Source: Synergistaceae bacterium (GTDB lineage Bacteria > Synergistota > Synergistia > Synergistales > Synergistaceae). From it: 59,679 bases of DNA. The stretch covers positions 1-59,679 of the forward strand of contig JAJFTP010000002.1 of NCBI GenBank assembly GCA_021372895.1, in the 5' to 3' direction. This document shows, piece by piece, positions 1 to 59,679 of this stretch; the stretch's first letter is position 1, and each line of letters begins with the position of its first letter. The notes beneath the pieces were generated by a model, which was not told the DNA's origin, made no database searches, and was given only the letters and a program-made list of their open reading frames with translations. The position numbers were made by a program, and so were the translations under genes.

Positions 1-1
1 A

Positions 2-75
2 TGGCTGGGGTGGATGGATTCGAACCATCGATGGCGGATCCAAAGTCCGCTGCCTTGCCGCTTGGCTACACCCCA
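2..75 (-). tRNA. tRNA-Gln (anticodon TTG)
   Basis: On the minus strand the sequence folds as a full cloverleaf: a 7-bp acceptor stem (TGGGGTG with CACCCCA), discriminator G, an encoded CCA end, a GGTTCGAATCC T-arm and anticodon loop CTTTGGA, giving anticodon TTG (Gln). A sigma70-like promoter lies just upstream at 91-120. The window also encodes a glutaminyl-tRNA synthetase, which could charge this tRNA directly. Confidence 0.97.
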
Positions 76-90
76 CAATGTGCAACGGTC

Positions 91-120
91 ATTATAGCCT
101 CTATGTTTAAATTTAGGCAA
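91..120 (-). promoter_or_regulatory. Promoter of tRNA-Gln
   Basis: Minus-strand -35 TTGCCT (115-120) and perfect -10 TATAAT (91-96), 18 bp apart. The predicted start lies about 10 nt before the mature tRNA 5' end. Read from sequence by consensus only. Confidence 0.7.
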
Positions 121-147
121 GTCCAACATGGAACTTTCATCTCAGAA

Positions 148-176
148 TGTACAAAATAGTCTGTAGCATTTATAAT
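148..176 (+). promoter_or_regulatory. Promoter of the PerR-like regulator group
   Basis: TGTACA (148-153) and TATAAT (171-176) are 17 bp apart, ahead of the regulator start at 220. The -10 sits in an AT-rich stretch from 170 that resembles a PerR box (TTATAATNATTATAA), matching about 11 of 14 fixed positions. This hints at autoregulation but is not proof. Confidence 0.5.
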
Positions 177-219
177 CAATTTGATTTAGCTATATTTGGA
201 AGATGGGGGACAAAATATT

Positions 220-654
220 ATGTGGACTTTGAACGATGGGATTTCAGTTCTTCGGGAAAAGGGAGCAAAAATCACTGCGCAGCGCATAGCCATACTCAAA
301 AAGCTGGAAGGCCGCACCGACCACCCGTCGGCTGATTCTCTTTATCGCGAGCTGGTCACGGAGTATCCTACGATGTCTGTTGCTACAGTATACAGCACGG
401 CGCAGCTTCTCGCCGATGCAGGTCTTTTAAAAATATTGAGCATCAATGAAAAAAGGGTCTATTTCGACCCAACGACGACACTTCACGGACATTTTCTCTG
501 TAAAAAATGCGGCAAACTTGTAGATCTTAATATCGATGAAGACATACTGTTCCGTTCCGCAGCAACTGCCAGGAACGATATAGCTCAGATACAGCAGGCG
601 GAGGTATTCTTCTACGGGATGTGTTCCGACTGCTCGGATATCTCAGAAGAATAA
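220..654 (+). CDS. Fur-family transcriptional regulator, PerR-like
   Basis: A 144-residue Fur-family protein: an N-terminal winged helix, then a dimerisation domain with two CxxC pairs (CKKC and CSDC) that would hold the structural zinc. In alignment from memory with Bacillus PerR, all five regulatory-metal ligands appear conserved: His in DHPSAD, Asp in YFDP, two His in LHGH and Asp in GKLVD. The Asp after the first CxxC, where Fur has Glu, favours PerR (peroxide sensing) over Fur or Zur. I chose ATG at 220 because GGGGGA lies 9-10 nt upstream. An in-frame TTG at 196 is possible but has no SD. The CPBP gene follows 6 nt after the stop, so the two are probably co-transcribed. Confidence 0.85.
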   Translation: MWTLNDGISVLREKGAKITAQRIAILKKLEGRTDHPSADSLYRELVTEYPTMSVATVYSTAQLLADAGLLKILSINEKRVYFDPTTTLHGHFLCKKCGKLVDLNIDEDILFRSAATARNDIAQIQQAEVFFYGMCSDCSDISEE

Positions 655-660
655 CTTTTC

Positions 661-1188
661 ATGCGCAATGCCGCACCCATGCTAGCAGGCATCTTCCTGC
701 TTTATTGGCCTTATATATGGTGCCGGGTTAGAAAAGAAAGCATCGACGAATATGGGTTAAGATGGGTATACGATAAGGACTCTATCCTGCAGACGCTCCT
801 CGTGTCCGCAGGAGTATTGTCCATACTCACGCCTGTGGCGCTGTACTGGCCATGGGACACACTGCCGCACAGCAGGACGCCGGGAATGGTCATGAGCATG
901 CTGGCATCAGGGCTTGCCGCTGCAATAATCGAGGAAACATTCTTCCGCGGCTGGGTACAGCCTATCCTGCGCAGAAAGCTGTCCGCTTTTGCGGCCATTG
1001 TAATCACAAATTTAATATTCGCACCTATACATCTGATTGCAGCTCCCAGCGTAATTTCGCTTGCAACTTTTTTCCCCGGGCTTATCATGGGCACGTTGAG
1101 GGAGAGGTATGGGAATATATTTCCTTCGATACTATTTCACTTTCTGGGTAATGTATGGGCTATCTGGTTTTTCCCATCGCCCTTTTAA
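661..1188 (+). CDS. CPBP-family intramembrane metalloprotease (CAAX-protease/Abi type)
   Basis: A 175-residue polytopic membrane protein with about five hydrophobic segments and the three CPBP motifs in order: EETFFR (EExxxR), FAPIH (FxxxH) and a final HFLGN (HxxxN). These form the glutamate/histidine active site of the CPBP (Rce1-like) family. Substrates are unknown; relatives process prenylated proteins, bacteriocins or signalling peptides. No clear SD precedes the ATG, so translation is probably coupled to the regulator ending 6 nt upstream. Its 3' end lies next to, or by the longest reading overlaps, the following exported protein. Confidence 0.8.
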   Translation: MRNAAPMLAGIFLLYWPYIWCRVRKESIDEYGLRWVYDKDSILQTLLVSAGVLSILTPVALYWPWDTLPHSRTPGMVMSMLASGLAAAIIEETFFRGWVQPILRRKLSAFAAIVITNLIFAPIHLIAAPSVISLATFFPGLIMGTLRERYGNIFPSILFHFLGNVWAIWFFPSPF

Positions 1189-1208
1189 GACCATCTGGGG
1201 GGATTATA

Positions 1209-2330
1209 TTGTCTTATATGGGACATGATCTTATCTGCCGAAGGCACCATAATCATAATATTTGGACAGTTTTATATGTTTCTTTTATAGCCATCTTTCT
1301 TCTGACTGCGCCACAAGTCTCATCAGCAAATTCTGATGCCGCTCTCTTTGAGATAAGCATTGAAATGATAGAGGGCAGTCCTGTCGTCGTATCTTATCCG
1401 GGCGAAGAGCATAGGGAGATCGGTGCCGTGATCGCGCTTCCGACTGACACACGCTGGCCAAGCTATACGGCGAGCGCGTGGGGCAGACCGGGAGAGGTCT
1501 GCGCATCCGCCGTAAATGCGATACATCTGCTGGTCTCCGTCGAAAAAGAAAAAGGACGGACCATGAGCATGATCCCGAAGGAGACGATAGCGCCTGCAGC
1601 AGGCCCCGGCGCATCAATAGTGATATCCTCAAAGGCATCTTCCGGCATATTCGGGGCATTCGCTCCGCCTGTAGGGTCTGAAGTATCTATAGTTCGAAAC
1701 GGCAGTATGGAAAGGACGCCGCTGGGGAAAGACGATCTGCCCCAAAAAGGCGACACTCTTATAATTACAGTTTTGAAAAAAACCCTGCCTTATATGGTTG
1801 AGATCGAAAACAGACCGGGCGGACGCATAACGGAATGGTCAGGAACCGGATCCAAAATCATAGGGCGCGTTATAAAACCGCTGGCGGGCACCGGACGCTT
1901 CGAGGGAACACTTTTCCAGAGGGCGGGGACACTCCGCGCAAACCACTGCGGGGTCATAGATTTCAGCACGTCGCCGGTGGGACAGGTCGGAGGCTTCCAG
2001 ATCATCCCTTGGGATCATGCCCTTAAATCCAAAGAGATGCAGGGGGCATGGGACATGACTCAGTGGCTTATAGCCGGACCTGCGGACGGATCTTCCCCGA
2101 TGGCTGCTACTTTCCCCCTTTTCAAGGGCGCTCTTGTCCCAGGACCATTTGAAGGAGAAAAACTCTGGGATATATGGTCAACATACGGAAGAAAATCACT
2201 GATAATCGCAAGGGTGAACGGAGGACCATGGCAGCCCATGCCCATAGTCTCGGGCCGCGTCGACTATGCGCTTAAAAATATAACGCACCTGAAAATCTAT
2301 TTCCCGTTCACCGATGAGCCTCAGAAATAG
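1209..2330 (+). CDS. Exported protein of unknown function
   Basis: A 373-residue protein I do not recognise. I picked TTG at 1209 because GGGGGGA lies 5 nt upstream; ATG at 1218 is an alternative. The N-terminus has a long basic/polar region with several histidines (CRRHHNHN), then a hydrophobic core and an S-S-A-N site typical of signal peptidase I. The mature part is beta-rich, with many Gly/Pro turns, no cysteine cluster and no recognisable catalytic motif. It follows the CPBP protease by about 20 nt, so all three plus-strand genes probably form one operon. Export to the periplasm or surface is inferred from the leader alone. Confidence 0.75.
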   Translation: MSYMGHDLICRRHHNHNIWTVLYVSFIAIFLLTAPQVSSANSDAALFEISIEMIEGSPVVVSYPGEEHREIGAVIALPTDTRWPSYTASAWGRPGEVCASAVNAIHLLVSVEKEKGRTMSMIPKETIAPAAGPGASIVISSKASSGIFGAFAPPVGSEVSIVRNGSMERTPLGKDDLPQKGDTLIITVLKKTLPYMVEIENRPGGRITEWSGTGSKIIGRVIKPLAGTGRFEGTLFQRAGTLRANHCGVIDFSTSPVGQVGGFQIIPWDHALKSKEMQGAWDMTQWLIAGPADGSSPMAATFPLFKGALVPGPFEGEKLWDIWSTYGRKSLIIARVNGGPWQPMPIVSGRVDYALKNITHLKIYFPFTDEPQK

Positions 2331-2331
2331 C

Positions 2332-2381
2332 AACCGACAGGGCAATGTCTGTTGATTTTCACAGCCCTTGCCCTGTCGGTT
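2332..2381. terminator. Inverted repeat between convergent genes, probable bidirectional terminator
   Basis: A perfect 14-bp inverted repeat (AACCGACAGGGCAA at 2332-2345 and its complement at 2368-2381) with a 22-nt loop, between the exported protein's stop and the galU stop. Neither side has a long T-run, so its efficiency as an intrinsic terminator is uncertain. Confidence 0.6.
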
Positions 2382-2399
2382 ACTTTGATCTCTCTTCCA

Positions 2400-3278
2400 T
2401 TATATTATTTTTTCTTCCCTGAGTGTGCTGATCACTATTTCGCGCAACTCCGGAATTTCAAGCGCTTTTACGATAGTGGCCTTTATCCAGCCTTCACGTA
2501 TACCGCAGTCAAGACGCCTTCCTTTATATACCACACCGTAAACCGGCTCTTCTTTCAACAGTGACCCGATGGCGTCTGTAAGCTGATATTCCCCGGCTTT
2601 GCCAGGCTTTATGCCGCGCAGGTGGCTGAATATAGCAGGAGAAAGCACATATCTGCCCATAATGGCAAGATCCGACGGTGCATTTTCCGGATCAGGTTTT
2701 TCAACAAGACCGTTTATCTTGAACACCCCGGGCTCAACCTCAATGGCGTCGACTATCCCGTACCTATTTGTATCCTCGTGCTCAACTTTTTCAAGGCTCA
2801 GCACAGAACTTCCGTATTTCCCCCTCACCGCATCAAGCTGCAGCAGTACAGTCGGATCGGCAATCATTACGTCATCAGGAAGGATAAGACCAAAAAATTC
2901 ATCACTGCAGAACTCCTCCGCACACAAAACCGCATGACCTAACCCAAGCGGCTCATCCTGCATGGCATAACAGAAGCTGGCCAGCCTGGGGATATCATGT
3001 ATAAGTTTTGCAAGATCGTCTTTACCCTGTTCCAGAAGGCGACTCTCCAAAAATTCTGAATGCTGGAAGTATTGACGTATAGTCTCCTTACCTGTGCCTG
3101 TAACAAAAATGATATCCGTACACCCTGACGCAACCGCCTCATCCACCCCGTGATGGATGAGAGGCCTGTCTATCAGCGGGAGCATCTCCTTTGGTATATC
3201 CTTTGTCGCCGGTAAAAACCGTGTCCCAAGTCCGGCAACAGGGAAAACCGCCTTTCTTATCGGTGTAAAATCAGACAT
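2400..3278 (-). CDS. galU: UTP--glucose-1-phosphate uridylyltransferase
   Basis: A 292-residue GalU that makes UDP-glucose from UTP and glucose-1-phosphate for envelope glycans. The N-terminal nucleotide-binding loop GLGTRFLPATK, followed by PKEMLPLIDRP, is diagnostic of bacterial GalU. VEKPDPENAPSDLAIMGRY-type residues in the middle match the sugar-nucleotide region. Length is normal. It begins 1 nt after the glmM stop and is the last gene of the long minus-strand run, so the pair supplies UDP-sugars and UDP-GlcNAc precursors together. Confidence 0.95.
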   Translation of the reverse strand: MSDFTPIRKAVFPVAGLGTRFLPATKDIPKEMLPLIDRPLIHHGVDEAVASGCTDIIFVTGTGKETIRQYFQHSEFLESRLLEQGKDDLAKLIHDIPRLASFCYAMQDEPLGLGHAVLCAEEFCSDEFFGLILPDDVMIADPTVLLQLDAVRGKYGSSVLSLEKVEHEDTNRYGIVDAIEVEPGVFKINGLVEKPDPENAPSDLAIMGRYVLSPAIFSHLRGIKPGKAGEYQLTDAIGSLLKEEPVYGVVYKGRRLDCGIREGWIKATIVKALEIPELREIVISTLREEKII

Positions 3279-3279
3279 G

Positions 3280-4659
3280 TCATCCCTCCATTGTAATGAT
3301 CTCAGTTATAGTTTCCTGAAGTATATCCGCCGCTCTGTTCATCAGATCCGCGTCGCGCGATTCCACAAATATTCTGACGAGAGGCTCGGTACCCGAAGGA
3401 CGCAGCAACATCCTGCCCTTCCCTGCCAGCATGGATTCAACCTCTGCTGCGGCCTTTGCAAGCCTCGGGCTGTTCATAACCACTGACTTGTCCTTTATCC
3501 TGAGGTTGCGCAGCACCTGGGGATATTTATTAAATCTGTCCACCAACGTGGAGACATCCTCTTCAAGTTCTGCCAAAGCATTCAGAAAAAGAGTCCCTGA
3601 GCAGAGGCCGTCGCCCGTATTGGCATAATCAAGCGCTATAATGTGGCCGGACTGTTCGCCGCCGAGACGACACTCCTCCCTGCGCATCGTATCAAGTACA
3701 TAACGATCACCTACCCCGCAGCGAAAGACCTTTATGTCATCTTCGAGAAGAAGGTCCTCAAGTACCATGTTGCTCATAACAGTGGCGACAAGTCCGGAAC
3801 CGAGGGTCCCCTTTTTTGCAAGCCATCTTCCTATTACCCAGAGGATGATATCCCCGTCGATCACCCTCCCTTTTGAATCACACATGAGAACTCTGTCTGT
3901 GTCGCCATCGTATGCTATACCTATCTCAACACCGTTTTTGACAGTTTCTGCACAGAGGTAATCCATGTGGGTGACACCGACACCGTCATTTATGTTCATC
4001 CCATCAGGTTCGTTGGCAAGAAGTGTAACTTTCCCGCCCCATTTTTCAAACAGTTGGGATACTATTGCCGAGGCAGCCCCGTTGGCCGAATCCACTGCCA
4101 CACGATAATCCCTGATTTTGACCCCGCTCATCAGATCAAGAAGCGCCTTGACGTATTCGCCTGTATAGTGTTCCCCGTCAAAAATACGGCCGATGTTGCC
4201 ATGCGTGGGACGGACTGCGGATGATCCTGCCTCGTCCAGCATCTCTTCTATCTCTATTTCATCATCGTCAGTAAGTTTAAATCCGTCTTTGTCCAGGAAT
4301 TTTATGCCGTTATATTCCGCCGGGTTGTGCGAGGCGCTTATAACAGCTCCCCCGTCAAATGGATTGTGTGCGACGGCAAAACTTACCCCGGGTGTGGGGA
4401 TGACACCGAGCACGGAAACATCGGCGCCGGCAGAGGTAATGCCGGCAGCCAGCGCCGACTCCAGCATAGTGCCGGAATGTCTTGTATCCCTGCCGACTGC
4501 GATATGAGGACTTTTAGCCCCACGGCTTTTAAGAAACAGGACATACGCTCTGCCAAGTTTAAGGGCTGCTTCTGGGGTCATCATCCCATGATTGGCGATG
4601 TCCCTCACGCCATCCGTCCCAAATAGACGGCGTATTTTTTTTGCATTCCCAATATCCAT
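3280..4659 (-). CDS. glmM: Phosphoglucosamine mutase
   Basis: A 459-residue GlmM converting glucosamine-6-phosphate to glucosamine-1-phosphate for UDP-GlcNAc and peptidoglycan. The N-terminus has RLFGTDGVRD; the catalytic phosphoserine is in SASHNP (about Ser110); the metal loop is DGDTDR; and the C-terminal phosphate-binding loop reads RPSGTEPLVR. Four alpha-phosphohexomutase domains fit the length. It sits downstream of cdaA and ybbR in the conserved cdaA-cdaR-glmM order. In Firmicutes, GlmM binds and restrains the c-di-AMP cyclase, so similar cross-talk can be inferred here. Confidence 0.96.
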   Translation of the reverse strand: MDIGNAKKIRRLFGTDGVRDIANHGMMTPEAALKLGRAYVLFLKSRGAKSPHIAVGRDTRHSGTMLESALAAGITSAGADVSVLGVIPTPGVSFAVAHNPFDGGAVISASHNPAEYNGIKFLDKDGFKLTDDDEIEIEEMLDEAGSSAVRPTHGNIGRIFDGEHYTGEYVKALLDLMSGVKIRDYRVAVDSANGAASAIVSQLFEKWGGKVTLLANEPDGMNINDGVGVTHMDYLCAETVKNGVEIGIAYDGDTDRVLMCDSKGRVIDGDIILWVIGRWLAKKGTLGSGLVATVMSNMVLEDLLLEDDIKVFRCGVGDRYVLDTMRREECRLGGEQSGHIIALDYANTGDGLCSGTLFLNALAELEEDVSTLVDRFNKYPQVLRNLRIKDKSVVMNSPRLAKAAAEVESMLAGKGRMLLRPSGTEPLVRIFVESRDADLMNRAADILQETITEIITMEG

Positions 4660-4699
4660 AAAGACACTCTCCTTAAAGCAGGATCATACCGGCTCCAAA

Positions 4700-6028
4700 T
4701 CAGTCCAACGCAGTGACTGTTACCTGTTCCGGCTCTATCTTCACTACCTGAAAATCTTTTCTGAGGCCTTTTACCAGCACAGGAAGTTCTACTTTCCTTG
4801 AGACTATGTTCGAGACGTCAATGTAAAGCTCACACGGTACATTTCCGCCCTGCAGCGACTCCAATGCCAACTGGGTCCCCTCGATAGTTATATTGACCGA
4901 CTCAGGCGATATCTTCCATTCCTTGCCGGGGGTATTGCCCTCTATCATTATTCCAACGTTGTAATAATTTTTCACCGCCATTTTTTTACGTATCCTGATC
5001 TCAACTTTGGCTCTGTCAGGCCCAGTTATCTCCAGATCAGGGTCGATATCTCCGGGACGCAGCGGGAGCATAAGCTGAAGATCCTGATCAAGCCCTGTTA
5101 TGTCTACCGGGGGAAGGACAAGCGACTGCATTTTCTGTACAGCGGTCGGGCGTCCGCTGATCGTCACATGGTCAGGCACTACAGTGACGGAATCTATCTG
5201 AAACCCATCAGCCGGCTCCCCTATTACAGAAACCTTAACAGGGACCATCTCTCCTACGGTTTCGCGTTCCAGTGATACTGACGCATTTACATATAACGGA
5301 ACAAGAGTAAATCTATCTGATCTTCCCTCATCAACGCCAAATATCTTAAGAGGCACACGAAGTTGACCGGATGTTTTGAGTTTGTCCGCAGGGATAACGG
5401 CATTTACCGCCTGTACGGTCAGGACATCTGTCTCTGGTCCGCTGAGTATGGCCTCTGCAGGCTTAATATCCACAGATGCGATTACCATTCCTTCAGGGGG
5501 CTCACCATCGACCTTCCATGTTATGGGTATTGTCCTCTCCACATGTCTGTATATTTCAACCTCCGCAGTGAGAGGATCCCAGCTCCTGATCCTTACATGC
5601 GACGGAGCATCGATCTTTATAGGCAGGCTGTATTTGCCTATCTGAAGCCCCTGAAGATCGACCTGTGCCGTGACGTCATTAGGCTCTAAACGGGAAAGGG
5701 CGTTGATACGTCCGGCAAGCTTCAGTTGTACGGTCCTTGTTTTGTTAAACATCGAATAACCGCGGGGCAGGTTATTATACTGTATCTGCACAGACATGCT
5801 CCTTGTTCCGTCGGTATTGCCGTTCCATGCTACAAACGCCCAGATAAAGACAGATATAATTATTGAGACACTATAGAGGAAGAGCTTAGTGTGAAGCTGC
5901 GGCTGCCCCTTAATATCGAGCAGAAAACGTTTTAACCGGAAAAACCTTACATTATTATCTGTCGTCCCCTCTGTTTTATTTAATTTATTTAATTTTTCTT
6001 TGATGTATTCTTTGATTTTATTCATCAT
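4700..6028 (-). CDS. ybbR: YbbR-domain regulator of the c-di-AMP cyclase (CdaR-like)
   Basis: A 442-residue protein with a charged cytosolic N-terminus, one membrane segment (about residues 44-66) and a long extracytoplasmic region of about four YbbR-type beta repeats, recognisable by recurring V-P-V and I-x-G-x-P patterns. In Firmicutes, CdaR interacts with CdaA through the membrane and modulates c-di-AMP synthesis. The start overlaps the cdaA stop by 11 nt, so translation is probably coupled. GGGAAG lies about 8 nt before the ATG. The family is clear; the regulatory role comes from family knowledge. Confidence 0.88.
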   Translation of the reverse strand: MMNKIKEYIKEKLNKLNKTEGTTDNNVRFFRLKRFLLDIKGQPQLHTKLFLYSVSIIISVFIWAFVAWNGNTDGTRSMSVQIQYNNLPRGYSMFNKTRTVQLKLAGRINALSRLEPNDVTAQVDLQGLQIGKYSLPIKIDAPSHVRIRSWDPLTAEVEIYRHVERTIPITWKVDGEPPEGMVIASVDIKPAEAILSGPETDVLTVQAVNAVIPADKLKTSGQLRVPLKIFGVDEGRSDRFTLVPLYVNASVSLERETVGEMVPVKVSVIGEPADGFQIDSVTVVPDHVTISGRPTAVQKMQSLVLPPVDITGLDQDLQLMLPLRPGDIDPDLEITGPDRAKVEIRIRKKMAVKNYYNVGIMIEGNTPGKEWKISPESVNITIEGTQLALESLQGGNVPCELYIDVSNIVSRKVELPVLVKGLRKDFQVVKIEPEQVTVTALD

Positions 6029-6848
6029 GATGCACGCTTCCCGGCCATTGTTGCTGTATTTCTTCTCTCAGCCTCTCCATAAAGTTCGATTCTCTGCCTT
6101 CATTGCTGAAATAATGCGTACAGATCCTGCGGATCTGAGATTCATTGAGTGGTTTAGAAAGGCGCCCGCTGACAGCGACTGTTATCTCGCCCCGTTCCTC
6201 TGAAACGACGAGGGCCATAGCATCAGACATCTCCGTCACGCCAAGCGCAGCCCTATGCCTGGTACCATACCATCTTGATATATCTGTCTTCTCTGTCAGT
6301 GGCAGGTAACATCCTGCGGCGACGACACTAAGCTGATCAATGACTACCGCGCCGTCATGCAGAGGCGTTCCAGGCCAGAATATAGAGACCAGAAGCTCTT
6401 CGGTTATATCGGCTTTCAGAAGCACGGCAGTACGCCAGACTTCTTTGAGGCTGGTGCTGCGCTGTAACACACAGAGCGCTCCTATCCTCTGAGACTGACA
6501 GTAGAGAAGTGCCTTTGCCAGCTGATCTGCCCTTACATCAAGACCTGCCTCGTCCCTGTTGATCCTCCACAGATGTCCCTTGCCCAGTTCTTCAAGCATA
6601 TGCCTGAGTTCCGGCTGAAAAAGGATCGGTATCACGATTATAAAAGCGCTCAGTATTTTGGCTATGATCCACGAAAGGCTGCGAAACTCCAGAATATTTG
6701 CAAGGGCACCAATAACCCCTATTATCAATACACCTCGGAGAAGCTGCATCGCGCGTGTGCCGACAAGAAGCATAAGGACCCTGTATATAATAAAGGCAAC
6801 TATAAGTATGTCGGGGATGTCCTGCCAGCGCAGTTCAAAAAACGGCAA
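6018..6848 (-). CDS. cdaA: Diadenylate cyclase (c-di-AMP synthase)
   Basis: A 276-residue CdaA with three N-terminal membrane helices, then a DAC domain bearing both active-site motifs: DGA (about residues 165-167, in PLHDGAVV) and RHR (about 197-199, in GTRHRAAL). It makes c-di-AMP from two ATP at the membrane. I start it at TTG 6848 because GGAGGAGGT lies 6 nt upstream; an ATG at 6893 would add 15 residues but has no SD. The usual family length of about 273 supports the shorter form. It is followed by ybbR and glmM, the classic c-di-AMP module. Confidence 0.95.
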   Translation of the reverse strand: MPFFELRWQDIPDILIVAFIIYRVLMLLVGTRAMQLLRGVLIIGVIGALANILEFRSLSWIIAKILSAFIIVIPILFQPELRHMLEELGKGHLWRINRDEAGLDVRADQLAKALLYCQSQRIGALCVLQRSTSLKEVWRTAVLLKADITEELLVSIFWPGTPLHDGAVVIDQLSVVAAGCYLPLTEKTDISRWYGTRHRAALGVTEMSDAMALVVSEERGEITVAVSGRLSKPLNESQIRRICTHYFSNEGRESNFMERLREEIQQQWPGSVHHDE

Positions 6849-6908
6849 TTCAGCACCTCCTCCCGCATCTGCAATATTTTTGTAACACAACACCTAGAAT
6901 ATTATCAC

Positions 6909-7751
6909 CTAAGACCCTCTGAGTTTGCGCAGGATAGAAAGATTGCCCTCATCCCCCCAACCGTCTTTCGGTGTCTCCAGTATAGCTGGAATTTCACTGA
7001 AATGTTCATCCCCAAGAAGCATTGAAAACGGCCCCAGACCTATCTCTCCCTGCCCAAGATGGGCATGCCTGTCTTTCCGGCTGCCTTTGTTCATCCTGCT
7101 GTCGCTTAAATGCCAGCAATGCACGTTTTCCAATCCTACATACTTGCTCAGCATGGAAATAAACCTGCTGTAAGATTCCTCTGTGCGTATTTCATAGCCT
7201 GCGGCAAATACATGGCAAAGGTCAACGCAGAAGGAGATCCTCGGATGATCGCCGACCAGGTCAAGAAGCCGCGAAAACTGAGCTATATCCCCTCCGATCG
7301 CTGATCCCTGACCCGCCATCGTCTCAAGAAGAATGCGCACACGGGAATCTGATGTCGCATCAAGGACCCTCATCAATGATTCCGATATTTTTTTAATGGC
7401 GATTTCCGGACTTTCACCACCGGCAAACCCCGGATGCAGGACCGTATCATCTATACCAAGCTGGTGGCATCGCTTAATTTCCTCTATGAGGGCCGTTACG
7501 CTGCGTGTCCTCACATCAGGCGCTCCTGCGAGATTTATGAGATAAGACGCATGTGACACAACGGCTTTCACTGAACTTGACCTTGATGCCCGGTAAAAAT
7601 CATCTATCTCCTTAAATGAGAGACTGCTGTTCTGCCACTGCCTCTGGTTACGCGTAAAAATCTGCATTGATTCGCATCCTATTGCATCGGCACGCTCAAA
7701 AGCCCTGCACAGCCCGCCTGCAACAGAGATGTGAGCTCCGATCCACGCCAC
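6909..7751 (-). CDS. nfo: Deoxyribonuclease IV (AP endonuclease, endonuclease IV)
   Basis: A 280-residue TIM-barrel AP endonuclease that cuts 5' of abasic sites in base excision repair. Family signatures seen: GAHISVAGGL at the N-terminus, QIFTRNQRQW, HPGF, LLETMAGQG, FCVDLCHVFAAGY and HLSDSRMNKGSRKDRHAHLGQG. These carry the His/Glu/Asp ligands for three zinc ions. The GTG start overlaps the pyk stop by one base (TAGTG), implying translational coupling. It is unusual to find a repair nuclease between pyruvate kinase and the c-di-AMP cyclase. Confidence 0.95.
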   Translation of the reverse strand: MAWIGAHISVAGGLCRAFERADAIGCESMQIFTRNQRQWQNSSLSFKEIDDFYRASRSSSVKAVVSHASYLINLAGAPDVRTRSVTALIEEIKRCHQLGIDDTVLHPGFAGGESPEIAIKKISESLMRVLDATSDSRVRILLETMAGQGSAIGGDIAQFSRLLDLVGDHPRISFCVDLCHVFAAGYEIRTEESYSRFISMLSKYVGLENVHCWHLSDSRMNKGSRKDRHAHLGQGEIGLGPFSMLLGDEHFSEIPAILETPKDGWGDEGNLSILRKLRGS

Positions 7752-9508
7752 TATTTATAGCGCTCCAGATAAACAAGCCCCCTGATGCCATCCACCGTCA
7801 ACGTCATCCCGTCTTCTACGGCATCAAATATACCTGCGGCCCCGACTATGCATGGAAGCCCAAGGTTAAGGGTCACAATACCGGCATGGCTCGTGAATCC
7901 GCCCTCTTCCGTAACTACTCCGGCAGCTCTTTCAATTGCAGGGATATATTCCCTGGTAGACTTTCTGATGACAAGAATGCCGCCTGATGCCATCTTTTCA
8001 AGCGCCTCTTCCGCAGTCGCAGCCTTATGGGCTATACCTGTCACCTTACGTCTCACAAGGGAAAGTCCTTTTCCTACTACCTGGCCTACTGTGTGCACCT
8101 GCACCATATTCGTGCTTCCAGGTTCTCCGAGGGGGACTCCTGTGGTGAGAACAACATTTTGGCCGGCCTCTACAAGGCCCTCATCCTGAATAATCGATAT
8201 GGCCGTCTCAACAGATGTTTCAAGATCAGAGATGAAGGGGCATATCACCGGCATTACCCCCCATACAAGAGAGAGGGCCCTCCATGTGCTTAAAGAGGGC
8301 GTCACCGCTATTATCTGGCAGACAGGCCGATACTTGCTGATCATCCTGGCAGTGCCGCCGCTGCTCGTAAGTGAAATTATCGCCGCCGCTTTGACTATGC
8401 TGGAAATATCTTTGGCTGCATGGCTCACTGCATCCGCGATTTCGCTGTTATTGCTGAACGACTTAGGCGTCCTCTGCCAGACTTCGAGTTCGCGCTCTGT
8501 ACGCATGATAATTTTATTCATAGTCTGGACAGATTCAAGCGGATACTTCCCGTTTGCCGTCTCCCCTGAGAGCATAACGGCATCGGCTCCGTCTATAACC
8601 GCATTGGCCACATCACTGGCCTCGGCTCTCGTAGGCCTGGGGTTGCGGATCATAGAATCAAGCATCTGTGTGGCGACTATAACCGGCTTACCCTGTGAAC
8701 GGCATTTTTCTATGATTTCTTTTTGTACCATAGGGACGTCTTCCGTCGGTATTTCTACCCCAAGATCGCCTCTCGCGACCATTATGCCGTCGGCAACGGT
8801 CAATATCCCGTCAATATTATCAACGGACTGCCTTGTCTCCATCTTAGCTATTATCTTTGCTGAACCATGCTCCCTTTCAAGTACGCGGCGAACTTCCATT
8901 ATGTCGTCCTTGGTACGGACAAACGAGACCGCGATGTAATCAACGCCATGCTCTATACCCCAGCATATATCGCTGACATCTTTTTCAGTGAGCGTAGGAA
9001 CAGAAAGGTCCGCTCCAGGTACGTTTACACCTTTCCTCTCTCCAAGCTCACCTCCGACCACCACACGGCAGACAATTCCATCAGGTGATATGGACTCAGC
9101 GCAGAGGTGCAGGGATCCATCGTCTATGAAAATATGCTGTCCTTCTGATATTTCTTTGTAAAGCGGTCCATAATCCACAGAAACACCGGTAATGTCCCCA
9201 TCCCTGTCGTCGGTACGCAGCACAAATGTATCCCCTGCCGTCAGCGTGATATTGCGGTGGCCGACAAGAAAGCCGGTACGGATCTCAGGCCCCTTCGTGT
9301 CCAGCAATGTCGCTATCGGAGTCTGACGTTCCTGTTCAACTGCCCTTACAGTTTCTATCGTTTTTTCATGCGAGGCATAGTCGCCGTGGCTGAAATTGAG
9401 CCTGGCAACGTTCATCCCGGCTTCAGCCATCGCATACATGCAGCTGTATTCCCAACAAGTAGGCCCCATCGTGCAGACAATTTTAACCTTGCGTTCAGAA
9501 GTGTTCAT
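7751..9508 (-). CDS. pyk: Pyruvate kinase with C-terminal PEP-utiliser-type domain
   Basis: A 585-residue pyruvate kinase transferring phosphate from PEP to ADP. The N-terminal barrel shows RLNFSHGDY, LLDTKGPEIRTG and MVARGDLGVEIP with KMETRQSVDNID. The last roughly 100 residues form the extra mobile domain of Bacillus-type enzymes, with EEGGFTSHAGIV matching the PEP-utiliser TSHA motif. The length equals that longer class. Start and stop each overlap the neighbour by one base (TGATG with mtrB, TAGTG with nfo), so the three genes are very likely one message. Confidence 0.96.
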   Translation of the reverse strand: MNTSERKVKIVCTMGPTCWEYSCMYAMAEAGMNVARLNFSHGDYASHEKTIETVRAVEQERQTPIATLLDTKGPEIRTGFLVGHRNITLTAGDTFVLRTDDRDGDITGVSVDYGPLYKEISEGQHIFIDDGSLHLCAESISPDGIVCRVVVGGELGERKGVNVPGADLSVPTLTEKDVSDICWGIEHGVDYIAVSFVRTKDDIMEVRRVLEREHGSAKIIAKMETRQSVDNIDGILTVADGIMVARGDLGVEIPTEDVPMVQKEIIEKCRSQGKPVIVATQMLDSMIRNPRPTRAEASDVANAVIDGADAVMLSGETANGKYPLESVQTMNKIIMRTERELEVWQRTPKSFSNNSEIADAVSHAAKDISSIVKAAAIISLTSSGGTARMISKYRPVCQIIAVTPSLSTWRALSLVWGVMPVICPFISDLETSVETAISIIQDEGLVEAGQNVVLTTGVPLGEPGSTNMVQVHTVGQVVGKGLSLVRRKVTGIAHKAATAEEALEKMASGGILVIRKSTREYIPAIERAAGVVTEEGGFTSHAGIVTLNLGLPCIVGAAGIFDAVEDGMTLTVDGIRGLVYLERYK

Positions 9509-9771
9509 CAGTTATATTCATGCCCCCCTTGCTTCCCGCTCTTTATCTCCCCGTGTTTTGTGAAGACAGAGGCGGCTCCTCGGATCTTCATGGCAGAGAT
9601 GTGCTCGGTAAACTGGGCGATCCAGATTTCGCCATCATCTAGTTTTTCAGTGTGCAGAAATTTGTTCTCGGCTCCCCTTGTAACGCCGGTCACTGTCACT
9701 CCGTTTTCAAGCGCCTTAACAACTATATAATCCCCGCCTGCATTGCTGCAATCTTCCTGCTGATGGGACAT
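9508..9771 (-). CDS. mtrB: trp RNA-binding attenuation protein (TRAP)
   Basis: An 87-residue protein whose core (about residues 14-78) matches Bacillus subtilis TRAP almost position by position: VTRG, EKLDDGE, IAQFTEH and KIRG. The three RNA-contacting residues of Bacillus TRAP (Lys37, Lys56, Arg58) correspond to Lys43, Lys62 and Arg64. Thr31, Gln53, Thr55 and His57 match the tryptophan pocket region. TRAP forms an 11-mer ring that, with tryptophan bound, wraps RNA carrying GAG/UAG repeats. The last 9 residues are an extra polar tail. It starts 25 nt after dnaE with GGGGAG as SD and overlaps pyk by one base. No trp gene or anti-TRAP is in the window, so its targets lie elsewhere. Confidence 0.93.
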   Translation of the reverse strand: MSHQQEDCSNAGGDYIVVKALENGVTVTGVTRGAENKFLHTEKLDDGEIWIAQFTEHISAMKIRGAASVFTKHGEIKSGKQGGHEYN

Positions 9772-9796
9772 AACCGGATCACTCCCCTAATTGTCT

Positions 9797-12700
9797 CTAT
9801 CCGCGGCCCATATATTCACAGACCGCCATGCCTTTTGAAAATTTTTCCAGATCAGCGATCAATTTTTCTCCCGGATCGATTTTGACCCTCTTCAAATATG
9901 ATACAACCGTCTTCTCAGACGAGACAAGCTTCAGCATGACCTCATACTTTCCTCTGTTCTGCCCGAAAATATTGAAAAGTCCCTGGCAGAAATTCTCATC
10001 CAGTCCATCTGCGTCAATTGTTATAGTAACATGCGGATCAAGTTTTTCGGCAAATTCTTCCTCCGTGTATATCTCATCTGCAAGTATTGAGATGCCTCTG
10101 TCATTGCGGACCTGTCCTTTTATTACATAAAAGGAACCTGTCGTCAGAAGCGGCTTGTAAGCGGCCCATTGCTTCCTGAACATCACAACTTCCACGGTTG
10201 CTTCTGAATCTTCGAAGACAAGTATGCCCATCGGATCCCCGCTCTTTGTGTAGCGTTCGGCAGACGAGAGCAGCAGACCGGCTGTTATTACCGGGACCTG
10301 CGGCGACTGCCAATGTTCAAGCATGGCAATAGGACATGTGATATAGTCTTTTGCGAACGGGAGGTACTGGTCAAACGGATGACCTGATATATAAAGCCCC
10401 ATGCTCTCCTTTTCAAAATCCAGCTTTTGCCTGATGCTGATATCATCGCACTCCTCCATCTCCGGTTCAAGCCCGGCGCTGTCCTCGTCAGAGAAAAGCG
10501 AACACTGGTTGGAATCGGAGGCACGTCTGGAAGCCGCATCCAGAAAGAGCGGCATTGCAGACAAAAGTTTTGCCCTGTTTGCCTCAATGCTGTCAAATGC
10601 ACCGGCCTTTATCAGGTTTTCAATTACTCCCCTGTTGACCACCCTGGTATCGATCCGAAGGAAGAAATCCCAGAAAGAAACAAAGGGACCGTCCTTCTCC
10701 CTGCTCTCTATAATGCTTAAGACCGCGCCTCTTCCGACCTTAGCTACCGCAGAGAGTCCAAGCCTGATCACATCGCCCACTACAGTGAAATCTTCCTTCG
10801 AGACATTTATATCTGGTGGCAGGACAGGATAACCTGCATCTCTCACGCTTCTTATATACTGCCCAAGGACATCCATCTTAGAACCGATTATACTGGTCAG
10901 ATAAGCGGCAAGGAACTCCGGCCCGTAATTGGCTTTGAGCCATGCAGTCCTGTAGCTTATAAGAGCATAAGCGGCGCTGTGCGACTTATTGAAACCGTAC
11001 CCCGCAAACTTTTCGATTATGTCGAAAATTTCCCCCGCCGTCTTCGTATCGACCCCATTTTTTAAGGCGCCGCTGACGAATTTGGCTCTCTGCTCCGCCA
11101 TGACCCCGGCTTTCTTCTTCCCCATTGCACGGCGCAGAAGATCCGCCTCTCCCAGCGTATAACCGGCAAGCGCTGATGCGCTCTGCATGACCTGCTCCTG
11201 ATAAAGAATGACCCCGTATGTCTCTTTCATGGATTCCTCAAGGCATGGATGGAGATAGCGGACCGGCTCTTCATGGTGTTTGCAGCGGACATACTGGTCA
11301 GCCATGCCGCTCTCAAGAGGTCCTGGACGGTAGAGTGCCACAAGAGCTATAAGGTCTTCAAAGCAGTCAGGCTTCATACGGCGCACCAGCGCCGTCATTC
11401 CGGTCGATTCAAGCTGGAAGACGCCAAGTGTCTCTCCGCGCTGGAGCATCTCAAAGGTTTTTTTGTCGTCCATAGGTATCTCGTTAAGGTCTATGCTGCC
11501 TTTGCCGTTCGCTTTGACGTTATTCAGCGCACCCTCCAGCACAGAAAGCGTTTTAAGCCCAAGAAAATCCATCTTTACAAGACCGAGTTTTTCGACCGGC
11601 TCCATCGAATACTGGGTGACGATCTGGTTCTCTCCGAATTTACGGACGGGGACCATCTCTGTTATAGGCTTGGGCGTTATCACCACACCCGCGGCGTGCT
11701 GGGAGCAGTGCCGTGATATCCCTTCTATATGCGATGCCACGTCAAGAAGTCTTTTTATGCGTTGGTCAGAATCATAGAGCAATTTAAGGTCGGGCACGCT
11801 TTCAAGTGCCTCCGTGATATTCTTGATACCGGATTTGAGCGCGTCAGGTATGAGCTTTGTGACCTTGCGTACCTCAGGTATGGGTATGCCCAGGGCCCTT
11901 CCTGCGTCAGTTATGGCCCCCCTGCTCTTCATGCGATCGAAGGTTATTATCTGGGCGACCCTGTCGCTGCCGTATTTTTCAACGATATAAGCAATAAGCT
12001 CATCCCGCCCTTTATCAGAGACGTCGGTGTCGATATCCGGCATGCTGATACGTTCTGGGTTCAGGAAACGTTCAAAAAGCAGATTGTAGCGGATAGGGTC
12101 AAGATCGGTTATGCCAAGCGACCATGCAACGACGGATCCCGCGGCCGAGCCTCGTCCCGGGCCGATCGGTATGTTCCGTTCCTTTGCCGCGATTATTATG
12201 TCTGAAACGATGCAGAAATAACCTGAAAAGCCCATCTGCTCGATAATACTGAGCTCATAGCGAAGACGCGACGCGTATTCTTCGGGCGGGATATCTGTTT
12301 TAAGCCGACGCCTGAGCCCTTCTTCCGCCATGCCGCGCAGGTGTGTCTCCAGCGTTTCTCCTTTCGGCAGGGGGAATTCCGGCAGATAATAATGTCCCGT
12401 CTCAAGCTCCACATTGCACCTGTCTGCGATCCTCTGAGTGTTTATAAGTGCTTCCGGCAATTCTGCGCCGAATATCTTCCACATTTCATCCGGAGAACGG
12501 AAGTAATAGTCATCTCCGGTAAATCTGTATCTGTTCGGGTTGTCGACGGTGCTGTTGGTCTGGACACAGAGCAGTACATCGTGCCAGTCGGCGTCACTCT
12601 TTTTCATATAATGAGAGTCGTTTGTCGCAATAAGAGGAAAATCGTACCTGTGTGCGATATCTACGAGTGTCTTGTTCACGATCGCCTGCTCCGGGATGCT

Positions 12701-13228
12701 GTTGTGCTGAAGTTCCAGATAAAAGTTGCCCTTGCCCAGAATATCTCTGTAAAGCCCAGCCCTCGCGGCCGCACCCTCTATATCACCCTTGATTATAAGA
12801 TTGGGGATCTCTCCGCCAAGACATGCAGAGGCGCCTATTATCCCTCTGCTGTATTTCGCAAGGAGGTCATGGTCGATCCTCGGTTTGTAATAAAAACCGT
12901 CTGTGTTGGCCACTGAGACAATGCGCATAAGATTGTGATATCCCTCGTCGTTCTCAGCAAGAAGGATAAGATGGTACAGATTTTTCCCGTCACGGCAGGT
13001 GTAGCCGTTAGGTTCGACATAGACCTCACAGCCTAGTATCGGTTTGACGCCTGCCGCCTTACATTTGCCATAGAACTCGACACAGCCGTACATGACGCCA
13101 TGATCTGTAATCGCAACGGCATCCATTCCCATCTCTTTTGCCGTCTCGGCAAGGTCACCGCACTTATTGGCGCCGTCAAGCAGGCTGTATTCGCTGTGGA
13201 CATGTAGATGTACAAATGGTTTATCCAT
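9797..13228 (-). CDS. dnaE: DNA polymerase III alpha subunit
   Basis: A 1143-residue replicative polymerase of the DnaE (not PolC) type. It opens with a PHP domain (HVHSEYSLLDGANK), then the C-family palm with the catalytic PDIDTD motif, GPGRGSAAGS and QEQVMQ-type finger motifs. Tandem helix-hairpin-helix and OB-fold regions follow (the OB part around VITAGLLLS near residue 980). No 3'-5' exonuclease insertion is seen, so proofreading would come from a separate subunit. Its ATG overlaps the dnaX stop by one base (TAATG), coupling clamp-loader and polymerase synthesis. Confidence 0.96.
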   Translation of the reverse strand: MDKPFVHLHVHSEYSLLDGANKCGDLAETAKEMGMDAVAITDHGVMYGCVEFYGKCKAAGVKPILGCEVYVEPNGYTCRDGKNLYHLILLAENDEGYHNLMRIVSVANTDGFYYKPRIDHDLLAKYSRGIIGASACLGGEIPNLIIKGDIEGAAARAGLYRDILGKGNFYLELQHNSIPEQAIVNKTLVDIAHRYDFPLIATNDSHYMKKSDADWHDVLLCVQTNSTVDNPNRYRFTGDDYYFRSPDEMWKIFGAELPEALINTQRIADRCNVELETGHYYLPEFPLPKGETLETHLRGMAEEGLRRRLKTDIPPEEYASRLRYELSIIEQMGFSGYFCIVSDIIIAAKERNIPIGPGRGSAAGSVVAWSLGITDLDPIRYNLLFERFLNPERISMPDIDTDVSDKGRDELIAYIVEKYGSDRVAQIITFDRMKSRGAITDAGRALGIPIPEVRKVTKLIPDALKSGIKNITEALESVPDLKLLYDSDQRIKRLLDVASHIEGISRHCSQHAAGVVITPKPITEMVPVRKFGENQIVTQYSMEPVEKLGLVKMDFLGLKTLSVLEGALNNVKANGKGSIDLNEIPMDDKKTFEMLQRGETLGVFQLESTGMTALVRRMKPDCFEDLIALVALYRPGPLESGMADQYVRCKHHEEPVRYLHPCLEESMKETYGVILYQEQVMQSASALAGYTLGEADLLRRAMGKKKAGVMAEQRAKFVSGALKNGVDTKTAGEIFDIIEKFAGYGFNKSHSAAYALISYRTAWLKANYGPEFLAAYLTSIIGSKMDVLGQYIRSVRDAGYPVLPPDINVSKEDFTVVGDVIRLGLSAVAKVGRGAVLSIIESREKDGPFVSFWDFFLRIDTRVVNRGVIENLIKAGAFDSIEANRAKLLSAMPLFLDAASRRASDSNQCSLFSDEDSAGLEPEMEECDDISIRQKLDFEKESMGLYISGHPFDQYLPFAKDYITCPIAMLEHWQSPQVPVITAGLLLSSAERYTKSGDPMGILVFEDSEATVEVVMFRKQWAAYKPLLTTGSFYVIKGQVRNDRGISILADEIYTEEEFAEKLDPHVTITIDADGLDENFCQGLFNIFGQNRGKYEVMLKLVSSEKTVVSYLKRVKIDPGEKLIADLEKFSKGMAVCEYMGRG

Positions 13229-14991
13229 TACTGTTCCCCGCCTTGGGAAGATTCCGGATCTTCTCCAAAGCCCGCCTCCTTTACATAAAGGATCTCCGCC
13301 CCCATAAGCTTAAGCATCCTGTCCGTCCTGTCCGAGGCCATCGTCTGACGCTTCTTTCCATCATCAGGGAGAGTCTTTCCGGCCACGGGCGCCGTGCCGT
13401 TTACCTGTGGGAAAAGAGGATCATCTGCGGCAGCCGGACTTGTTGTTTCGTCAGGCCCGCTATTTATTTCCCAAAATCCCTGTACTGCCTGGGAGAGTAT
13501 TTTCCTGTTCTGCGGGATTGAGAAAAACACCTCCGCATGCGGGTTCCCATTAAAAGCAATATCCCATCCGGAATCGGTACGCAGAAGCGTACAGCCGATA
13601 AGGGCGGCCGCGATCTGGATATGCCTGCTTTCAAGCAATGATAAAAGTTTTGAGAACGTCCCCTCTCCAAGGTCCGAGCATAAGGCGGAAATGTCGTATG
13701 CCAGGGGCGCCGGCGCTGAAATAATATCTTCCGGCACATAGAAAGGCTTTGGATCGGCAAACGCCTTTTTCAGATCAGGAGCACTTTGAGGCTCAGGCGG
13801 CGTGACATGCGCCTGCTTTCGGGCTTCCGTCAAAGGCGCCGCAGCCGCCGGGGTATGAGCCGGCATGCGGGTCAAAGCCCTCTCGGTTTCTGCAAGCTTC
13901 CCCTCCGTCACATTCATAAGTTCAAGCATTATGAGTCCGGAAAACACCTCGAGCCTCATGCCGTAGCGCGCCCTGGGCAGCAGGCGGTTGCACAGCATGC
14001 ATGCAGCCCTGAGTTTGTCCGGAGTCCATGCTCCGGTCTCATTCTTAAGAAATTCGCGTTCAGCGTCGGAGGCCTCTAGCGCCTCAAACGAACCCTCGCC
14101 CCACAGCGAGAACATCCAGAGATCCCTGAATATTGCAAACAGGGACTCCGTAAAACGCTCGGCGGAGATCCCCCTTGCAAGCATTGCATGCAGATCTGCA
14201 GCAGACTTTTCGGGATCCGTACGCAGCTCGGTAACCCATTTTTCCAGCTCTGTCCTATTGCTGCCCCCGGTGAGGTCACGGACACTGTCCAGTGTTAAAC
14301 TGCCTTTACCAAGAGCGACGGCCTGTTCGGTAAGGGAGAGCGCATCTCTCAGGGCGCCGTCGGCCTGGCGCGCCACCTCCCAGATGGCCTCGTTGTCTGC
14401 CGTGATGTTCTCACAATTGCAGACATAAGAAATGCGTTTGACCATGTCCGCGATAGATATGCGGTGGAACGGGATATGCTGGCATCTCGAACGTATAGTT
14501 ACCGGCACTTTATAAGGTTCGGTGGTCGCGAGCAGGAATACTACATTGGAGGGCGGCTCTTCAAGCGTTTTAAGCAGTGCGTTGAATGCCGCTTCAGTAA
14601 GCATGTGGACTTCATCGATTATATAGACCTTGTATTCGGCGCTAAGCGGCTTAAGATTCACATGGCTTTTAAGGTCTCTTATTTCTCCTATGCCCCTGTT
14701 GGAAGCCCCGTCGATCTCAATGACGTCCAGGTGTTCTCCCAGTGCAATACTGATACAGCTGGAGCACTCTCCGCAAGGCTCTGCTTCCGCCGTCGGATGC
14801 TGACAGTTAAGGCTCTTGGCGACAAGACGGGCAGCAGAAGTTTTCCCGCATCCGCGCGGGCCTGAGAAAAGATAGGCATGCCCGAGACGGCCCTCCTTCA
14901 GTGATTCCTGCAGAACGCCGACCGCAGCATTCTGCCCCACCATATCCGAAAATGTCTGGGGCCTATATCTGCGGTAGAGTGAAACATACAT
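13228..14991 (-). CDS. dnaX: DNA polymerase III subunit gamma/tau (clamp loader ATPase)
   Basis: A 587-residue DnaX. The AAA+ core begins MYVSLYRRYRPQTF with Walker A GPRGCGKT, a four-cysteine zinc module (C..CGECSSC), Walker B DEVHML and the SRC box RSRCQ. A Pro/Ala-rich linker near residues 370-420 precedes a tau-like C-terminal domain. The ATG at 14991 has AGGAGGGG 5 nt upstream, clearly better than an ATG 27 nt earlier. I found no obvious A-rich slippery heptamer, so I do not predict a frameshifted gamma product. It is the first gene of the long minus-strand run. Confidence 0.95.
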   Translation of the reverse strand: MYVSLYRRYRPQTFSDMVGQNAAVGVLQESLKEGRLGHAYLFSGPRGCGKTSAARLVAKSLNCQHPTAEAEPCGECSSCISIALGEHLDVIEIDGASNRGIGEIRDLKSHVNLKPLSAEYKVYIIDEVHMLTEAAFNALLKTLEEPPSNVVFLLATTEPYKVPVTIRSRCQHIPFHRISIADMVKRISYVCNCENITADNEAIWEVARQADGALRDALSLTEQAVALGKGSLTLDSVRDLTGGSNRTELEKWVTELRTDPEKSAADLHAMLARGISAERFTESLFAIFRDLWMFSLWGEGSFEALEASDAEREFLKNETGAWTPDKLRAACMLCNRLLPRARYGMRLEVFSGLIMLELMNVTEGKLAETERALTRMPAHTPAAAAPLTEARKQAHVTPPEPQSAPDLKKAFADPKPFYVPEDIISAPAPLAYDISALCSDLGEGTFSKLLSLLESRHIQIAAALIGCTLLRTDSGWDIAFNGNPHAEVFFSIPQNRKILSQAVQGFWEINSGPDETTSPAAADDPLFPQVNGTAPVAGKTLPDDGKKRQTMASDRTDRMLKLMGAEILYVKEAGFGEDPESSQGGEQ

Positions 14992-15052
14992 GATACCCCT
15001 CCTCTTTTCAGCTTCCACTATTTTACAGGAATGCCGGCTTAAAATCGTCTTT

Positions 15053-16159
15053 TTACTTGAAATAATCCGTTAGAAGGTTTCCCTTTCTTGCCTTGATTAG
15101 CGCATCGTTGATCCTGCCGCGTATCTCCGCAAGGGCAGGCATTCCGGCAAGCAGCTCACCCGCTGACAGAATGACCCTTCCTTTGATCATCAGCAATTGT
15201 TTTTCTCCTGCCCCCATCACCTGTATATCGTAGGGAGCCAGCTCCAGCTCCAGAGTCTCATCAAGGCGGGTCTTGAGCTCGCGGAACAGCTTATCCGCTT
15301 CCGGGTCCTTCGGATGAGATAACAAAACCGCCCCATCCACAGTTATACGGACATCATCGGAGACATTGTCCACATCGATCTTAAGGCTCTGTAAGACATC
15401 TTTTCTCTGCACTTCGATGCCTTTGTCTTTCATGTATTTAAGTGCCGCTTCGACCCGCTCTTCGACTTCCGGGTGAGTTTGGAAAATACCGGGGTCGACA
15501 TAGGCACGTTGCAGTTGTTCTATCTTCAGCCTCTCCATCATTGTAAGCATGGCAGCCGGGTTGTAGCCTGCTTTGGTAAGTACGTCTATGCCTCTGGCAT
15601 CAGCTTCTTTTTCAAGGTCGATGCTGTAGGCGTTCATTATTGCTGTCTGCATGGCGCCTGTCATTATCATGGCGCCTGCGCCGCCTCCCTGTGTGGCGGC
15701 GATTATTCCGGCAATAGTCATTATGTTCAGCCTGTTGTTGCGTGCAGCCTGTACTATAACATGCGCACGATCGGCGTGTATAAATTCATGAGCCAGCACT
15801 GCCGCTATCTCGGGATCACTCTTAAGAAAATCAAGCATGCCTGTGGTAATATACGTCATCCCTCCAGGGAGGGAAAAAGCATTGGGCTCCTTCATATCGA
15901 CAATACGTACCTTATATTCCAGATCACGCTCAAGATAAGGGATGAGTTTGCCTGCAATCATCCCAAGGCGCGCTTCTTCCGCAGGATCCAGAACACGCGG
16001 CATCTCTTTCTCCACCTGCTCGGAAATTTTTTTTCCCATTTTGATCTCGCGTTCGATCGTCTTTGATGTTGGTGCGGGCGAAGCATCGGCCAGGAGGGGA
16101 GAAACCGTATATAATGCGGCAAAGGATGCAAGGATAAGCACCACAACAGCTTTTCTCAT
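15053..16159 (-). CDS. Exported M48-family metalloprotease (BepA/LoiP-like)
   Basis: A 368-residue protein starting at ATG 16159 with GGAGGTGG as SD. A signal peptide (basic start, hydrophobic core, LLADASPA cleavage region) is followed by an M48 domain with the zinc motif HEFIH (about residues 124-128). The downstream EKEADARG segment supplies the third ligand Glu. The region after residue 250 lacks clear TPR repeats. Related M48 enzymes act in envelope protein quality control. It is a single-gene unit: its own promoter is at 16196-16223, the trxB terminator lies upstream, and dnaX begins 61 nt after the stop. Confidence 0.88.
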   Translation of the reverse strand: MRKAVVVLILASFAALYTVSPLLADASPAPTSKTIEREIKMGKKISEQVEKEMPRVLDPAEEARLGMIAGKLIPYLERDLEYKVRIVDMKEPNAFSLPGGMTYITTGMLDFLKSDPEIAAVLAHEFIHADRAHVIVQAARNNRLNIMTIAGIIAATQGGGAGAMIMTGAMQTAIMNAYSIDLEKEADARGIDVLTKAGYNPAAMLTMMERLKIEQLQRAYVDPGIFQTHPEVEERVEAALKYMKDKGIEVQRKDVLQSLKIDVDNVSDDVRITVDGAVLLSHPKDPEADKLFRELKTRLDETLELELAPYDIQVMGAGEKQLLMIKGRVILSAGELLAGMPALAEIRGRINDALIKARKGNLLTDYFK

Positions 16160-16195
16160 ATGTGCCACCTCCGTGACATAAAAGGCATTCAAAAA

Positions 16196-16223
16196 TTTAT
16201 ACCCGATTTGAGCCATATTGCAA
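16196..16223 (-). promoter_or_regulatory. Promoter of the M48 peptidase gene
   Basis: TTGCAA (16218-16223) and TATAAA (16196-16201) are 16 bp apart on the minus strand, about 37 nt before the start codon and just after the trxB terminator. Confidence 0.6.
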
Positions 16224-16246
16224 AGGGCAATAATACGTGTGCGCAG

Positions 16247-16285
16247 AAAAAAAAACGGAGGCCGCCCGATAGCAGGCATGCCTCC
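16247..16285 (-). terminator. Intrinsic terminator after trxB
   Basis: On the minus strand GGAGGC pairs with GCCTCC (16280-16285 with 16257-16262) around a 17-nt loop. After one G comes a run of nine T (16247-16255), 25 nt after the trxB stop. Confidence 0.7.
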
Positions 16286-16309
16286 TGTCTTACTGTGCGC
16301 AGGTTTCGC

Positions 16310-17509
16310 CTATCCCGCTATAAATTCCTTTATATCCGCGATATCCTTTACCTGAACGACACGGACGATCTCGCCTTTTTTAAGCTCTACCAGCGCAGGC
16401 ATAGCTGTAAGGCCAAGTTTCTCCGTCATCCTGCTGTTACGGTATCCGTCGATGAAAGCGACCTTTTTGCCGCTTTCTTTCGTATATCTCTCGGCTTCGA
16501 CCTGAAGCGTCACCTGCGCCTGATCTATGCTGGACGTGAAGAGGGCGAAGACATGTTCCGGCTCCGTCAGAACGGAGCGCAGATGCAGTTGTTCGGTGAT
16601 ATAGGCGTATGCGGCCATAGCTGCCACAGCTCCGTCTCCGGCTGCCGTGACGACCTGGCGCAGATACTTGTCTCGGATATCTCCGGCTGCAAAAATACCC
16701 TCTAAAGATGTCTCCATTTTGTCATTGGTGTCGACCCAGCCGCCTTTTGTCTGTCTTACGACCGAACCGGGCTCTCCAAGATATGATACGTTAGGTTCCG
16801 TACCGACAAAGACAAACACGCCGGCGACAGGAAGATCCGATACCTCTCCGGTCTTTACATTTTTAATAACGAGCTTCTCTACGACACCATCGCCCTCTAT
16901 CGACTCAACGACAGTATTCCAGATCGGGACGATCTTAGGGTTCGCCAGAGCCTGCTCCACCGCAAGCCTATCGGCCCTGAATTCATCGCGCCTGTGAATG
17001 ATATATACCTTGGATGCAAAACGGGTCAGGTATCCTGCCTCCTCGACCGCAACGTTTCCGCCGCCGACGACAGCTATCGTCTCATCTTCAAAGAATGCCG
17101 CGTCACAGACGGCACAGTAGCTTACACCGCCTCCGGTGAATTCTGCTTCGCCTGGGCATCCGAGCTTACGGAAGCTTGCTCCCGTAGCGAGGATCACTGC
17201 CTCGGCTTCGATCTCGCCTTTATCCGTCACTACTATCTTGCTGCCGTTGCGAATATCGATCCCCTTCACCGTGCAGTCCCTGAACTCTGTGTTAAAGTGC
17301 TCGGCATGTTTGCGAAATGAAACTCCGAGTTCCGAACCTGTTGAGTGGATAACACCGGGCCAGTTTTCTATTTCATCTGTAATGTTGATCTGGCCTCCTG
17401 CTATCCCCTTTTCGAGAAGAAGGACATCCAGTCCGGCACGGCGGCCGTATATGGCCGAAGTCAAACCTGCAGGTCCGGCTCCTATGATTACGAGTTCTCT
17501 CTTTTCCAA
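16310..17509 (-). CDS. trxB: Thioredoxin reductase fused to a degenerate thioredoxin-like domain
   Basis: A 399-residue protein. Residues 1-310 form a complete low-Mr thioredoxin reductase: FAD motif GAGPAG, redox pair CAVC (Cys132/Cys135), NADPH motif GGGNVAVEEA and ATG/GD flavin motifs. The last 80 residues have a thioredoxin-fold pattern with the cis-proline region (AMPALVELKKGE), but where WCGPC should be the sequence reads FTSSID, so there is no CxxC. It can therefore reduce a separate thioredoxin, while the extra domain is probably a binding or structural module. I chose TTG 17509 (AAGGGG 8 nt upstream) over GTG 17518, whose SD is too close. It ends in a strong terminator. Confidence 0.92.
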   Translation of the reverse strand: MEKRELVIIGAGPAGLTSAIYGRRAGLDVLLLEKGIAGGQINITDEIENWPGVIHSTGSELGVSFRKHAEHFNTEFRDCTVKGIDIRNGSKIVVTDKGEIEAEAVILATGASFRKLGCPGEAEFTGGGVSYCAVCDAAFFEDETIAVVGGGNVAVEEAGYLTRFASKVYIIHRRDEFRADRLAVEQALANPKIVPIWNTVVESIEGDGVVEKLVIKNVKTGEVSDLPVAGVFVFVGTEPNVSYLGEPGSVVRQTKGGWVDTNDKMETSLEGIFAAGDIRDKYLRQVVTAAGDGAVAAMAAYAYITEQLHLRSVLTEPEHVFALFTSSIDQAQVTLQVEAERYTKESGKKVAFIDGYRNSRMTEKLGLTAMPALVELKKGEIVRVVQVKDIADIKEFIAG

Positions 17510-17571
17510 AAAAAACACCCCTTCCGGATTTTCTGATACTCCAGTGATGATGCCTGGATTCTAACGTGTTT

Positions 17572-18417
17572 TTATAATTTTTGCCATATCAGATGACGCA
17601 TGACGCCGCTATAATCAAAAATTCTTTTTTTAAGCACAAGGCAAGGCGGAGCCATATCCTCCAAAGCATAACACTGACTGTCACCGGCTGTTTCAAAACC
17701 TACAAAGCCTCCTGATCTCAAAAAAGGCGGGATCGCGGCGAAGAGCATCCTGTACACTTCAAGACCATCCGCTCCGCCGTCGAGAGCCTCGAGCGGCTCG
17801 TGGTCCCGGACATCATGCATAAGCCCCGCAATTTCCTCCTCAGGTATATACGGAGGATTGGCTGTTATAAAATCAAGCGATCCGTTCTCTATGCCGCATT
17901 TTAACGGGTCCGCAGAGCATATCAGCTCAAGCCTGCCGTCAAGACCGTATAACTTTCTGTTTATTTCAGCCCATTTAAGCGCCTCTTGGCTTGAATCGAC
18001 AGCGACCCCGGAGTAATTCTCATTCTGAAGAAGCAGTGCGATCGCTATGCATCCGCTTCCCGTGCACCAGTCCGCGAAACGCTTCGGACCGGGACATAGT
18101 TTCAGCATCTCCTCTGCGAGGAGCTCCGTCTCCGGCCTGGGGATGAGGCATCCCTCGCCTACTTTAAGGACATATCCGTAAAACTCCGCCTCGCCGATCA
18201 CATAGGAGAGCGGTACATGCCGCAACCTCCGCTCCGCCATAGATAAAACCATATCGCATTCGCGTTTTGGGATATCATCGTCATTTCTGGTTATAAGCAG
18301 CGCCCTGTCTACACTGATAATCTTTGAAACAAGGACATCCGTTACATAAGAAGGCCTGTCGATATTACCTTCGGTCAGCATATCCCTGCATACTCTGCGA
18401 AGTTCAGAGAGCTTCAA
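17572..18417 (-). CDS. prmC: Peptide chain release factor N5-glutamine methyltransferase
   Basis: A 281-residue PrmC, which methylates the glutamine of the GGQ motif in release factors with SAM. The N-terminal helical domain is followed by the class I methyltransferase domain, with SAM loop DWCTGSGCIAIALL and the catalytic NPPYIPEEE motif. It lies 10 nt after prfA, its substrate gene, an arrangement conserved in many bacteria. Confidence 0.95.
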   Translation of the reverse strand: MKLSELRRVCRDMLTEGNIDRPSYVTDVLVSKIISVDRALLITRNDDDIPKRECDMVLSMAERRLRHVPLSYVIGEAEFYGYVLKVGEGCLIPRPETELLAEEMLKLCPGPKRFADWCTGSGCIAIALLLQNENYSGVAVDSSQEALKWAEINRKLYGLDGRLELICSADPLKCGIENGSLDFITANPPYIPEEEIAGLMHDVRDHEPLEALDGGADGLEVYRMLFAAIPPFLRSGGFVGFETAGDSQCYALEDMAPPCLVLKKRIFDYSGVMRHLIWQKL

Positions 18418-18427
18418 TTCCTCTTCC

Positions 18428-19501
18428 TCAGAGAGAAAGCGCCTTCAGTTTTTCCGCCTGGTCCGCATCAGACAGTGCGCGGATAAGCTCGTAGATATCG
18501 CCGTCCAGTATCTGGTCAAGTTTGTACAGGGTCAGGTTTATCCTGTGATCTGTAAGGCGATTCTGCGGGTAGTTATATGTCCTGATACGCTCGGAGCGGT
18601 CACCGGTCCCCACCTGGCCTTTGCGCTCGGCAGCCATGGCGGCGTTCATCCTCTGGAGCTCAGCGGCGTAAAGCTTGGTACGCAGGAACTGCATGGCCTT
18701 AGCTCTATTCTTTATCTGTGAGCGCTCATCCTGGCACGTGACCACAATACCGCTGGGAAGATGCGTTATCCTTACCGCGGAGTCCGTCATGTTGACATGC
18801 TGGCCGCCGGCGCCGCTGGAACGGTACGTATCTATCTTAAGATCCTCAGTCCGGATCTCGACGTCCACTTCTTCAGCTTCCGGCAGAACTGCAACAGTGG
18901 CGGTAGACGTATGGATGCGTCCGCTTGCCTCTGTCTCGGGGACACGCTGTACGCGATGGACACCGCTCTCGAACTTAAGGCTGCTGAAAGCTCCGACGCC
19001 GTCCACACGGAAGACCACTTCCTTGTATCCTCCGATGCCGGTTTCGTTCGCGGATATCAGCTCTGTCTTCCAGTGCTCGCGTTCAGCAAAACGGGTATAC
19101 ATGCGGAAGAGGTCGGCGGCAAAGAGGGCGGCCTCTTCTCCGCCGGCCCCGCCTCTGATCTCTATTATTACGCTCTTGTCGTCGTTCAGATCCTTCGGCA
19201 GCAGCAGCAGCTGTATATGACGCTCAAGCTCCGGGATCTGTTCTTCCAGCAGAGCCAGCTCCTCTTTTGCCAGTTCCGCCATGTCCTCATCGCCGCCTGC
19301 GATCATCTCTTTTGCGTAATTGATGCCTTTTATTACCGCTTCATACCGCATAAAGGCATCGACTATCGGGGCCAGTTCGGAATGTTTCCTGCCCAGCGAC
19401 TGCATCTCCTGGGGGTCGTTCGCCACCTCGGGGATAGACATCCGCTCCTCTATTTCCTTAAAACTTTTCTCTATTTCCTGTAATTTACTCAGAAGTTCCA
19501 T
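18428..19501 (-). CDS. prfA: Peptide chain release factor 1
   Basis: A 357-residue RF1 that reads UAA and UAG. The GGQ loop ([15 protein letters not shown]) contacts the peptidyl transferase centre. The codon-recognition motif is the RF1-type P-x-T (PET in [11 protein letters not shown]), not the SPF of RF2. Length is normal with no frameshift. It starts 3 nt after the DUF1385 stop and is followed by prmC, which modifies its GGQ glutamine. Confidence 0.96.
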
Positions 19502-19504
19502 GAA

Positions 19505-20440
19505 CTACACCACCTGTGCTGTCTGATTGTCTTTTTCCGGATGGAGCGCCAGATCAAGCGCTGCAAGCGCTACCTCGATCTGGTCGGGGCTTGGGTCCCT
19601 GGTCGTGATGTATTGCAGGGAAAGCGCTGGCATTATGCATATCCTTCCCCACGTATCCGAGTTCGACGCTCCCTTTATAAATTCATAAGATATACCTATC
19701 ACAAAAGGAAGAAGGAGAACCCTGCTTCCGATACGCCAGGCTATGGAACCTCCGCCTATAGCCGAAAAGACTATTATACTTACAAAAATAACCACCAGGA
19801 GGAAAGACGTCCCGCAGCGTCTGTGTATCCTTGAATATCGGGACACTGCTTCCGGGGTCAGTTCAGATCCCTGTTCATAAGCGTTGATAGTCTTATGCTC
19901 CGCGCCGTGGTATTCAAATACACGCCGTATGTCCTTCCACATGCCGATAAGTGCGACATAGCCGATGAAGACCAGCCCGCGCATGACGCCTTCAGCCGCA
20001 TTCTTCCACACATGGGATAAATTGAACAGATATGTGAGGTATTCGGCGACAAACATGGGAAGCGCGATAAAAAGTCCTATCACTGCGAAGATCGCGGCAG
20101 CAATTGATAATGCCATCTCGAGCGGGGAAATCTTATCTTCCTCACCAAGGCTGATCTCAGCTGAGAGGGAAAGGGCCTTCATGCCTATTCTCATCATTTC
20201 AACCATCGTGGCAAATCCGCGGATAACCGGCAGCTTCCATATTCCATGCTTGATCCAGACAGAACCCAGCCATGACTTGAGCCAGATCCTCCCGCCCGGC
20301 TCTCTCACCGCAAGGCCCCAGTGCTCCGGACCTTTCATGAGGACTCCCTCGATAACCGCCTGCCCGCCTACAGGGATCCTATCCCGCTGAACACCTGACA
20401 GAGCGGATACAACTATCTGTATTATAAAAAAAATATTCAT
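19505..20440 (-). CDS. DUF1385 family membrane protein
   Basis: A 311-residue protein with the DUF1385 signature near the N-terminus (PVGGQAVIEGVLMKGPEHW), three or four membrane segments (about residues 110-140, 155-175 and 210-255) and the conserved EYHGAEHKTINAYEQG motif in a loop rich in His and Glu. The function of the family is not established; the His/Glu loop suggests metal binding. Linkage with rpmE, prfA and prmC is conserved across Firmicutes-like genomes. It overlaps thyX by 4 nt (ATGA). Confidence 0.85.
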   Translation of the reverse strand: MNIFFIIQIVVSALSGVQRDRIPVGGQAVIEGVLMKGPEHWGLAVREPGGRIWLKSWLGSVWIKHGIWKLPVIRGFATMVEMMRIGMKALSLSAEISLGEEDKISPLEMALSIAAAIFAVIGLFIALPMFVAEYLTYLFNLSHVWKNAAEGVMRGLVFIGYVALIGMWKDIRRVFEYHGAEHKTINAYEQGSELTPEAVSRYSRIHRRCGTSFLLVVIFVSIIVFSAIGGGSIAWRIGSRVLLLPFVIGISYEFIKGASNSDTWGRICIMPALSLQYITTRDPSPDQIEVALAALDLALHPEKDNQTAQVV

Positions 20441-21129
20441 TCTGAAAGCATTTTCTCCATACTCGGGTAAGGATCGTTACAAGGACGAGCTTCTGCGCAT
20501 GCTCCGCGGGTCACGCAGGAGGGCCCGCAATTTTCAAATATTTCAGGAGCAGTGTTCCTTGCAAGTATGAGCATCCGGCGTGCCAGATCCCTTATCTCCC
20601 ATTGTGCGCGTTTACAGAGACGCAGCTCAAAGAAATGATGCAGCTCCCGCGCGTTCATCGAGACGACGATCCTTGTCTCAGTGCCGTGGGGCAGTATAAA
20701 ACGGGCATCTTCCTTTGTAATACCCATCTCTACAAGTTTTTCATAACAATCCCACGCCTTTTCGATTCCTTTTTTAAATAAAGAGAGTGCCTCAGGATTA
20801 CATTCGATCTCCGGCGGTATGATACATGTCTGCCCTGTCATCCCGACGTAGCGCTGGCTCTGCTGAGAATAGCTTGCCAGCCTGTGGCGGACGAGCTGAT
20901 GTGTCGTAACACGGCTTATGCCTTCTATTGCGAAGGTAAACGAGACATGCTCGAACGGCGACATGTGCCCGGACTCGGCCAGCATGTTTAAAAAAGAAGC
21001 TGTTTTTTCCGCATCAAGCCCATCAAGGATGTCTGCGGCGCCGGAGGGGCTGTAGCACATCCTGGCTGCAGCGGCAACAATTTTTGCCGCATCGGGCGTT
21101 GCTGCAATAAGTTTTACGAAAATAGCCAC
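20437..21129 (-). CDS. thyX: Flavin-dependent thymidylate synthase
   Basis: A 230-residue ThyX making dTMP from dUMP with methylene-tetrahydrofolate, FAD and NADPH. The family motif RHRxxSxxxxSxR is present as RHRLASYSQQSQRYV. The C-terminal ELRLCKRAQWEIR region binds dUMP and FAD. I chose GTG 21129, with GAGGAGG 7 nt upstream; an ATG at 21180 would overlap the upstream terminator region. It is separated from rpmE by a strong terminator. Confidence 0.94.
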   Translation of the reverse strand: MAIFVKLIAATPDAAKIVAAAARMCYSPSGAADILDGLDAEKTASFLNMLAESGHMSPFEHVSFTFAIEGISRVTTHQLVRHRLASYSQQSQRYVGMTGQTCIIPPEIECNPEALSLFKKGIEKAWDCYEKLVEMGITKEDARFILPHGTETRIVVSMNARELHHFFELRLCKRAQWEIRDLARRMLILARNTAPEIFENCGPSCVTRGACAEARPCNDPYPSMEKMLSE

Positions 21130-21183
21130 AGGGATGCCTCCTCGGTCAGAATCATGCCGCAAAACAGGAATTGGGGGCATGAG

Positions 21184-21213
21184 AAAAAAGAGGGGAGCAA
21201 TCTCGCTCCCCTC
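21184..21213 (-). terminator. Intrinsic terminator after rpmE
   Basis: Minus-strand GAGGGGAGC / GCTCCCCTC stem (9 bp, 6-nt loop), followed by six T. It lies 22 nt after the rpmE stop. Confidence 0.92.
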
Positions 21214-21234
21214 GTGGGTAAAAGCTATTATTCG

Positions 21235-21474
21235 CTATTCTTCGGTTGTCTCTTTCGTTGTCTTCTGTCCGTAATTCACGCCTGCGTACTTCTGACGGAA
21301 TTTTTCAAGGCGTCCTGCCTCGATAACGCGGCCTTTCTTGCCGGTGTAGAAAGGATGACATGCATTGCAAACCGAAACTCTCATGTCCCCTGTCGTTGAC
21401 CTGGTTTCGAATGTATTGCCGCAGGCGCAGGTTACCTTGCAGGTCTCATATTTTGGATGTATATCCTTCTTCAA
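21235..21474 (-). CDS. rpmE: 50S ribosomal protein L31, zinc-binding type
   Basis: A 79-residue L31 of the C+ class: cysteines at 16, 18, 36 and 39 (TCACG and VCNACHPFYTG) form the zinc site. The start is TTG with GGAGGTG about 8 nt upstream. The C-terminal tail (KTTKETTEE) is longer and more acidic than usual. It has its own strong promoter (21522-21550) and terminator. In many bacteria C+ L31 acts as a zinc reserve, with a C- paralogue made on starvation; none is seen here. Confidence 0.95.
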   Translation of the reverse strand: MKKDIHPKYETCKVTCACGNTFETRSTTGDMRVSVCNACHPFYTGKKGRVIEAGRLEKFRQKYAGVNYGQKTTKETTEE

Positions 21475-21521
21475 TGTATTGCACCTCCAGATGTTCTTGT
21501 ACGTCTAACATACAATAAGAC

Positions 21522-21550
21522 ATTATATTGCAGGTTTCCGAAAGACGCAA
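21522..21550 (-). promoter_or_regulatory. Promoter of rpmE
   Basis: TTGCGT (21545-21550) and TATAAT (21522-21527) are exactly 17 bp apart, about 48 nt before the start codon. Confidence 0.75.
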
Positions 21551-21624
21551 GTTTTTATTTAGCGGATCAGGGTATCCCGCATTGATCCACATGTCCGGGA
21601 ACGATCCTCACATAATATGTAAAA

Positions 21625-24210
21625 TCAGACTTTGCTGAGAGAATCCCCATGTTTTGGTTCCGCCTTGACAGGAACGCTCAGCACATCGACGCTCTCCATC
21701 ACTGCTACAAGCCGCTTTTCTACTGCATCGGCATCCTTTGCCCAGCATTCGCAGACTATGGAGTCATGTATCTGAAGAACAGGGAATGCCCCCGTAAATT
21801 CATCCGAGAGGACCTTATCAAACCTCATCAGCGCGATCTTCGCGATGTCGGAAGCAGCACTCTGTATCGGAGTATTTACCGCAACTCTGCCTATAGGATC
21901 ATTCCCTCTGCCCTCCACCGTCGATACCTCTGCCAGCGGCCGTATGCGGCCGAAGATAGAACGTGTAAAACCGGCAGCTCTGGCATCCTTCATGCTTTTG
22001 TCAAGATATTCTTTCACCTTCGGCAGAACACTGAAGTACCTCTCCACCATAGAAGCCGCCTGCGGTCTGGGGATACCAAGCCTCCGGCCCAACCCGTGAG
22101 CGCTCATTCCATAGAGCAGCCCGAAATTTACGACCTTGGCGAAACGCCTTTGTTCGGGAGTAATATCCTCCGGCGGCAGGCCGAACACCCAGGAGGCCGT
22201 CTCCATGTGAATGTCGCGTCCTTCCTTAAAAGCCTCTATAAGCCTTTCTTCGCCTGATAAGTGGGCAAGCACGCGAAGCTCGATCTGTGAATAGTCTGCC
22301 GCAACAAATATTTTATCCGGTGCGGACGGGACAAAGCAGTCCCTGAACCTGACTGCCCAGCGTCCAAAGACAGGCATATTCTGCACATTTGGGTCTCTGC
22401 TTGCAAGACGCCCTGTTCCGGTAGACAGATGATCAAAAGTGGAGTGGATGCGGCCGTCGCCATGTGATGAAAGATTGAGGAAAGGCTGTACAAACCCGGA
22501 AAGGATTTTCGTCAGTTCACGATACTCTATCAATTTCGACGGGATGTCGCAGAGCGGCTCGGGAAGCCGCGCCAGTTCTTCAAGCACACTTATGTCGGTC
22601 GAATATCCGGATTTGTTCTTTTTAAAAGGCGGAAGCCTGAGTTTCTCAAACAAAAGCCAACTTACCTGCTTTGGTGAGTTAAGGTTAATCCTCTCCCCTA
22701 TCATATCAGCAAGGTCGGTTTCAATACCTGTGATCTCCGTCTCAAGATCTGATGCCAGAACTGCAAGCCTGTTCCTGTCGATGGGAATACCATTATTTTG
22801 AAGTTTTGCAAGGACAGGACATAGGGGCAGGTCCAGTTCATACATAAGCTTATCAAGCGAATATTCCTTAAGCTGTCGTTCAAATGTATCATACATGCCG
22901 AACAGATCAGAGGCAAGCTCTGCCCCATGCCGGAGCTGACGTCCGATCGTCTTCTCTATGCCAGTTCCGCCCCTGTCAGGATGCAGAAGATAATGTGCTA
23001 TCTCAACGTCCTTGATATGGTGGAACGGCGGCAAGTGCAGCTGATTTTTCACAAGCATTTCGCGATAACCATAAAGCGTCAGTGTCCCTGACTCAGACCA
23101 TTCGGCAAAAGCAGCCGTTTCATCCGCATCGCAAAGCCTCAGACATGCGAAACGGCCATCCCTGGCGGCAAGAAAAAAATTATTCTCTTCTCCTGCAGCG
23201 ATCGCAAGCTCTTTCAATAAAAGTATTTCAGAAAGGTCCGACTTACATGGCGCAGGGACAGCGGAAACATACAGATCCGAGTTGTTTTCCTTATCTCCTC
23301 CATTGACTGCCGGCGCTTTCTGTGACGATTTTAATGTATTTCCGCCTTCTGCTGAAGTTTCAAAGCGCTGCAGCAGTTTCTTAAGCCCAAGTCTTGTGCA
23401 TAGCGGCCTCAATGACTCCATATCAGGCCCGGCGGCAGAAAGCTGCTCAAGAGACACAGCCTCGGTTATCTGCGGTATTATAAGCCCCCTGCTTAAAAAT
23501 ACCAGGTCTCTGTTTTCTTCAAGCTTGGAGCGTCTGCCCTTCGCAATTTCGCCGATATGTTCATAAATACCCTCCAGTGCCCCGTATGACACAATAAGTT
23601 CCCTGGCCGTCTTATCGCCTATTCCCGGGACTCCCGGTATGTTGTCCACAGTGTCGCCTATAAGGGAAAGGTAATCCGCCATTCTGGCGGGCGCAAATCC
23701 GAACTCTGCAGTGAAGTACCCTTCATCGTACAGCCTGAAGTCACTCACGCCCTTAGTCGGGCGTATGACTGATATATCCCCGCTCACTACCTGCAGGAGG
23801 TCCTTGTCGGCAGACAGGATATTCACTTTCCACCCGTCCTCTGCGGCAGAGCAGGCGGTAGAGACGATATAGTCATCCGCTTCGACTCCATCCCTGATAA
23901 AAACTGGTATGCCCATAGCCCTGCTCAACTCTATTATGAGAGGCAACTGTATCTTGAATTCTTCGGGGGTAGGGCGTCTTCCCTCCTTATACGCCTTGAA
24001 GATCTCATGGCGCCTCGTGGGTCCCTTGGGATCGAAGAAAAGACCGATACCATCCCTGCCCCATTTGTCCATGCCTTTGAGCAGCATATTCATAAAACCT
24101 ACGATGGCATTGGTCGGCGTCCCGTCAGAGGCCGCCAATGTCGCAGGAAGAGCGTAAAATCCCCTGAAAGCAAGCCCGTGTCCGTCTATCAAAAACATTT
24201 CCCTCTTCAT
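21625..24210 (-). CDS. polA: DNA polymerase I
   Basis: An 861-residue PolA. The N-terminal 5'-3' nuclease domain (about residues 1-290) has DGHGLAFRGFYA, DDYIVSTAC and GIGDKTAREL. The central 3'-5' exonuclease-like region (about 320-470) lacks the DxE proofreading motif, so it is degenerate as in Taq and Bacillus enzymes. The polymerase domain has motif A DYSQIELRVLAHLSGEE, motif B RRFAKVVNFGLLYG and motif C QIHDSIVCE. The start is uncertain between ATG 24222 and ATG 24210; the latter has GGGATGGG about 7 nt upstream. It is divergent from gltX. Confidence 0.94.
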   Translation of the reverse strand: MKREMFLIDGHGLAFRGFYALPATLAASDGTPTNAIVGFMNMLLKGMDKWGRDGIGLFFDPKGPTRRHEIFKAYKEGRRPTPEEFKIQLPLIIELSRAMGIPVFIRDGVEADDYIVSTACSAAEDGWKVNILSADKDLLQVVSGDISVIRPTKGVSDFRLYDEGYFTAEFGFAPARMADYLSLIGDTVDNIPGVPGIGDKTARELIVSYGALEGIYEHIGEIAKGRRSKLEENRDLVFLSRGLIIPQITEAVSLEQLSAAGPDMESLRPLCTRLGLKKLLQRFETSAEGGNTLKSSQKAPAVNGGDKENNSDLYVSAVPAPCKSDLSEILLLKELAIAAGEENNFFLAARDGRFACLRLCDADETAAFAEWSESGTLTLYGYREMLVKNQLHLPPFHHIKDVEIAHYLLHPDRGGTGIEKTIGRQLRHGAELASDLFGMYDTFERQLKEYSLDKLMYELDLPLCPVLAKLQNNGIPIDRNRLAVLASDLETEITGIETDLADMIGERINLNSPKQVSWLLFEKLRLPPFKKNKSGYSTDISVLEELARLPEPLCDIPSKLIEYRELTKILSGFVQPFLNLSSHGDGRIHSTFDHLSTGTGRLASRDPNVQNMPVFGRWAVRFRDCFVPSAPDKIFVAADYSQIELRVLAHLSGEERLIEAFKEGRDIHMETASWVFGLPPEDITPEQRRFAKVVNFGLLYGMSAHGLGRRLGIPRPQAASMVERYFSVLPKVKEYLDKSMKDARAAGFTRSIFGRIRPLAEVSTVEGRGNDPIGRVAVNTPIQSAASDIAKIALMRFDKVLSDEFTGAFPVLQIHDSIVCECWAKDADAVEKRLVAVMESVDVLSVPVKAEPKHGDSLSKV

Positions 24211-24213
24211 TAT

Positions 24214-24244
24214 TTGACCCATCCCCTGTCTCTTAGGGTATAAT
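24214..24244 (+). promoter_or_regulatory. Possible promoter of gltX
   Basis: Plus-strand TTGACC (24214-24219) and perfect TATAAT (24239-24244) with a long 19-bp spacer. It overlaps the polA start and leaves a gltX leader of about 145 nt. That leader contains a perfect 12-bp palindrome (TTTCATATGAAA, 24296-24307) but no T-box sequence that I can see. Confidence 0.4.
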
Positions 24245-24395
24245 CTCTAGTCGTGCGATGCTGAACTTATCGGGTCCATACCATAACTCATGCAGTTTCA
24301 TATGAAAACAGCACGGCTCGAATTGATTTCGCATAGGTTATAACGTGAATACCGTCCGGCCGTTAATTATTATAGACCATGGGAGGCATAATATA

Positions 24396-25739
24396 ATGAC
24401 AGATAAAGTCCGCGTAAGATTTGCACCCAGCCCTACAGGATCGCTGCACATAGGGGGAGCGCACACGGCCCTCTTTAACTGGCTATGGGCCCGCCACACA
24501 GGCGGGACATTCGTCCTCCGCATAGAGGACACGGATGCGGAGCGCTCGACGGCCGAATATGAAAGGAGCATCCTCGACGGGATGCGGTGGATGGGCTTCG
24601 ACTGGGACGAGGGGCCGGACAAAGGCGGGGATTTCGGACCATACAGGCAGTCCGAGCGTATGGAGTCATACCGCGATTATGCGAACCGGCTGGTCGACAC
24701 CGGACAGGCATATGTCCGGGACGGCGCAATATTTTATAAGGTCCCCTCCGGCAAGCTTATTGCATTTGACGATGCGGTCTACGGACACATAGAGGTTATG
24801 AGCGAAAATGCGTCGGTCAATCAAGACGGCTCAATAAAGGACATCGTCATAATCAAGAGGGACGGAATGCCCACATACAACTACGCGGTGGTCATAGACG
24901 ACTTTACAATGAAGATCAACACTGTAATAAGAGGCGAAGACCACATCATAAATACACCTAAACAGCTGCTCCTCTACGATGCCCTCGGGTTTGAGCCGCC
25001 AAAGTTCGCGCACCTTCCGATGATCCTCGGAAAGGACAAGAAGAAGCTCTCAAAGAGGCAGGGCGCAACGAGCGTCTTTGAATACAGCGACATGGGCTAT
25101 CTTTCCGACGGGGTCTTCAACTTTCTAGCTCTGCTTGGCTGGTCGCCGAGAAACGGGCAGGAGATATTTACGCGCGAGGATGCAGTGAAACTCTTCGATA
25201 TTACAGCCGTAACAAAAAAGCCGGCGGTTCTCGATATGGACAAACTGAACCATATCAACCAGGAGCAGATGAAGATCATGGATCCGATGAAGCTTCTGGG
25301 GATCATCCGCCCGATCTGGCTAAAGATGGGCCTTGACCTCAGTCCGTTCACTGACGAGTACCTTGCGGCAGCCCTCCGCACCATGGGCGGCAGAGGACAG
25401 ACCACCCTGCAGCTCGCGGATTACAGCGACTACTTTATCTCTTTTGATGCGGTAAAGAGGCGCTACGATGCCTCGGAGATCAGCGCCGAACATAGGGATA
25501 TCCTCAAAAAATTCTGCGGAGAGCTCCTCAGTAAGATGGAAGAATGGAAGCCCGATGAGCTTGAGGCCTTTACTAAAGCATGGACAGCGACAAACGGCAG
25601 CAGCATGAAAGAAGTGGCAATGCCGTTACGCTGGGCGTTGACCGGACGCAAGGTCAGCCCGGGCGTCTTCGAAGTCGCGGCGCAGCTTGGCAAAGAAGAG
25701 TGCCGCAGACGGCTTAAATATTACGATTTCGTGGATTGA
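24396..25739 (+). CDS. gltX: Glutamate--tRNA ligase
   Basis: A 447-residue class I aminoacyl-tRNA synthetase charging tRNA-Glu. The HIGH motif appears as HIGG (residues 18-21, in GSLHIGGAHTALFNW) and the KMSKS motif as KKLSKRQGATS (about residue 220). The C-terminal helical anticodon-binding region is slightly short for the family. ATG 24396 was chosen because GGGAGG lies 11 nt upstream and the protein then opens with the usual VRVRFAPSPTG. The presence of glnS next door suggests it need not mischarge tRNA-Gln. Confidence 0.95.
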   Translation: MTDKVRVRFAPSPTGSLHIGGAHTALFNWLWARHTGGTFVLRIEDTDAERSTAEYERSILDGMRWMGFDWDEGPDKGGDFGPYRQSERMESYRDYANRLVDTGQAYVRDGAIFYKVPSGKLIAFDDAVYGHIEVMSENASVNQDGSIKDIVIIKRDGMPTYNYAVVIDDFTMKINTVIRGEDHIINTPKQLLLYDALGFEPPKFAHLPMILGKDKKKLSKRQGATSVFEYSDMGYLSDGVFNFLALLGWSPRNGQEIFTREDAVKLFDITAVTKKPAVLDMDKLNHINQEQMKIMDPMKLLGIIRPIWLKMGLDLSPFTDEYLAAALRTMGGRGQTTLQLADYSDYFISFDAVKRRYDASEISAEHRDILKKFCGELLSKMEEWKPDELEAFTKAWTATNGSSMKEVAMPLRWALTGRKVSPGVFEVAAQLGKEECRRRLKYYDFVD

Positions 25740-25750
25740 GACACTCCGTT

Positions 25751-25792
25751 AAAAAATGGCGCCGCCGTTTAAAAATACATTGGCGGCGCCAT
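25751..25792 (-). terminator. Terminator between convergent gltX and glnS
   Basis: A perfect 11-bp GC-rich stem (ATGGCGCCGCC at 25756-25766 with its complement at 25782-25792). The T-run is on the minus-strand side (25751-25756), so it mainly ends glnS. It may also stop gltX. Confidence 0.85.
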
Positions 25793-25815
25793 GGTTGACG
25801 ATATTGCCGTTGTTT

Positions 25816-27507
25816 TTACATAGACTGCTGTTTCTTCTGCTCCTTGCCCCATGAATCCTTCAAAGAGACGGCCAGGTTAAAGACAGGTGATTCCGGCCGG
25901 CTTTCATGATCCGCACAGAAATATCCATGGCGCAGAAACTGAAATTTCTCCAGAGGCTTCGCTTGTGCAACAATCGGCTCAACAAGAGCGTTATCAATGA
26001 CAACGAGAGAATCCGGATTCAGATAGTCCTTATAATCCTTTCCTGCTTCCATCTCGCTCATATTACGGAGCGTGAAAAGATTACTGTAGAGGTTGACTCT
26101 GGCAGTAACCGCATCCCCAGCCCATACCCAGTGCAGGGTGCCCTTTATCTTTCTTCCGTCAGGAGCGTCTCCGCCGCGGCTATCCATGTCAGCGATGCAG
26201 CGCAGCTCTGTGACTTCGCCGTCCTTATTTTTTACGACATTGACACATTTTATTATATATGCATATTTCAGACGGACTTCACTTCCCGGTGAAAGCCGGA
26301 AGAAACCCTTTACAGGATCCTCCATAAAATCTTCGCGCTCTATAAATATTTCCCTGCCTATCCTCACCATGCGGCTGCCTGCCGACGGGTCTTCCGGATT
26401 ATTTTCAGCATTAAGTTCGTCTACGAAATCCTCAGCCCAGTTTTCGATCACGACCTTCAACGGGTGCAGTACCGCCATTGCGCGCGGTGCCGTCTTGTTA
26501 AGCTCCTCCCTCAGAAAGTGCTGTAGAAGTTCAACCTCGACAAGGCTGTCTGCCTTTGAGACTCCTATCTCCCTGCAGAAGCGGCGGATCGACTCCGGGG
26601 TATATCCCCTGCGTCTGAATCCGCATATTGTAGGCATACGCGGGTCGTCCCAGCCGGACACGATCCCGAGGTTAACGAGTTCAAGCAGCTTCCTCTTGCT
26701 CATGAGGGTATATGTCAGGTTAAGCCTGGCAAACTCATACTGATGAGGCACATGCGGGGTACTGACGTTTGCGATGAACCAATCGTAAAGAGGCCTGTGG
26801 TCCTGAAACTCAAGGGTGCAGATAGAATGGGTCACGCCCTCTATCGCATCTTCATAGCCGTGTGCAAAGTCATACATCGGATAGACGCACCACTTGTCGC
26901 CTGTCCTGTGATGGCTGCGCTTCAGGATACGGTAGATCACAGGGTCCCTCATATTTAGGTTGCTGCTGGACATGTCTATCTTAGCACGCAGGACATGCGA
27001 ACCCTCTTCGAACTCACCTTTAGTCATCCTGTCAAACAGGTCCAGGTTCTCCTCCACACTGCGGCCGCGATACGGTGAATCTACGCCCGGCTTCGTCAGA
27101 GTCCCGCGGTTGATCCTTATTTCTTCGGCAGTCTGGTCATCTACGTAGGCCTTGCCAGCCTTTATAAGTTCGATTGCCCACCGGTGGAGCTGATCAAAGT
27201 AATCCGAGGCATAGCAGAGCTTAGCCCATTTAAAACCCAGCCATCTGACATCTTCCTGAATCGACTCGACATACTCCGTCTCTTCCTTTGTCGGGTTAGT
27301 GTCGTCAAATCTCAGATTGCAATCCCCCCCAAACTGTTCGGAAAGTCCGAAGTTGATACAGATCGACTTTGCATGGCCTATGTGCAGATATCCGTTAGGC
27401 TCGGGAGGGAAACGCGTCCTGACAGATTTTACCTCGCCGCTCTCGAGATCTTTTTTTATAATATCTTCAAGGAAATTAAGGTTTTTTGACTCTCCTGCTG
27501 TATTCAT
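25816..27507 (-). CDS. glnS: Glutamine--tRNA ligase
   Basis: A 563-residue GlnRS. The catalytic domain has [17 protein letters not shown] (HIGH) and the KMSKS equivalent LMSKRKL (about residue 270). Two C-terminal beta-barrels for anticodon binding follow ([11 protein letters not shown] and [11 protein letters not shown]). The ATG at 27507 has GGAGG 7 nt upstream. GlnRS is patchy in bacteria and generally thought to have been acquired by transfer. Together with tRNA-Gln at the left edge it indicates direct glutaminylation. Confidence 0.95.
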
Positions 27508-27610
27508 TCGTAAACCTCCAGGGTATTGAAATAAGAACTCTAATTCTATCACGTAAAATCAGACACATATTACCAAATTTGCCCTGTCGTGATAATAGGG
27601 TCGAGCGGAT

Positions 27611-28639
27611 TTAAAATGCAGCCGCCTCCAGCGATAATTTTACAGCCTCGTAGTAAACGAGCACCATTGCTGCCGCTGTCAGGACGGGAAACAGCATGAT
27701 GCGTGCATAGCAGGGGATCTTCCTCTCAAACATCTCCGTCAGTTTCCAGCATACAGGGCAAACAAAGACCCTGACAATAATAACTACAAACCAGAATACT
27801 ACAAAATTAAACACCTGAAACCACCATGAAATACCGGAGCCAGAAGTGTCAAGTGTCTTGAAATAGTTCCACGGGAAAAAAATGTGCGTGATTACAGCGA
27901 TAATGATATAGGCTCGGAAAACCGCCCAGATCTGCATTATAGCTCTCTGGCAGCCCTGATATTCCACAAGTTCCCCTTCGTCGAACAGCGCGCAGCCCAT
28001 CAGAGGGCCGCTGTGCGGGATCTGGCTTATTATAATAAATATAAAGAGAATTATGCCCGCGGTCCCCCACCACCCAATCGCAGTCCCCTGCAGTAAAACT
28101 GAGAACGAGTTAAGGCTGAAGGCATCGACCTCCGGTGCAGCCATGTTAAAATACCAGGAGACCGAAGCGACAAACGCTATGAGCGGCAGCATAAAACAGG
28201 CCAGTTCCTTCATAAGTCTGAACGCGGACTTATTGGCCGACGGAGAACCAAGCGAGTAAATTGTGAGGACGGACAGCGCCTCGGATGTCAGAAAAAACTG
28301 CAGTATCTGCATAATATCACTGCCGTTATCAAGTATCGGCACCACCGTACAAAAAGGAATACTTGCACACACTGGTAAAAACGCCGCAAATGCAAGCGCC
28401 GGACCATAAAGCGCCAGCCCAGCACATGCAGTCTCAGGCAAAATGACAGTTCCAGAAAAAGCCCTCCTTATCAAAACTAAGGGCGAAGCGACCGCCTTTA
28501 CGCTTGACTGACTATTCCGTTTAAGAATATACAGAAGATAATAATACAAGCTCTCAGCAAAGACCGCCGAAAGTATAGTGGCACACATAAGGAGTCCTGC
28601 GTAAAAATATTTAAGGATCAAATAAAACAGGTCTGTCAT
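27611..28639 (-). CDS. NuoH/HyfC-like membrane subunit, divergent
   Basis: A 342-residue protein with about eight membrane helices. It resembles the NuoH / hydrogenase-4 HyfC / EchB family: a middle SP-x(4)-S-x-x-R-x-x-x-E segment (SPSANKSAFRLMKE) and a cytosolic LFDEGELVEYQG loop recall the quinone-site loops SPFGALGSSRE and E-x-ELV-x-EYSG. The usual N-terminal R-x-GP motif of NuoH is not visible. It is the third gene of a module with a NuoN-like protein and a small two-helix protein; GGGGAGG precedes its start inside the upstream gene. No hydrogenase, NuoCD or iron-sulfur subunit is nearby, so its electron donor and function are unknown. Confidence 0.7.
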   Translation of the reverse strand: MTDLFYLILKYFYAGLLMCATILSAVFAESLYYYLLYILKRNSQSSVKAVASPLVLIRRAFSGTVILPETACAGLALYGPALAFAAFLPVCASIPFCTVVPILDNGSDIMQILQFFLTSEALSVLTIYSLGSPSANKSAFRLMKELACFMLPLIAFVASVSWYFNMAAPEVDAFSLNSFSVLLQGTAIGWWGTAGIILFIFIIISQIPHSGPLMGCALFDEGELVEYQGCQRAIMQIWAVFRAYIIIAVITHIFFPWNYFKTLDTSGSGISWWFQVFNFVVFWFVVIIVRVFVCPVCWKLTEMFERKIPCYARIMLFPVLTAAAMVLVYYEAVKLSLEAAAF

Positions 28640-28645
28640 GTGCTC

Positions 28646-28960
28646 TTATCCTCCCCACCAGCGGCAGGAAATTGCGATCATAAACAGAGCAAAAAGCACT
28701 GCGATAGCGATCACATGTATCTGCACCAGGTTTATCCACGGTTCTATGCACTCTTTCCTGAATGTGCGGATTTTATTCTCCGTTAAAGATAAAATCTCCC
28801 CCGGCTCGGCCGATACGCTCGTAACCTTGACAAAACGGCCGGTCCTTGCCCTTATGACAGCATAAGTAAGCAGACAGACGATCGCGGCCGATAATACAAA
28901 AACCATAGTCCATGTGAGGAAATTCCACACAAAATAACCTGTAGTGATGCGGTAGTTCAT
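28646..28960 (-). CDS. Small two-helix membrane protein of the complex-I-like module
   Basis: A 104-residue protein I do not recognise. It has one hydrophobic helix near residues 12-36, a polar middle of about 40 residues (SAEPGEILSLTENKIRTFRKE) likely cytosolic, and a second helix near 78-97 ending in RWWGG. The ATG overlaps the NuoN-like stop by 4 nt (ATGA) and the next gene starts 6 nt later, so all three are translated together. It could bridge the NuoN-like and NuoH-like subunits, as small subunits do in hydrogenase complexes; this is inference from position only. Confidence 0.75.
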   Translation of the reverse strand: MNYRITTGYFVWNFLTWTMVFVLSAAIVCLLTYAVIRARTGRFVKVTSVSAEPGEILSLTENKIRTFRKECIEPWINLVQIHVIAIAVLFALFMIAISCRWWGG

Positions 28961-30561
28961 CTTAAAGCACCGTCCTGCCGGATAGTGTTTACTATATGCT
29001 GTCCCCTGTTTATCAGAGACTCTGCCGACGGAGATACCGCTATTTCAAAGAACCTGCCGGGAGCGGCGGTGGCAAAGGTAAAGATAAGAAAAAGGAGCAA
29101 AAGAGGGAGAGCGATTGCAATATCACCATCAAAGCAGGCAGTTCCTTCCTCCATTGCCCTGCCGAACATCAATTCCCCAATATAGCGCAGGCCGGTGAGC
29201 AGCAATAGTATCGAAGCCATAAAAAGTGCCGCCATAAGAAACGGGCTTATAAAATTAGAGGATCGCAATAAAAATTGTTTTGCGGCAAAACCGGCAAACG
29301 GAGGCAGACCGGCCATAACACAGACTGTGAGAAAAAGCGCCGTTCCGGTATAGGGTAACTTCCGCCAAAGCCCTCTTCTGCACCACAGTTCCACACCATC
29401 CGTTTTTTCTTTGAGCAGGCAGCAGATAACAGAGAGAGCCGCAGAGACAGGCAGAAATATCATCCAAAGAGAGACCATGCCTTCAAGCGCGCCAAGGCCA
29501 TAGCGTGCGGCAGACTCAGCGCTGAACGTGCCGTTGATACTGATGCCCAGAGAGACGAGCATAAATCCCTTCATGTACATTTCCATACAATCTGCAAATT
29601 TGACCGGATCCCTCTCCTTTGCCGAGAATATCACGGCTGAAGCAAGAGAGAGGAGCCCAAGAATAATGAAAAATCCCGGCATCTTCTCTAACCCCTTCAT
29701 AGGACCGAAGAGGAAGAAAACGATCCGGAAGACAACGAAAAAAGCCGCCTGTGCCCTTATCCCGAAGAAACAGCGCCGACCCGCATCAGTAACGTACGAA
29801 GATGGTTTAATGAAGAGGAAGAAAAGCGGCACGACCAGCAGGGCAAATGCCAACAGCTCAAACGGCCCGGACCTTATCACGGCAGAGAGAGTGGCAATAT
29901 TATCTGTCTTATAATGCAGATAAAGTATCATTGTCCCCGATAAAAACATAAGGAGGAGGATCGCCCTGGAAATATAATACCAGACTGAGCACCAAAATAC
30001 GCTCCTGTCAGCGGGCACTCCCCTGTAAAGACCTGAAGCCCCGATCTGGGCTACTGCTATAAAAAGAAAAAGGGAGAAAAGACCGTTGGAATAAAATATT
30101 CCCTGGATACCACATAGCGTAAGCAGATAAAATGCGGCTTTTGTGGGAGAGAAAGCATGTTTTTTATCAGCGAGAGAGCGCAGTGCCGCGATCAGCGCGA
30201 CAAAACCCATGACGACTGCGGACATTGCTCCAAGAGGATCTACCTGCATCAGAGTATGGATCCGCACGCCGCTGATCCCGGACAATGTCTCCTTCCATCC
30301 TCCGCTGCCAAAGACGTAAAAGACAGTACCCTCTGAACTGGATCGAAGCCATATCGCAAAAGCTAAAACAAGATTTAGGATAAAAATGAGCAAAAAAGAC
30401 ATTTTCAATGCATTCCTGTTTATATTCATGACCCTGCCTGTGCTCATAAATATTATCTTGTGATAAAAGCGCAGGCATAAAATTATTGCCGCACCGACAA
30501 AAGGTAGACACAGACTGAGAAAAGGCAACGGTACAGTTGGCAGCAAACGCAAAATCCCCAT
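28957..30561 (-). CDS. NuoN/HyfB-like antiporter-type membrane subunit, degenerate
   Basis: A 534-residue protein with about 13-14 membrane helices, related to the MrpA/D-NuoL/M/N family (Proton_antipo_M). The late GLPPFAGFAAKQFLL motif (Lys428) is conserved. However, the helix that normally carries the essential Glu (F-W-E in NuoM) reads LFIAVAQIGAS near residues 166-176 with no acidic residue. The helix before the TDAG motif (257-261) has no lysine at the usual position; the nearest is Lys252. It could thus be structural or use other residues. SD AGGAG is 7 nt before the ATG. It is first in the three-gene module. Confidence 0.75.
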   Translation of the reverse strand: MGILRLLPTVPLPFLSLCLPFVGAAIILCLRFYHKIIFMSTGRVMNINRNALKMSFLLIFILNLVLAFAIWLRSSSEGTVFYVFGSGGWKETLSGISGVRIHTLMQVDPLGAMSAVVMGFVALIAALRSLADKKHAFSPTKAAFYLLTLCGIQGIFYSNGLFSLFLFIAVAQIGASGLYRGVPADRSVFWCSVWYYISRAILLLMFLSGTMILYLHYKTDNIATLSAVIRSGPFELLAFALLVVPLFFLFIKPSSYVTDAGRRCFFGIRAQAAFFVVFRIVFFLFGPMKGLEKMPGFFIILGLLSLASAVIFSAKERDPVKFADCMEMYMKGFMLVSLGISINGTFSAESAARYGLGALEGMVSLWMIFLPVSAALSVICCLLKEKTDGVELWCRRGLWRKLPYTGTALFLTVCVMAGLPPFAGFAAKQFLLRSSNFISPFLMAALFMASILLLLTGLRYIGELMFGRAMEEGTACFDGDIAIALPLLLLFLIFTFATAAPGRFFEIAVSPSAESLINRGQHIVNTIRQDGALR

Positions 30562-30573
30562 TAGTTCACTCCT

Positions 30574-30705
30574 TTACCCAAACGCCGGACATGATGCCTG
30601 ATCCCGGGACATCATGATCTTAATAAAAGTTGATCTGCTTCCTGGGTCAAGATCCGCAGAAGATCCATCGGGGAGCGGAGCATCAGCCATGTGCATGAAA
30701 AACAC
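30574..30705 (-). CDS. Possible 43-residue leader ORF before the complex-I-like module
   Basis: The frame opens at GTG 30705 (GAGGGTGGG 5 nt upstream), with ATG 30696 as an alternative. It ends 12 nt before the NuoN-like ATG, the TAA abutting that gene's SD. The peptide is polar, with no membrane helix and one cysteine (SCPAFG end). It has no recognisable family. It may be chance; only its SD and exact placement support it. Confidence 0.25.
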   Translation of the reverse strand: MFFMHMADAPLPDGSSADLDPGSRSTFIKIMMSRDQASCPAFG

Positions 30706-30894
30706 TTCAACCCACCCTCAAATGTAGAGAGAAATTAACACCTGATCATGATTATGTCAAATTAGAAATACTCGTGTTCAAAATTCAAGCGTTATGATAA
30801 AATACAGTAATTAGATAGAGATACATTGTCAAAGAACATTTTTTTCCCATGTTGTTTCTCCACAAAATCTTAATAATTTAAAGGAGTGATTGAC
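30706..30894. other. Intergenic region between divergent membrane module and symporter
   Basis: This 189-bp AT-rich stretch separates the minus-strand module from the plus-strand symporter. I see no strong sigma70 promoter pair. TAAAAT-type -10 candidates lie around 30797-30802 and a TTGTCA at about 30826. No RNA gene or repeat is evident. Confidence 0.5.
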
Positions 30895-32127
30895 GTGCAG
30901 GCAAAGAAAGAAATGCCGCTTATCTGGAAGATCGCGATAGGTTTCGTGATCGGTATTGCGCTCGGATTTATTATTGGTCCTATGGTCAGCACCAGCCCGT
31001 TCATAGCAGATTTTCTTATGCCACTTCTTAATCTCATAGGCAATATATTCCTGGCCCTGCTGAAGATGCTCATCGTCCCTCTTGTATTTTCCAGCATAAT
31101 TACAGGAGCTGCTTCTATCGGGGACCCGAAAGTACTTGGACGCATCGGGGTCAAGACCGTAGCTCTCTATCTATGTACGACGGTAGTGGCAGTTGCAATC
31201 GGACTTATCCTCGGCAATCTTATCCAGCCTGGCGTGGGGCTCAACATTACAGCCGGCGTAACTGCCGAAGCGAAGGCTGGGGCGTCGATGACTGAAGTCC
31301 TCATGAACATCTTTCCTTCCAATCCGATGCAGGCTCTTGTCAACGGCATCATGCTCCAGGTAATAGTATTCGCGCTCTTCCTCGGGGTATCTGCCGCACT
31401 GATCGGTGAAAAGGGCCGCAAATTCCTTGAATTTAACGCGTCCCTTGCCGAGACGATGTACAAAATGACCGGCATAGTCATGAAATTTGCGCCTGTCGGC
31501 ATCTTCGCGCTGATCGCGGTTACAGCCGCAAAGTATGGCCTGTCGGTCCTCGCACCGTTTGCGAAGGTCATTCTGGCCGTCTACCTAGGCTGCTTCCTTC
31601 AGGCGGCGATCGTTTACTCCGGACTTATTGCCGGCATTACGAAAAAATCGCCGCTTTGGTTCTTCGGCGGCGTCAAAGAGGCAATGCTTGCCGCTTTTGT
31701 CACGCGTTCAAGCTCCGGGGTGCTCCCCATCTCCATGAGAAACGTGCAGGAGAACCTCGGCGTATCTGAGAAGGTTTCCTCCTTTGTCCTGCCTCTGGGA
31801 GCTACGATCAACATGGACGGCACAGCCCTCTATCAGGGTGTATGCGCCCTGTTTGTGGCACAGGCATTCGGAATCGACCTGTCGATGGGAGCCCAGATAG
31901 GAATACTCATCACAGCAACGCTTGCCTCTATCGGTACGGCAGGTGTGCCGGGAGCCGGGCTTATCATGCTGTCCATGGTCCTCACATCCGCCGGGCTCCC
32001 TATCGAGGGTATGGGATTGGTCGCTGGCATAGATGCCATCCTTGACATGGCACGCACATCCATCAACGTCACGGGTGACATGTGTGTGTCAGCCGTAGTT
32101 GCAAGAACAGAAGGAGAAAAGTTCTGA
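30895..32127 (+). CDS. Dicarboxylate/amino acid:cation symporter (DAACS, GltP/GltT-like)
   Basis: A 410-residue transporter of the glutamate transporter homologue fold, with eight membrane helices and two re-entrant hairpins. Signatures seen: TRSSSGVLP in hairpin 1, NMDGTALYQG in helix 7 (Na+/substrate site), SIGTAGVPGAG in hairpin 2, and DMARTSINVTGD in helix 8. There Asp and Arg (D..R..N...D) match residues that bind acidic amino acids in GltPh. Substrate is therefore probably aspartate, glutamate or a C4 acid. GTG 30895 has AAGGAG 8 nt upstream. It is monocistronic, ending in a strong terminator, and suits an amino-acid-fermenting Synergistota lifestyle. Confidence 0.9.
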   Translation: MQAKKEMPLIWKIAIGFVIGIALGFIIGPMVSTSPFIADFLMPLLNLIGNIFLALLKMLIVPLVFSSIITGAASIGDPKVLGRIGVKTVALYLCTTVVAVAIGLILGNLIQPGVGLNITAGVTAEAKAGASMTEVLMNIFPSNPMQALVNGIMLQVIVFALFLGVSAALIGEKGRKFLEFNASLAETMYKMTGIVMKFAPVGIFALIAVTAAKYGLSVLAPFAKVILAVYLGCFLQAAIVYSGLIAGITKKSPLWFFGGVKEAMLAAFVTRSSSGVLPISMRNVQENLGVSEKVSSFVLPLGATINMDGTALYQGVCALFVAQAFGIDLSMGAQIGILITATLASIGTAGVPGAGLIMLSMVLTSAGLPIEGMGLVAGIDAILDMARTSINVTGDMCVSAVVARTEGEKF

Positions 32128-32155
32128 CTTTACAGTAACAGGCGCTGAGACAGCA

Positions 32156-32185
32156 ACGCCCCGCCGTTGACGGCGGGGCGTTTTT
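32156..32185 (+). terminator. Intrinsic terminator of the symporter gene
   Basis: ACGCCCCGCCG / CGGCGGGGCGT stem (11 bp, 4-nt TTGA loop) followed directly by TTTTC, 28 nt after the stop. Confidence 0.93.
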
Positions 32186-32833
32186 CTAAATATGCCGTTT
32201 TTTTATATCAAAGCAGACAAATCCGCCTCCCAGTTTTGTCGTTTTATACCAAAGCGTCAGGTTGATGTGGGATACGGCGCCGTCATCAATTATATCTATA
32301 AAGGCCTGCTCACCTTCGTATTCAAGCTTTATAACCGTTACCCAGTGCCAGACATCAAGATTTTCTTCTTCGCCGCTGTCCAGGTTCAAAAAAGCAACAG
32401 GCAGGTCCATGCGCAACCCCACCTCCAAAAATCTTATGATCTCAGCAAGGGAGGGCCATGAAGAGGCAGGGCTGTGCATATCGCAGATCGCGCACCTGCT
32501 GACACAGAGCCCTTTGTCTTTTGCGTAGGAGAGCAGATACTTATAAAAAAGGTCCGTAGAGGGAAGCCCCCTTTCGGATGGCGTGACATACTGCCACATT
32601 TCTTCCATCAGAACGAGAAAATCCTTCTTGCTTATATATTTACCCTTAGCATAAGGATCCGAGCGTGAAAGAAGCATATAAGAGACCAAGTCTGAAGCTA
32701 CAGAGGGACCGCACCCGGCTCTGCGCTGCTGTTCCGTCCCATACCACTTCTGACTGCTGCCAAGGTGTACTTCACCGGTCGCCTCGTCAAAAATCTTAAA
32801 CAACTCCGGATTAGACAGTGACACTTTTGTCAT
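32186..32833 (-). CDS. Hypothetical protein with papain-like (C39-type) cysteine peptidase signature
   Basis: A 215-residue protein starting at ATG 32833 (AAGGAAG 8 nt upstream). It has no signal peptide and no membrane segment. AGCGPSVASDL (Cys41) looks like a nucleophile at the head of a helix, WHWVTVI (His163) like the catalytic histidine strand, and IIDDG (Asp183/184) like the third residue: the order and spacing of C39/papain-like folds. Two further cysteines (CAIC, 114 and 117) lie between. Family and substrate are unknown to me. It is a lone minus-strand gene. Confidence 0.65.
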   Translation of the reverse strand: MTKVSLSNPELFKIFDEATGEVHLGSSQKWYGTEQQRRAGCGPSVASDLVSYMLLSRSDPYAKGKYISKKDFLVLMEEMWQYVTPSERGLPSTDLFYKYLLSYAKDKGLCVSRCAICDMHSPASSWPSLAEIIRFLEVGLRMDLPVAFLNLDSGEEENLDVWHWVTVIKLEYEGEQAFIDIIDDGAVSHINLTLWYKTTKLGGGFVCFDIKKRHI

Positions 32834-32985
32834 TTTACTCACTTCCTTATTACAAAACACACATTGCAACAGATCTTACAGAAAAAATTATTGCCATGCA
32901 CACCCTGACATTATAAATGTAACAGTAAGAATTGCAAGTCCTTGATATAACTGGATTTATGCCGTTATTTCCTATATAATCCCCT

Positions 32986-33120
32986 ATGGAAAATATCATA
33001 TGCCAACTGGAAGAAATGAAGACAAAATATAGTGAGCTTGAGGATAAGAACCTTCCAGACCTGCTCGCAAAACCCGACAGCCTGTTTAGAGATCAGAAAG
33101 GAGGCCGCAATGGGCGATAA
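32986..33120 (+). CDS. Possible 44-residue small ORF overlapping the glycosylase start
   Basis: The frame runs from ATG 32986 to TAA 33120 and covers the SD and first 11 nt of the glycosylase gene. The peptide is hydrophilic and probably helical in its first half (QLEEMKTKYSELEDKN). A TATAAT hexamer at 32975-32980 ends only 5 nt before the ATG, so if used the message would be nearly leaderless; the matching -35 (TGGATT) is weak. No family recognised. Confidence 0.35.
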   Translation: MENIICQLEEMKTKYSELEDKNLPDLLAKPDSLFRDQKGGRNGR

Positions 33121-33754
33121 GCTATTATACATATACGAAACGCTCCTCGCCTATTACGGCGAGTTACACTGGTGGCCTGCGAGGACGCCTTACGAGATAA
33201 TGGTCGGCGCGGTGCTGACCCAGAACACAGCGTGGGGCAACGTTGAGAAGGCTATCGCCAACTTTGGCGGTGACCTTTCACCCGAAAGCATATCCGAGAT
33301 GCCGACAGAGGAACTGGCCAAGGTTATACGTCCAGCCGGATCCTTCAATCAAAAGGCGGGATACCTCAAAGCGGTCACGTCGTGGTATGCAGACTATGGC
33401 TACGATGTTTCGGCCGTCCAGAAGCAGCCGTTTGACAAACTCCGCTCCGAACTGCTCTCCATAAAGGGCGTTGGTCAGGAAACAGCCGATTCGATACTGC
33501 TCTACGCTTTCAGCTGCCCGACCTTCGTAGTGGATGCCTACACCAACCGGCTCTGCAGCCGCTACCCGATCGAAGCGGGCAAAAGTTACGCGGCTATGAA
33601 GGCATCTTTCGAGGACGCATTGCCAAAAAGCGCGGAAGTTTACAATAACTTCCATGCCCTCATCGTGATAAACGCGAAGGAGCATTGCAGGAAGAAGCCG
33701 ACCTGCGGGGGCTGTCCGCTCGGAAGCGGATGCAGGAGGCACTATGAAGTCTGA
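33110..33754 (+). CDS. Endonuclease III-related HhH-GPD DNA glycosylase (COG2231/MagIII-like)
   Basis: A 214-residue HhH-GPD protein starting at ATG 33110 with GGAGG 5 nt upstream. LTQNTAWGNV near the N-terminus and the hairpin SIKGVGQETADSIL match the endonuclease III fold. The catalytic Asp is kept (FVVDAY), but the lysine of Nth (GRKTAN) is Glu here (GQETAD), so AP-lyase activity is unlikely. It should be a monofunctional glycosylase like MagIII. Four C-terminal cysteines (C-x5-C-x2-C-x5-C) suggest an iron-sulfur cluster. Its substrate, probably alkylated purines, is inferred from relatives. Confidence 0.82.
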   Translation: MGDKLLYIYETLLAYYGELHWWPARTPYEIMVGAVLTQNTAWGNVEKAIANFGGDLSPESISEMPTEELAKVIRPAGSFNQKAGYLKAVTSWYADYGYDVSAVQKQPFDKLRSELLSIKGVGQETADSILLYAFSCPTFVVDAYTNRLCSRYPIEAGKSYAAMKASFEDALPKSAEVYNNFHALIVINAKEHCRKKPTCGGCPLGSGCRRHYEV

Positions 33755-33821
33755 GTTGATAAAAATCCCCTTCATCGTGGTAACCATTTTGATATTATTT
33801 GGGACAGTATGGATGGTTTGA
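33744..33821 (+). CDS. 25-residue single-helix membrane peptide
   Basis: ATG 33744 to TGA 33821 overlaps the glycosylase end by 11 nt in another frame. AGGAGG lies 4 nt before the ATG. The peptide is a short charged start (MKSELIK) followed by about 17 hydrophobic residues ending in WMV, the classic form of a bacterial small membrane protein. Function unknown; coupling to the glycosylase suggests shared expression. A terminator follows at 33872. Confidence 0.5.
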   Translation: MKSELIKIPFIVVTILILFGTVWMV

Positions 33822-33871
33822 CGCTTACCTTACCTTAATAAATGAACCACAATAAAAATAATGGATCCCCA

Positions 33872-33921
33872 AAAAATATTTGGGCATTGACCCCTTTTGC
33901 GGAGTCTGCCCAAATATTTTT
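33872..33921. terminator. Bidirectional terminator between the glycosylase/small peptide and the M14 peptidase
   Basis: A perfect 15-bp inverted repeat (AAAAATATTTGGGCA at 33872-33886 and its complement at 33907-33921) with a 20-nt loop. The outer ends supply a T-run in either direction, as expected between convergent genes. Confidence 0.85.
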
Positions 33922-33967
33922 ATACGTTATTGCTATGCTTTTCTGAATATAGCGATAGTAATGAGGA

Positions 33968-36448
33968 TCAATCTTTTTTGTAAAGTGTGACGGGTACAGC
34001 AAGAGCCAGAAGAAGGAGTATGCCGGCAAAGCCAGCATTGCATCCGCTGCTGTCGCCGCCGTGGCTCACATCAGACTGTGCGGCCATCCGGACATAGGTT
34101 TTACCATTGTTGTCATCTGTCTTGCCATATTCATCCATGTCAAGAGTGAGAGATCCGTCCTCGTTCAGTGCAGCCGCAACGACATTGTTCTCTTTGTTGA
34201 GGAGGAGCCATTTCATGTTTGTGGCATGCCTTCCATCGCCGCCCATTGCACGATAAAGGTTACGGATGCTCCCTGCGGAAACCAGGTATTCTCCGTCAAC
34301 TATCTTGCCCGTAACGCCATCGTTGGGTATATAGAGATCGACGGGTTTAAGGATATTTCCTGCGACCTTCGACGCATCTTTGGCAAATGCAGCTTCATCG
34401 GCAAGTGGAAGCGCATGCGGTGTTTCTGCGCCAACATACTTCGAAAGGTCAGGAAGTTCCTCTACAGGTAGGTTTTTAGCTGACATTAGCCTGTAAACAG
34501 GAAAATCCTTTCCTACTTCAGCAGGCAAAAGACCTGCTTTGCCTTGTCCGGAGCGGAGAACCCACAGGTTTGCATAATTCCAGCAGCTCTCCGGGTCAAG
34601 AGAGAGCGCTCCGTAAGGAGCTATTGGCTGAGACATAAACATAACATATGTGCCTTTTTTAAACGGTGCGCCCTTTTTCTCATATAAATCTCCGGATACG
34701 TTGAAAGCAAACGGCTGAACTCCATCGTCACAAAGCAATGATGTCGATCTGATGTCGGGAGATGCTTCTACCTTCTTGACATCAAATGCAGTTACATCAA
34801 GTGTCACATCGGCTGTGAGGCGGTGGATTTTAACGCCTGTGCATACAAGGCGGTCAATAGTTTCCTGTTCAGCTTCGAATATATAGGCGTATGGGCGTGT
34901 AATAACGCTTGCCGGTACATATCCGAATCGTGGCTGCCCCGCTTTGTCTCCGGTCTTATACCGATCCCACATCATGCGTCCGACCTTTACATCGTTGGAA
35001 ATTTCAACGATGTCAGGCGAACCGTCACTATCAGCATCACCGGAAAGAACAATATAATATTCTGTGTACGATTCCGTGCATTTCCCGGGATCGTCATATC
35101 CTGGAGCGTTCATATAGCTGAGGGTCAGCTTGTCTTCCGAACTTACTGTTTTGCCGAGATCTGCTGTCTCCTTGCGGCCTGCTTCTACCGTATCGCGAAC
35201 GGTCTCGGCATTTTCATATACGGTGTTCAGCAGAGATTCCACAAATGCGTTGTGTCCAAGCGTGCGATTGTTCATCATTACCCTTGGTTTGGGCGACGGG
35301 GTTTCTGTTAAAAATGACGCCGCGCCTTTAAGACCGTATGACGGGTCAACCATCCTGGGATCACCGTCTGCTTCCAGTCTCCAGGACTTCAGCACCCTAT
35401 ACCCTGGCACCATGGTTTTCATGTCGCTGCTCAGGACCATTGAGTCTACATTTTTAGTCCCGCCGAAGGCCTGATAGACGGTCCATCTTATTTTCTTTTC
35501 ATCAAGGTCCTTTCTCCAGTTGACCTCAAGCAGATCATGCCCTATATCCACAGCGATCTTTCTGTTGAGTGCAGGGTGGGGAGCATTAAGTATCGAAACA
35601 TCAAATACATAATCAACGGTGTTTCCCGTTGCAACTGGGGTCCCGTTTACATATGCATATTCCGAGCCTGTGGAAAGCCCCATTTCATGCTGGTCAAGCA
35701 CGACATGCGGCGCGTATGCGTTCATCGTCTTGTGGACTGCCCTCTGGAGAATGGATTCAAACCAGATATTGTCTCTGTTGGGATCCTGTCCTGAGTTGCC
35801 GCCGGTTGGCACTGCAGCATTGTTTCCACGGGTCCATCTCCATGCGCCCTCAGGGTTTGCACGCGGCAACATAATTACAACGACCTCATCAAGGATATGC
35901 CGGAGGTCTCCCTGAGTAAGCCTATATGCGGTTAGCTGCATAGACTCACTTCCGGAGGACTCGTCTCCGTGAATTTCTCCCTGAAGCCAAACGACCGGGC
36001 GATTAAGAGCTTTCACGTCTTCAGGTTCAAACACTCCTTCTTTTGAGAAAACTGCAAAGGCAAGTTTGATCGGTTTTGCAGGGGATTCCAGGGTCCCGTC
36101 GTTCTGTACGGCATTGTACTCGAAGACATACTTCCATTTCATAGTTCCTCTTGATTTGCTCTGAACGCTGTTTAAGTAGGCCTCAAGTTCTGCGTCTGTC
36201 GCTATGGTCCCGGTCTCTCCAGGAACATCGGTCCCATGTCCTGGCTGGTTGATGGGAAGAAAACTGTAATCCAAGCCTCTTGCATTAAAAGATGCGGTTT
36301 TCCATGCAAGAAGCTTTTGCGAAGGGGTCGCATTTTTTGCTCCGTAAGGAATTGTCGGCCATGCCGCTATCCCTGCGGTGACGGCAAAAATAGTAATAAC
36401 AAAAACAATTGCTGCATAAATGGCAATTCGTCTTTTTCGTAAATTCAC
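33968..36448 (-). CDS. Exported M14-family zinc carboxypeptidase with Synergist-CTERM tail
   Basis: An 826-residue protein. I chose GTG 36448 (AGGGG 8 nt upstream) over GTG 36457. A signal peptide (basic NLRKRR, long hydrophobic core) leads to an M14 domain with HxxE zinc motif GEIHGDES, PRANPEG, the PNRD loop and the third ligand His in LDQHEMG. The second half (about 400-790) is beta-rich and unrecognised. The final 30 residues contain SSGCNAGF, a hydrophobic stretch and KKD, the Synergist-CTERM sorting tail, so the enzyme is probably processed at that cysteine and held at the envelope. It has its own promoter. Confidence 0.88.
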   Translation of the reverse strand: MNLRKRRIAIYAAIVFVITIFAVTAGIAAWPTIPYGAKNATPSQKLLAWKTASFNARGLDYSFLPINQPGHGTDVPGETGTIATDAELEAYLNSVQSKSRGTMKWKYVFEYNAVQNDGTLESPAKPIKLAFAVFSKEGVFEPEDVKALNRPVVWLQGEIHGDESSGSESMQLTAYRLTQGDLRHILDEVVVIMLPRANPEGAWRWTRGNNAAVPTGGNSGQDPNRDNIWFESILQRAVHKTMNAYAPHVVLDQHEMGLSTGSEYAYVNGTPVATGNTVDYVFDVSILNAPHPALNRKIAVDIGHDLLEVNWRKDLDEKKIRWTVYQAFGGTKNVDSMVLSSDMKTMVPGYRVLKSWRLEADGDPRMVDPSYGLKGAASFLTETPSPKPRVMMNNRTLGHNAFVESLLNTVYENAETVRDTVEAGRKETADLGKTVSSEDKLTLSYMNAPGYDDPGKCTESYTEYYIVLSGDADSDGSPDIVEISNDVKVGRMMWDRYKTGDKAGQPRFGYVPASVITRPYAYIFEAEQETIDRLVCTGVKIHRLTADVTLDVTAFDVKKVEASPDIRSTSLLCDDGVQPFAFNVSGDLYEKKGAPFKKGTYVMFMSQPIAPYGALSLDPESCWNYANLWVLRSGQGKAGLLPAEVGKDFPVYRLMSAKNLPVEELPDLSKYVGAETPHALPLADEAAFAKDASKVAGNILKPVDLYIPNDGVTGKIVDGEYLVSAGSIRNLYRAMGGDGRHATNMKWLLLNKENNVVAAALNEDGSLTLDMDEYGKTDDNNGKTYVRMAAQSDVSHGGDSSGCNAGFAGILLLLALAVPVTLYKKD

Positions 36449-36554
36449 TTGTTTCACCCCTGACTAAAATAATATTATTAAAATGCTAAATTATTAATTA
36501 AATACCCACCCTCCTTTTATTGTAATAATTCAGAAAAATCTTTAATATTAAAAT

Positions 36555-36583
36555 TGTATACCATTTAATATCGTTTATGTCAA
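36555..36583 (-). promoter_or_regulatory. Promoter of the M14 peptidase gene
   Basis: Consensus TTGACA (36578-36583) and TATACA (36555-36560) with a 17-bp spacer on the minus strand. It leaves a leader of about 100 nt before GTG 36448. Confidence 0.75.
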
Positions 36584-36844
36584 TATATGGCCGCAATAAT
36601 TTATAGCTTTATTTTAAGAATCGAGTAGGATGTTGCCCATTACTTGGCAGCAGTCAGCATATCTTACTAATTCATGGCCTCATGGGATCCGTTTAAGGGG
36701 CTTTCCTTTTGTTTTTACCGCGTGATCCTATATGTATTTTTCATGGGGCATAATAAAATAATAAAGGTGTTGGAGCTCATTCCAAAAGTATGAGCCGGGG
36801 CAAAATTTGATATAGAATATAAGTCAAGAGGAGATGTTTGAACG
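36584..36844. other. AT-rich intergenic region before the alcohol dehydrogenase
   Basis: The rest of a 396-bp gene-free gap. It is clearly more AT-rich than its surroundings and has no ORF with an SD. Near its end, GGAGCTC and a TATAGAATATAAG stretch (about 36813-36825) could hold the dehydrogenase promoter, but no convincing -35 is paired with it. AGAGGAG at 36828-36834 is the SD for ATG 36845. Confidence 0.5.
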
Positions 36845-38014
36845 ATGAGTTTCACTATGTATATACCGACAAAAATTTTATTTGGCGCAGGAATGCTGAA
36901 TGAACTTCACAAACAGGAATTGCCGGGTAAAAAGGCTATGATCGTGATCTCGAGCGGCAAGTCAACCAGAGACAACGGCTATTTGGCGCGTACGGAAGAA
37001 CAGCTTCGCATGGCCGGTGTGGAAGCTGTTGTGTTCGATAAAGTACAGCCGAATCCGGTGAAGGATAACGTGATGGAAGGCGCCGCTTTTGCCAGAGAAA
37101 ATGGCTGCGATCTCATAGTGGCTCTTGGCGGCGGCAGCTCCATCGACTCGGCCAAAGCAATTGCCATTATGGCGGTAAACGACGGTGATTTATGGGATTA
37201 TGTCGCCAGCGGCACCGGCAGGAAAAAACCGATCGGCAATGAGCCATTGCCGATCGTCGCCATCAGCACGACGGCGGGAACTGGCTCCGAGGCGGATGCA
37301 GGCTGTGTAATTACCAATCCGGCAACAAACGAGAAGGTCGCCATCAAGACGCCTGCGCTTTTCCCGAAACTCTGCATCGAAGACATAGATCTGATGAAGA
37401 GCGTGCCGCCGCTGTTTACCGCCTATCAGGGCTTTGATGCGCTGAGCCATAGCCTGGAGGGCTATGTGTCCAAATTTGCCAATCTCATGAGCGATATGTA
37501 TGCCATAACCGCGATCGAAAATGTCGGACGCTATCTGGCCCGCGCAGTCAAGGACGGCAGCGATATGGAAGCCAGAGAACATGTGGCTTTCGGGAATATC
37601 CTGTCCGGTACGGTCATGTGCGTCGGCACGACTACCAGCCAGCATTCCCTGGAACACGCTTTATCGGCTTATCATGAAAATCTGCCGCATGGCGCAGGCC
37701 TCATCATGCTCAGCCGTGCCTATTTTACAAACATCATCGAACACCATGTATGCGATGACCGCTTCATTCGCATGGCTAAAGCCATGGGCATGGAGGATGC
37801 CAATGATCCGATGGATTTCATCACGATACTCGAAAAGCTCTTGCAGGACTGCGGTGTGGCAGATCTGAAGATGAGCGGCTACGGCATCACGCCTGATGAA
37901 TTTCCGAAGATGTCCGATAATGCTATGGGGCCGATGGGAGTGCTTTTCGCCTGCGACCGTATAAAGTTGACCAAAGAAGACTGCATCGCGATCTATGAGA
38001 AATCTTATAAATAA
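36845..38014 (+). CDS. Iron-containing (group III) alcohol dehydrogenase
   Basis: A 389-residue Fe-ADH of the DhaT/FucO/YqhD-like superfamily, reducing aldehydes or oxidising alcohols with NAD(P). The nucleotide loop is GGGSSIDSAK (residues 95-104). Metal ligands by motif are Asp198 and His202 (GFDALSHSLEG), His267 and His282 (NLPHGAG). Length is normal. It starts 11 nt after AGAGGAG. The flavodoxin-like gene follows by 17 nt on the same strand, so they probably share a message. Substrate cannot be told from sequence. Confidence 0.92.
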   Translation: MSFTMYIPTKILFGAGMLNELHKQELPGKKAMIVISSGKSTRDNGYLARTEEQLRMAGVEAVVFDKVQPNPVKDNVMEGAAFARENGCDLIVALGGGSSIDSAKAIAIMAVNDGDLWDYVASGTGRKKPIGNEPLPIVAISTTAGTGSEADAGCVITNPATNEKVAIKTPALFPKLCIEDIDLMKSVPPLFTAYQGFDALSHSLEGYVSKFANLMSDMYAITAIENVGRYLARAVKDGSDMEAREHVAFGNILSGTVMCVGTTTSQHSLEHALSAYHENLPHGAGLIMLSRAYFTNIIEHHVCDDRFIRMAKAMGMEDANDPMDFITILEKLLQDCGVADLKMSGYGITPDEFPKMSDNAMGPMGVLFACDRIKLTKEDCIAIYEKSYK

Positions 38015-38031
38015 CGGATAGGAGGGGAAAA

Positions 38032-38661
38032 ATGAGGAAGCTATTTATCCTGGCGCTGTCCGGCCTCATGATTTTTTCACTGACTGCTTGCGGCATCAGC
38101 AATGCCGCTGATCCTGCCTCTTCGCAAAAACAGGCGGAAACTGCTGCAGACAAGGATAACACGGCAAATGACAAGGAGGTTAAAACAATGGACACAAAGG
38201 GCAAAAAAATACTCGTAGCATACTTTTCCCATAGCGGAAACACAAAAAGAGCCGCTGAACAAATCCACAGGCTTGTCGGTGGCGACATCGTTGAGATTAA
38301 GACGGTAACGCCTTATCCGGCAGGCTATAATGAATGCATCGAGGTTGCCAAAACGGAAAAAGAAACAAATGCCAGACCGGAGCTTTCTACTAAAGTAGAA
38401 AATATGAACAGTTACGATGTCGTTTTTGTAGGGTATCCGATCTGGTGGTATACGGCGCCAATGCCGATTTATACGTTCTTAGGATCCTATGATCTTTCCG
38501 GCAAAACGGTAATTCCATTCTGTACAAGCGGCGGCAGCAAAATCACAGAAAGCATGGGCGCCATTAAGAATCTCTGTCCCAACTCCAACATCCTGGAAGG
38601 ACTTACAGCTAATGATGCCAATAAGATCGAGCCATGGCTGACCAGGATCGGTATGCGTTGA
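38032..38661 (+). CDS. Lipoprotein with flavodoxin domain (flavodoxin_4 type)
   Basis: A 209-residue protein. The first 20 residues are a lipoprotein signal with lipobox LTAC (Cys20). Residues 21-52 are a polar Ala/Asp/Lys-rich linker. Residues 55-209 are a flavodoxin fold with FMN phosphate loop FSHSGNTKRAA, the YPIWWYTAPMP loop and a final TSGGSK loop. The long form would be anchored outside the inner membrane. An internal ATG at 38188 preceded by a perfect AAGGAGG could also make a 157-residue cytosolic flavodoxin. It is paired with the alcohol dehydrogenase. Confidence 0.88.
   Translation: MRKLFILALSGLMIFSLTACGISNAADPASSQKQAETAADKDNTANDKEVKTMDTKGKKILVAYFSHSGNTKRAAEQIHRLVGGDIVEIKTVTPYPAGYNECIEVAKTEKETNARPELSTKVENMNSYDVVFVGYPIWWYTAPMPIYTFLGSYDLSGKTVIPFCTSGGSKITESMGAIKNLCPNSNILEGLTANDANKIEPWLTRIGMR
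38173..38190 (+). promoter_or_regulatory. Internal Shine-Dalgarno and start inside the flavodoxin lipoprotein gene
   Basis: AAGGAGG (38173-38179) lies 8 nt before an in-frame ATG (38188), exactly at the linker/flavodoxin junction. It encodes the Lys-Glu-Val of the linker. It is a better SD than those of many genuine starts in this window. Confidence 0.6.
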
Positions 38662-38706
38662 GTATAGGGCACGGATGATTTTACGCTTATTTTTATTTTA
38701 AGACCC

Positions 38707-38738
38707 AAAAAATCCCCGAGGTTTTGACCCTCGGGGAT
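38707..38738 (-). terminator. Terminator of the tRNA-Ser/tRNA-Arg unit
   Basis: A 10-bp stem ATCCCCGAGG / CCTCGGGGAT with a T-run on the minus-strand side (38707-38711), 13 nt after tRNA-Arg. It may also stop transcription from the plus-strand flavodoxin gene. Confidence 0.85.
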
Positions 38739-38751
38739 CCAGTGATTACAA

Positions 38752-38828
38752 TGGTGCGCCGGACAAGATTTGAACTCGTAACCTTCGGATCCGTAGTCCG
38801 ATGCTCTATCCAGTTGAGCTACCGGCGC
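38752..38828 (-). tRNA. tRNA-Arg (anticodon ACG)
   Basis: A 77-nt cloverleaf on the minus strand: acceptor GCGCCGG/CCGGCGC, discriminator A, encoded CCA, and anticodon loop CTACGGA giving ACG (wobble A expected to become inosine, reading CGU/C/A). The spacer to tRNA-Ser is 13 nt. Confidence 0.97.
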
Positions 38829-38841
38829 ATTACCGTTTTTG

Positions 38842-38937
38842 TGGCGGTGAGGCAGGGATTTGAACCCTGGAGGGCGGTTTATGCCACCCTACCCGCTTAG
38901 CAGGCGAGCGCCTTCAGCCTAGCTCGGCCACCTCACC
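38842..38937 (-). tRNA. tRNA-Ser (anticodon GCT)
   Basis: A 96-nt class II tRNA on the minus strand: acceptor GGTGAGG/CCTCACC, discriminator G, encoded CCA, long variable arm, and anticodon loop CTGCTAA giving GCT (Ser AGY). It is transcribed first, followed by tRNA-Arg. Confidence 0.97.
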
Positions 38938-38947
38938 AACAGGGGCT

Positions 38948-38976
38948 ATTTTATTTCGCATCAGCTTCTTTGTCAA
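38948..38976 (-). promoter_or_regulatory. Promoter of the tRNA-Ser/tRNA-Arg unit
   Basis: TTGACA (38971-38976) and TAAAAT (38948-38953) are 17 bp apart, with the -10 about 10 nt before tRNA-Ser. Confidence 0.8.
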
Positions 38977-39055
38977 TACCTCAATTGATATATCGCGGAC
39001 ATCATAAGGATATTGCCTTTAGATCCACAGCCCGTTTACGCGTGCCGCTTACAGG

Positions 39056-40093
39056 TTACTGCTTATCCTCTGATTTTACCCCTGTCTGCGGCGCCGACGG
39101 GAATATCTTAGGATCGAGTATCTTTATTTCCGCCCTGTCGAGGAGCGTCTTATAAAACTCGTCCTGTTTCTCCTTGATTTTCTGGTTCTTCAGCAGGGCA
39201 ATGACATCCGCGCTTACTTCATTGAAGCTCAATATCCTTTCCGGTGATTTGGCGCGCTTGATCGCTATGTAGTTGTCTTCGCTCGTAACGCTGATCACCG
39301 GTGATACTTTGTCCATCGGGTAGTCCTTAAGTTTCGCCATGGGACCGGACATGATCTTATCCGTCATGAGGACAGGCTTGTTATAGGGCGTAAAAGTCTT
39401 GATATCCGCTTTCGCTTTGTGCTCCTCCATTACCTTATCCCAGTTGGCCCCGCCCTCCAGCGCCTTCTGGGCAAGTTTCGCAGCGGCGCTGTTTTTAAAC
39501 AGCGCGAGGTTGACCATGGTCCCGGCGGGCTGCTTGTAGAGGAAACCCTTCGCGGTGTTATAGAAACCGCGTGCTTCGGCGTCGCTGACCTTGACATCGG
39601 TCTGGATCAAATCCATGAGCTTCTGCTGCGATATCTGCTTGCGCAGGTCGTCCTTTACCGCTTTTTCAGTTGTCCCGCTGCGCTGCATGTTTGCCATGAA
39701 CTCCTCCCTCGTGGGATAGCTGTCCATGATCTTCTTGTACTCTTCGTTGATTTCATCATCTGTTACATCTATATTTCTGGATTTGATTTCTTTTTCTATC
39801 TCTGCCTGAACGGCTATGCCGTCAATAACGGCTTTTCTGAGCTGCGGAAGGTCCCCGGAGGTTATCTCTTTGCTCTGCGAGTACTGTTCTGCTATGCGGC
39901 CGACTCCGTTCTCGAGTTCGGAGCGCATAACATTTCTGCCGCCGACTTCTGCGACCGGATAGTCCCTGTTGCCGCCGCCTCCGCCTTTGCCTGAGCGGAT
40001 ATAGAGGCCATATCCTCCAAAGCAGGAAATTACGAACAGAAATATAACTATTGCCATTATCAGCTTAATATGGCTTCTCATTTGTCTTAACAA
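39056..40093 (-). CDS. Membrane-anchored SurA-like chaperone/foldase protein
   Basis: A 345-residue protein with one N-terminal membrane segment (about residues 8-32), a Gly-rich linker (SGKGGGGGNRD) and a SurA N-terminal-like helical chaperone region with VAEVGGRNVMRSELENGV and the EI-x-EEYKKIMDSYPTREEF helices. A C-terminal part resembles a degenerate PpiC/parvulin region. It should sit in the periplasm and assist folding of exported proteins. TTG 40093 has GGAGG 10 nt upstream; an ATG at 40081 is farther from the SD. A strong promoter lies at 40152-40180. Confidence 0.75.
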   Translation of the reverse strand: MLRQMRSHIKLIMAIVIFLFVISCFGGYGLYIRSGKGGGGGNRDYPVAEVGGRNVMRSELENGVGRIAEQYSQSKEITSGDLPQLRKAVIDGIAVQAEIEKEIKSRNIDVTDDEINEEYKKIMDSYPTREEFMANMQRSGTTEKAVKDDLRKQISQQKLMDLIQTDVKVSDAEARGFYNTAKGFLYKQPAGTMVNLALFKNSAAAKLAQKALEGGANWDKVMEEHKAKADIKTFTPYNKPVLMTDKIMSGPMAKLKDYPMDKVSPVISVTSEDNYIAIKRAKSPERILSFNEVSADVIALLKNQKIKEKQDEFYKTLLDRAEIKILDPKIFPSAPQTGVKSEDKQ

Positions 40094-40114
40094 GGGAAAT
40101 CGTCCTCCTTCGGA

Positions 40115-40136
40115 ATAGAAGCGAAACCGCTTCTAT
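40115..40136. repeat. Hairpin in the leader of the SurA-like gene
   Basis: A perfect 9-bp inverted repeat (ATAGAAGCG / CGCTTCTAT, 4-nt loop) between promoter and start codon. It has no T-run after it on the minus strand, so it is more likely an mRNA-leader element than a terminator of ribF. Confidence 0.55.
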
Positions 40137-40151
40137 AAAAACAACCATAGT

Positions 40152-40180
40152 ATGATACGACGCCGGCGGTTACATGTCAA
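40152..40180 (-). promoter_or_regulatory. Promoter of the SurA-like gene
   Basis: TTGACA (40175-40180) and TATCAT (40152-40157) with a 17-bp spacer. The -35 overlaps the last codons of ribF. Confidence 0.75.
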
Positions 40181-41109
40181 AGCAGAAGAGACTCAAATTT
40201 TTTAAGTTCTTCCGAAAACCGCTCCTTATATGATGAAGCCATGGAAAGAGAGAGCCGCATATCCTTTTTGAGCTGCGCGGAGAGGGCCTCAGGTCCGGAA
40301 AATTTCATCTCTTCCCTGTTGCGTGCAATTACGAAGACAGAAAGGTTCCTGTCGTACAGGCTGCCGCTGTAGCAGATTATGTGGACCTCGCATCTCAGCC
40401 CCCTTATCCCGTCAAATGTTGGGTTATAACCGATGTTGAGCGCGGCTCCATGCCACTTTCCGCCCAGATATGCCAGAGCCGCATAGCTTCCTCTTGCCGG
40501 ATAGACCTTTCCGTTCTTTACTGATATGTTCGCCGTAGGATACCCAAGAGTTTTGCCGCGGCCGTCGCCCTTTATCACCCTGCCCTGGATCATAAACGGA
40601 TACCCTAGCATCTCACGGGCCAGCTGCATCTGTCCGCGCATGACCGCATCCCTGATTGCCGTGCTGCTTACAACAATGCCGTTCATCATATAGGATGGTA
40701 TTACATCCAGTGACCAGTCTCGTTCCGCGCATATCCGGCCAAGCAATTCAGGCGTTCCTGTCCTTGCCCTGCCGAAACGGAAATTCTCGCCTATCACAAG
40801 CCCTGTTATGTCATTCTTATCAGAGATGCAGTCGATGAAGCTTTCCGGCGTCATATCCGCGATCGCACGCGTAAAGGAGATTTTTGAGACAACGGGTATA
40901 TCGAAGTATTTTATGAGCACATCACGCTCCTCAGGTGTAAAGAGAAGCTTGAAGCCGTCTTTGTTAAAGAGCATCTGAGGGTGTCCTTCAAAGGTTATCA
41001 CACCCCACTCTGTCCCGCTCCGGTGCGCCCTTTCGCGCGCCGCGCTGAGCAGGAGCCTATGACCTGCATGAAAACCGTCAAATGCCCCAAGGGCGAATAT
41101 CATGTTCAC
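40177..41109 (-). CDS. ribF: Bifunctional riboflavin kinase / FAD synthetase
   Basis: A 310-residue RibF that makes FMN and then FAD. The N-terminal nucleotidyltransferase has GAFDGFHAGH (HxGH-type) and the C-terminal riboflavin kinase has GDGRGKTLGYPTANI. The GTG start overlaps the truB stop by 4 nt (GTGA). The truB-ribF pairing is widely conserved. No FMN riboswitch precedes it. Confidence 0.95.
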   Translation of the reverse strand: MNMIFALGAFDGFHAGHRLLLSAARERAHRSGTEWGVITFEGHPQMLFNKDGFKLLFTPEERDVLIKYFDIPVVSKISFTRAIADMTPESFIDCISDKNDITGLVIGENFRFGRARTGTPELLGRICAERDWSLDVIPSYMMNGIVVSSTAIRDAVMRGQMQLAREMLGYPFMIQGRVIKGDGRGKTLGYPTANISVKNGKVYPARGSYAALAYLGGKWHGAALNIGYNPTFDGIRGLRCEVHIICYSGSLYDRNLSVFVIARNREEMKFSGPEALSAQLKKDMRLSLSMASSYKERFSEELKKFESLLL

Positions 41110-42038
41110 TTACCCCCGTCGCTTATTATGTTGACTGCCGGCATCAGGCATATGGTGCCGCCCGCCGCGGCAGCGGAACAAACAGAGAATATACCTTCGG
41201 ACGTTACGATTATACTGTTCGATGCAGATATGAAGCCTCCGTAACAAACGCGGTCCAGGCTGCTGAGAGAGACCCCCTGGCCGTTTGAAAGACGCCTTCC
41301 GCCGGCGGCATCCGCCTTGTACATGGGAACTGTCCCGCATAGAGAACTGAGGGGCAGGATCTCACCCGCAAGTTCTTCCGAGCTAATGCCTGAAAGTTCT
41401 TCTGCATTCCTGCAGGCTGTGATGTCAAACGGTCCGACGCTCAGCCTTTCAAGCTGCAGCACATGTGCGCCGCAGCCAAGCGCCCTGCCGAGATCCCGCG
41501 CAAAACTGCGGATATATGTCCCCTTGCGGCAACGTATCATAAACGGAACTTCCCCATTCGGCGATATAGGGCCTGTCCTCCGCACCATAGCGAAATAAAC
41601 CGGTTTCTCCGCAAGTTCAATATCCTGCCCGCTTCTCGTGAGGTTATGGGCCCTCTCTCCGTCCACGTGTACGGCGGATATTTTCGGCGGAGCCTGCATC
41701 CTCCAGCCCATAAAACCGCACAGCGCAGTGTCTATCGAAGATTCCGTCACATGGCGCCATTCGTTCGCGCATAATATTTCGCCAGAAGCGTCATCGGTAG
41801 AGGTCTCGCTTCCAAGGCTGACAACCGTCCCGTAGCACTTGGGCATCTCCATTACGAAATTACTTAGGCGCGTGCACTGGCCGACAAGGAGCACAAGAAG
41901 TCCGGAGGCAGTTGAGTCAAGGGTGCCTCCGTGTCCTACTTTTATTTTTCTGCCGAGTATGCTCCGGACCATTTCGACACAGCGCGTACTGCGCATGCCG
42001 ACCGGTTTATTCAGAGGCAGGAATCCTGTCAGCAGCAT
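41106..42038 (-). CDS. truB: tRNA pseudouridine(55) synthase
   Basis: A 310-residue TruB modifying U55 in the T-loop. GFLPLNKPVGMRST opens the protein; the catalytic Asp41 is in GGTLDSTASGLL; RCRKGTYIRSFARDLG is the RNA-binding region. A small PUA-like C-terminal domain follows. Its start overlaps nrnA by 32 nt; the ATG has GGAGAGG very close upstream, so initiation may depend on coupling. Confidence 0.94.
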   Translation of the reverse strand: MLLTGFLPLNKPVGMRSTRCVEMVRSILGRKIKVGHGGTLDSTASGLLVLLVGQCTRLSNFVMEMPKCYGTVVSLGSETSTDDASGEILCANEWRHVTESSIDTALCGFMGWRMQAPPKISAVHVDGERAHNLTRSGQDIELAEKPVYFAMVRRTGPISPNGEVPFMIRCRKGTYIRSFARDLGRALGCGAHVLQLERLSVGPFDITACRNAEELSGISSEELAGEILPLSSLCGTVPMYKADAAGGRRLSNGQGVSLSSLDRVCYGGFISASNSIIVTSEGIFSVCSAAAAGGTICLMPAVNIISDGGK

Positions 42039-43005
42039 ACCTCTCCGCTTCCGCCCTTATTTTAACGAGGGCTTCATCAAATGTTCCCGGAATCACGGCC
42101 CCAGCAGCCTGTATATGCCCTCCGCCGCCGAATACGGCGGCAAGTTCCCTGGCATTGTACGGCAGCCTTGTTCTTATGCTGGCCTTGTTGACTCCGTTCA
42201 CAACGCTAAGGAAGACCGCGACTTTAATGCCGCTGATTCTAAGCAGCATGTTGACCAGCCCGTCTACTACGCTTGCATCTGCCCCTGCAGCCTCGAAATC
42301 CGCTTCTTTCAGCCAGAACATCGCACCAGCACCATCCGCAAATACTTCTGTGCGCGACAGTGCAAGCCCCCAGAGCTTCAATCCGGCAATGCTCAGGTTC
42401 TCGTTCACATAATCGTCGACTTTGGCAGGGTCGGCTCCTGCTTCAAGCAGCCGGGCGGCGCACATATGGCTGTGCGGTGTTGTTGAGCGAAACCTGAAGT
42501 TGCCGTTATCCGTTATGAGTCCGGCATAAAGTGCTTCCGCTTCCCCGGCTGTTATGCCCCATCCTCCCCGTATCAGGAGGTCTGTGATGATCTCTGCCGT
42601 TGCGGACGCATCGTTCACAACGAGGTTGTGGGGACAATAGAAGGCGTTGTCTCCATGATGGTCGATGTTGACTGCATCGGCACCGTCTTTAAGAAGTTCC
42701 GTAAGTCCCCGCACGCTTCTTTCAGCCGTGCTGGTATCCACGCAGACAATAAGGGAGCCGTACGCATCTTCCGATGACAATATAGGCACAGTTTCATAAT
42801 CTTCGGAGTAAGAAAGAAATGTATAACGGCAGGGAAGGCGGTCTTTACCGATAACGCGGACTCTTTTCCCCAGCCGTCTGCCCAGTGAGTAGAGGGCCAT
42901 CCCGCATCCGAGAGTGTCCCCATCGGGGTTCTCATGACAGATGACGATCCACGCTTCATTCTCTTTGAGTTTTTCTGTCACTTCCTGAAATGCGTCAGAG
43001 AACAT
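42007..43005 (-). CDS. nrnA: DHH-family oligoribonuclease / pAp phosphatase (NrnA-like)
   Basis: A 332-residue DHH/DHHA1 phosphoesterase. Metal motifs: CHENPDGDTLG (D-x-D), CVDTS, the namesake IDHHGDN, and a C-terminal GGGGHIQAAGA (DHHA1). Relatives degrade nano-RNAs and, in some phyla, dephosphorylate pAp or cleave pApA from c-di-AMP breakdown. The last role would connect to the cdaA module at 6018-6848, though substrate preference cannot be read here. It begins 1 nt after rbfA. Confidence 0.9.
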   Translation of the reverse strand: MFSDAFQEVTEKLKENEAWIVICHENPDGDTLGCGMALYSLGRRLGKRVRVIGKDRLPCRYTFLSYSEDYETVPILSSEDAYGSLIVCVDTSTAERSVRGLTELLKDGADAVNIDHHGDNAFYCPHNLVVNDASATAEIITDLLIRGGWGITAGEAEALYAGLITDNGNFRFRSTTPHSHMCAARLLEAGADPAKVDDYVNENLSIAGLKLWGLALSRTEVFADGAGAMFWLKEADFEAAGADASVVDGLVNMLLRISGIKVAVFLSVVNGVNKASIRTRLPYNARELAAVFGGGGHIQAAGAVIPGTFDEALVKIRAEAERYAADRIPASE

Positions 43006-43006
43006 T

Positions 43007-43393
43007 TTACTTTTCCTCTTTGTCTTCGGGCGCGGCGGAAGTTTTTAATGCATCCATCGCCGCAACACGGTCAAGCAGCTCATCCATCGCGCGCGCCCTT
43101 ATCTCTGAGTCATCATATACAAAGTGAAGCTCCGGGATCGTCCTCAGGTGCATCTCCCTGCCCAGAAGGGCGCGCAGTCTGCCCGCGACGGATTCAAGCG
43201 CTTTCTGCATCTCGTCTTTCTTCTGCGTGTCTATGAGTATGTAATAGACCTTGGCAAAACTGAGGTCTCTGGATGTGCTGACTCTGATAAATATCGCGTC
43301 CTTAACTTCTTCCTTCTTGATCTTCGTCTGTATAAGATCAGATATGGCGCGAAGAAATTCTTTGTTTATGCGGTCAATCCGATATGTCACCAT
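43007..43393 (-). CDS. rbfA: 30S ribosome-binding factor A
   Basis: A 128-residue RbfA needed for 16S rRNA 5'-end maturation and cold adaptation. It has a single KH-like fold with DPxLxFVYDDS near the end (ELHFVYDDSEI) and RISTS-type start features. The acidic/basic tail (APEDKEEK) is short. It overlaps the DUF503 gene by 20 nt in the infB operon, as usual. Confidence 0.92.
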   Translation of the reverse strand: MVTYRIDRINKEFLRAISDLIQTKIKKEEVKDAIFIRVSTSRDLSFAKVYYILIDTQKKDEMQKALESVAGRLRALLGREMHLRTIPELHFVYDDSEIRARAMDELLDRVAAMDALKTSAAPEDKEEK

Positions 43394-43691
43394 AGGCGAA
43401 TACCTCCCGGGTGAATTTTACTATCTCAAATTCGCCGTCCGCTTCCCTCTGGCAGAGGTAGTTCTCAAGATTGCGAAGCCTTTCATCCAGTTCCGCCGAA
43501 GAAGATCCTGCGGCTGTAAAACCAAGGTCCGCATACTGCCATGTATCAACAGGCCCGAGGTCTGCCGGTGATATGCTGAAACGGCTTCTGACACCATCCA
43601 GCAGCGAACGGACAACATGCCTGCGTTCCTTGAGACTTCCTGAATAACGGAGCCTCAGGGAACACTCGGCTGCACCGATCCAGAAAGACAT
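43374..43691 (-). CDS. DUF503 family protein (YlxP-like)
   Basis: A 105-residue YlxP/DUF503 protein with the family pattern CSLRLRYSGSLKERRHVVRS and a ferredoxin-like fold expected. It lies 3 nt after infB with GGAG as SD and overlaps rbfA by 20 nt. The conserved position between infB and rbfA suggests a ribosome-related role, but the function of the family is not firmly known. Confidence 0.88.
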   Translation of the reverse strand: MSFWIGAAECSLRLRYSGSLKERRHVVRSLLDGVRSRFSISPADLGPVDTWQYADLGFTAAGSSSAELDERLRNLENYLCQREADGEFEIVKFTREVFAYGDISD

Positions 43692-43694
43692 ATC

Positions 43695-45740
43695 CTACTC
43701 CAGAGTCCTCTTTTCCTTGAGGATCTCATAGGCCTCTACGACATCGCCCACACGGAAATCCTGGAATTTATCAAAACTGAGTCCGCATTCGTTTCCTGCC
43801 TTTATCTCTCTTACGTCGTCCTTGAAATGCTTGAGGCCGGAGAGCTCTCCGTTCCAGAATACGACGCCGTCGCGGATAAGACGGACCTTGGCGCTTCTGC
43901 GGAGAAGACCTTCTGTTACGCGGCATCCAGCGATATTGCCTATCTTCGGGACTCTGAATATCTCCCTTATCTCAGCAAGCCCCAGAGTGTGCTCACGCAG
44001 TTCCGGCGCCAGCATGCCCTCCATTGCCGCCCTGACGTCGTCAAGCATGTCGTAGATGACCTGATAGAGCCTTATCTGCACACCCTCCGCCTCGGCAATT
44101 TTCTTCGCGTTGCTGTCAGGCCTGACGTTGAATCCGATGATGATCGCGTTCGAAGCGGATGCAAGCATGACGTCAGACTCTGATATCCTGCCTACGCCCT
44201 CATGAACGATGTTTATCGAAACGGAATTTGTGCTCATCTTCATCAGAGATGCATGAAAGGCTTCGATCGAGCCCTGAACGTCGCATTTGAGAACTATGCG
44301 AAGTTGGGGGATCTCCTCTGTCTGCATCTTTTCATAGAGTTCTTCAAGTGTGAGGCGTTTTGATTTGCTCTGGTCCATCACCCTGCGTTCGAACTCATTG
44401 TTCGACATGATGTCACGGGCCTCGCGCTCCGTTGCCAGGGTGGAGAACTTTTCCCCGGGCTGCGGCACATTTTCAAGCCCAAGTATTTCAACAGGTGTGC
44501 TTGGCCCGGCGCTTTCAATACTATTCCCCGCATCGTCGATCATCGCGCGGACCTTCCCCCACGACGTCTCTGTATGTATTATGTTGCCGCGGCGAAGTGT
44601 CCCGTTCTGTACGATGACGGTAGCGACCGGCCCCTTGCCCTTATCAAGGTTCGCCTCTATGACTGTGCCTTCCGGCAGTGCGTCCGGGTCCGCCTTTAGT
44701 TCCTGCATCTCTGCGACAAGCAGGACCATCTCGAGCAGTTGGTCCACGCCGATGCCGGTCTTAGCGGCGACATCCACCATAATCGTGTCCCCGCCCCATT
44801 CTTCAGGTGCAAGTCCGTAGTCGGAAAGCTGCTGCCGTACCCTCTCAGGTTTTGCGTCAGGCTTGTCTATTTTGTTTACGGCCACTACTACCGGCACTCC
44901 CGCGGCTTTAGCGTGGTTCAGCGCCTCCAGCGTCTGTGGCTTGACACCGTCATCGGCCGCCACTACCAGGATCGCAATATCCGTGACCTGTGCCCCGCGC
45001 GCGCGCATAGATGTAAACGCCTCATGTCCCGGAGTATCAAGAAAGACGATAGTATTCCCCATGTAATTGACGCATGAAGCCCCGATGTGCTGTGTGATCC
45101 CGCCTGCTTCCTTTTCGGTCACACGGGTCTTTCTGATGTAGTCAAGCAGCGTGGTCTTGCCGTGGTCAACGTGACCCATTACCGTAACTATGGGAGGTCT
45201 TTTCGGGAGGACCTTCCCCCCGGCCGGAGTCTCTTTTTTTGCTTTGCCGCCTGCTTTGCTGCCGGCCTTGCCGCTCTGCTTTGAAGCAGCCGGCTTTGCC
45301 GGTTCTGTCTTGGGATTTTCAGCCGTTTCCGCGATAACCTCCGGTACGGGCATCCCGAATATGAATTTTTTCCCGAATCCCTTTCCCAATATTTCAAGGA
45401 TCTTCTCATCCGCCGCTGCCGTCGCAGGAACCATGAGCCCTGCAGCCATGAGGATCTTGACCGCGCTGCCGGGCTTCTCCCCTATACTTGCAGCGACATC
45501 GGAAACAGACGAACCCTCTGGGACCATTACCTTAGGGTATGTCGCGAGAGCTTCCTCAGCTTTTTTCTCCTTATCGGCGTTCTTTTGCTTGATCGAATCC
45601 TCGACCAGTTTGATCACATCGTCACTGATCGAACTCATGTGCGATTTTACGGCCACGCCAAGTTTGGCAAGGATATCCAGCATCTCCGTGTTGCTTTTCT
45701 CAAGCGTTTTGGCAAGTTCATATACTCTGATTTTGCTCAT
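43695..45740 (-). CDS. infB: Translation initiation factor IF-2
   Basis: A 681-residue IF-2. An N-terminal IF2N domain ([15 protein letters not shown]) and a Lys/Ala-rich linker precede the GTPase with G1 GHVDHGKT, G2 [10 protein letters not shown]3 DTPGHEAF and G4 NKIDKPD. The EF-Tu-like domain II and fMet-tRNA-binding C-terminal domain follow. It is shorter than the E. coli long form. ATG 45740 has AGGAG 8 nt upstream. The start overlaps the L7Ae-family gene by 23 nt. Confidence 0.96.
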
Positions 45741-46065
45741 TGGCATCACTCCTGTCATATAGGGATAAGGCTTTTTTAGCAAAACCGCTCTTCAGGGGAA
45801 GCGCCGCCACCTGGGCAGAGCCGACGCCAAGATGAGCCCCGAGAACAGTTCTGTCTGTATCTTTCATTGTAACCACCCTTACCGTTCCGCGGTCCACCCC
45901 GGCTCCCAGTGAACGCAGTACGCTGGCGGAGCAGTCATCGGTCACTATGACGAGCAGCGGGTCCCGCTTCATTGCGGCAAAGACGTTGTCCTGCCCTACT
46001 ATAAGCTTTCCGGCCCGTCTTGCCATTCCCATCGTGTTCATAAATTGTTCTGATATATTGTCCAT
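45718..46065 (-). CDS. L7Ae-family ribosomal/RNA-binding protein (YlxQ-like)
   Basis: A 115-residue L7Ae/L30e-fold protein: MGMARRAGKLIVGQDNV and the LVIVTDDCSASV strand are typical of YlxQ, encoded between ylxR and infB in Firmicutes. It should bind kink-turn RNA. ATG 46065 was chosen since it follows the ylxR stop by 4 nt; a longer frame would overlap ylxR by about 85 nt. It overlaps infB by 23 nt. Confidence 0.85.
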   Translation of the reverse strand: MDNISEQFMNTMGMARRAGKLIVGQDNVFAAMKRDPLLVIVTDDCSASVLRSLGAGVDRGTVRVVTMKDTDRTVLGAHLGVGSAQVAALPLKSGFAKKALSLYDRSDANEQNQSI

Positions 46066-46069
46066 TTCG

Positions 46070-46378
46070 TTATACACCGGCTTTTTCTTCGCTGCAAAGT
46101 GACTCGAGCATATTATACACACACTCGTCAACCTGGGTTTTAAGTACCTTTGCAAGCGATTTCTTTTTCCTTGCCATTCTTACGCAGTCTATACTGCGGC
46201 ATAAATAGGCGCCTCGTCCGTTTGCCTTGCCCGTAGGGTCGAACTTTACCTCACCCTCCGGGGTCCTTACGACCCGCATCATGCCGCGCTTCGATGATTT
46301 CTCCCCGCAGCCCGCGCAGGTACGGGGATGTTTTTCCTTTTCCACCGTCTGCCGCCGCCCGTCCATAGACACAGCCAT
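46070..46378 (-). CDS. YlxR family RNA-binding protein (DUF448, RnpM-like)
   Basis: A 102-residue YlxR protein with the family motif PRTCAGCG, a middle MRVVRTPEGEVKFDPTGKA stretch and GRGAYLCRS. Bacillus YlxR (RnpM) has been reported to bind RNase P RNA and modulate it; a nucleoid or RNA role is inferred here. It starts 3 nt after nusA. Cysteines in CAGC and C..C may bind metal. Confidence 0.9.
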   Translation of the reverse strand: MAVSMDGRRQTVEKEKHPRTCAGCGEKSSKRGMMRVVRTPEGEVKFDPTGKANGRGAYLCRSIDCVRMARKKKSLAKVLKTQVDECVYNMLESLCSEEKAGV

Positions 46379-46381
46379 GCG

Positions 46382-47491
46382 CTATTTCTCTTCTTCCGAT
46401 AAGATATCCTTTATGTCGAGGAAAAGGTCTTTCATCGTCGGAAGCCTGTCCTCTTCCTTGACCTTGATATCTATTTTCCACCCGGTAAGACGCGCGGCCA
46501 GACGCACGTTCTGCCCCGCCTTTCCGATCGCGAGGGAGAGCTGATCGGAACGTACATAGGCGATAACGGAACGGTCCTGATCAAGAAGCGGCTCTACCCT
46601 GATGACCTTTGCCGGGGAGAGCGAGTTTCTTATGTATGTGAGGATATCAGAACTCCATACTATGATGTCGATCCTTTCCCCATTGAGCTCGTTGCTTATG
46701 GACTTGATACGCCCGCCCTGTTTGCCGACACATGCACCCAGAGGCTCGACGTTGGCGTCCAGCGTGGATACGGCTATCTTGGCACGCGTCCCGGCTTCCC
46801 TCACTATATTACGTATCTCCACTATTCCGTCGGCAATTTCCGGAATTTCAAGCTCAAGCAGCCGGCGCAGCAGGCCGGGGTGAGTTCTGGAGACGATGAT
46901 CCTCGGCCCCCTGCTCGTCTGGCGGACATCCAGCAGGTAAAACTTCTTCCTTTCGCCCGGGACGTATCTCTCGCCGATTATGCGCTCTTCCCTTGGCATT
47001 ATCGCCTCTGTCTTCTCGTTCAGGCGGACGAGGACCTGATCGCCCTCGGATTTGAATACCGTACCTGTGATTATATTGCCTATTTTATCCGAGAATTGCT
47101 CATAGACGACCTGGCGCTCGGCATCCTTGAGCCGCTGTATTATGACCTGTCTTGCCGTCTGTGCGGCGATACGGCCGAAATCTTCGGGGAATACCTCTTT
47201 TCTTATGACATCCCCGATCTCTATATCCTCGTATCCCCTGAGTTTTGCCTCTTCAAGCGTGATTTCGCTGTCGGGGTTCTCTATCTCGTCAACTACCATG
47301 CGCACCTCGCAGAGGGTGAACTCTCCGCTGTCTGCGTCAATGTAGACTTCCATGGTCTGATTTCCGCCCTTGTACTTTTTATAGGCTGAGATCATAGCTG
47401 CTTCAAGGCTGGAGACAATGACTTCCTCAGGAAGTCCCTTCTCCTCTTCTATCTGTTTCAGAACTCTTTTAAAATCTTTTCCAAGCTGCAT
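46382..47491 (-). CDS. nusA: Transcription termination/antitermination factor NusA
   Basis: A 369-residue NusA: N-terminal RNA polymerase-binding domain, S1 domain (NIITGTVFKSEGDQVLVRL, about 135-200), then two KH domains with VGKQGGRIKSI and IGKAGQNVRLA GxxG loops. It lacks the C-terminal acidic repeats of E. coli NusA, like the Firmicutes form. It is second in the rimP operon, about 100 nt after rimP. A hairpin in the operon leader may let NusA control its own synthesis. Confidence 0.96.
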   Translation of the reverse strand: MQLGKDFKRVLKQIEEEKGLPEEVIVSSLEAAMISAYKKYKGGNQTMEVYIDADSGEFTLCEVRMVVDEIENPDSEITLEEAKLRGYEDIEIGDVIRKEVFPEDFGRIAAQTARQVIIQRLKDAERQVVYEQFSDKIGNIITGTVFKSEGDQVLVRLNEKTEAIMPREERIIGERYVPGERKKFYLLDVRQTSRGPRIIVSRTHPGLLRRLLELEIPEIADGIVEIRNIVREAGTRAKIAVSTLDANVEPLGACVGKQGGRIKSISNELNGERIDIIVWSSDILTYIRNSLSPAKVIRVEPLLDQDRSVIAYVRSDQLSLAIGKAGQNVRLAARLTGWKIDIKVKEEDRLPTMKDLFLDIKDILSEEEK

Positions 47492-47592
47492 CTATTCGTC
47501 TCCTCTCTCTGTAATTTTTGTTTCCCTATAAATTATCGCCAGTGACAAAAAATAAAAACAAAAATCTCACCGAGTGGTGGAAGTTCAGTTGT

Positions 47593-48093
47593 TTATTTTT
47601 TCTTTTTCGCCGGTATTTTTTTAAATGTCTTCTTCTCTCCGCGCTGCTCTTTGTAGATAAGCTTTCCGCGTACTATTTCCGCAAACGGCAGTGTGAGTTC
47701 TCCTTCTCCCGTAGAGATGCGGACCGAGTCGCCTTCGACGTCCTTTATAAAACCGGTTATTTTTTTGCCGTGCTTTAACACTGCCTGCGCCTCTTTGCCG
47801 GCAAACCGCCGGTAGTCGTCCGGCGTAAACAGCGGACGCTCAAGCCCTGGCGAACTTACCTCGAGAAAATACCTTTCAGGCAGTACATCCTCCACTGTAT
47901 CAAGATATTCGTTGACCTCTCTCGCTGCCTTCTCGCAGTCGGAGAGATCCACTCCGCCCGGCATGTCGATATAGACCCGCAGGATATTAACGCCATCCTC
48001 AGCGGTCAGTTCAAAGCCAACACAGTCATAGCCGGACGAATTTATACGCTCCGACAGCTCCTTATATACTTCGCCAAGTTTTTCTTTGTTCAA
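47593..48093 (-). CDS. rimP: Ribosome maturation factor RimP
   Basis: A 166-residue RimP for 30S assembly. The core FLEVSSPGLERPLFTPDDYRRF is diagnostic. A C-terminal SH3-like domain ends in a very Lys-rich tail (KKTFKKIPAKKKK). The start is TTG 48093, with GGAGG 6 nt upstream; an upstream ATG at 48126 lies inside the terminator hairpin and is rejected. It heads the nusA-infB operon. Confidence 0.94.
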   Translation of the reverse strand: MNKEKLGEVYKELSERINSSGYDCVGFELTAEDGVNILRVYIDMPGGVDLSDCEKAAREVNEYLDTVEDVLPERYFLEVSSPGLERPLFTPDDYRRFAGKEAQAVLKHGKKITGFIKDVEGDSVRISTGEGELTLPFAEIVRGKLIYKEQRGEKKTFKKIPAKKKK

Positions 48094-48109
48094 AATATGC
48101 CTCCGTAAT

Positions 48110-48137
48110 AAAAAAAGAGTGGGCACGCCCCACTCTT
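48110..48137 (-). terminator. Terminator-like hairpin in the rimP-nusA leader (possible attenuator)
   Basis: Minus-strand AAGAGTGGG / CCCACTCTT (9 bp, 5-nt loop) followed by a T-run, only 16 nt before the rimP start. It lies downstream of the promoter at 48167-48195, so it would act inside the operon leader. It could also end rlmB transcription. Confidence 0.8.
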
Positions 48138-48166
48138 CCAGAAATTACCCCTGAATTAGTCATGAG

Positions 48167-48195
48167 ATTGTAGCACTTATTCTGAAAGCGGTCAA
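48167..48195 (-). promoter_or_regulatory. Promoter of the rimP-nusA-infB operon
   Basis: TTGACC (48190-48195) and TACAAT (48167-48172) with an exact 17-bp spacer. It predicts a start near 48160 and a 65-70 nt leader containing the terminator-like hairpin. Confidence 0.8.
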
Positions 48196-48245
48196 ATGAT
48201 CCGGAAAGAACAACGGGAACCATTTATGCAAACACCGTCACTGTT

Positions 48246-49007
48246 TTATCGGGAGACGCTCCTGACCCATTCAAACATCGCAAGGGAAGCAGCTACTGAT
48301 GCATTTAGGGAACCGGCTGCGCCCTTCATGGGGATACTGCGGAGTTCGTCACACGCCTTTGACACAGCGGTCCCCAACCCCTTTCCCTCCGCTCCGACGA
48401 CAATGGCGAGCCGCTGCGGCATATCACTCTTGAAAAGTGTCTCGCGCGCCTCCATGGCAAGCCCCGTCACCCAGAAATCAGCTTCCTGAAGCATTCGTAT
48501 CATCTGCGAGATGTTGCCTGTCTTCGCCACGGGCAGCCTGAGCGCAGCCCCTGCGCTCGTCTTTACAACAGTGCCGGTAGGCAGGCATCCGCCGCGTTTC
48601 GGTATCATGACGGCGGATGCGCCTGCCGCCTCCGCGCTCCTTATGACCGCACCCAGGTTGTGCGGGTCCTGTATGTGGTCACAGATCAGGATCATGGCCG
48701 GTTCCGGTGCGGCAGGAAGGGTGCCGATAAGCTCCTCGGCCTCCCACAGCTTCATCGGAGCAATGTATGCAACCACGCCCTGATGGTTCTCTTTATTCGT
48801 CAGCCTGTCCAGCACCGTGTTTTCAACCAGCTGCATGTTTATGTGAGCCGCCCTGCAAAGGTCCAGTATCCTTGCCTTTATGTGCGGCTGCACGTTCTTC
48901 GCCGCCATCACCTTCATACAGCGCTCCGGCGAGGTATCAAGCAGCGAGATGACGGGGTTCCTGCCCCAGCAGATATCTTCGTTTATTTTTTTATCTTCGT
49001 CTCTCAT
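48246..49007 (-). CDS. rlmB: 23S rRNA/tRNA 2'-O-methyltransferase of the SPOUT/TrmH family (RlmB-like)
   Basis: A 253-residue protein. The N-terminal substrate-binding domain starts WGRNPVISLL. The SPOUT domain has motif 1 DHIQDPHNLGAVIRSAEAAG, motif 2 VVGAEGKGL and motif 3 IPMKGAAGSLNASVAAS. RlmB makes Gm2251 in 23S rRNA; a tRNA-methylating paralogue is possible. It overlaps the uvrA stop by 4 nt (ATGA), so it is translated with the repair genes. Confidence 0.9.
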   Translation of the reverse strand: MRDEDKKINEDICWGRNPVISLLDTSPERCMKVMAAKNVQPHIKARILDLCRAAHINMQLVENTVLDRLTNKENHQGVVAYIAPMKLWEAEELIGTLPAAPEPAMILICDHIQDPHNLGAVIRSAEAAGASAVMIPKRGGCLPTGTVVKTSAGAALRLPVAKTGNISQMIRMLQEADFWVTGLAMEARETLFKSDMPQRLAIVVGAEGKGLGTAVSKACDELRSIPMKGAAGSLNASVAASLAMFEWVRSVSR

Positions 49008-51841
49008 AGGCTCTTATTCCCCTCTTTTATCTTTTTGAGAAATTCTGCCAGATACTTTCCCGTGGCGCCCTTTGAACGCGCGACCTCCTCGGGGGTGCCC
49101 TTCGCGGTAAGTTTTCCGCCGCGGCGTCCTCCGTCCGGCCCGAGGTCGATTATATAGTCCGCCGAAGCCAACACATCCAGATTGTGCTCTATGACGAGCA
49201 CGGAATTTCCCTGGTCCACGAGTTTATGAAGCAGCTTCAGCAGCTTTTTTACGTCTGTGTAGTGCAGGCCGGTCGTAGGCTCGTCAAGCAGGTAGAGTGT
49301 GTTGCCTCTGAATTTCTTGCTCAGTTCCGTTGCCAGCTTGACGCGCTGCGCCTCTCCTCCGCTCAGCGTGGTTGCGGACTGCCCAAGCTTTATATAACCC
49401 AGACCGGCCTCCTGGATCACGCTGAGTTTATTTGCGATCCTGGGGATATCCTTGAAGTGTTCGATGGCCTCGTCCACCGAGAGGTCAAGCACATCGGCTA
49501 TCGACAGCCCCTTGTGGCGCACTTCAAGCGTCTCACGGTTATACCGCCGCCCCTTGCAGACGTCGCACTTGACGTAAACATCGGGCAAAAAGAGCATCGA
49601 AACCTTAAGCTCGCCGTCCCCGCCGCATGCCTCACAGCGTCCGCCCTTAACGTTGAAACTGAAGCGCCCGGGCTGATAACCGCGAAGTTTGGACTCCTGG
49701 AGCTGTGCAAAGAACTCCCGTATAGGCGTAAAGACCCCGGTATAAGTCGCGGGGTTTGAGCGCGGAGTGCGCCCTATCGGGCTCTGGTCGACAAGAACGA
49801 TGTTGCGCAGGGATCCATATCCGGAGATGGAATCAAATTTCCCGGCCCTCTCCCTGTATTCCTTATCAAACTTCCCCCGCAGGCCCTTATATAGTATCTC
49901 ATAAAGAAGTGTGCTCTTGCCTGAGCCCGAAACACCGCTCAGCGCCGCCAATATTCCAAGCGGGATGTCCAGGTCGAGTTTTTTAAGATTGTTCTCCGCA
50001 CAGCCGCGCAATTCTATCATGCCTTTCGGCGTGCGCCTCCCTGCCTCGGGCCGGAACGTGCCGTCGGCCTCGCCGCGCAGGTAAGCTGCCGTGGATGAAT
50101 CCCCTCTTCTTATATCTTCTGCGCTCCCGCTTGCGACAATGTAGCCGCCCAGCTCCCCGGCAGCGGGGCCAAGTTCCAGTATGTGATCCGCCGCCGCCAT
50201 CGTATCCCTGTCGTGTTCAACCACTACCACAGTATTGCCTATGTCGCGTATCGCCATTAAAGTGTCGAGCAGCCTGTTGGTATCTCTCGGATGGAGCCCT
50301 ATGGTCGGTTCAGCCAGCACATAGAGCACACCTGTGAGTTGCGAGCCGATCTGGGTCGCGAGCCTTATCCTCTGGCTCTCGCCGCCGCTTAGAGTGTCTG
50401 CGCGCCGTGAAAGGCTCAGATATCCGGCCCCTACATCGTTCAGGAAGGCAAGACGTTTGCGCACCTCAGTCAGAGCCTGGCCGACTATCTTCCGTTCGCG
50501 ATCGCCTATATCAAGATCATCAAGCGCATTTATCAGGTCCTCAACTGGTATTTCCGTGAGCTGTGCTATGTTGTATCCGCCAAGGGTAACGGCCAGCGCC
50601 TCCGGCTTAAGCCTTGCGCCATGGCAGGACGAACATTCATCCTCAACGCGGAACCGCAGGAGCTCCTCCCTGTAATTGTCTGATCCAGTCTCTTCGAAGC
50701 GCTTCTCGAGCCAAGGCAGTAGCCCTATATAATGTCCGTTGTACTCCCAGTCCCCGTTTTTATCAGAAAAAATCATCGGGATCACTTCATCTGTCCCGTC
50801 AAGCAATATTTTTTTGACGTCAAAGGGCAGTTTTTCAAATGGCAGAGAGAGGTCCCATCCATGTATAGATGCTAACTGCTCCGCCTTCTGAACCATATAC
50901 TTCGCCGACTTCCACGGGATGAACCCTCCGTCGCCTATAGGCAGTTCAGGATCGACAGCAAGTTCCTCAGAAAAGTACATGTGTACTCCAAGCCCGCCGC
51001 AGTCAGGACATGCGCCATATGGATTGTTGAATGAGAAAAGCCTTGGCTCAATATCAGGAAGGCTTACCTCGCAATCAGGGCATATATATTTCTCTGTGAG
51101 CTCGATATCGTCCATACCTTCGGATACAAGCAATACAAACCCGTCGGAGAGCTTCATCGCCATCTCTACGGCCTCCGCAAGGCGCGACCGGTTCTCTTCC
51201 TTGACGCGCAGCCTGTCTATCACGCACTCTATGGTATGGCGTTTCTTTTTGTCGAGGTCTATATCCTCCTCAAGCCAGAGGAGCGTCCCGTCTACGCGCG
51301 CGCGCAGATATCCCTGCTGATGCAGTTTCAGCAGAAGGTTGCGGTACTCGCCCTTCTTGCCCTTAACGAGCGGTGACAGTACCTCGATAGGCCTGCCGTC
51401 GTAATCGCGGTATATCCTGTCTATGATCTCATCCACGCTGTAGCGGTGGACTTCCTTTCCGCATTTAGGGCAGTGCGGAGTGCCGGCTCTGCCGAATAAA
51501 AGGCGAAGATAATCGTATATCTCGGTTACTGTACCGACAGTGGATCTCGGGTTATGGCCGGTCCCCTTCTGTTCGATCGAGATTGCCGGAGAAAGCCCGG
51601 TGATCTCATCTACGTCCGGCTTGTCAGACATGCCCAGAAACTGCCTCGCATAGGACGACAGAGACTCCACATAGCGCCTCTGCCCCTCGGCATAAACGGT
51701 GTCGAATGCAAGCGATGATTTGCCGGAGCCCGACGGCCCCGTCACCACAACGAGCTTGTTCTTAGGAATTTCTACGTCTATGTTTTTTAGATTGTGCTGT
51801 CTTGCTCCTGTAATTCTTATGCTCTGTTCCAAATTTAGCAT
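49004..51841 (-). CDS. uvrA: Excinuclease ABC subunit A
   Basis: A 945-residue UvrA, damage-sensing ATPase of nucleotide excision repair. It has two ABC modules: Walker [15 protein letters not shown] and [13 protein letters not shown], signatures [12 protein letters not shown] and [12 protein letters not shown]. Zinc modules are CPDC..CPDC and CEAC..CDVC types. The first 26 residues, including most of [18 protein letters not shown], are encoded in the region that also codes for the UvrB tail (80-nt overlap). ATG 51841 has GAGGGG very close upstream; TTG 51832 is an alternative start. Confidence 0.96.
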
Positions 51842-53801
51842 CGCCCCTCAATTGCTGTATCTGATCCCTGAGTTCAGCCGCCGTCTCGAAGTCAAGTTTC
51901 TCGACGGCCTCCCACATTCTGCGCTCTATCTCATGTATATCCGGCATATCCACAGTTGCGGTCGGGGATGCCGCCCTTCCCGAGGCATATCCGCCGTCCT
52001 GAAGCAGCTCTGCCGGCAAAAGGTCTTTGACTGCCTTCGATATAGTCTGCGGGATTATCCCATGTTTTTCGTTATATGCCGTCTGTTTCTCCCTGCGCCG
52101 CTCAGTTTCCTTCACCGCTGCGTCTATGCTGTCCGTGATACGGTCGGCGTACAGTATGACCCTGCCCGCCTGATTTCTGGCGGCACGCCCTATCATCTGT
52201 ATCAGAGAGCGGTGGGAGCGAAGGTAGCCCTCCCTGTCGGCATCCAGTATCGCGACAAGAGAGACCTCCGGTAAGTCTATGCCCTCACGAAGCAGGTTCA
52301 CTCCCACAAGCACCGCAAATACCCCGAGCCTGAGGTCACGCAGCAGCTCCGCCCTCTCGAAAGTATCCAGTTCCGAGTGGATGTAACGCACCTTTATGCC
52401 GAGCTCAGCCATGTACTCTGCAAGATCTTCAGACGAGCGTTTCGTCAGTGTAGATACAAGCACCCTTTCGCCGTTCTCTATTATCGGGCGCACCTCCGAG
52501 AGCAGGTCGTCGACCTGGCCGGCGGCAGGATGTATTTCAACGATAGGGTCGGTGACGCCGGTAGGCCTGATAAGCTGCTCCACCACCTGGTCGGAGTGAG
52601 CTAACTCATAGTCGCCGGGCGTGGCGGAGATGAAGAGCGCGTCCTTCAGCAGGGGCTCATATTCATCCCACTTGAGCGGCCTGTTATCCAGGCACGAGGG
52701 CAGTCTGAAGCCGTGCTCCACAAGAACTTCCTTCCTCGCCCTGTCTCCGTTGTACATGCCGCGCACCTGCGGAAGCGTCATATGGGACTCGTCTATGAAT
52801 ATCAGCGAATCTTCAGGGAAAAAATCCATAAGTGTTCCCGGAGCATCTCCCGGCTGTCTGCCGTCCAGAAAACGGGAATAGTTCTCGATCCCGGAACAGT
52901 AGCCGACCTCAAGCAGCATCTCAAGGTCATACTTTGTGCGCATTTTAAGCCTCTGCGCCTCAAGCAGCTTGCCCTCGGACTCAAGAGTCGATACGCGGGC
53001 TTCAAGCTCTTTTTCGATCTCTACGGCTGCCTTCTCTATAGCATCCGTCGTTGTGACATAATGCTGGGCGGGGAATATTCCTGTGTGGCTCTTTGTGAGG
53101 ATGCACCTGCCAGAGACCGGATCTATCTCCTCTATACGCTCTATCTCGTCATCAAAAAAAATAACACGGACTGCCGTGTCGCTGTAGGCAGGGTATATCT
53201 CCATCGTCTCGCCCCTGCTGCGGAAATTGCCTGGAAGCAGTGAAACATCATTGCGCTGATAGTAGTTTTCTATAAGCCTGGTCATAAATGCACGTCGTTC
53301 CCAGCGTTCGCCGACAGCAAAGCGGAAGATGGCATCCTCATAGTTCTTGCGTTTCCCAAGACCGTATATGCAGGATACGCTCGCGACGACTATGACATCA
53401 CGCCGCTCAAGCAGCGCCTTGGTAGTGGCCAGGCGAAGCTTCTCGATGCGCTCGTTGATCGACGCGTCCTTCTCTATGTAGATATCCTGCGCGGGCATGT
53501 AGGCCTCCGGCTGGTAATAATCGTAATAGCTCACAAAGTAGTTTACGGAGTTATTGGGAAAAAATTCTTTAAATTCGCTGTACAGCTGCGCGGCGAGGGT
53601 CTTGTTGTGCGCCATGACAAGAGTGGGCCTCTGCAGGCGCTGGATGATGTTCGCCATCGTGAACGTCTTTCCGCTGCCGGTGACGCCGAGCAGTGTCTGC
53701 ACCGCTCCCGGTCTGCTGAAACCTCTTACGAGCTTTTCTACCGCCTCGGGCTGATCCCCGGCAAGCGGCCAAGGTGAATACAATTCAAACCTATCTTCCA
53801 T
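51762..53801 (-). CDS. uvrB: Excinuclease ABC subunit B
   Basis: A 679-residue UvrB. It has helicase motif [14 protein letters not shown], the beta-hairpin [12 protein letters not shown], motif II DESH, motif VI IGRAARN and a C-terminal UVR domain ([16 protein letters not shown]). After the UVR domain comes a 27-residue basic tail ending KKHRRRNS, written in the nucleotides that also encode the start of UvrA. It loads onto damage with UvrA; UvrC is not in the window. Confidence 0.96.
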
Positions 53802-53840
53802 CTTTCGATCCCTGCTGTGTATTTTTAAAATCTACGCCCC

Positions 53841-53869
53841 AAAACTGACGCCCGGGGAAATCCCGGGCG
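53841..53869 (-). terminator. Intrinsic terminator after ftsH
   Basis: CGCCCGGG / CCCGGGCG stem (8 bp, 5-nt loop) with TTTT about 4 nt past the stem (53841-53844), about 57 nt after the ftsH stop. A weak promoter-like pair lies between ftsH and the hairpin (53880-53906), so it may also sit in the uvrB leader. Confidence 0.75.
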
Positions 53870-53925
53870 CCCCTCGCAGAGTATATCAAAATAATTTTAA
53901 TTTCAACTCGGAAAATCTGCTTAAA

Positions 53926-55914
53926 CTAATCCTCCTCGTCGTCCGGATCGTCGTCGTCATTATCCACGTTATCCTTCTTTTTTGCACCCTGCTCTGTTTC
54001 GACGGGCTTATACCGGCCTTCGGCCTTTTGCTCTTCAATGTCCGGAACGGTTTCCTCCGAAGCAGGCCCTTCTTTCTCAGCTTCTTCGTCAGCAACTGTT
54101 TTTGTGATCTCTTTTTTCGGATATCCGAGCAGTTCGTCAAGCTTGTCGCCCTCAAGCACTTCTTTCTCAAGCAGCAGGGCTGTTATCTCCTCAAGACGAT
54201 CACGGTTCTCCGTAAGGATATCCTTCGCCTTGTTGAAACAGTCGTCGATGATGCTGCGGACTTCCTGGTCTATGGCGTAGGCTATTTCTTCGCTGTAATT
54301 TCTGTCCTCCACGATGTCCCTGCCAAGGAACACCTCGTGCTGTTTCCTGCCAAGCGTCACAAGGCCAAGCCTCTCGCTCATGCCGAACTGTGTGACCATC
54401 TGGCGTGCGATCTGCGTTGCACGTTCAAGGTCATTGGAGGCCCCGTTGGTAACGTCGCCGAAGCGGATGATCTCCGCTACCCGGCCGCCGAGCAGAACTG
54501 TGATCTTGTCTGAGAGCTCCTGCTTAGAGATCAGGAACCTGTCTTCCGCGGGAAGCTGCAGGGTGAAACCAAGCGCCATATGCCCGCGCGGGATTATCGA
54601 GATCTTGTGGACAGGGTCGCTGCCGGGGATCTTGCTGGCCACCAGCGCATGTCCTGACTCATGATATGCGATTATCTCGCGCTCCCTTTTGCTTATTATG
54701 CGGCTCCTGCGCTCGGGACCGGCCATTACACGGTCGATCGCTTCCTCGAACTCCGGCATCCCGAGAGTTTTCTTGCTGCGGCGCGCGGCTAGCAGCGCCG
54801 CCTCGTTTACGAGGTTTGCTATATCGGCGCCCACAAAACCGGGGGTCCTGCGTGCAAGGACGTCAAGATCCACTCCCTTGGCGACCTTTTTATCCTTTAA
54901 ATGGACTTTGAGTATGTCACGCCTGCCGTTTACGTCCGGCCTGTCTACCACTATCTGCCTGTCGAACCGCCCGGGGCGCAGAAGCGCAGGGTCAAGGATA
55001 TCAGGCCTGTTGGTCGCTGCGATAAGTATCACACCCGCTCCTGTATCAAATCCATCCATCTCTACGAGAAGCTGGTTCAGCGTCTGTTCACGTTCGTCGT
55101 GTCCGCCGCCAAGGCCTGCGCCGCGATGGCGTCCGACTGCGTCGATTTCGTCTATGAAAATTATGCAGGGCTGGAATTTGCGCGCCTGCTCAAAGAGATC
55201 TCTGACCCGTGCCGCTCCGACACCGACAAACATCTCGACGAAGTCGGAACCGCTGATGCTGAAGAACGGAACATCCGCCTCTCCGGCGACGGCACGCGAA
55301 AGAAGCGTCTTACCCGTGCCTGGAGCGCCGAGAAGAAGCACTCCTCGCGGGACCCTGGCCCCGAGCTTCGTAAACTTGTCCGGCTCTTTAAGGAACTGAA
55401 CGACCTCCGAGAGCTCCTCTTTTGACTCGTCGCAGCCGGCCACATCTGCAAAGGTGACCTTGGGCCTGTTATCCATGAACATCTTAGCCTTGCTCTTTCC
55501 AAAGCTCATCACCTTGTTCCCGCCGCCCTGCATGTTGTACATGAAGTATATCCACACCCCGATAAGCAGCAGCGTCGGAAGCAGAGACGTCAGGAGCGCC
55601 GTCACCCAAGAGTTCTTTGGCGGAGGAACGACCTCGACCTCGACTCCTTTGTTGGCGAGCACTTCCGGCAAAGTTGACGCATCAATGATATATGTCGTGA
55701 ACTCCTTGCCGGATTTAAGAGTACCTTTGATCTGTTCATGGTCGATCATGACCTTTGAGACATTGCCCGCATTGGCTTCGGTAAGCAGCTGGCTGTATGG
55801 AAGCACCTCAGATCCCTGTTTTTTCGTGTCCGGTGTCAGGAATACATTTACAAGACTCACGACAAGCACGATCAGGACAATGTACATGCCTACGTTTTTC
55901 GACCTTTTATTCAA
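53926..55914 (-). CDS. ftsH: ATP-dependent zinc metalloprotease FtsH
   Basis: A 662-residue membrane AAA+ protease. Two N-terminal helices (about 9-27 and 105-126) flank a periplasmic domain. The AAA module has Walker A GAPGTGKT (196-203), Walker [10 protein letters not shown] and the [22 protein letters not shown]. The protease has HESGH, with the third zinc ligand Asp in the NDLERAT region. The extended C-terminal tail is strongly acidic ([12 protein letters not shown]). It follows tilS and hpt as in Bacillus. Confidence 0.96.
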
Positions 55915-55960
55915 ATCGGTATTACCTCACTTTCATGGCCTTTTATGTTATCGAACCACA

Positions 55961-56497
55961 TTATTCCGGCTCGGCGATATGCACTGCGGGGAGATGGCGG
56001 AACTTGCCCGCATAGTCAAGTCCGTAACCTACAACAAACTCATCCGGGATAGAAAAACCGATATATTCGGCGTCAACAGGCTGCCTGCGGCGTTCGGGCT
56101 TGTCAAGAAGCACGCAAACAGCAAGGCTTTCCGGCCTCCGCTCTTTCATGAGCGTTCTGATGTAAGAGAGAGAGAGCCCGGTATCAAGTATATCTTCAAC
56201 TATCAAAACATGTTTGCCGTTAATATCAGAACTCAGGTCCTTCTGGATCTGAACTATACCGCTGCTCTTAGTGGACGCTCCGTAGGAAGAGATGGCAAGG
56301 AAATCTATCCGCACATCGACCTCAGGCCCGATATGTCTGACGAGGTCCGCAAGAAATACCACAGCCCCTTTGAGCACACAGACACAGGTAAGCTCTTTGC
56401 CGGCATAATCGCGGCGTATCCTGTCGCCAAGCTCGGCGACTTTGTCATGCAGTTCCTTCTCAGAAATCAAAATTTCACCTATTTTATAGCCCAACAT
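55961..56497 (-). CDS. hpt: Hypoxanthine phosphoribosyltransferase
   Basis: A 178-residue purine salvage enzyme making IMP/GMP from hypoxanthine/guanine and PRPP. The PRPP loop is VLIVEDILDTGLSL. CVLKGAVVFLADL and the C-terminal FVVGYGLDYAGKFR are family signatures. ATG 56497 has AGGAG 7-8 nt upstream. It sits between tilS and ftsH, a conserved trio. Confidence 0.95.
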   Translation of the reverse strand: MLGYKIGEILISEKELHDKVAELGDRIRRDYAGKELTCVCVLKGAVVFLADLVRHIGPEVDVRIDFLAISSYGASTKSSGIVQIQKDLSSDINGKHVLIVEDILDTGLSLSYIRTLMKERRPESLAVCVLLDKPERRRQPVDAEYIGFSIPDEFVVGYGLDYAGKFRHLPAVHIAEPE

Positions 56498-56559
56498 ACA
56501 ACAACTCCTATGAACAGGATCCGTTCACAAAAACAGCATACATCATAACATAACAAATG

Positions 56560-57597
56560 CTATCCTGACCACCATGGCAATCCTTGTTTTCCCGCATTTT
56601 TCAGCACGCCTTTTATGACGTCTTTGCGATGGAGCCATCCGATCCCTCTGTCCGAATAGCAGACCTCAATATCACGCGCCCACTGGAACCGCCAACAGCC
56701 GCCTTTTCTTACAAGGGCGGCGAGCTTAAGCGTCCTGTCCCTTGAAAGGATCGGCAGATCCAGCTGCGCCCCCTGGGCTCGCAGCATATCGGCAAGCCCT
56801 GTATCAGAGATTTCTTTAAGCACGGAGGGTTTCCAGCAGACAAGCGCGGGCGGCATATCAAAGACTGCCCTCTCAAGATTGCGCGCTGTGACCGCATCGC
56901 GCTCTGCGAGCTCGGCCTCTATCTGTCTGGCAAGCCCTGTCATAGAGGACTCGAAGTTTGGATTCAGGTTGTTTTTGATCCAGGGGATAAGTTCTTCGCG
57001 CACCCTGTTTCTCGTATAAGTCCTGTCTGCGTTGCTTGCATCCTCGCGCCACGGTATACCGTTGCCGCGCAGCAGCGAGCGAAGTTCCTCGCGCCTGAAA
57101 CCGATTATAGGGCGCACTATATTGCCACGGACCTCAGGAATGCCGCGGAGGCCGGCAAGCCCCGTTCCGCGGAAAAGATTCATAAGCTGTGTCTCTATAA
57201 GGTCATCCGCAGAGTGCCCGACAGCGATAAACGGCAGACCTTCAGCCTCTGCGGTCTCGTTGAAATGCTCATAACGCACACGGCGCCCCGCCATTTCGAA
57301 AGACTCGCCGGTCAGGCGGCCTGCGGAGACTTCAACGGTCTTTACCCGGCACTCTATGCCCCACCCGCGGCAGAGTTCAAGGGCAAACGCGGCATCCTCA
57401 TGTGAAGCGCCATCGCGGGTACAGTGGTCAAGATGCGCCGCTACGATGCGCCCGGGATAAAACTTATGCAGAAGCCAAAGCAGGGCGACCGAATCCCCGC
57501 CGCCGGAAAGCGCGGCCACAAGGCCTGCGGAATCCCACCAGCCCTGTCGTTTGCCTGTTTCAACAAGCTTTTTTTTAAAATAGAAAATTTCTTTCAT
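56560..57597 (-). CDS. tilS: tRNA(Ile)-lysidine synthase, short form
   Basis: A 345-residue TilS that converts C34 of tRNA-Ile(CAU) to lysidine. PP-loop ATPase motif SGGGDS (residues 31-36), HLDHCTRDGASHEDA and AVGHSADDLIETQLMNLFRGTGLAGLRG are diagnostic. It lacks most of the C-terminal domain of E. coli or Bacillus TilS, like the short Aquifex enzyme. ATG 57597 (GGTGGA 4-6 nt upstream) is preferred to GTG 57606. Confidence 0.92.
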   Translation of the reverse strand: MKEIFYFKKKLVETGKRQGWWDSAGLVAALSGGGDSVALLWLLHKFYPGRIVAAHLDHCTRDGASHEDAAFALELCRGWGIECRVKTVEVSAGRLTGESFEMAGRRVRYEHFNETAEAEGLPFIAVGHSADDLIETQLMNLFRGTGLAGLRGIPEVRGNIVRPIIGFRREELRSLLRGNGIPWREDASNADRTYTRNRVREELIPWIKNNLNPNFESSMTGLARQIEAELAERDAVTARNLERAVFDMPPALVCWKPSVLKEISDTGLADMLRAQGAQLDLPILSRDRTLKLAALVRKGGCWRFQWARDIEVCYSDRGIGWLHRKDVIKGVLKNAGKQGLPWWSG

Positions 57598-57618
57598 AAG
57601 ATCCACCGTTTCATCAGT

Positions 57619-57653
57619 AAAAAATTCCCGCTGAACACATTTTCAGCGGGAAT
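57619..57653 (-). terminator. Terminator of tRNA-Gly
   Basis: A perfect 12-bp stem ATTCCCGCTGAA / TTCAGCGGGAAT with a T-run on the minus-strand side (57619-57623), 22 nt after tRNA-Gly and just before tilS. Confidence 0.9.
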
Positions 57654-57675
57654 CACGTTTACGTCAAGCAAAAAA

Positions 57676-57751
57676 TGGAGCGGAAAACGGGACTCGAACC
57701 CGCGACCTACGGCTTGGAAGGCCATCGCTCTACCAGCTGAGCTATTTCCGC
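57676..57751 (-). tRNA. tRNA-Gly (anticodon TCC)
   Basis: A 76-nt cloverleaf on the minus strand: acceptor GCGGAAA/TTTCCGC, discriminator T, encoded CCA, GGGTTCGAGTCCC T-arm and anticodon loop CTTCCAA giving TCC. Confidence 0.97.
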
Positions 57752-57765
57752 CCGCAACGCAAGGA

Positions 57766-57795
57766 ATAATATCACTCAAGACATGATGATGTCAA
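57766..57795 (-). promoter_or_regulatory. Promoter of tRNA-Gly
   Basis: TTGACA (57790-57795) and TATTAT (57766-57771), 18 bp apart, with the -10 14 nt before the mature tRNA. Confidence 0.75.
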
Positions 57796-57855
57796 TGGTC
57801 ACTTCTCAAGTACCTTTTCTTTTGACGCAACATGTGGCCCGACATGGCCGCCGCA

Positions 57856-57879
57856 GCTTATCCGCTTATCCGCTTATCC
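57856..57879. repeat. Three tandem copies of an 8-bp repeat at the rqcH stop codon
   Basis: GCTTATCC is repeated three times exactly (57856-57879) and a fourth copy begins before diverging. The rqcH TAA lies inside the array. Since 8 is not a multiple of 3, a change in copy number would alter the C-terminal residues. Confidence 0.9.
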
Positions 57880-59515
57880 GCTTTTTCCAGTGATCCGTAT
57901 CCGCCGTGACGGACTTGAACTCCCTGTACGTCACGTTGGCCTCTCCGCCTCTTATCGGGCTCACATGCTTTCTTAACGTATAGTCCACGCGCTGCCCCGC
58001 GTTCCCCCTGCCTTTGCTGAAGTACGCCGCCAGGGATGAGCAGAACATTATCGCATCTTCCTCCTCTTCCGCGGTCGGAGCGGAGGTGTATCTCAATATC
58101 ACATGCGAGCCCGGGACCCCATGGACATGAAACCATAGGTCATCGGATGCGGCAAGACGAAAGGTCACATACCTGTTGCCCTTTGACGAAAGGCCGGCAA
58201 AAACGATCGCAAAGCCAAGATCAAAACGCCGATGCGGGGGCAAGGGAGCCTCCTTCTTTTTCCCGTTTCCCGGTTGATGCCGTTTTGGTGCGATCCCCAT
58301 CTCCGATTCAATAAGGGAGAGCGATTCGCCATCTTCTATGCGCGACACTATCGAGACCTGTTCGTTCAGGTCGTTAAGCTCCTGGTTCACCTTGCCCAGA
58401 AGTTTTGCCGCGCGTTCCTGTGCCGCCGTTATTTTCCTGTATTTTGCAAAGAATGCAGCCGCGTTCTGGGCCGGCATTATGGCGGGATCCAAAGGGACAG
58501 TCGTTTTTTTCTGGTTTCCGTCTTTGTCCCAGTAAGAAATCTCTGCCTCTGCCGTTCCTGATTTTATCTGCCAGAGATTTGAGACTATAAGCTCTCCGTA
58601 ATGCCTGTATTTATCGGGATCCTCTTCGTGCAGCAGCCTGTTTATATCGCAGATCTGACGCTCGCGCCTGATAATTTCGTGTGCCAGACGGTCACAGATT
58701 TTTTTTCTGCGCAGGGCGGTAGATGTATCAAGCAGAGGGGAAAGCGTAATGGTGCGCCAAATGTCTTCCACGGACATATTTTCAAGAAACACCGCCCCGT
58801 CAAGAAGCACGGGGAACATAGTTATATATTTGCCCAGCATCTGGGGGACCATGCCTTCCAGGACAGTCTTGCCGTAAAAATTTCCGAGATATTTTTCTGC
58901 CGTACCGGCGCCGGCATCATAAAGCGCATTAAGCAGCGTCCTGCCGAAACCGGCTATTTCTTTCAGCTTTTCCAAAGAAGGAGCGGCAAGCCAATCCTCA
59001 AGGGAGATCCCGTCAAAAACAGGGGGCGGCACATAGGGCTGGTTCGGCAGTATTGAGCGGAACCTGTTCTCCGAAGGATGTACGTGTTTCGCCGTCTCAA
59101 GGATGTTGCCCGTTTCATCGGTGAGTATCAGATTGCTGTAGCGTTCCATTGCCTCAAGTGTCAAGCAGCGGACCGCAGTAAATCCGGCCCCCACTGTTTT
59201 CCTGAACGAAAACCTGATTATCCTGTCGCGCCGCAGCTGTTCTGCCCCTATGAACTCACAGCCCGCGATACTGCTCCTGAGCGCGTTTGTGATCGGGGGG
59301 ATCTGCCGGGACATTGAAAGCAGCGCCTTTTTCTCTTTCTCTGTGATGCACGCGGCGCCGCAGTTCTGCGTCCCCCATGAGAGCAGCAGGACGACCCCGC
59401 CGGATAGCGTCAGTGTGATCCAGCTGTCTCCGCCATCCACCTTCTGGACTCTCTTCATTATAAAACGTTCAAAATTCCGGCTGCACAGCCAGACAAGTTC
59501 GGGACCGAAGGACAT
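57866..59515 (-). CDS. rqcH: NFACT-family ribosome quality-control factor (RqcH-like)
   Basis: A 549-residue NFACT protein. The N-terminal NFACT-N region (FGPELVWLCSRNFERFI through LILTDETGNILETAKHVHPSEN) is followed by a coiled-coil middle (about 270-400) and a C-terminal NFACT-R domain with DDLWFHVHGVPGSHVILR. RqcH binds stalled 50S-peptidyl-tRNA and adds alanine tails; older names are fibronectin-binding protein A-like. The start is ATG 59515 (GGCGGTGA upstream); GTG 59518 is possible. The final RISG residues are encoded by a tandem 8-bp repeat. Confidence 0.88.
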   Translation of the reverse strand: MSFGPELVWLCSRNFERFIMKRVQKVDGGDSWITLTLSGGVVLLLSWGTQNCGAACITEKEKKALLSMSRQIPPITNALRSSIAGCEFIGAEQLRRDRIIRFSFRKTVGAGFTAVRCLTLEAMERYSNLILTDETGNILETAKHVHPSENRFRSILPNQPYVPPPVFDGISLEDWLAAPSLEKLKEIAGFGRTLLNALYDAGAGTAEKYLGNFYGKTVLEGMVPQMLGKYITMFPVLLDGAVFLENMSVEDIWRTITLSPLLDTSTALRRKKICDRLAHEIIRRERQICDINRLLHEEDPDKYRHYGELIVSNLWQIKSGTAEAEISYWDKDGNQKKTTVPLDPAIMPAQNAAAFFAKYRKITAAQERAAKLLGKVNQELNDLNEQVSIVSRIEDGESLSLIESEMGIAPKRHQPGNGKKKEAPLPPHRRFDLGFAIVFAGLSSKGNRYVTFRLAASDDLWFHVHGVPGSHVILRYTSAPTAEEEEDAIMFCSSLAAYFSKGRGNAGQRVDYTLRKHVSPIRGGEANVTYREFKSVTADTDHWKKRISG

Positions 59516-59590
59516 CACATCACCGCCGCAGCAATATACCGGAAAACCGGTTGGACTTATTATATATCCAATGGGCGTGGTCTTAGGATG

Positions 59591-59618
59591 TTGACAAGAG
59601 ACTTTGACGTGATAGAAT
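59591..59618 (+). promoter_or_regulatory. Promoter of tRNA-Ala
   Basis: Consensus TTGACA (59591-59596) and TAGAAT (59613-59618) with a 16-bp spacer, about 21 nt before the tRNA 5' end. Confidence 0.75.
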
Positions 59619-59639
59619 TACCTGCGTGATTTGTGGTAT

Positions 59640-59679
59640 GGGGCTGTAGCTCAGCGGGAGAGCACTTCCCTCGCACGGA
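59640..59679 (+). tRNA. tRNA-Ala (anticodon CGC), cut by the window edge
   Basis: The first 40 nt of a tRNA: acceptor GGGGCTG, TA, D-arm GCTC..GAGC, anticodon stem CTTCC and loop CTCGCAC giving CGC (Ala GCG). The 3' half lies beyond the window. Confidence 0.9.

What the first reader, a model, noticed from the sequence alone, without database searches (positions are those of the whole stretch)
27611..30561. Orphan three-gene complex-I/hydrogenase-like membrane module
NuoN-like, small two-helix and NuoH-like genes are overlapping or a few nt apart, yet no NuoCD, NuoB, hydrogenase or iron-sulfur gene is in the surrounding 10 kb. Membrane arms of this family normally couple to a catalytic arm. 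Inference: either the catalytic subunits are encoded elsewhere, or this is a reduced ion-translocating or sensory complex not described before.
Basis: partly seen in the sequence, partly recalled or inferred. Interest (0 to 1): 0.7.

Follow-up and report, generated by a model that had tools for sequence, protein, structure and literature searches.

The report
Stripped-down hydrogenase membrane core
Three neighbouring genes in this anaerobic bacterium (family Synergistaceae) encode only the membrane core of an ancient hydrogen-making ion pump: the enzyme part and the sodium-pump part have been deleted and the classical proton-carrying residues are gone, yet selection has kept the three remaining proteins throughout one clade, so they very probably do a new, redox-independent job.

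Summary
Three intact minus-strand genes (534, 104, 342 aa) abut at 27611-30561 with no catalytic arm nearby. They are not orphan Nuo genes but the MbhH-MbhI-MbhM core of a membrane-bound [NiFe]-hydrogenase (MBH). Sister Synergistales families, and one Synergistaceae genome, carry the full MBH operon at the same locus (beside gltX-polA). In one Synergistaceae clade (24 genomes, 12 genera) only this trio remains; NuoB, NuoD, [NiFe] large-subunit and MnhE families are absent from those genomes, the window's own included. It is not decay: dN/dS is 0.05-0.23 and the trio is kept across the clade (one absence, beside a contig break). It is not a working MBH proton module either: the TM5 Glu is gone in 22/22 N proteins, an 8-residue deletion removes the TM7 Lys in 22/22, the MbhI coupling loop is deleted in 15/15, and the docking motif of the H protein is gone. 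New invariant polar residues are fixed in the membrane helices (N: Q172, R199, K331, Q429, R433; H: Q111). Best reading: a redox-uncoupled, repurposed MBH core with a rebuilt polar axis; what it moves or binds is unknown. New variant of a known kind; no description found in the open-access papers searched.

The parts
28957..30561 (-). MbhH/MrpD/NuoN-like protein, 534 aa; canonical TM5 Glu replaced (A169 here), TM7 Lys segment deleted, TM12 Lys kept (K428); new conserved polar residues Q172, R199, K252, K331, E360, Q429, R433
   Evidence: NF006240 5.8e-38; 6cfw_H 8.5e-14; AF2 model, top PDB match 6cfw_H; residue table and deletion
28646..28960 (-). MbhI-like small two-helix protein, 104 aa, with the TM1-2 coupling loop shortened by 11 residues
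   Evidence: searches (alignment with canonical MbhI; shared TGFxxWDVxxW-like N-terminus; 12 of 22 members of the alignment match NF053600 MbhI, only 7 of the 22 being canonical; the window's own copy does not), position between N and H as in MBH
27611..28639 (-). MbhM/NuoH-like protein, 342 aa; canonical DR..ARMQRRxGPP..QPFYD..KL..KE cytoplasmic motif gone, TM5-6 loop shorter; new conserved Q111, Q114, D172, R232, Q275, R290 (and E120)
25816..27552 (-). glnS (GlnRS), same-strand gene downstream of the trio in all trio loci examined, directly or after an asparaginase gene; co-transcription likely but inferred
24345..25739 (+). gltX, conserved syntenic marker: also next to the full MBH operon in sister families
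21625..24222 (-). polA, conserved syntenic marker; used for the species tree
30886..32127 (+). SDF-family (GltP-like) glutamate/aspartate symporter, divergent from the trio in about half of the trio loci; probably a neighbour, not a subunit

Best explanation
The trio is the membrane core (MbhH + MbhI + MbhM) of an ancestral membrane-bound [NiFe]-hydrogenase, left at its original chromosomal site after an ancestor of one Synergistaceae clade lost the hydrogenase arm (MbhJ, K, L, N) and the Mrp sodium module (MbhA-G). SHOWN by sequence: homology, same locus, loss of partners, single clade, long retention under purifying selection, removal of three coupling elements (TM1-2 loop of MbhI, TM5-6 loop and docking motif of MbhM, Glu/Lys axis of MbhH), and fixation of new polar residues in membrane helices. 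INFERRED: the three proteins still assemble; the complex is uncoupled from redox chemistry and no longer runs the Glu-Lys-Lys proton route; the new polar axis (N: Q172, R199, K331, E360, K428/Q429, R433; H: Q111, Q114, E120, R232, R242) conducts or binds an ion or small charged solute in a passive or secondary fashion, so that it works as a channel, secondary transporter or ion/potential-responsive device and not as a primary pump. The origin and uncoupling part is about 0.95 certain; the confidence given is for the whole statement including the transport role.
For: Origin: canonical operon in sister families with Mrp E, F, B, C subunits, MbhH, MbhI (above the NF053600 cut-off), J, K, L (RICGIC/DPCISC Ni ligands), M, N; order MBH-(asparaginase)-gltX-polA vs N-S-H-(asparaginase)-glnS-gltX-polA. 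Best structural and sequence match of both large proteins is 6cfw, the P. furiosus MBH. One origin: trio genomes form one polA clade (22 + G024, 100/99); trio H proteins one clade (100/100). Partners absent. Selection: dN/dS 0.05-0.23. Coupling elements gone and new polar residues fixed. Those loops are proposed coupling elements in MBH (PMC11228991), and the middle/terminal lysines matter for proton conduction by isolated antiporter modules (PMC11496545). The energy role is covered otherwise: Rnf is present in the window genome.
Against: No assay, no complex model, no expression data. The new intramembrane charges could equally be inter-subunit salt bridges of a non-transporting scaffold. Ancestral neighbours explain part of the synteny, so gene context gives little functional hint. 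Loop alignments between trio and canonical proteins are approximate, and single-residue counts depend on them.
Confidence: 0.45

Rival explanations
1. Non-transporting scaffold: the MBH core became a membrane platform (assembly, anchoring or sensing) for an unidentified partner; the new charges are inter-subunit salt bridges.
For: Whole classical ion route removed in all members; folds retained; purifying selection.
Against: No conserved soluble partner gene is encoded with the trio: only glnS is constant; asparaginase, SDF symporter and CbiMQO are patchy. Many new invariant polar residues lie in mid-helix.
Confidence: 0.33
2. Minimal classical proton/sodium translocator: N still conducts protons like an isolated NuoL/MrpD module.
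For: Isolated antiporter modules conduct protons on their own (PMC11496545); TM12 Lys kept in 18/22.
Against: TM5 Glu 0/22, TM7 Lys deleted 22/22, conserved His and Lys after TM10 lost; no MnhE sodium-module subunit in the genome.
Confidence: 0.12
3. Catalytic subunits are encoded elsewhere in the genome and dock onto the trio.
For: The genome is 96% complete in 97 contigs, so a missing locus is conceivable.
Against: No PF01058, PF00346 or PF00374 match in the own genome or in any of the other trio genomes, several of them 99-100% complete, two in one contig; docking motif and coupling loops gone.
Confidence: 0.04
4. Vestigial operon on its way out (simple breakage).
For: Two other Synergistaceae lineages have lost the locus completely.
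Against: 24 genomes in 12 genera with essentially intact frames and dN/dS 0.05-0.23; one clade with continued retention.
Confidence: 0.03

Closest known systems
Membrane-bound [NiFe]-hydrogenase MBH (group 4d; P. furiosus 6CFW)
   Same: MbhH, MbhI and MbhM homologs, same relative gene order and locus; best sequence and fold matches
   Different: no MbhJ/K/L/N, no Mrp module; coupling loops, docking motif and Glu/Lys proton axis lost
Mrp cation/proton antiporter
   Same: N is related to MrpD (structural matches 9a6h, 6z16, 7qru)
   Different: no MrpA, B, C, E, F, G; has a NuoH-type subunit, which Mrp lacks (PMC7419157); proton-path residues lost
Energy-converting hydrogenase-related (Ehr) complexes
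   Same: also derived complexes of the superfamily that are no longer hydrogenases (own knowledge, not tested)
   Different: Ehr keep the peripheral subunits; the trio has none
Respiratory complex I membrane arm (NuoH/NuoN)
   Same: same folds
   Different: nearest relatives are MBH, not Nuo; one antiporter-like subunit; no quinone-site partner subunits

Membership tests
MBH [NiFe]-hydrogenase | MbhL/NuoD-type large subunit with Ni ligands | tested here: not met
   no PF00346 or PF00374 in own genome or trio genomes
MBH [NiFe]-hydrogenase | MbhJ (NuoB-type) Fe-S subunit | tested here: not met
   no PF01058 in own genome or trio genomes
MBH [NiFe]-hydrogenase | Mrp sodium module (MbhA-G) | tested here: not met
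   no MNHE PF01899 in any trio genome; other small Mrp subunits were not searched genome-wide, none is in the neighbourhood
MBH [NiFe]-hydrogenase | MbhH - MbhI - ... - MbhM membrane core in that order | tested here: met
Mrp antiporter | MrpA plus MrpB-G | tested here: not met
   one PF00361 match in own genome, the trio N itself; no MNHE
Antiporter-like proton module (NuoL/M/N, MrpD, MbhH) | TM5 Glu - TM7 Lys ion pair | tested here: not met
   Glu 0/22; Lys segment deleted 22/22
Antiporter-like proton module (NuoL/M/N, MrpD, MbhH) | 14-TM antiporter-like fold | tested here: met
   AF2 model vs 6cfw_H, TM 0.83 on target
NuoH/MbhM | fold of NuoH/MbhM | tested here: met
   6cfw_M top match, TM 0.71 on target; profile E=1.3e-13
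NuoH/MbhM | cytoplasmic docking motif and acidic TM5-6 loop | tested here: not met
   one loop acid (D/E before Y/F-x-G) is kept in 21/23
Functional three-subunit complex | physical assembly | not testable with these tools
   only single-chain prediction available

The most novel reading that the evidence does not exclude
A new kind of redox-independent membrane transporter or channel built from complex-I-superfamily parts (antiporter-like + MbhI + NuoH-type subunit), which has swapped the widely conserved Glu-Lys proton axis for a different, arginine/lysine/glutamine-rich axis and moves something other than protons.
Probability: 0.28. Interest if true: 0.85.

Novelty: new variant of a known kind. 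Interest (0 to 1): 0.62.

Why it matters
Complex I is thought to have arisen by joining modules. Here is the reverse, traced to one clade and kept by selection: both functional ends were cut off and the middle survives with its coupling elements removed. It is a natural test of which residues serve coupling and pumping and which serve the fold, and it asks what an uncoupled NuoH-type protein, the interface subunit of complex I, can do without a redox arm. Standard annotation misses it, as the H protein matches no Pfam family.

Tried and rejected
(1) Catalytic arm elsewhere: five families searched, none in the own genome. (2) Classical Nuo or stand-alone Mrp remnant: nearest relatives are MBH. 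(3) Pseudogene/decay: dN/dS and retention argue against. (4) Function from neighbours: glnS is constant, asparaginase already sits next to the MBH operon in several families, so it is inherited context; CbiMQO occurs only in one genus; no functional inference drawn. (5) genome-contig scans: the first found nothing, a 21-row alignment was not conserved enough, a 7-row alignment returned six loci, all Synergistaceae MAGs. (6) The second H-like gene in the own genome (contig C58) is a separate clade, not a missing part of the trio. (7) Promoter/terminator scans: twice the shuffled number, no clear site that decides operon limits. (8) Literature: no paper describing such a stub found in the held open-access library; subscription papers were not searchable.

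Full report
OBSERVATION. Three intact minus-strand ORFs lie at 28957-30561, 28646-28960 and 27611-28639, overlapping by 4 nt and separated by 6 nt (sequence). The first matches antiporter-like models of the MrpD/Mbh type (NF006240 5.8e-38) and PDB 6cfw_H (8.5e-14). The other two match no curated family convincingly by themselves, and none of 21 orthologs of the third matches any Pfam family. The neighbours scanned within about 10 kb are glnS, gltX, polA, a Thy1-family protein, DUF1385, an SDF symporter, an endonuclease-III-like protein with a probable repair-type Fe-S cluster, an M14 peptidase, Fe-ADH, a flavodoxin and a SurA-like protein, i.e. no redox arm.

IDENTITY. A search of 101 related genomes found H homologs in 63. 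Larger regions were fetched and genes called. In sister families the same genes lie in a complete membrane-bound hydrogenase operon: Mrp subunits E, F, B, C, then MbhH, MbhI (115 bits vs cut-off 95 for NF053600), MbhJ, K, L with RICGIC and DPCISC motifs, MbhM and a ferredoxin-like MbhN. Both large trio proteins have the P. furiosus MBH as top match by predicted structure (H: 6cfw_M, TM 0.71 on target; N: 6cfw_H, TM 0.83 on target), and the H profile matches 6cfw_M at 1.3e-13. Profile-profile comparison of trio H with canonical MbhM gives 99.4%. At least five trio small proteins match the MbhI model at E<=1 (12 of 22 rows match, 7 rows are canonical).

SAME LOCUS. In the MBH families the order is Mrp part - MbhH - I - J - K - L - M - N - (asparaginase) - gltX - polA; in many trio loci it is N - S - H - (asparaginase) - glnS - gltX - polA, and in the rest the stretch fetched ends or diverges after glnS. 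So the trio is the MBH operon at its ancestral site with the Mrp genes and the catalytic genes gone. Asparaginase is inherited context; glnS has joined in the trio clade (it lies elsewhere in G005 and g3).

DISTRIBUTION. The trio N and H occur in 24 of 53 genomes of the family, in 12 genera, and in no other family of the phylum, where the matches are the weaker, canonical type (188 genomes). NuoB- and NuoD-type subunits, [NiFe] large subunit and MnhE are found in only one genome of the family, G005, which has the complete MBH. The own genome has no PF00146 match and a single PF00361 match, the trio N gene. Rnf is present, so another ferredoxin-driven ion pump exists.

ONE CLADE, THEN RETENTION. 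A polA tree puts 22 trio genomes and G024 in one clade (100/99); G024 has only a glnS fragment at a contig start, so its missing trio may be an assembly gap. The H proteins of the trio form one clade (100/100). Two other Synergistaceae lineages (g3; and the g11/g16/g18 group) lack both MBH and trio; their fetched gltX-polA loci show no remnant. dN/dS between trio members is 0.05-0.23 for N, 0.07-0.20 for H and 0.05-0.16 for the small protein (Nei-Gojobori; several dS values above 1.5 are near saturation). This is purifying selection, not decay.

WHAT WAS REMOVED. Against 13 canonical Synergistales sequences: N lost the TM5 Glu (13/13 to 0/22) and, by an 8-residue deletion in all 22, the segment holding the TM7 Lys; a conserved His and Lys further on (canonical H353, K361) are also gone; the TM12 Lys is kept in 18/22. 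The MbhI-like protein lost 11 residues of its TM1-2 loop in 15/15. H lost the conserved cytoplasmic motif after its first helix and has a shorter TM5-6 loop. In MBH simulations the TM1-2 loop of MbhI and the TM5-6 loop of MbhM are proposed links between the [NiFe] site and the pump (PMC11228991), and substituting lysines of isolated antiporter modules blocks proton conduction partly or fully (PMC11496545). So both the coupling and the classical proton route are gone.

WHAT WAS GAINED. Trio-specific conserved polar residues appear in predicted helices: in N Q172, R199, K331, W366, Q429 and R433 (22/22 each), K252, E360 and K384 (20/22 each); in H Q111 and R232 (23/23), D172 (23/23, in a loop), R290 (22/23), Q275 (21/23), Q114 and E120 (20/23). 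Charged residues in membrane helices are costly and usually kept for a reason.

MECHANISM. The best-supported statement is an uncoupled, repurposed MBH core (origin and uncoupling: about 0.95). For what it does, a rebuilt polar axis serving as passive or secondary conductor of an ion or small solute (about 0.45) is preferred slightly over a non-transporting scaffold (0.33); a classical proton translocator (0.12), hidden catalytic subunits (0.04) and decay (0.03) are unlikely.

NOVELTY. Not an MBH, not an Mrp antiporter, not a Nuo complex by the tested features. No description was found in the open-access library. A survey of complex I across prokaryotes lists incomplete sets in 2,171 species without naming Synergistota (PMC12361115). 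A description of the energy metabolism of Cloacibacillus porcorum lists Rnf, FeFe-hydrogenases and a V-type ATPase in the passage read, and no MBH there (PMC12366334). Classed as a new variant of a known kind.

Noticed in passing
own genome contig C58, locus L049:2490-3413 (-); also L070, L071, L122, L123: A second, single orphan NuoH/MbhM-like protein (about 303-308 aa), a clade of its own, lacking the acidic TM5-6 loop, near what looks like a TAXI-type TRAP transporter and convergent with a conserved 187-195 aa ORF. No NCBIfam match.
   Followed up: partly
L063 (G056:C2) and L068 (G073:C1), family f5: MBH operons that keep the hydrogenase CxxC motifs but whose MbhH lost the TM5 Glu and has Arg for the TM7 Lys, and whose MbhM lost TM5-6 loop acids: the opposite kind of reduction, a catalytic arm on a possibly non-pumping membrane arm.
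   Followed up: partly
L034, L036, L037, L039 (genus g8): A CbiM/CbiQ/CbiO-like (cobalt/nickel ECF) transporter cluster sits directly upstream of the trio in this genus only.
   Followed up: no
window 25816-27552: Within Synergistaceae a strong glnS (GlnRS) match occurs only in the trio clade, G005 and genus g3; the group without trio and MBH (g11/g16/g18) has none.
   Followed up: partly
window 32186-32869 (-): 227-aa protein without Pfam match, with a cysteine-peptidase-like look (GCGPSVASDLVSYM), divergent from an endonuclease-III-like gene.
   Followed up: no
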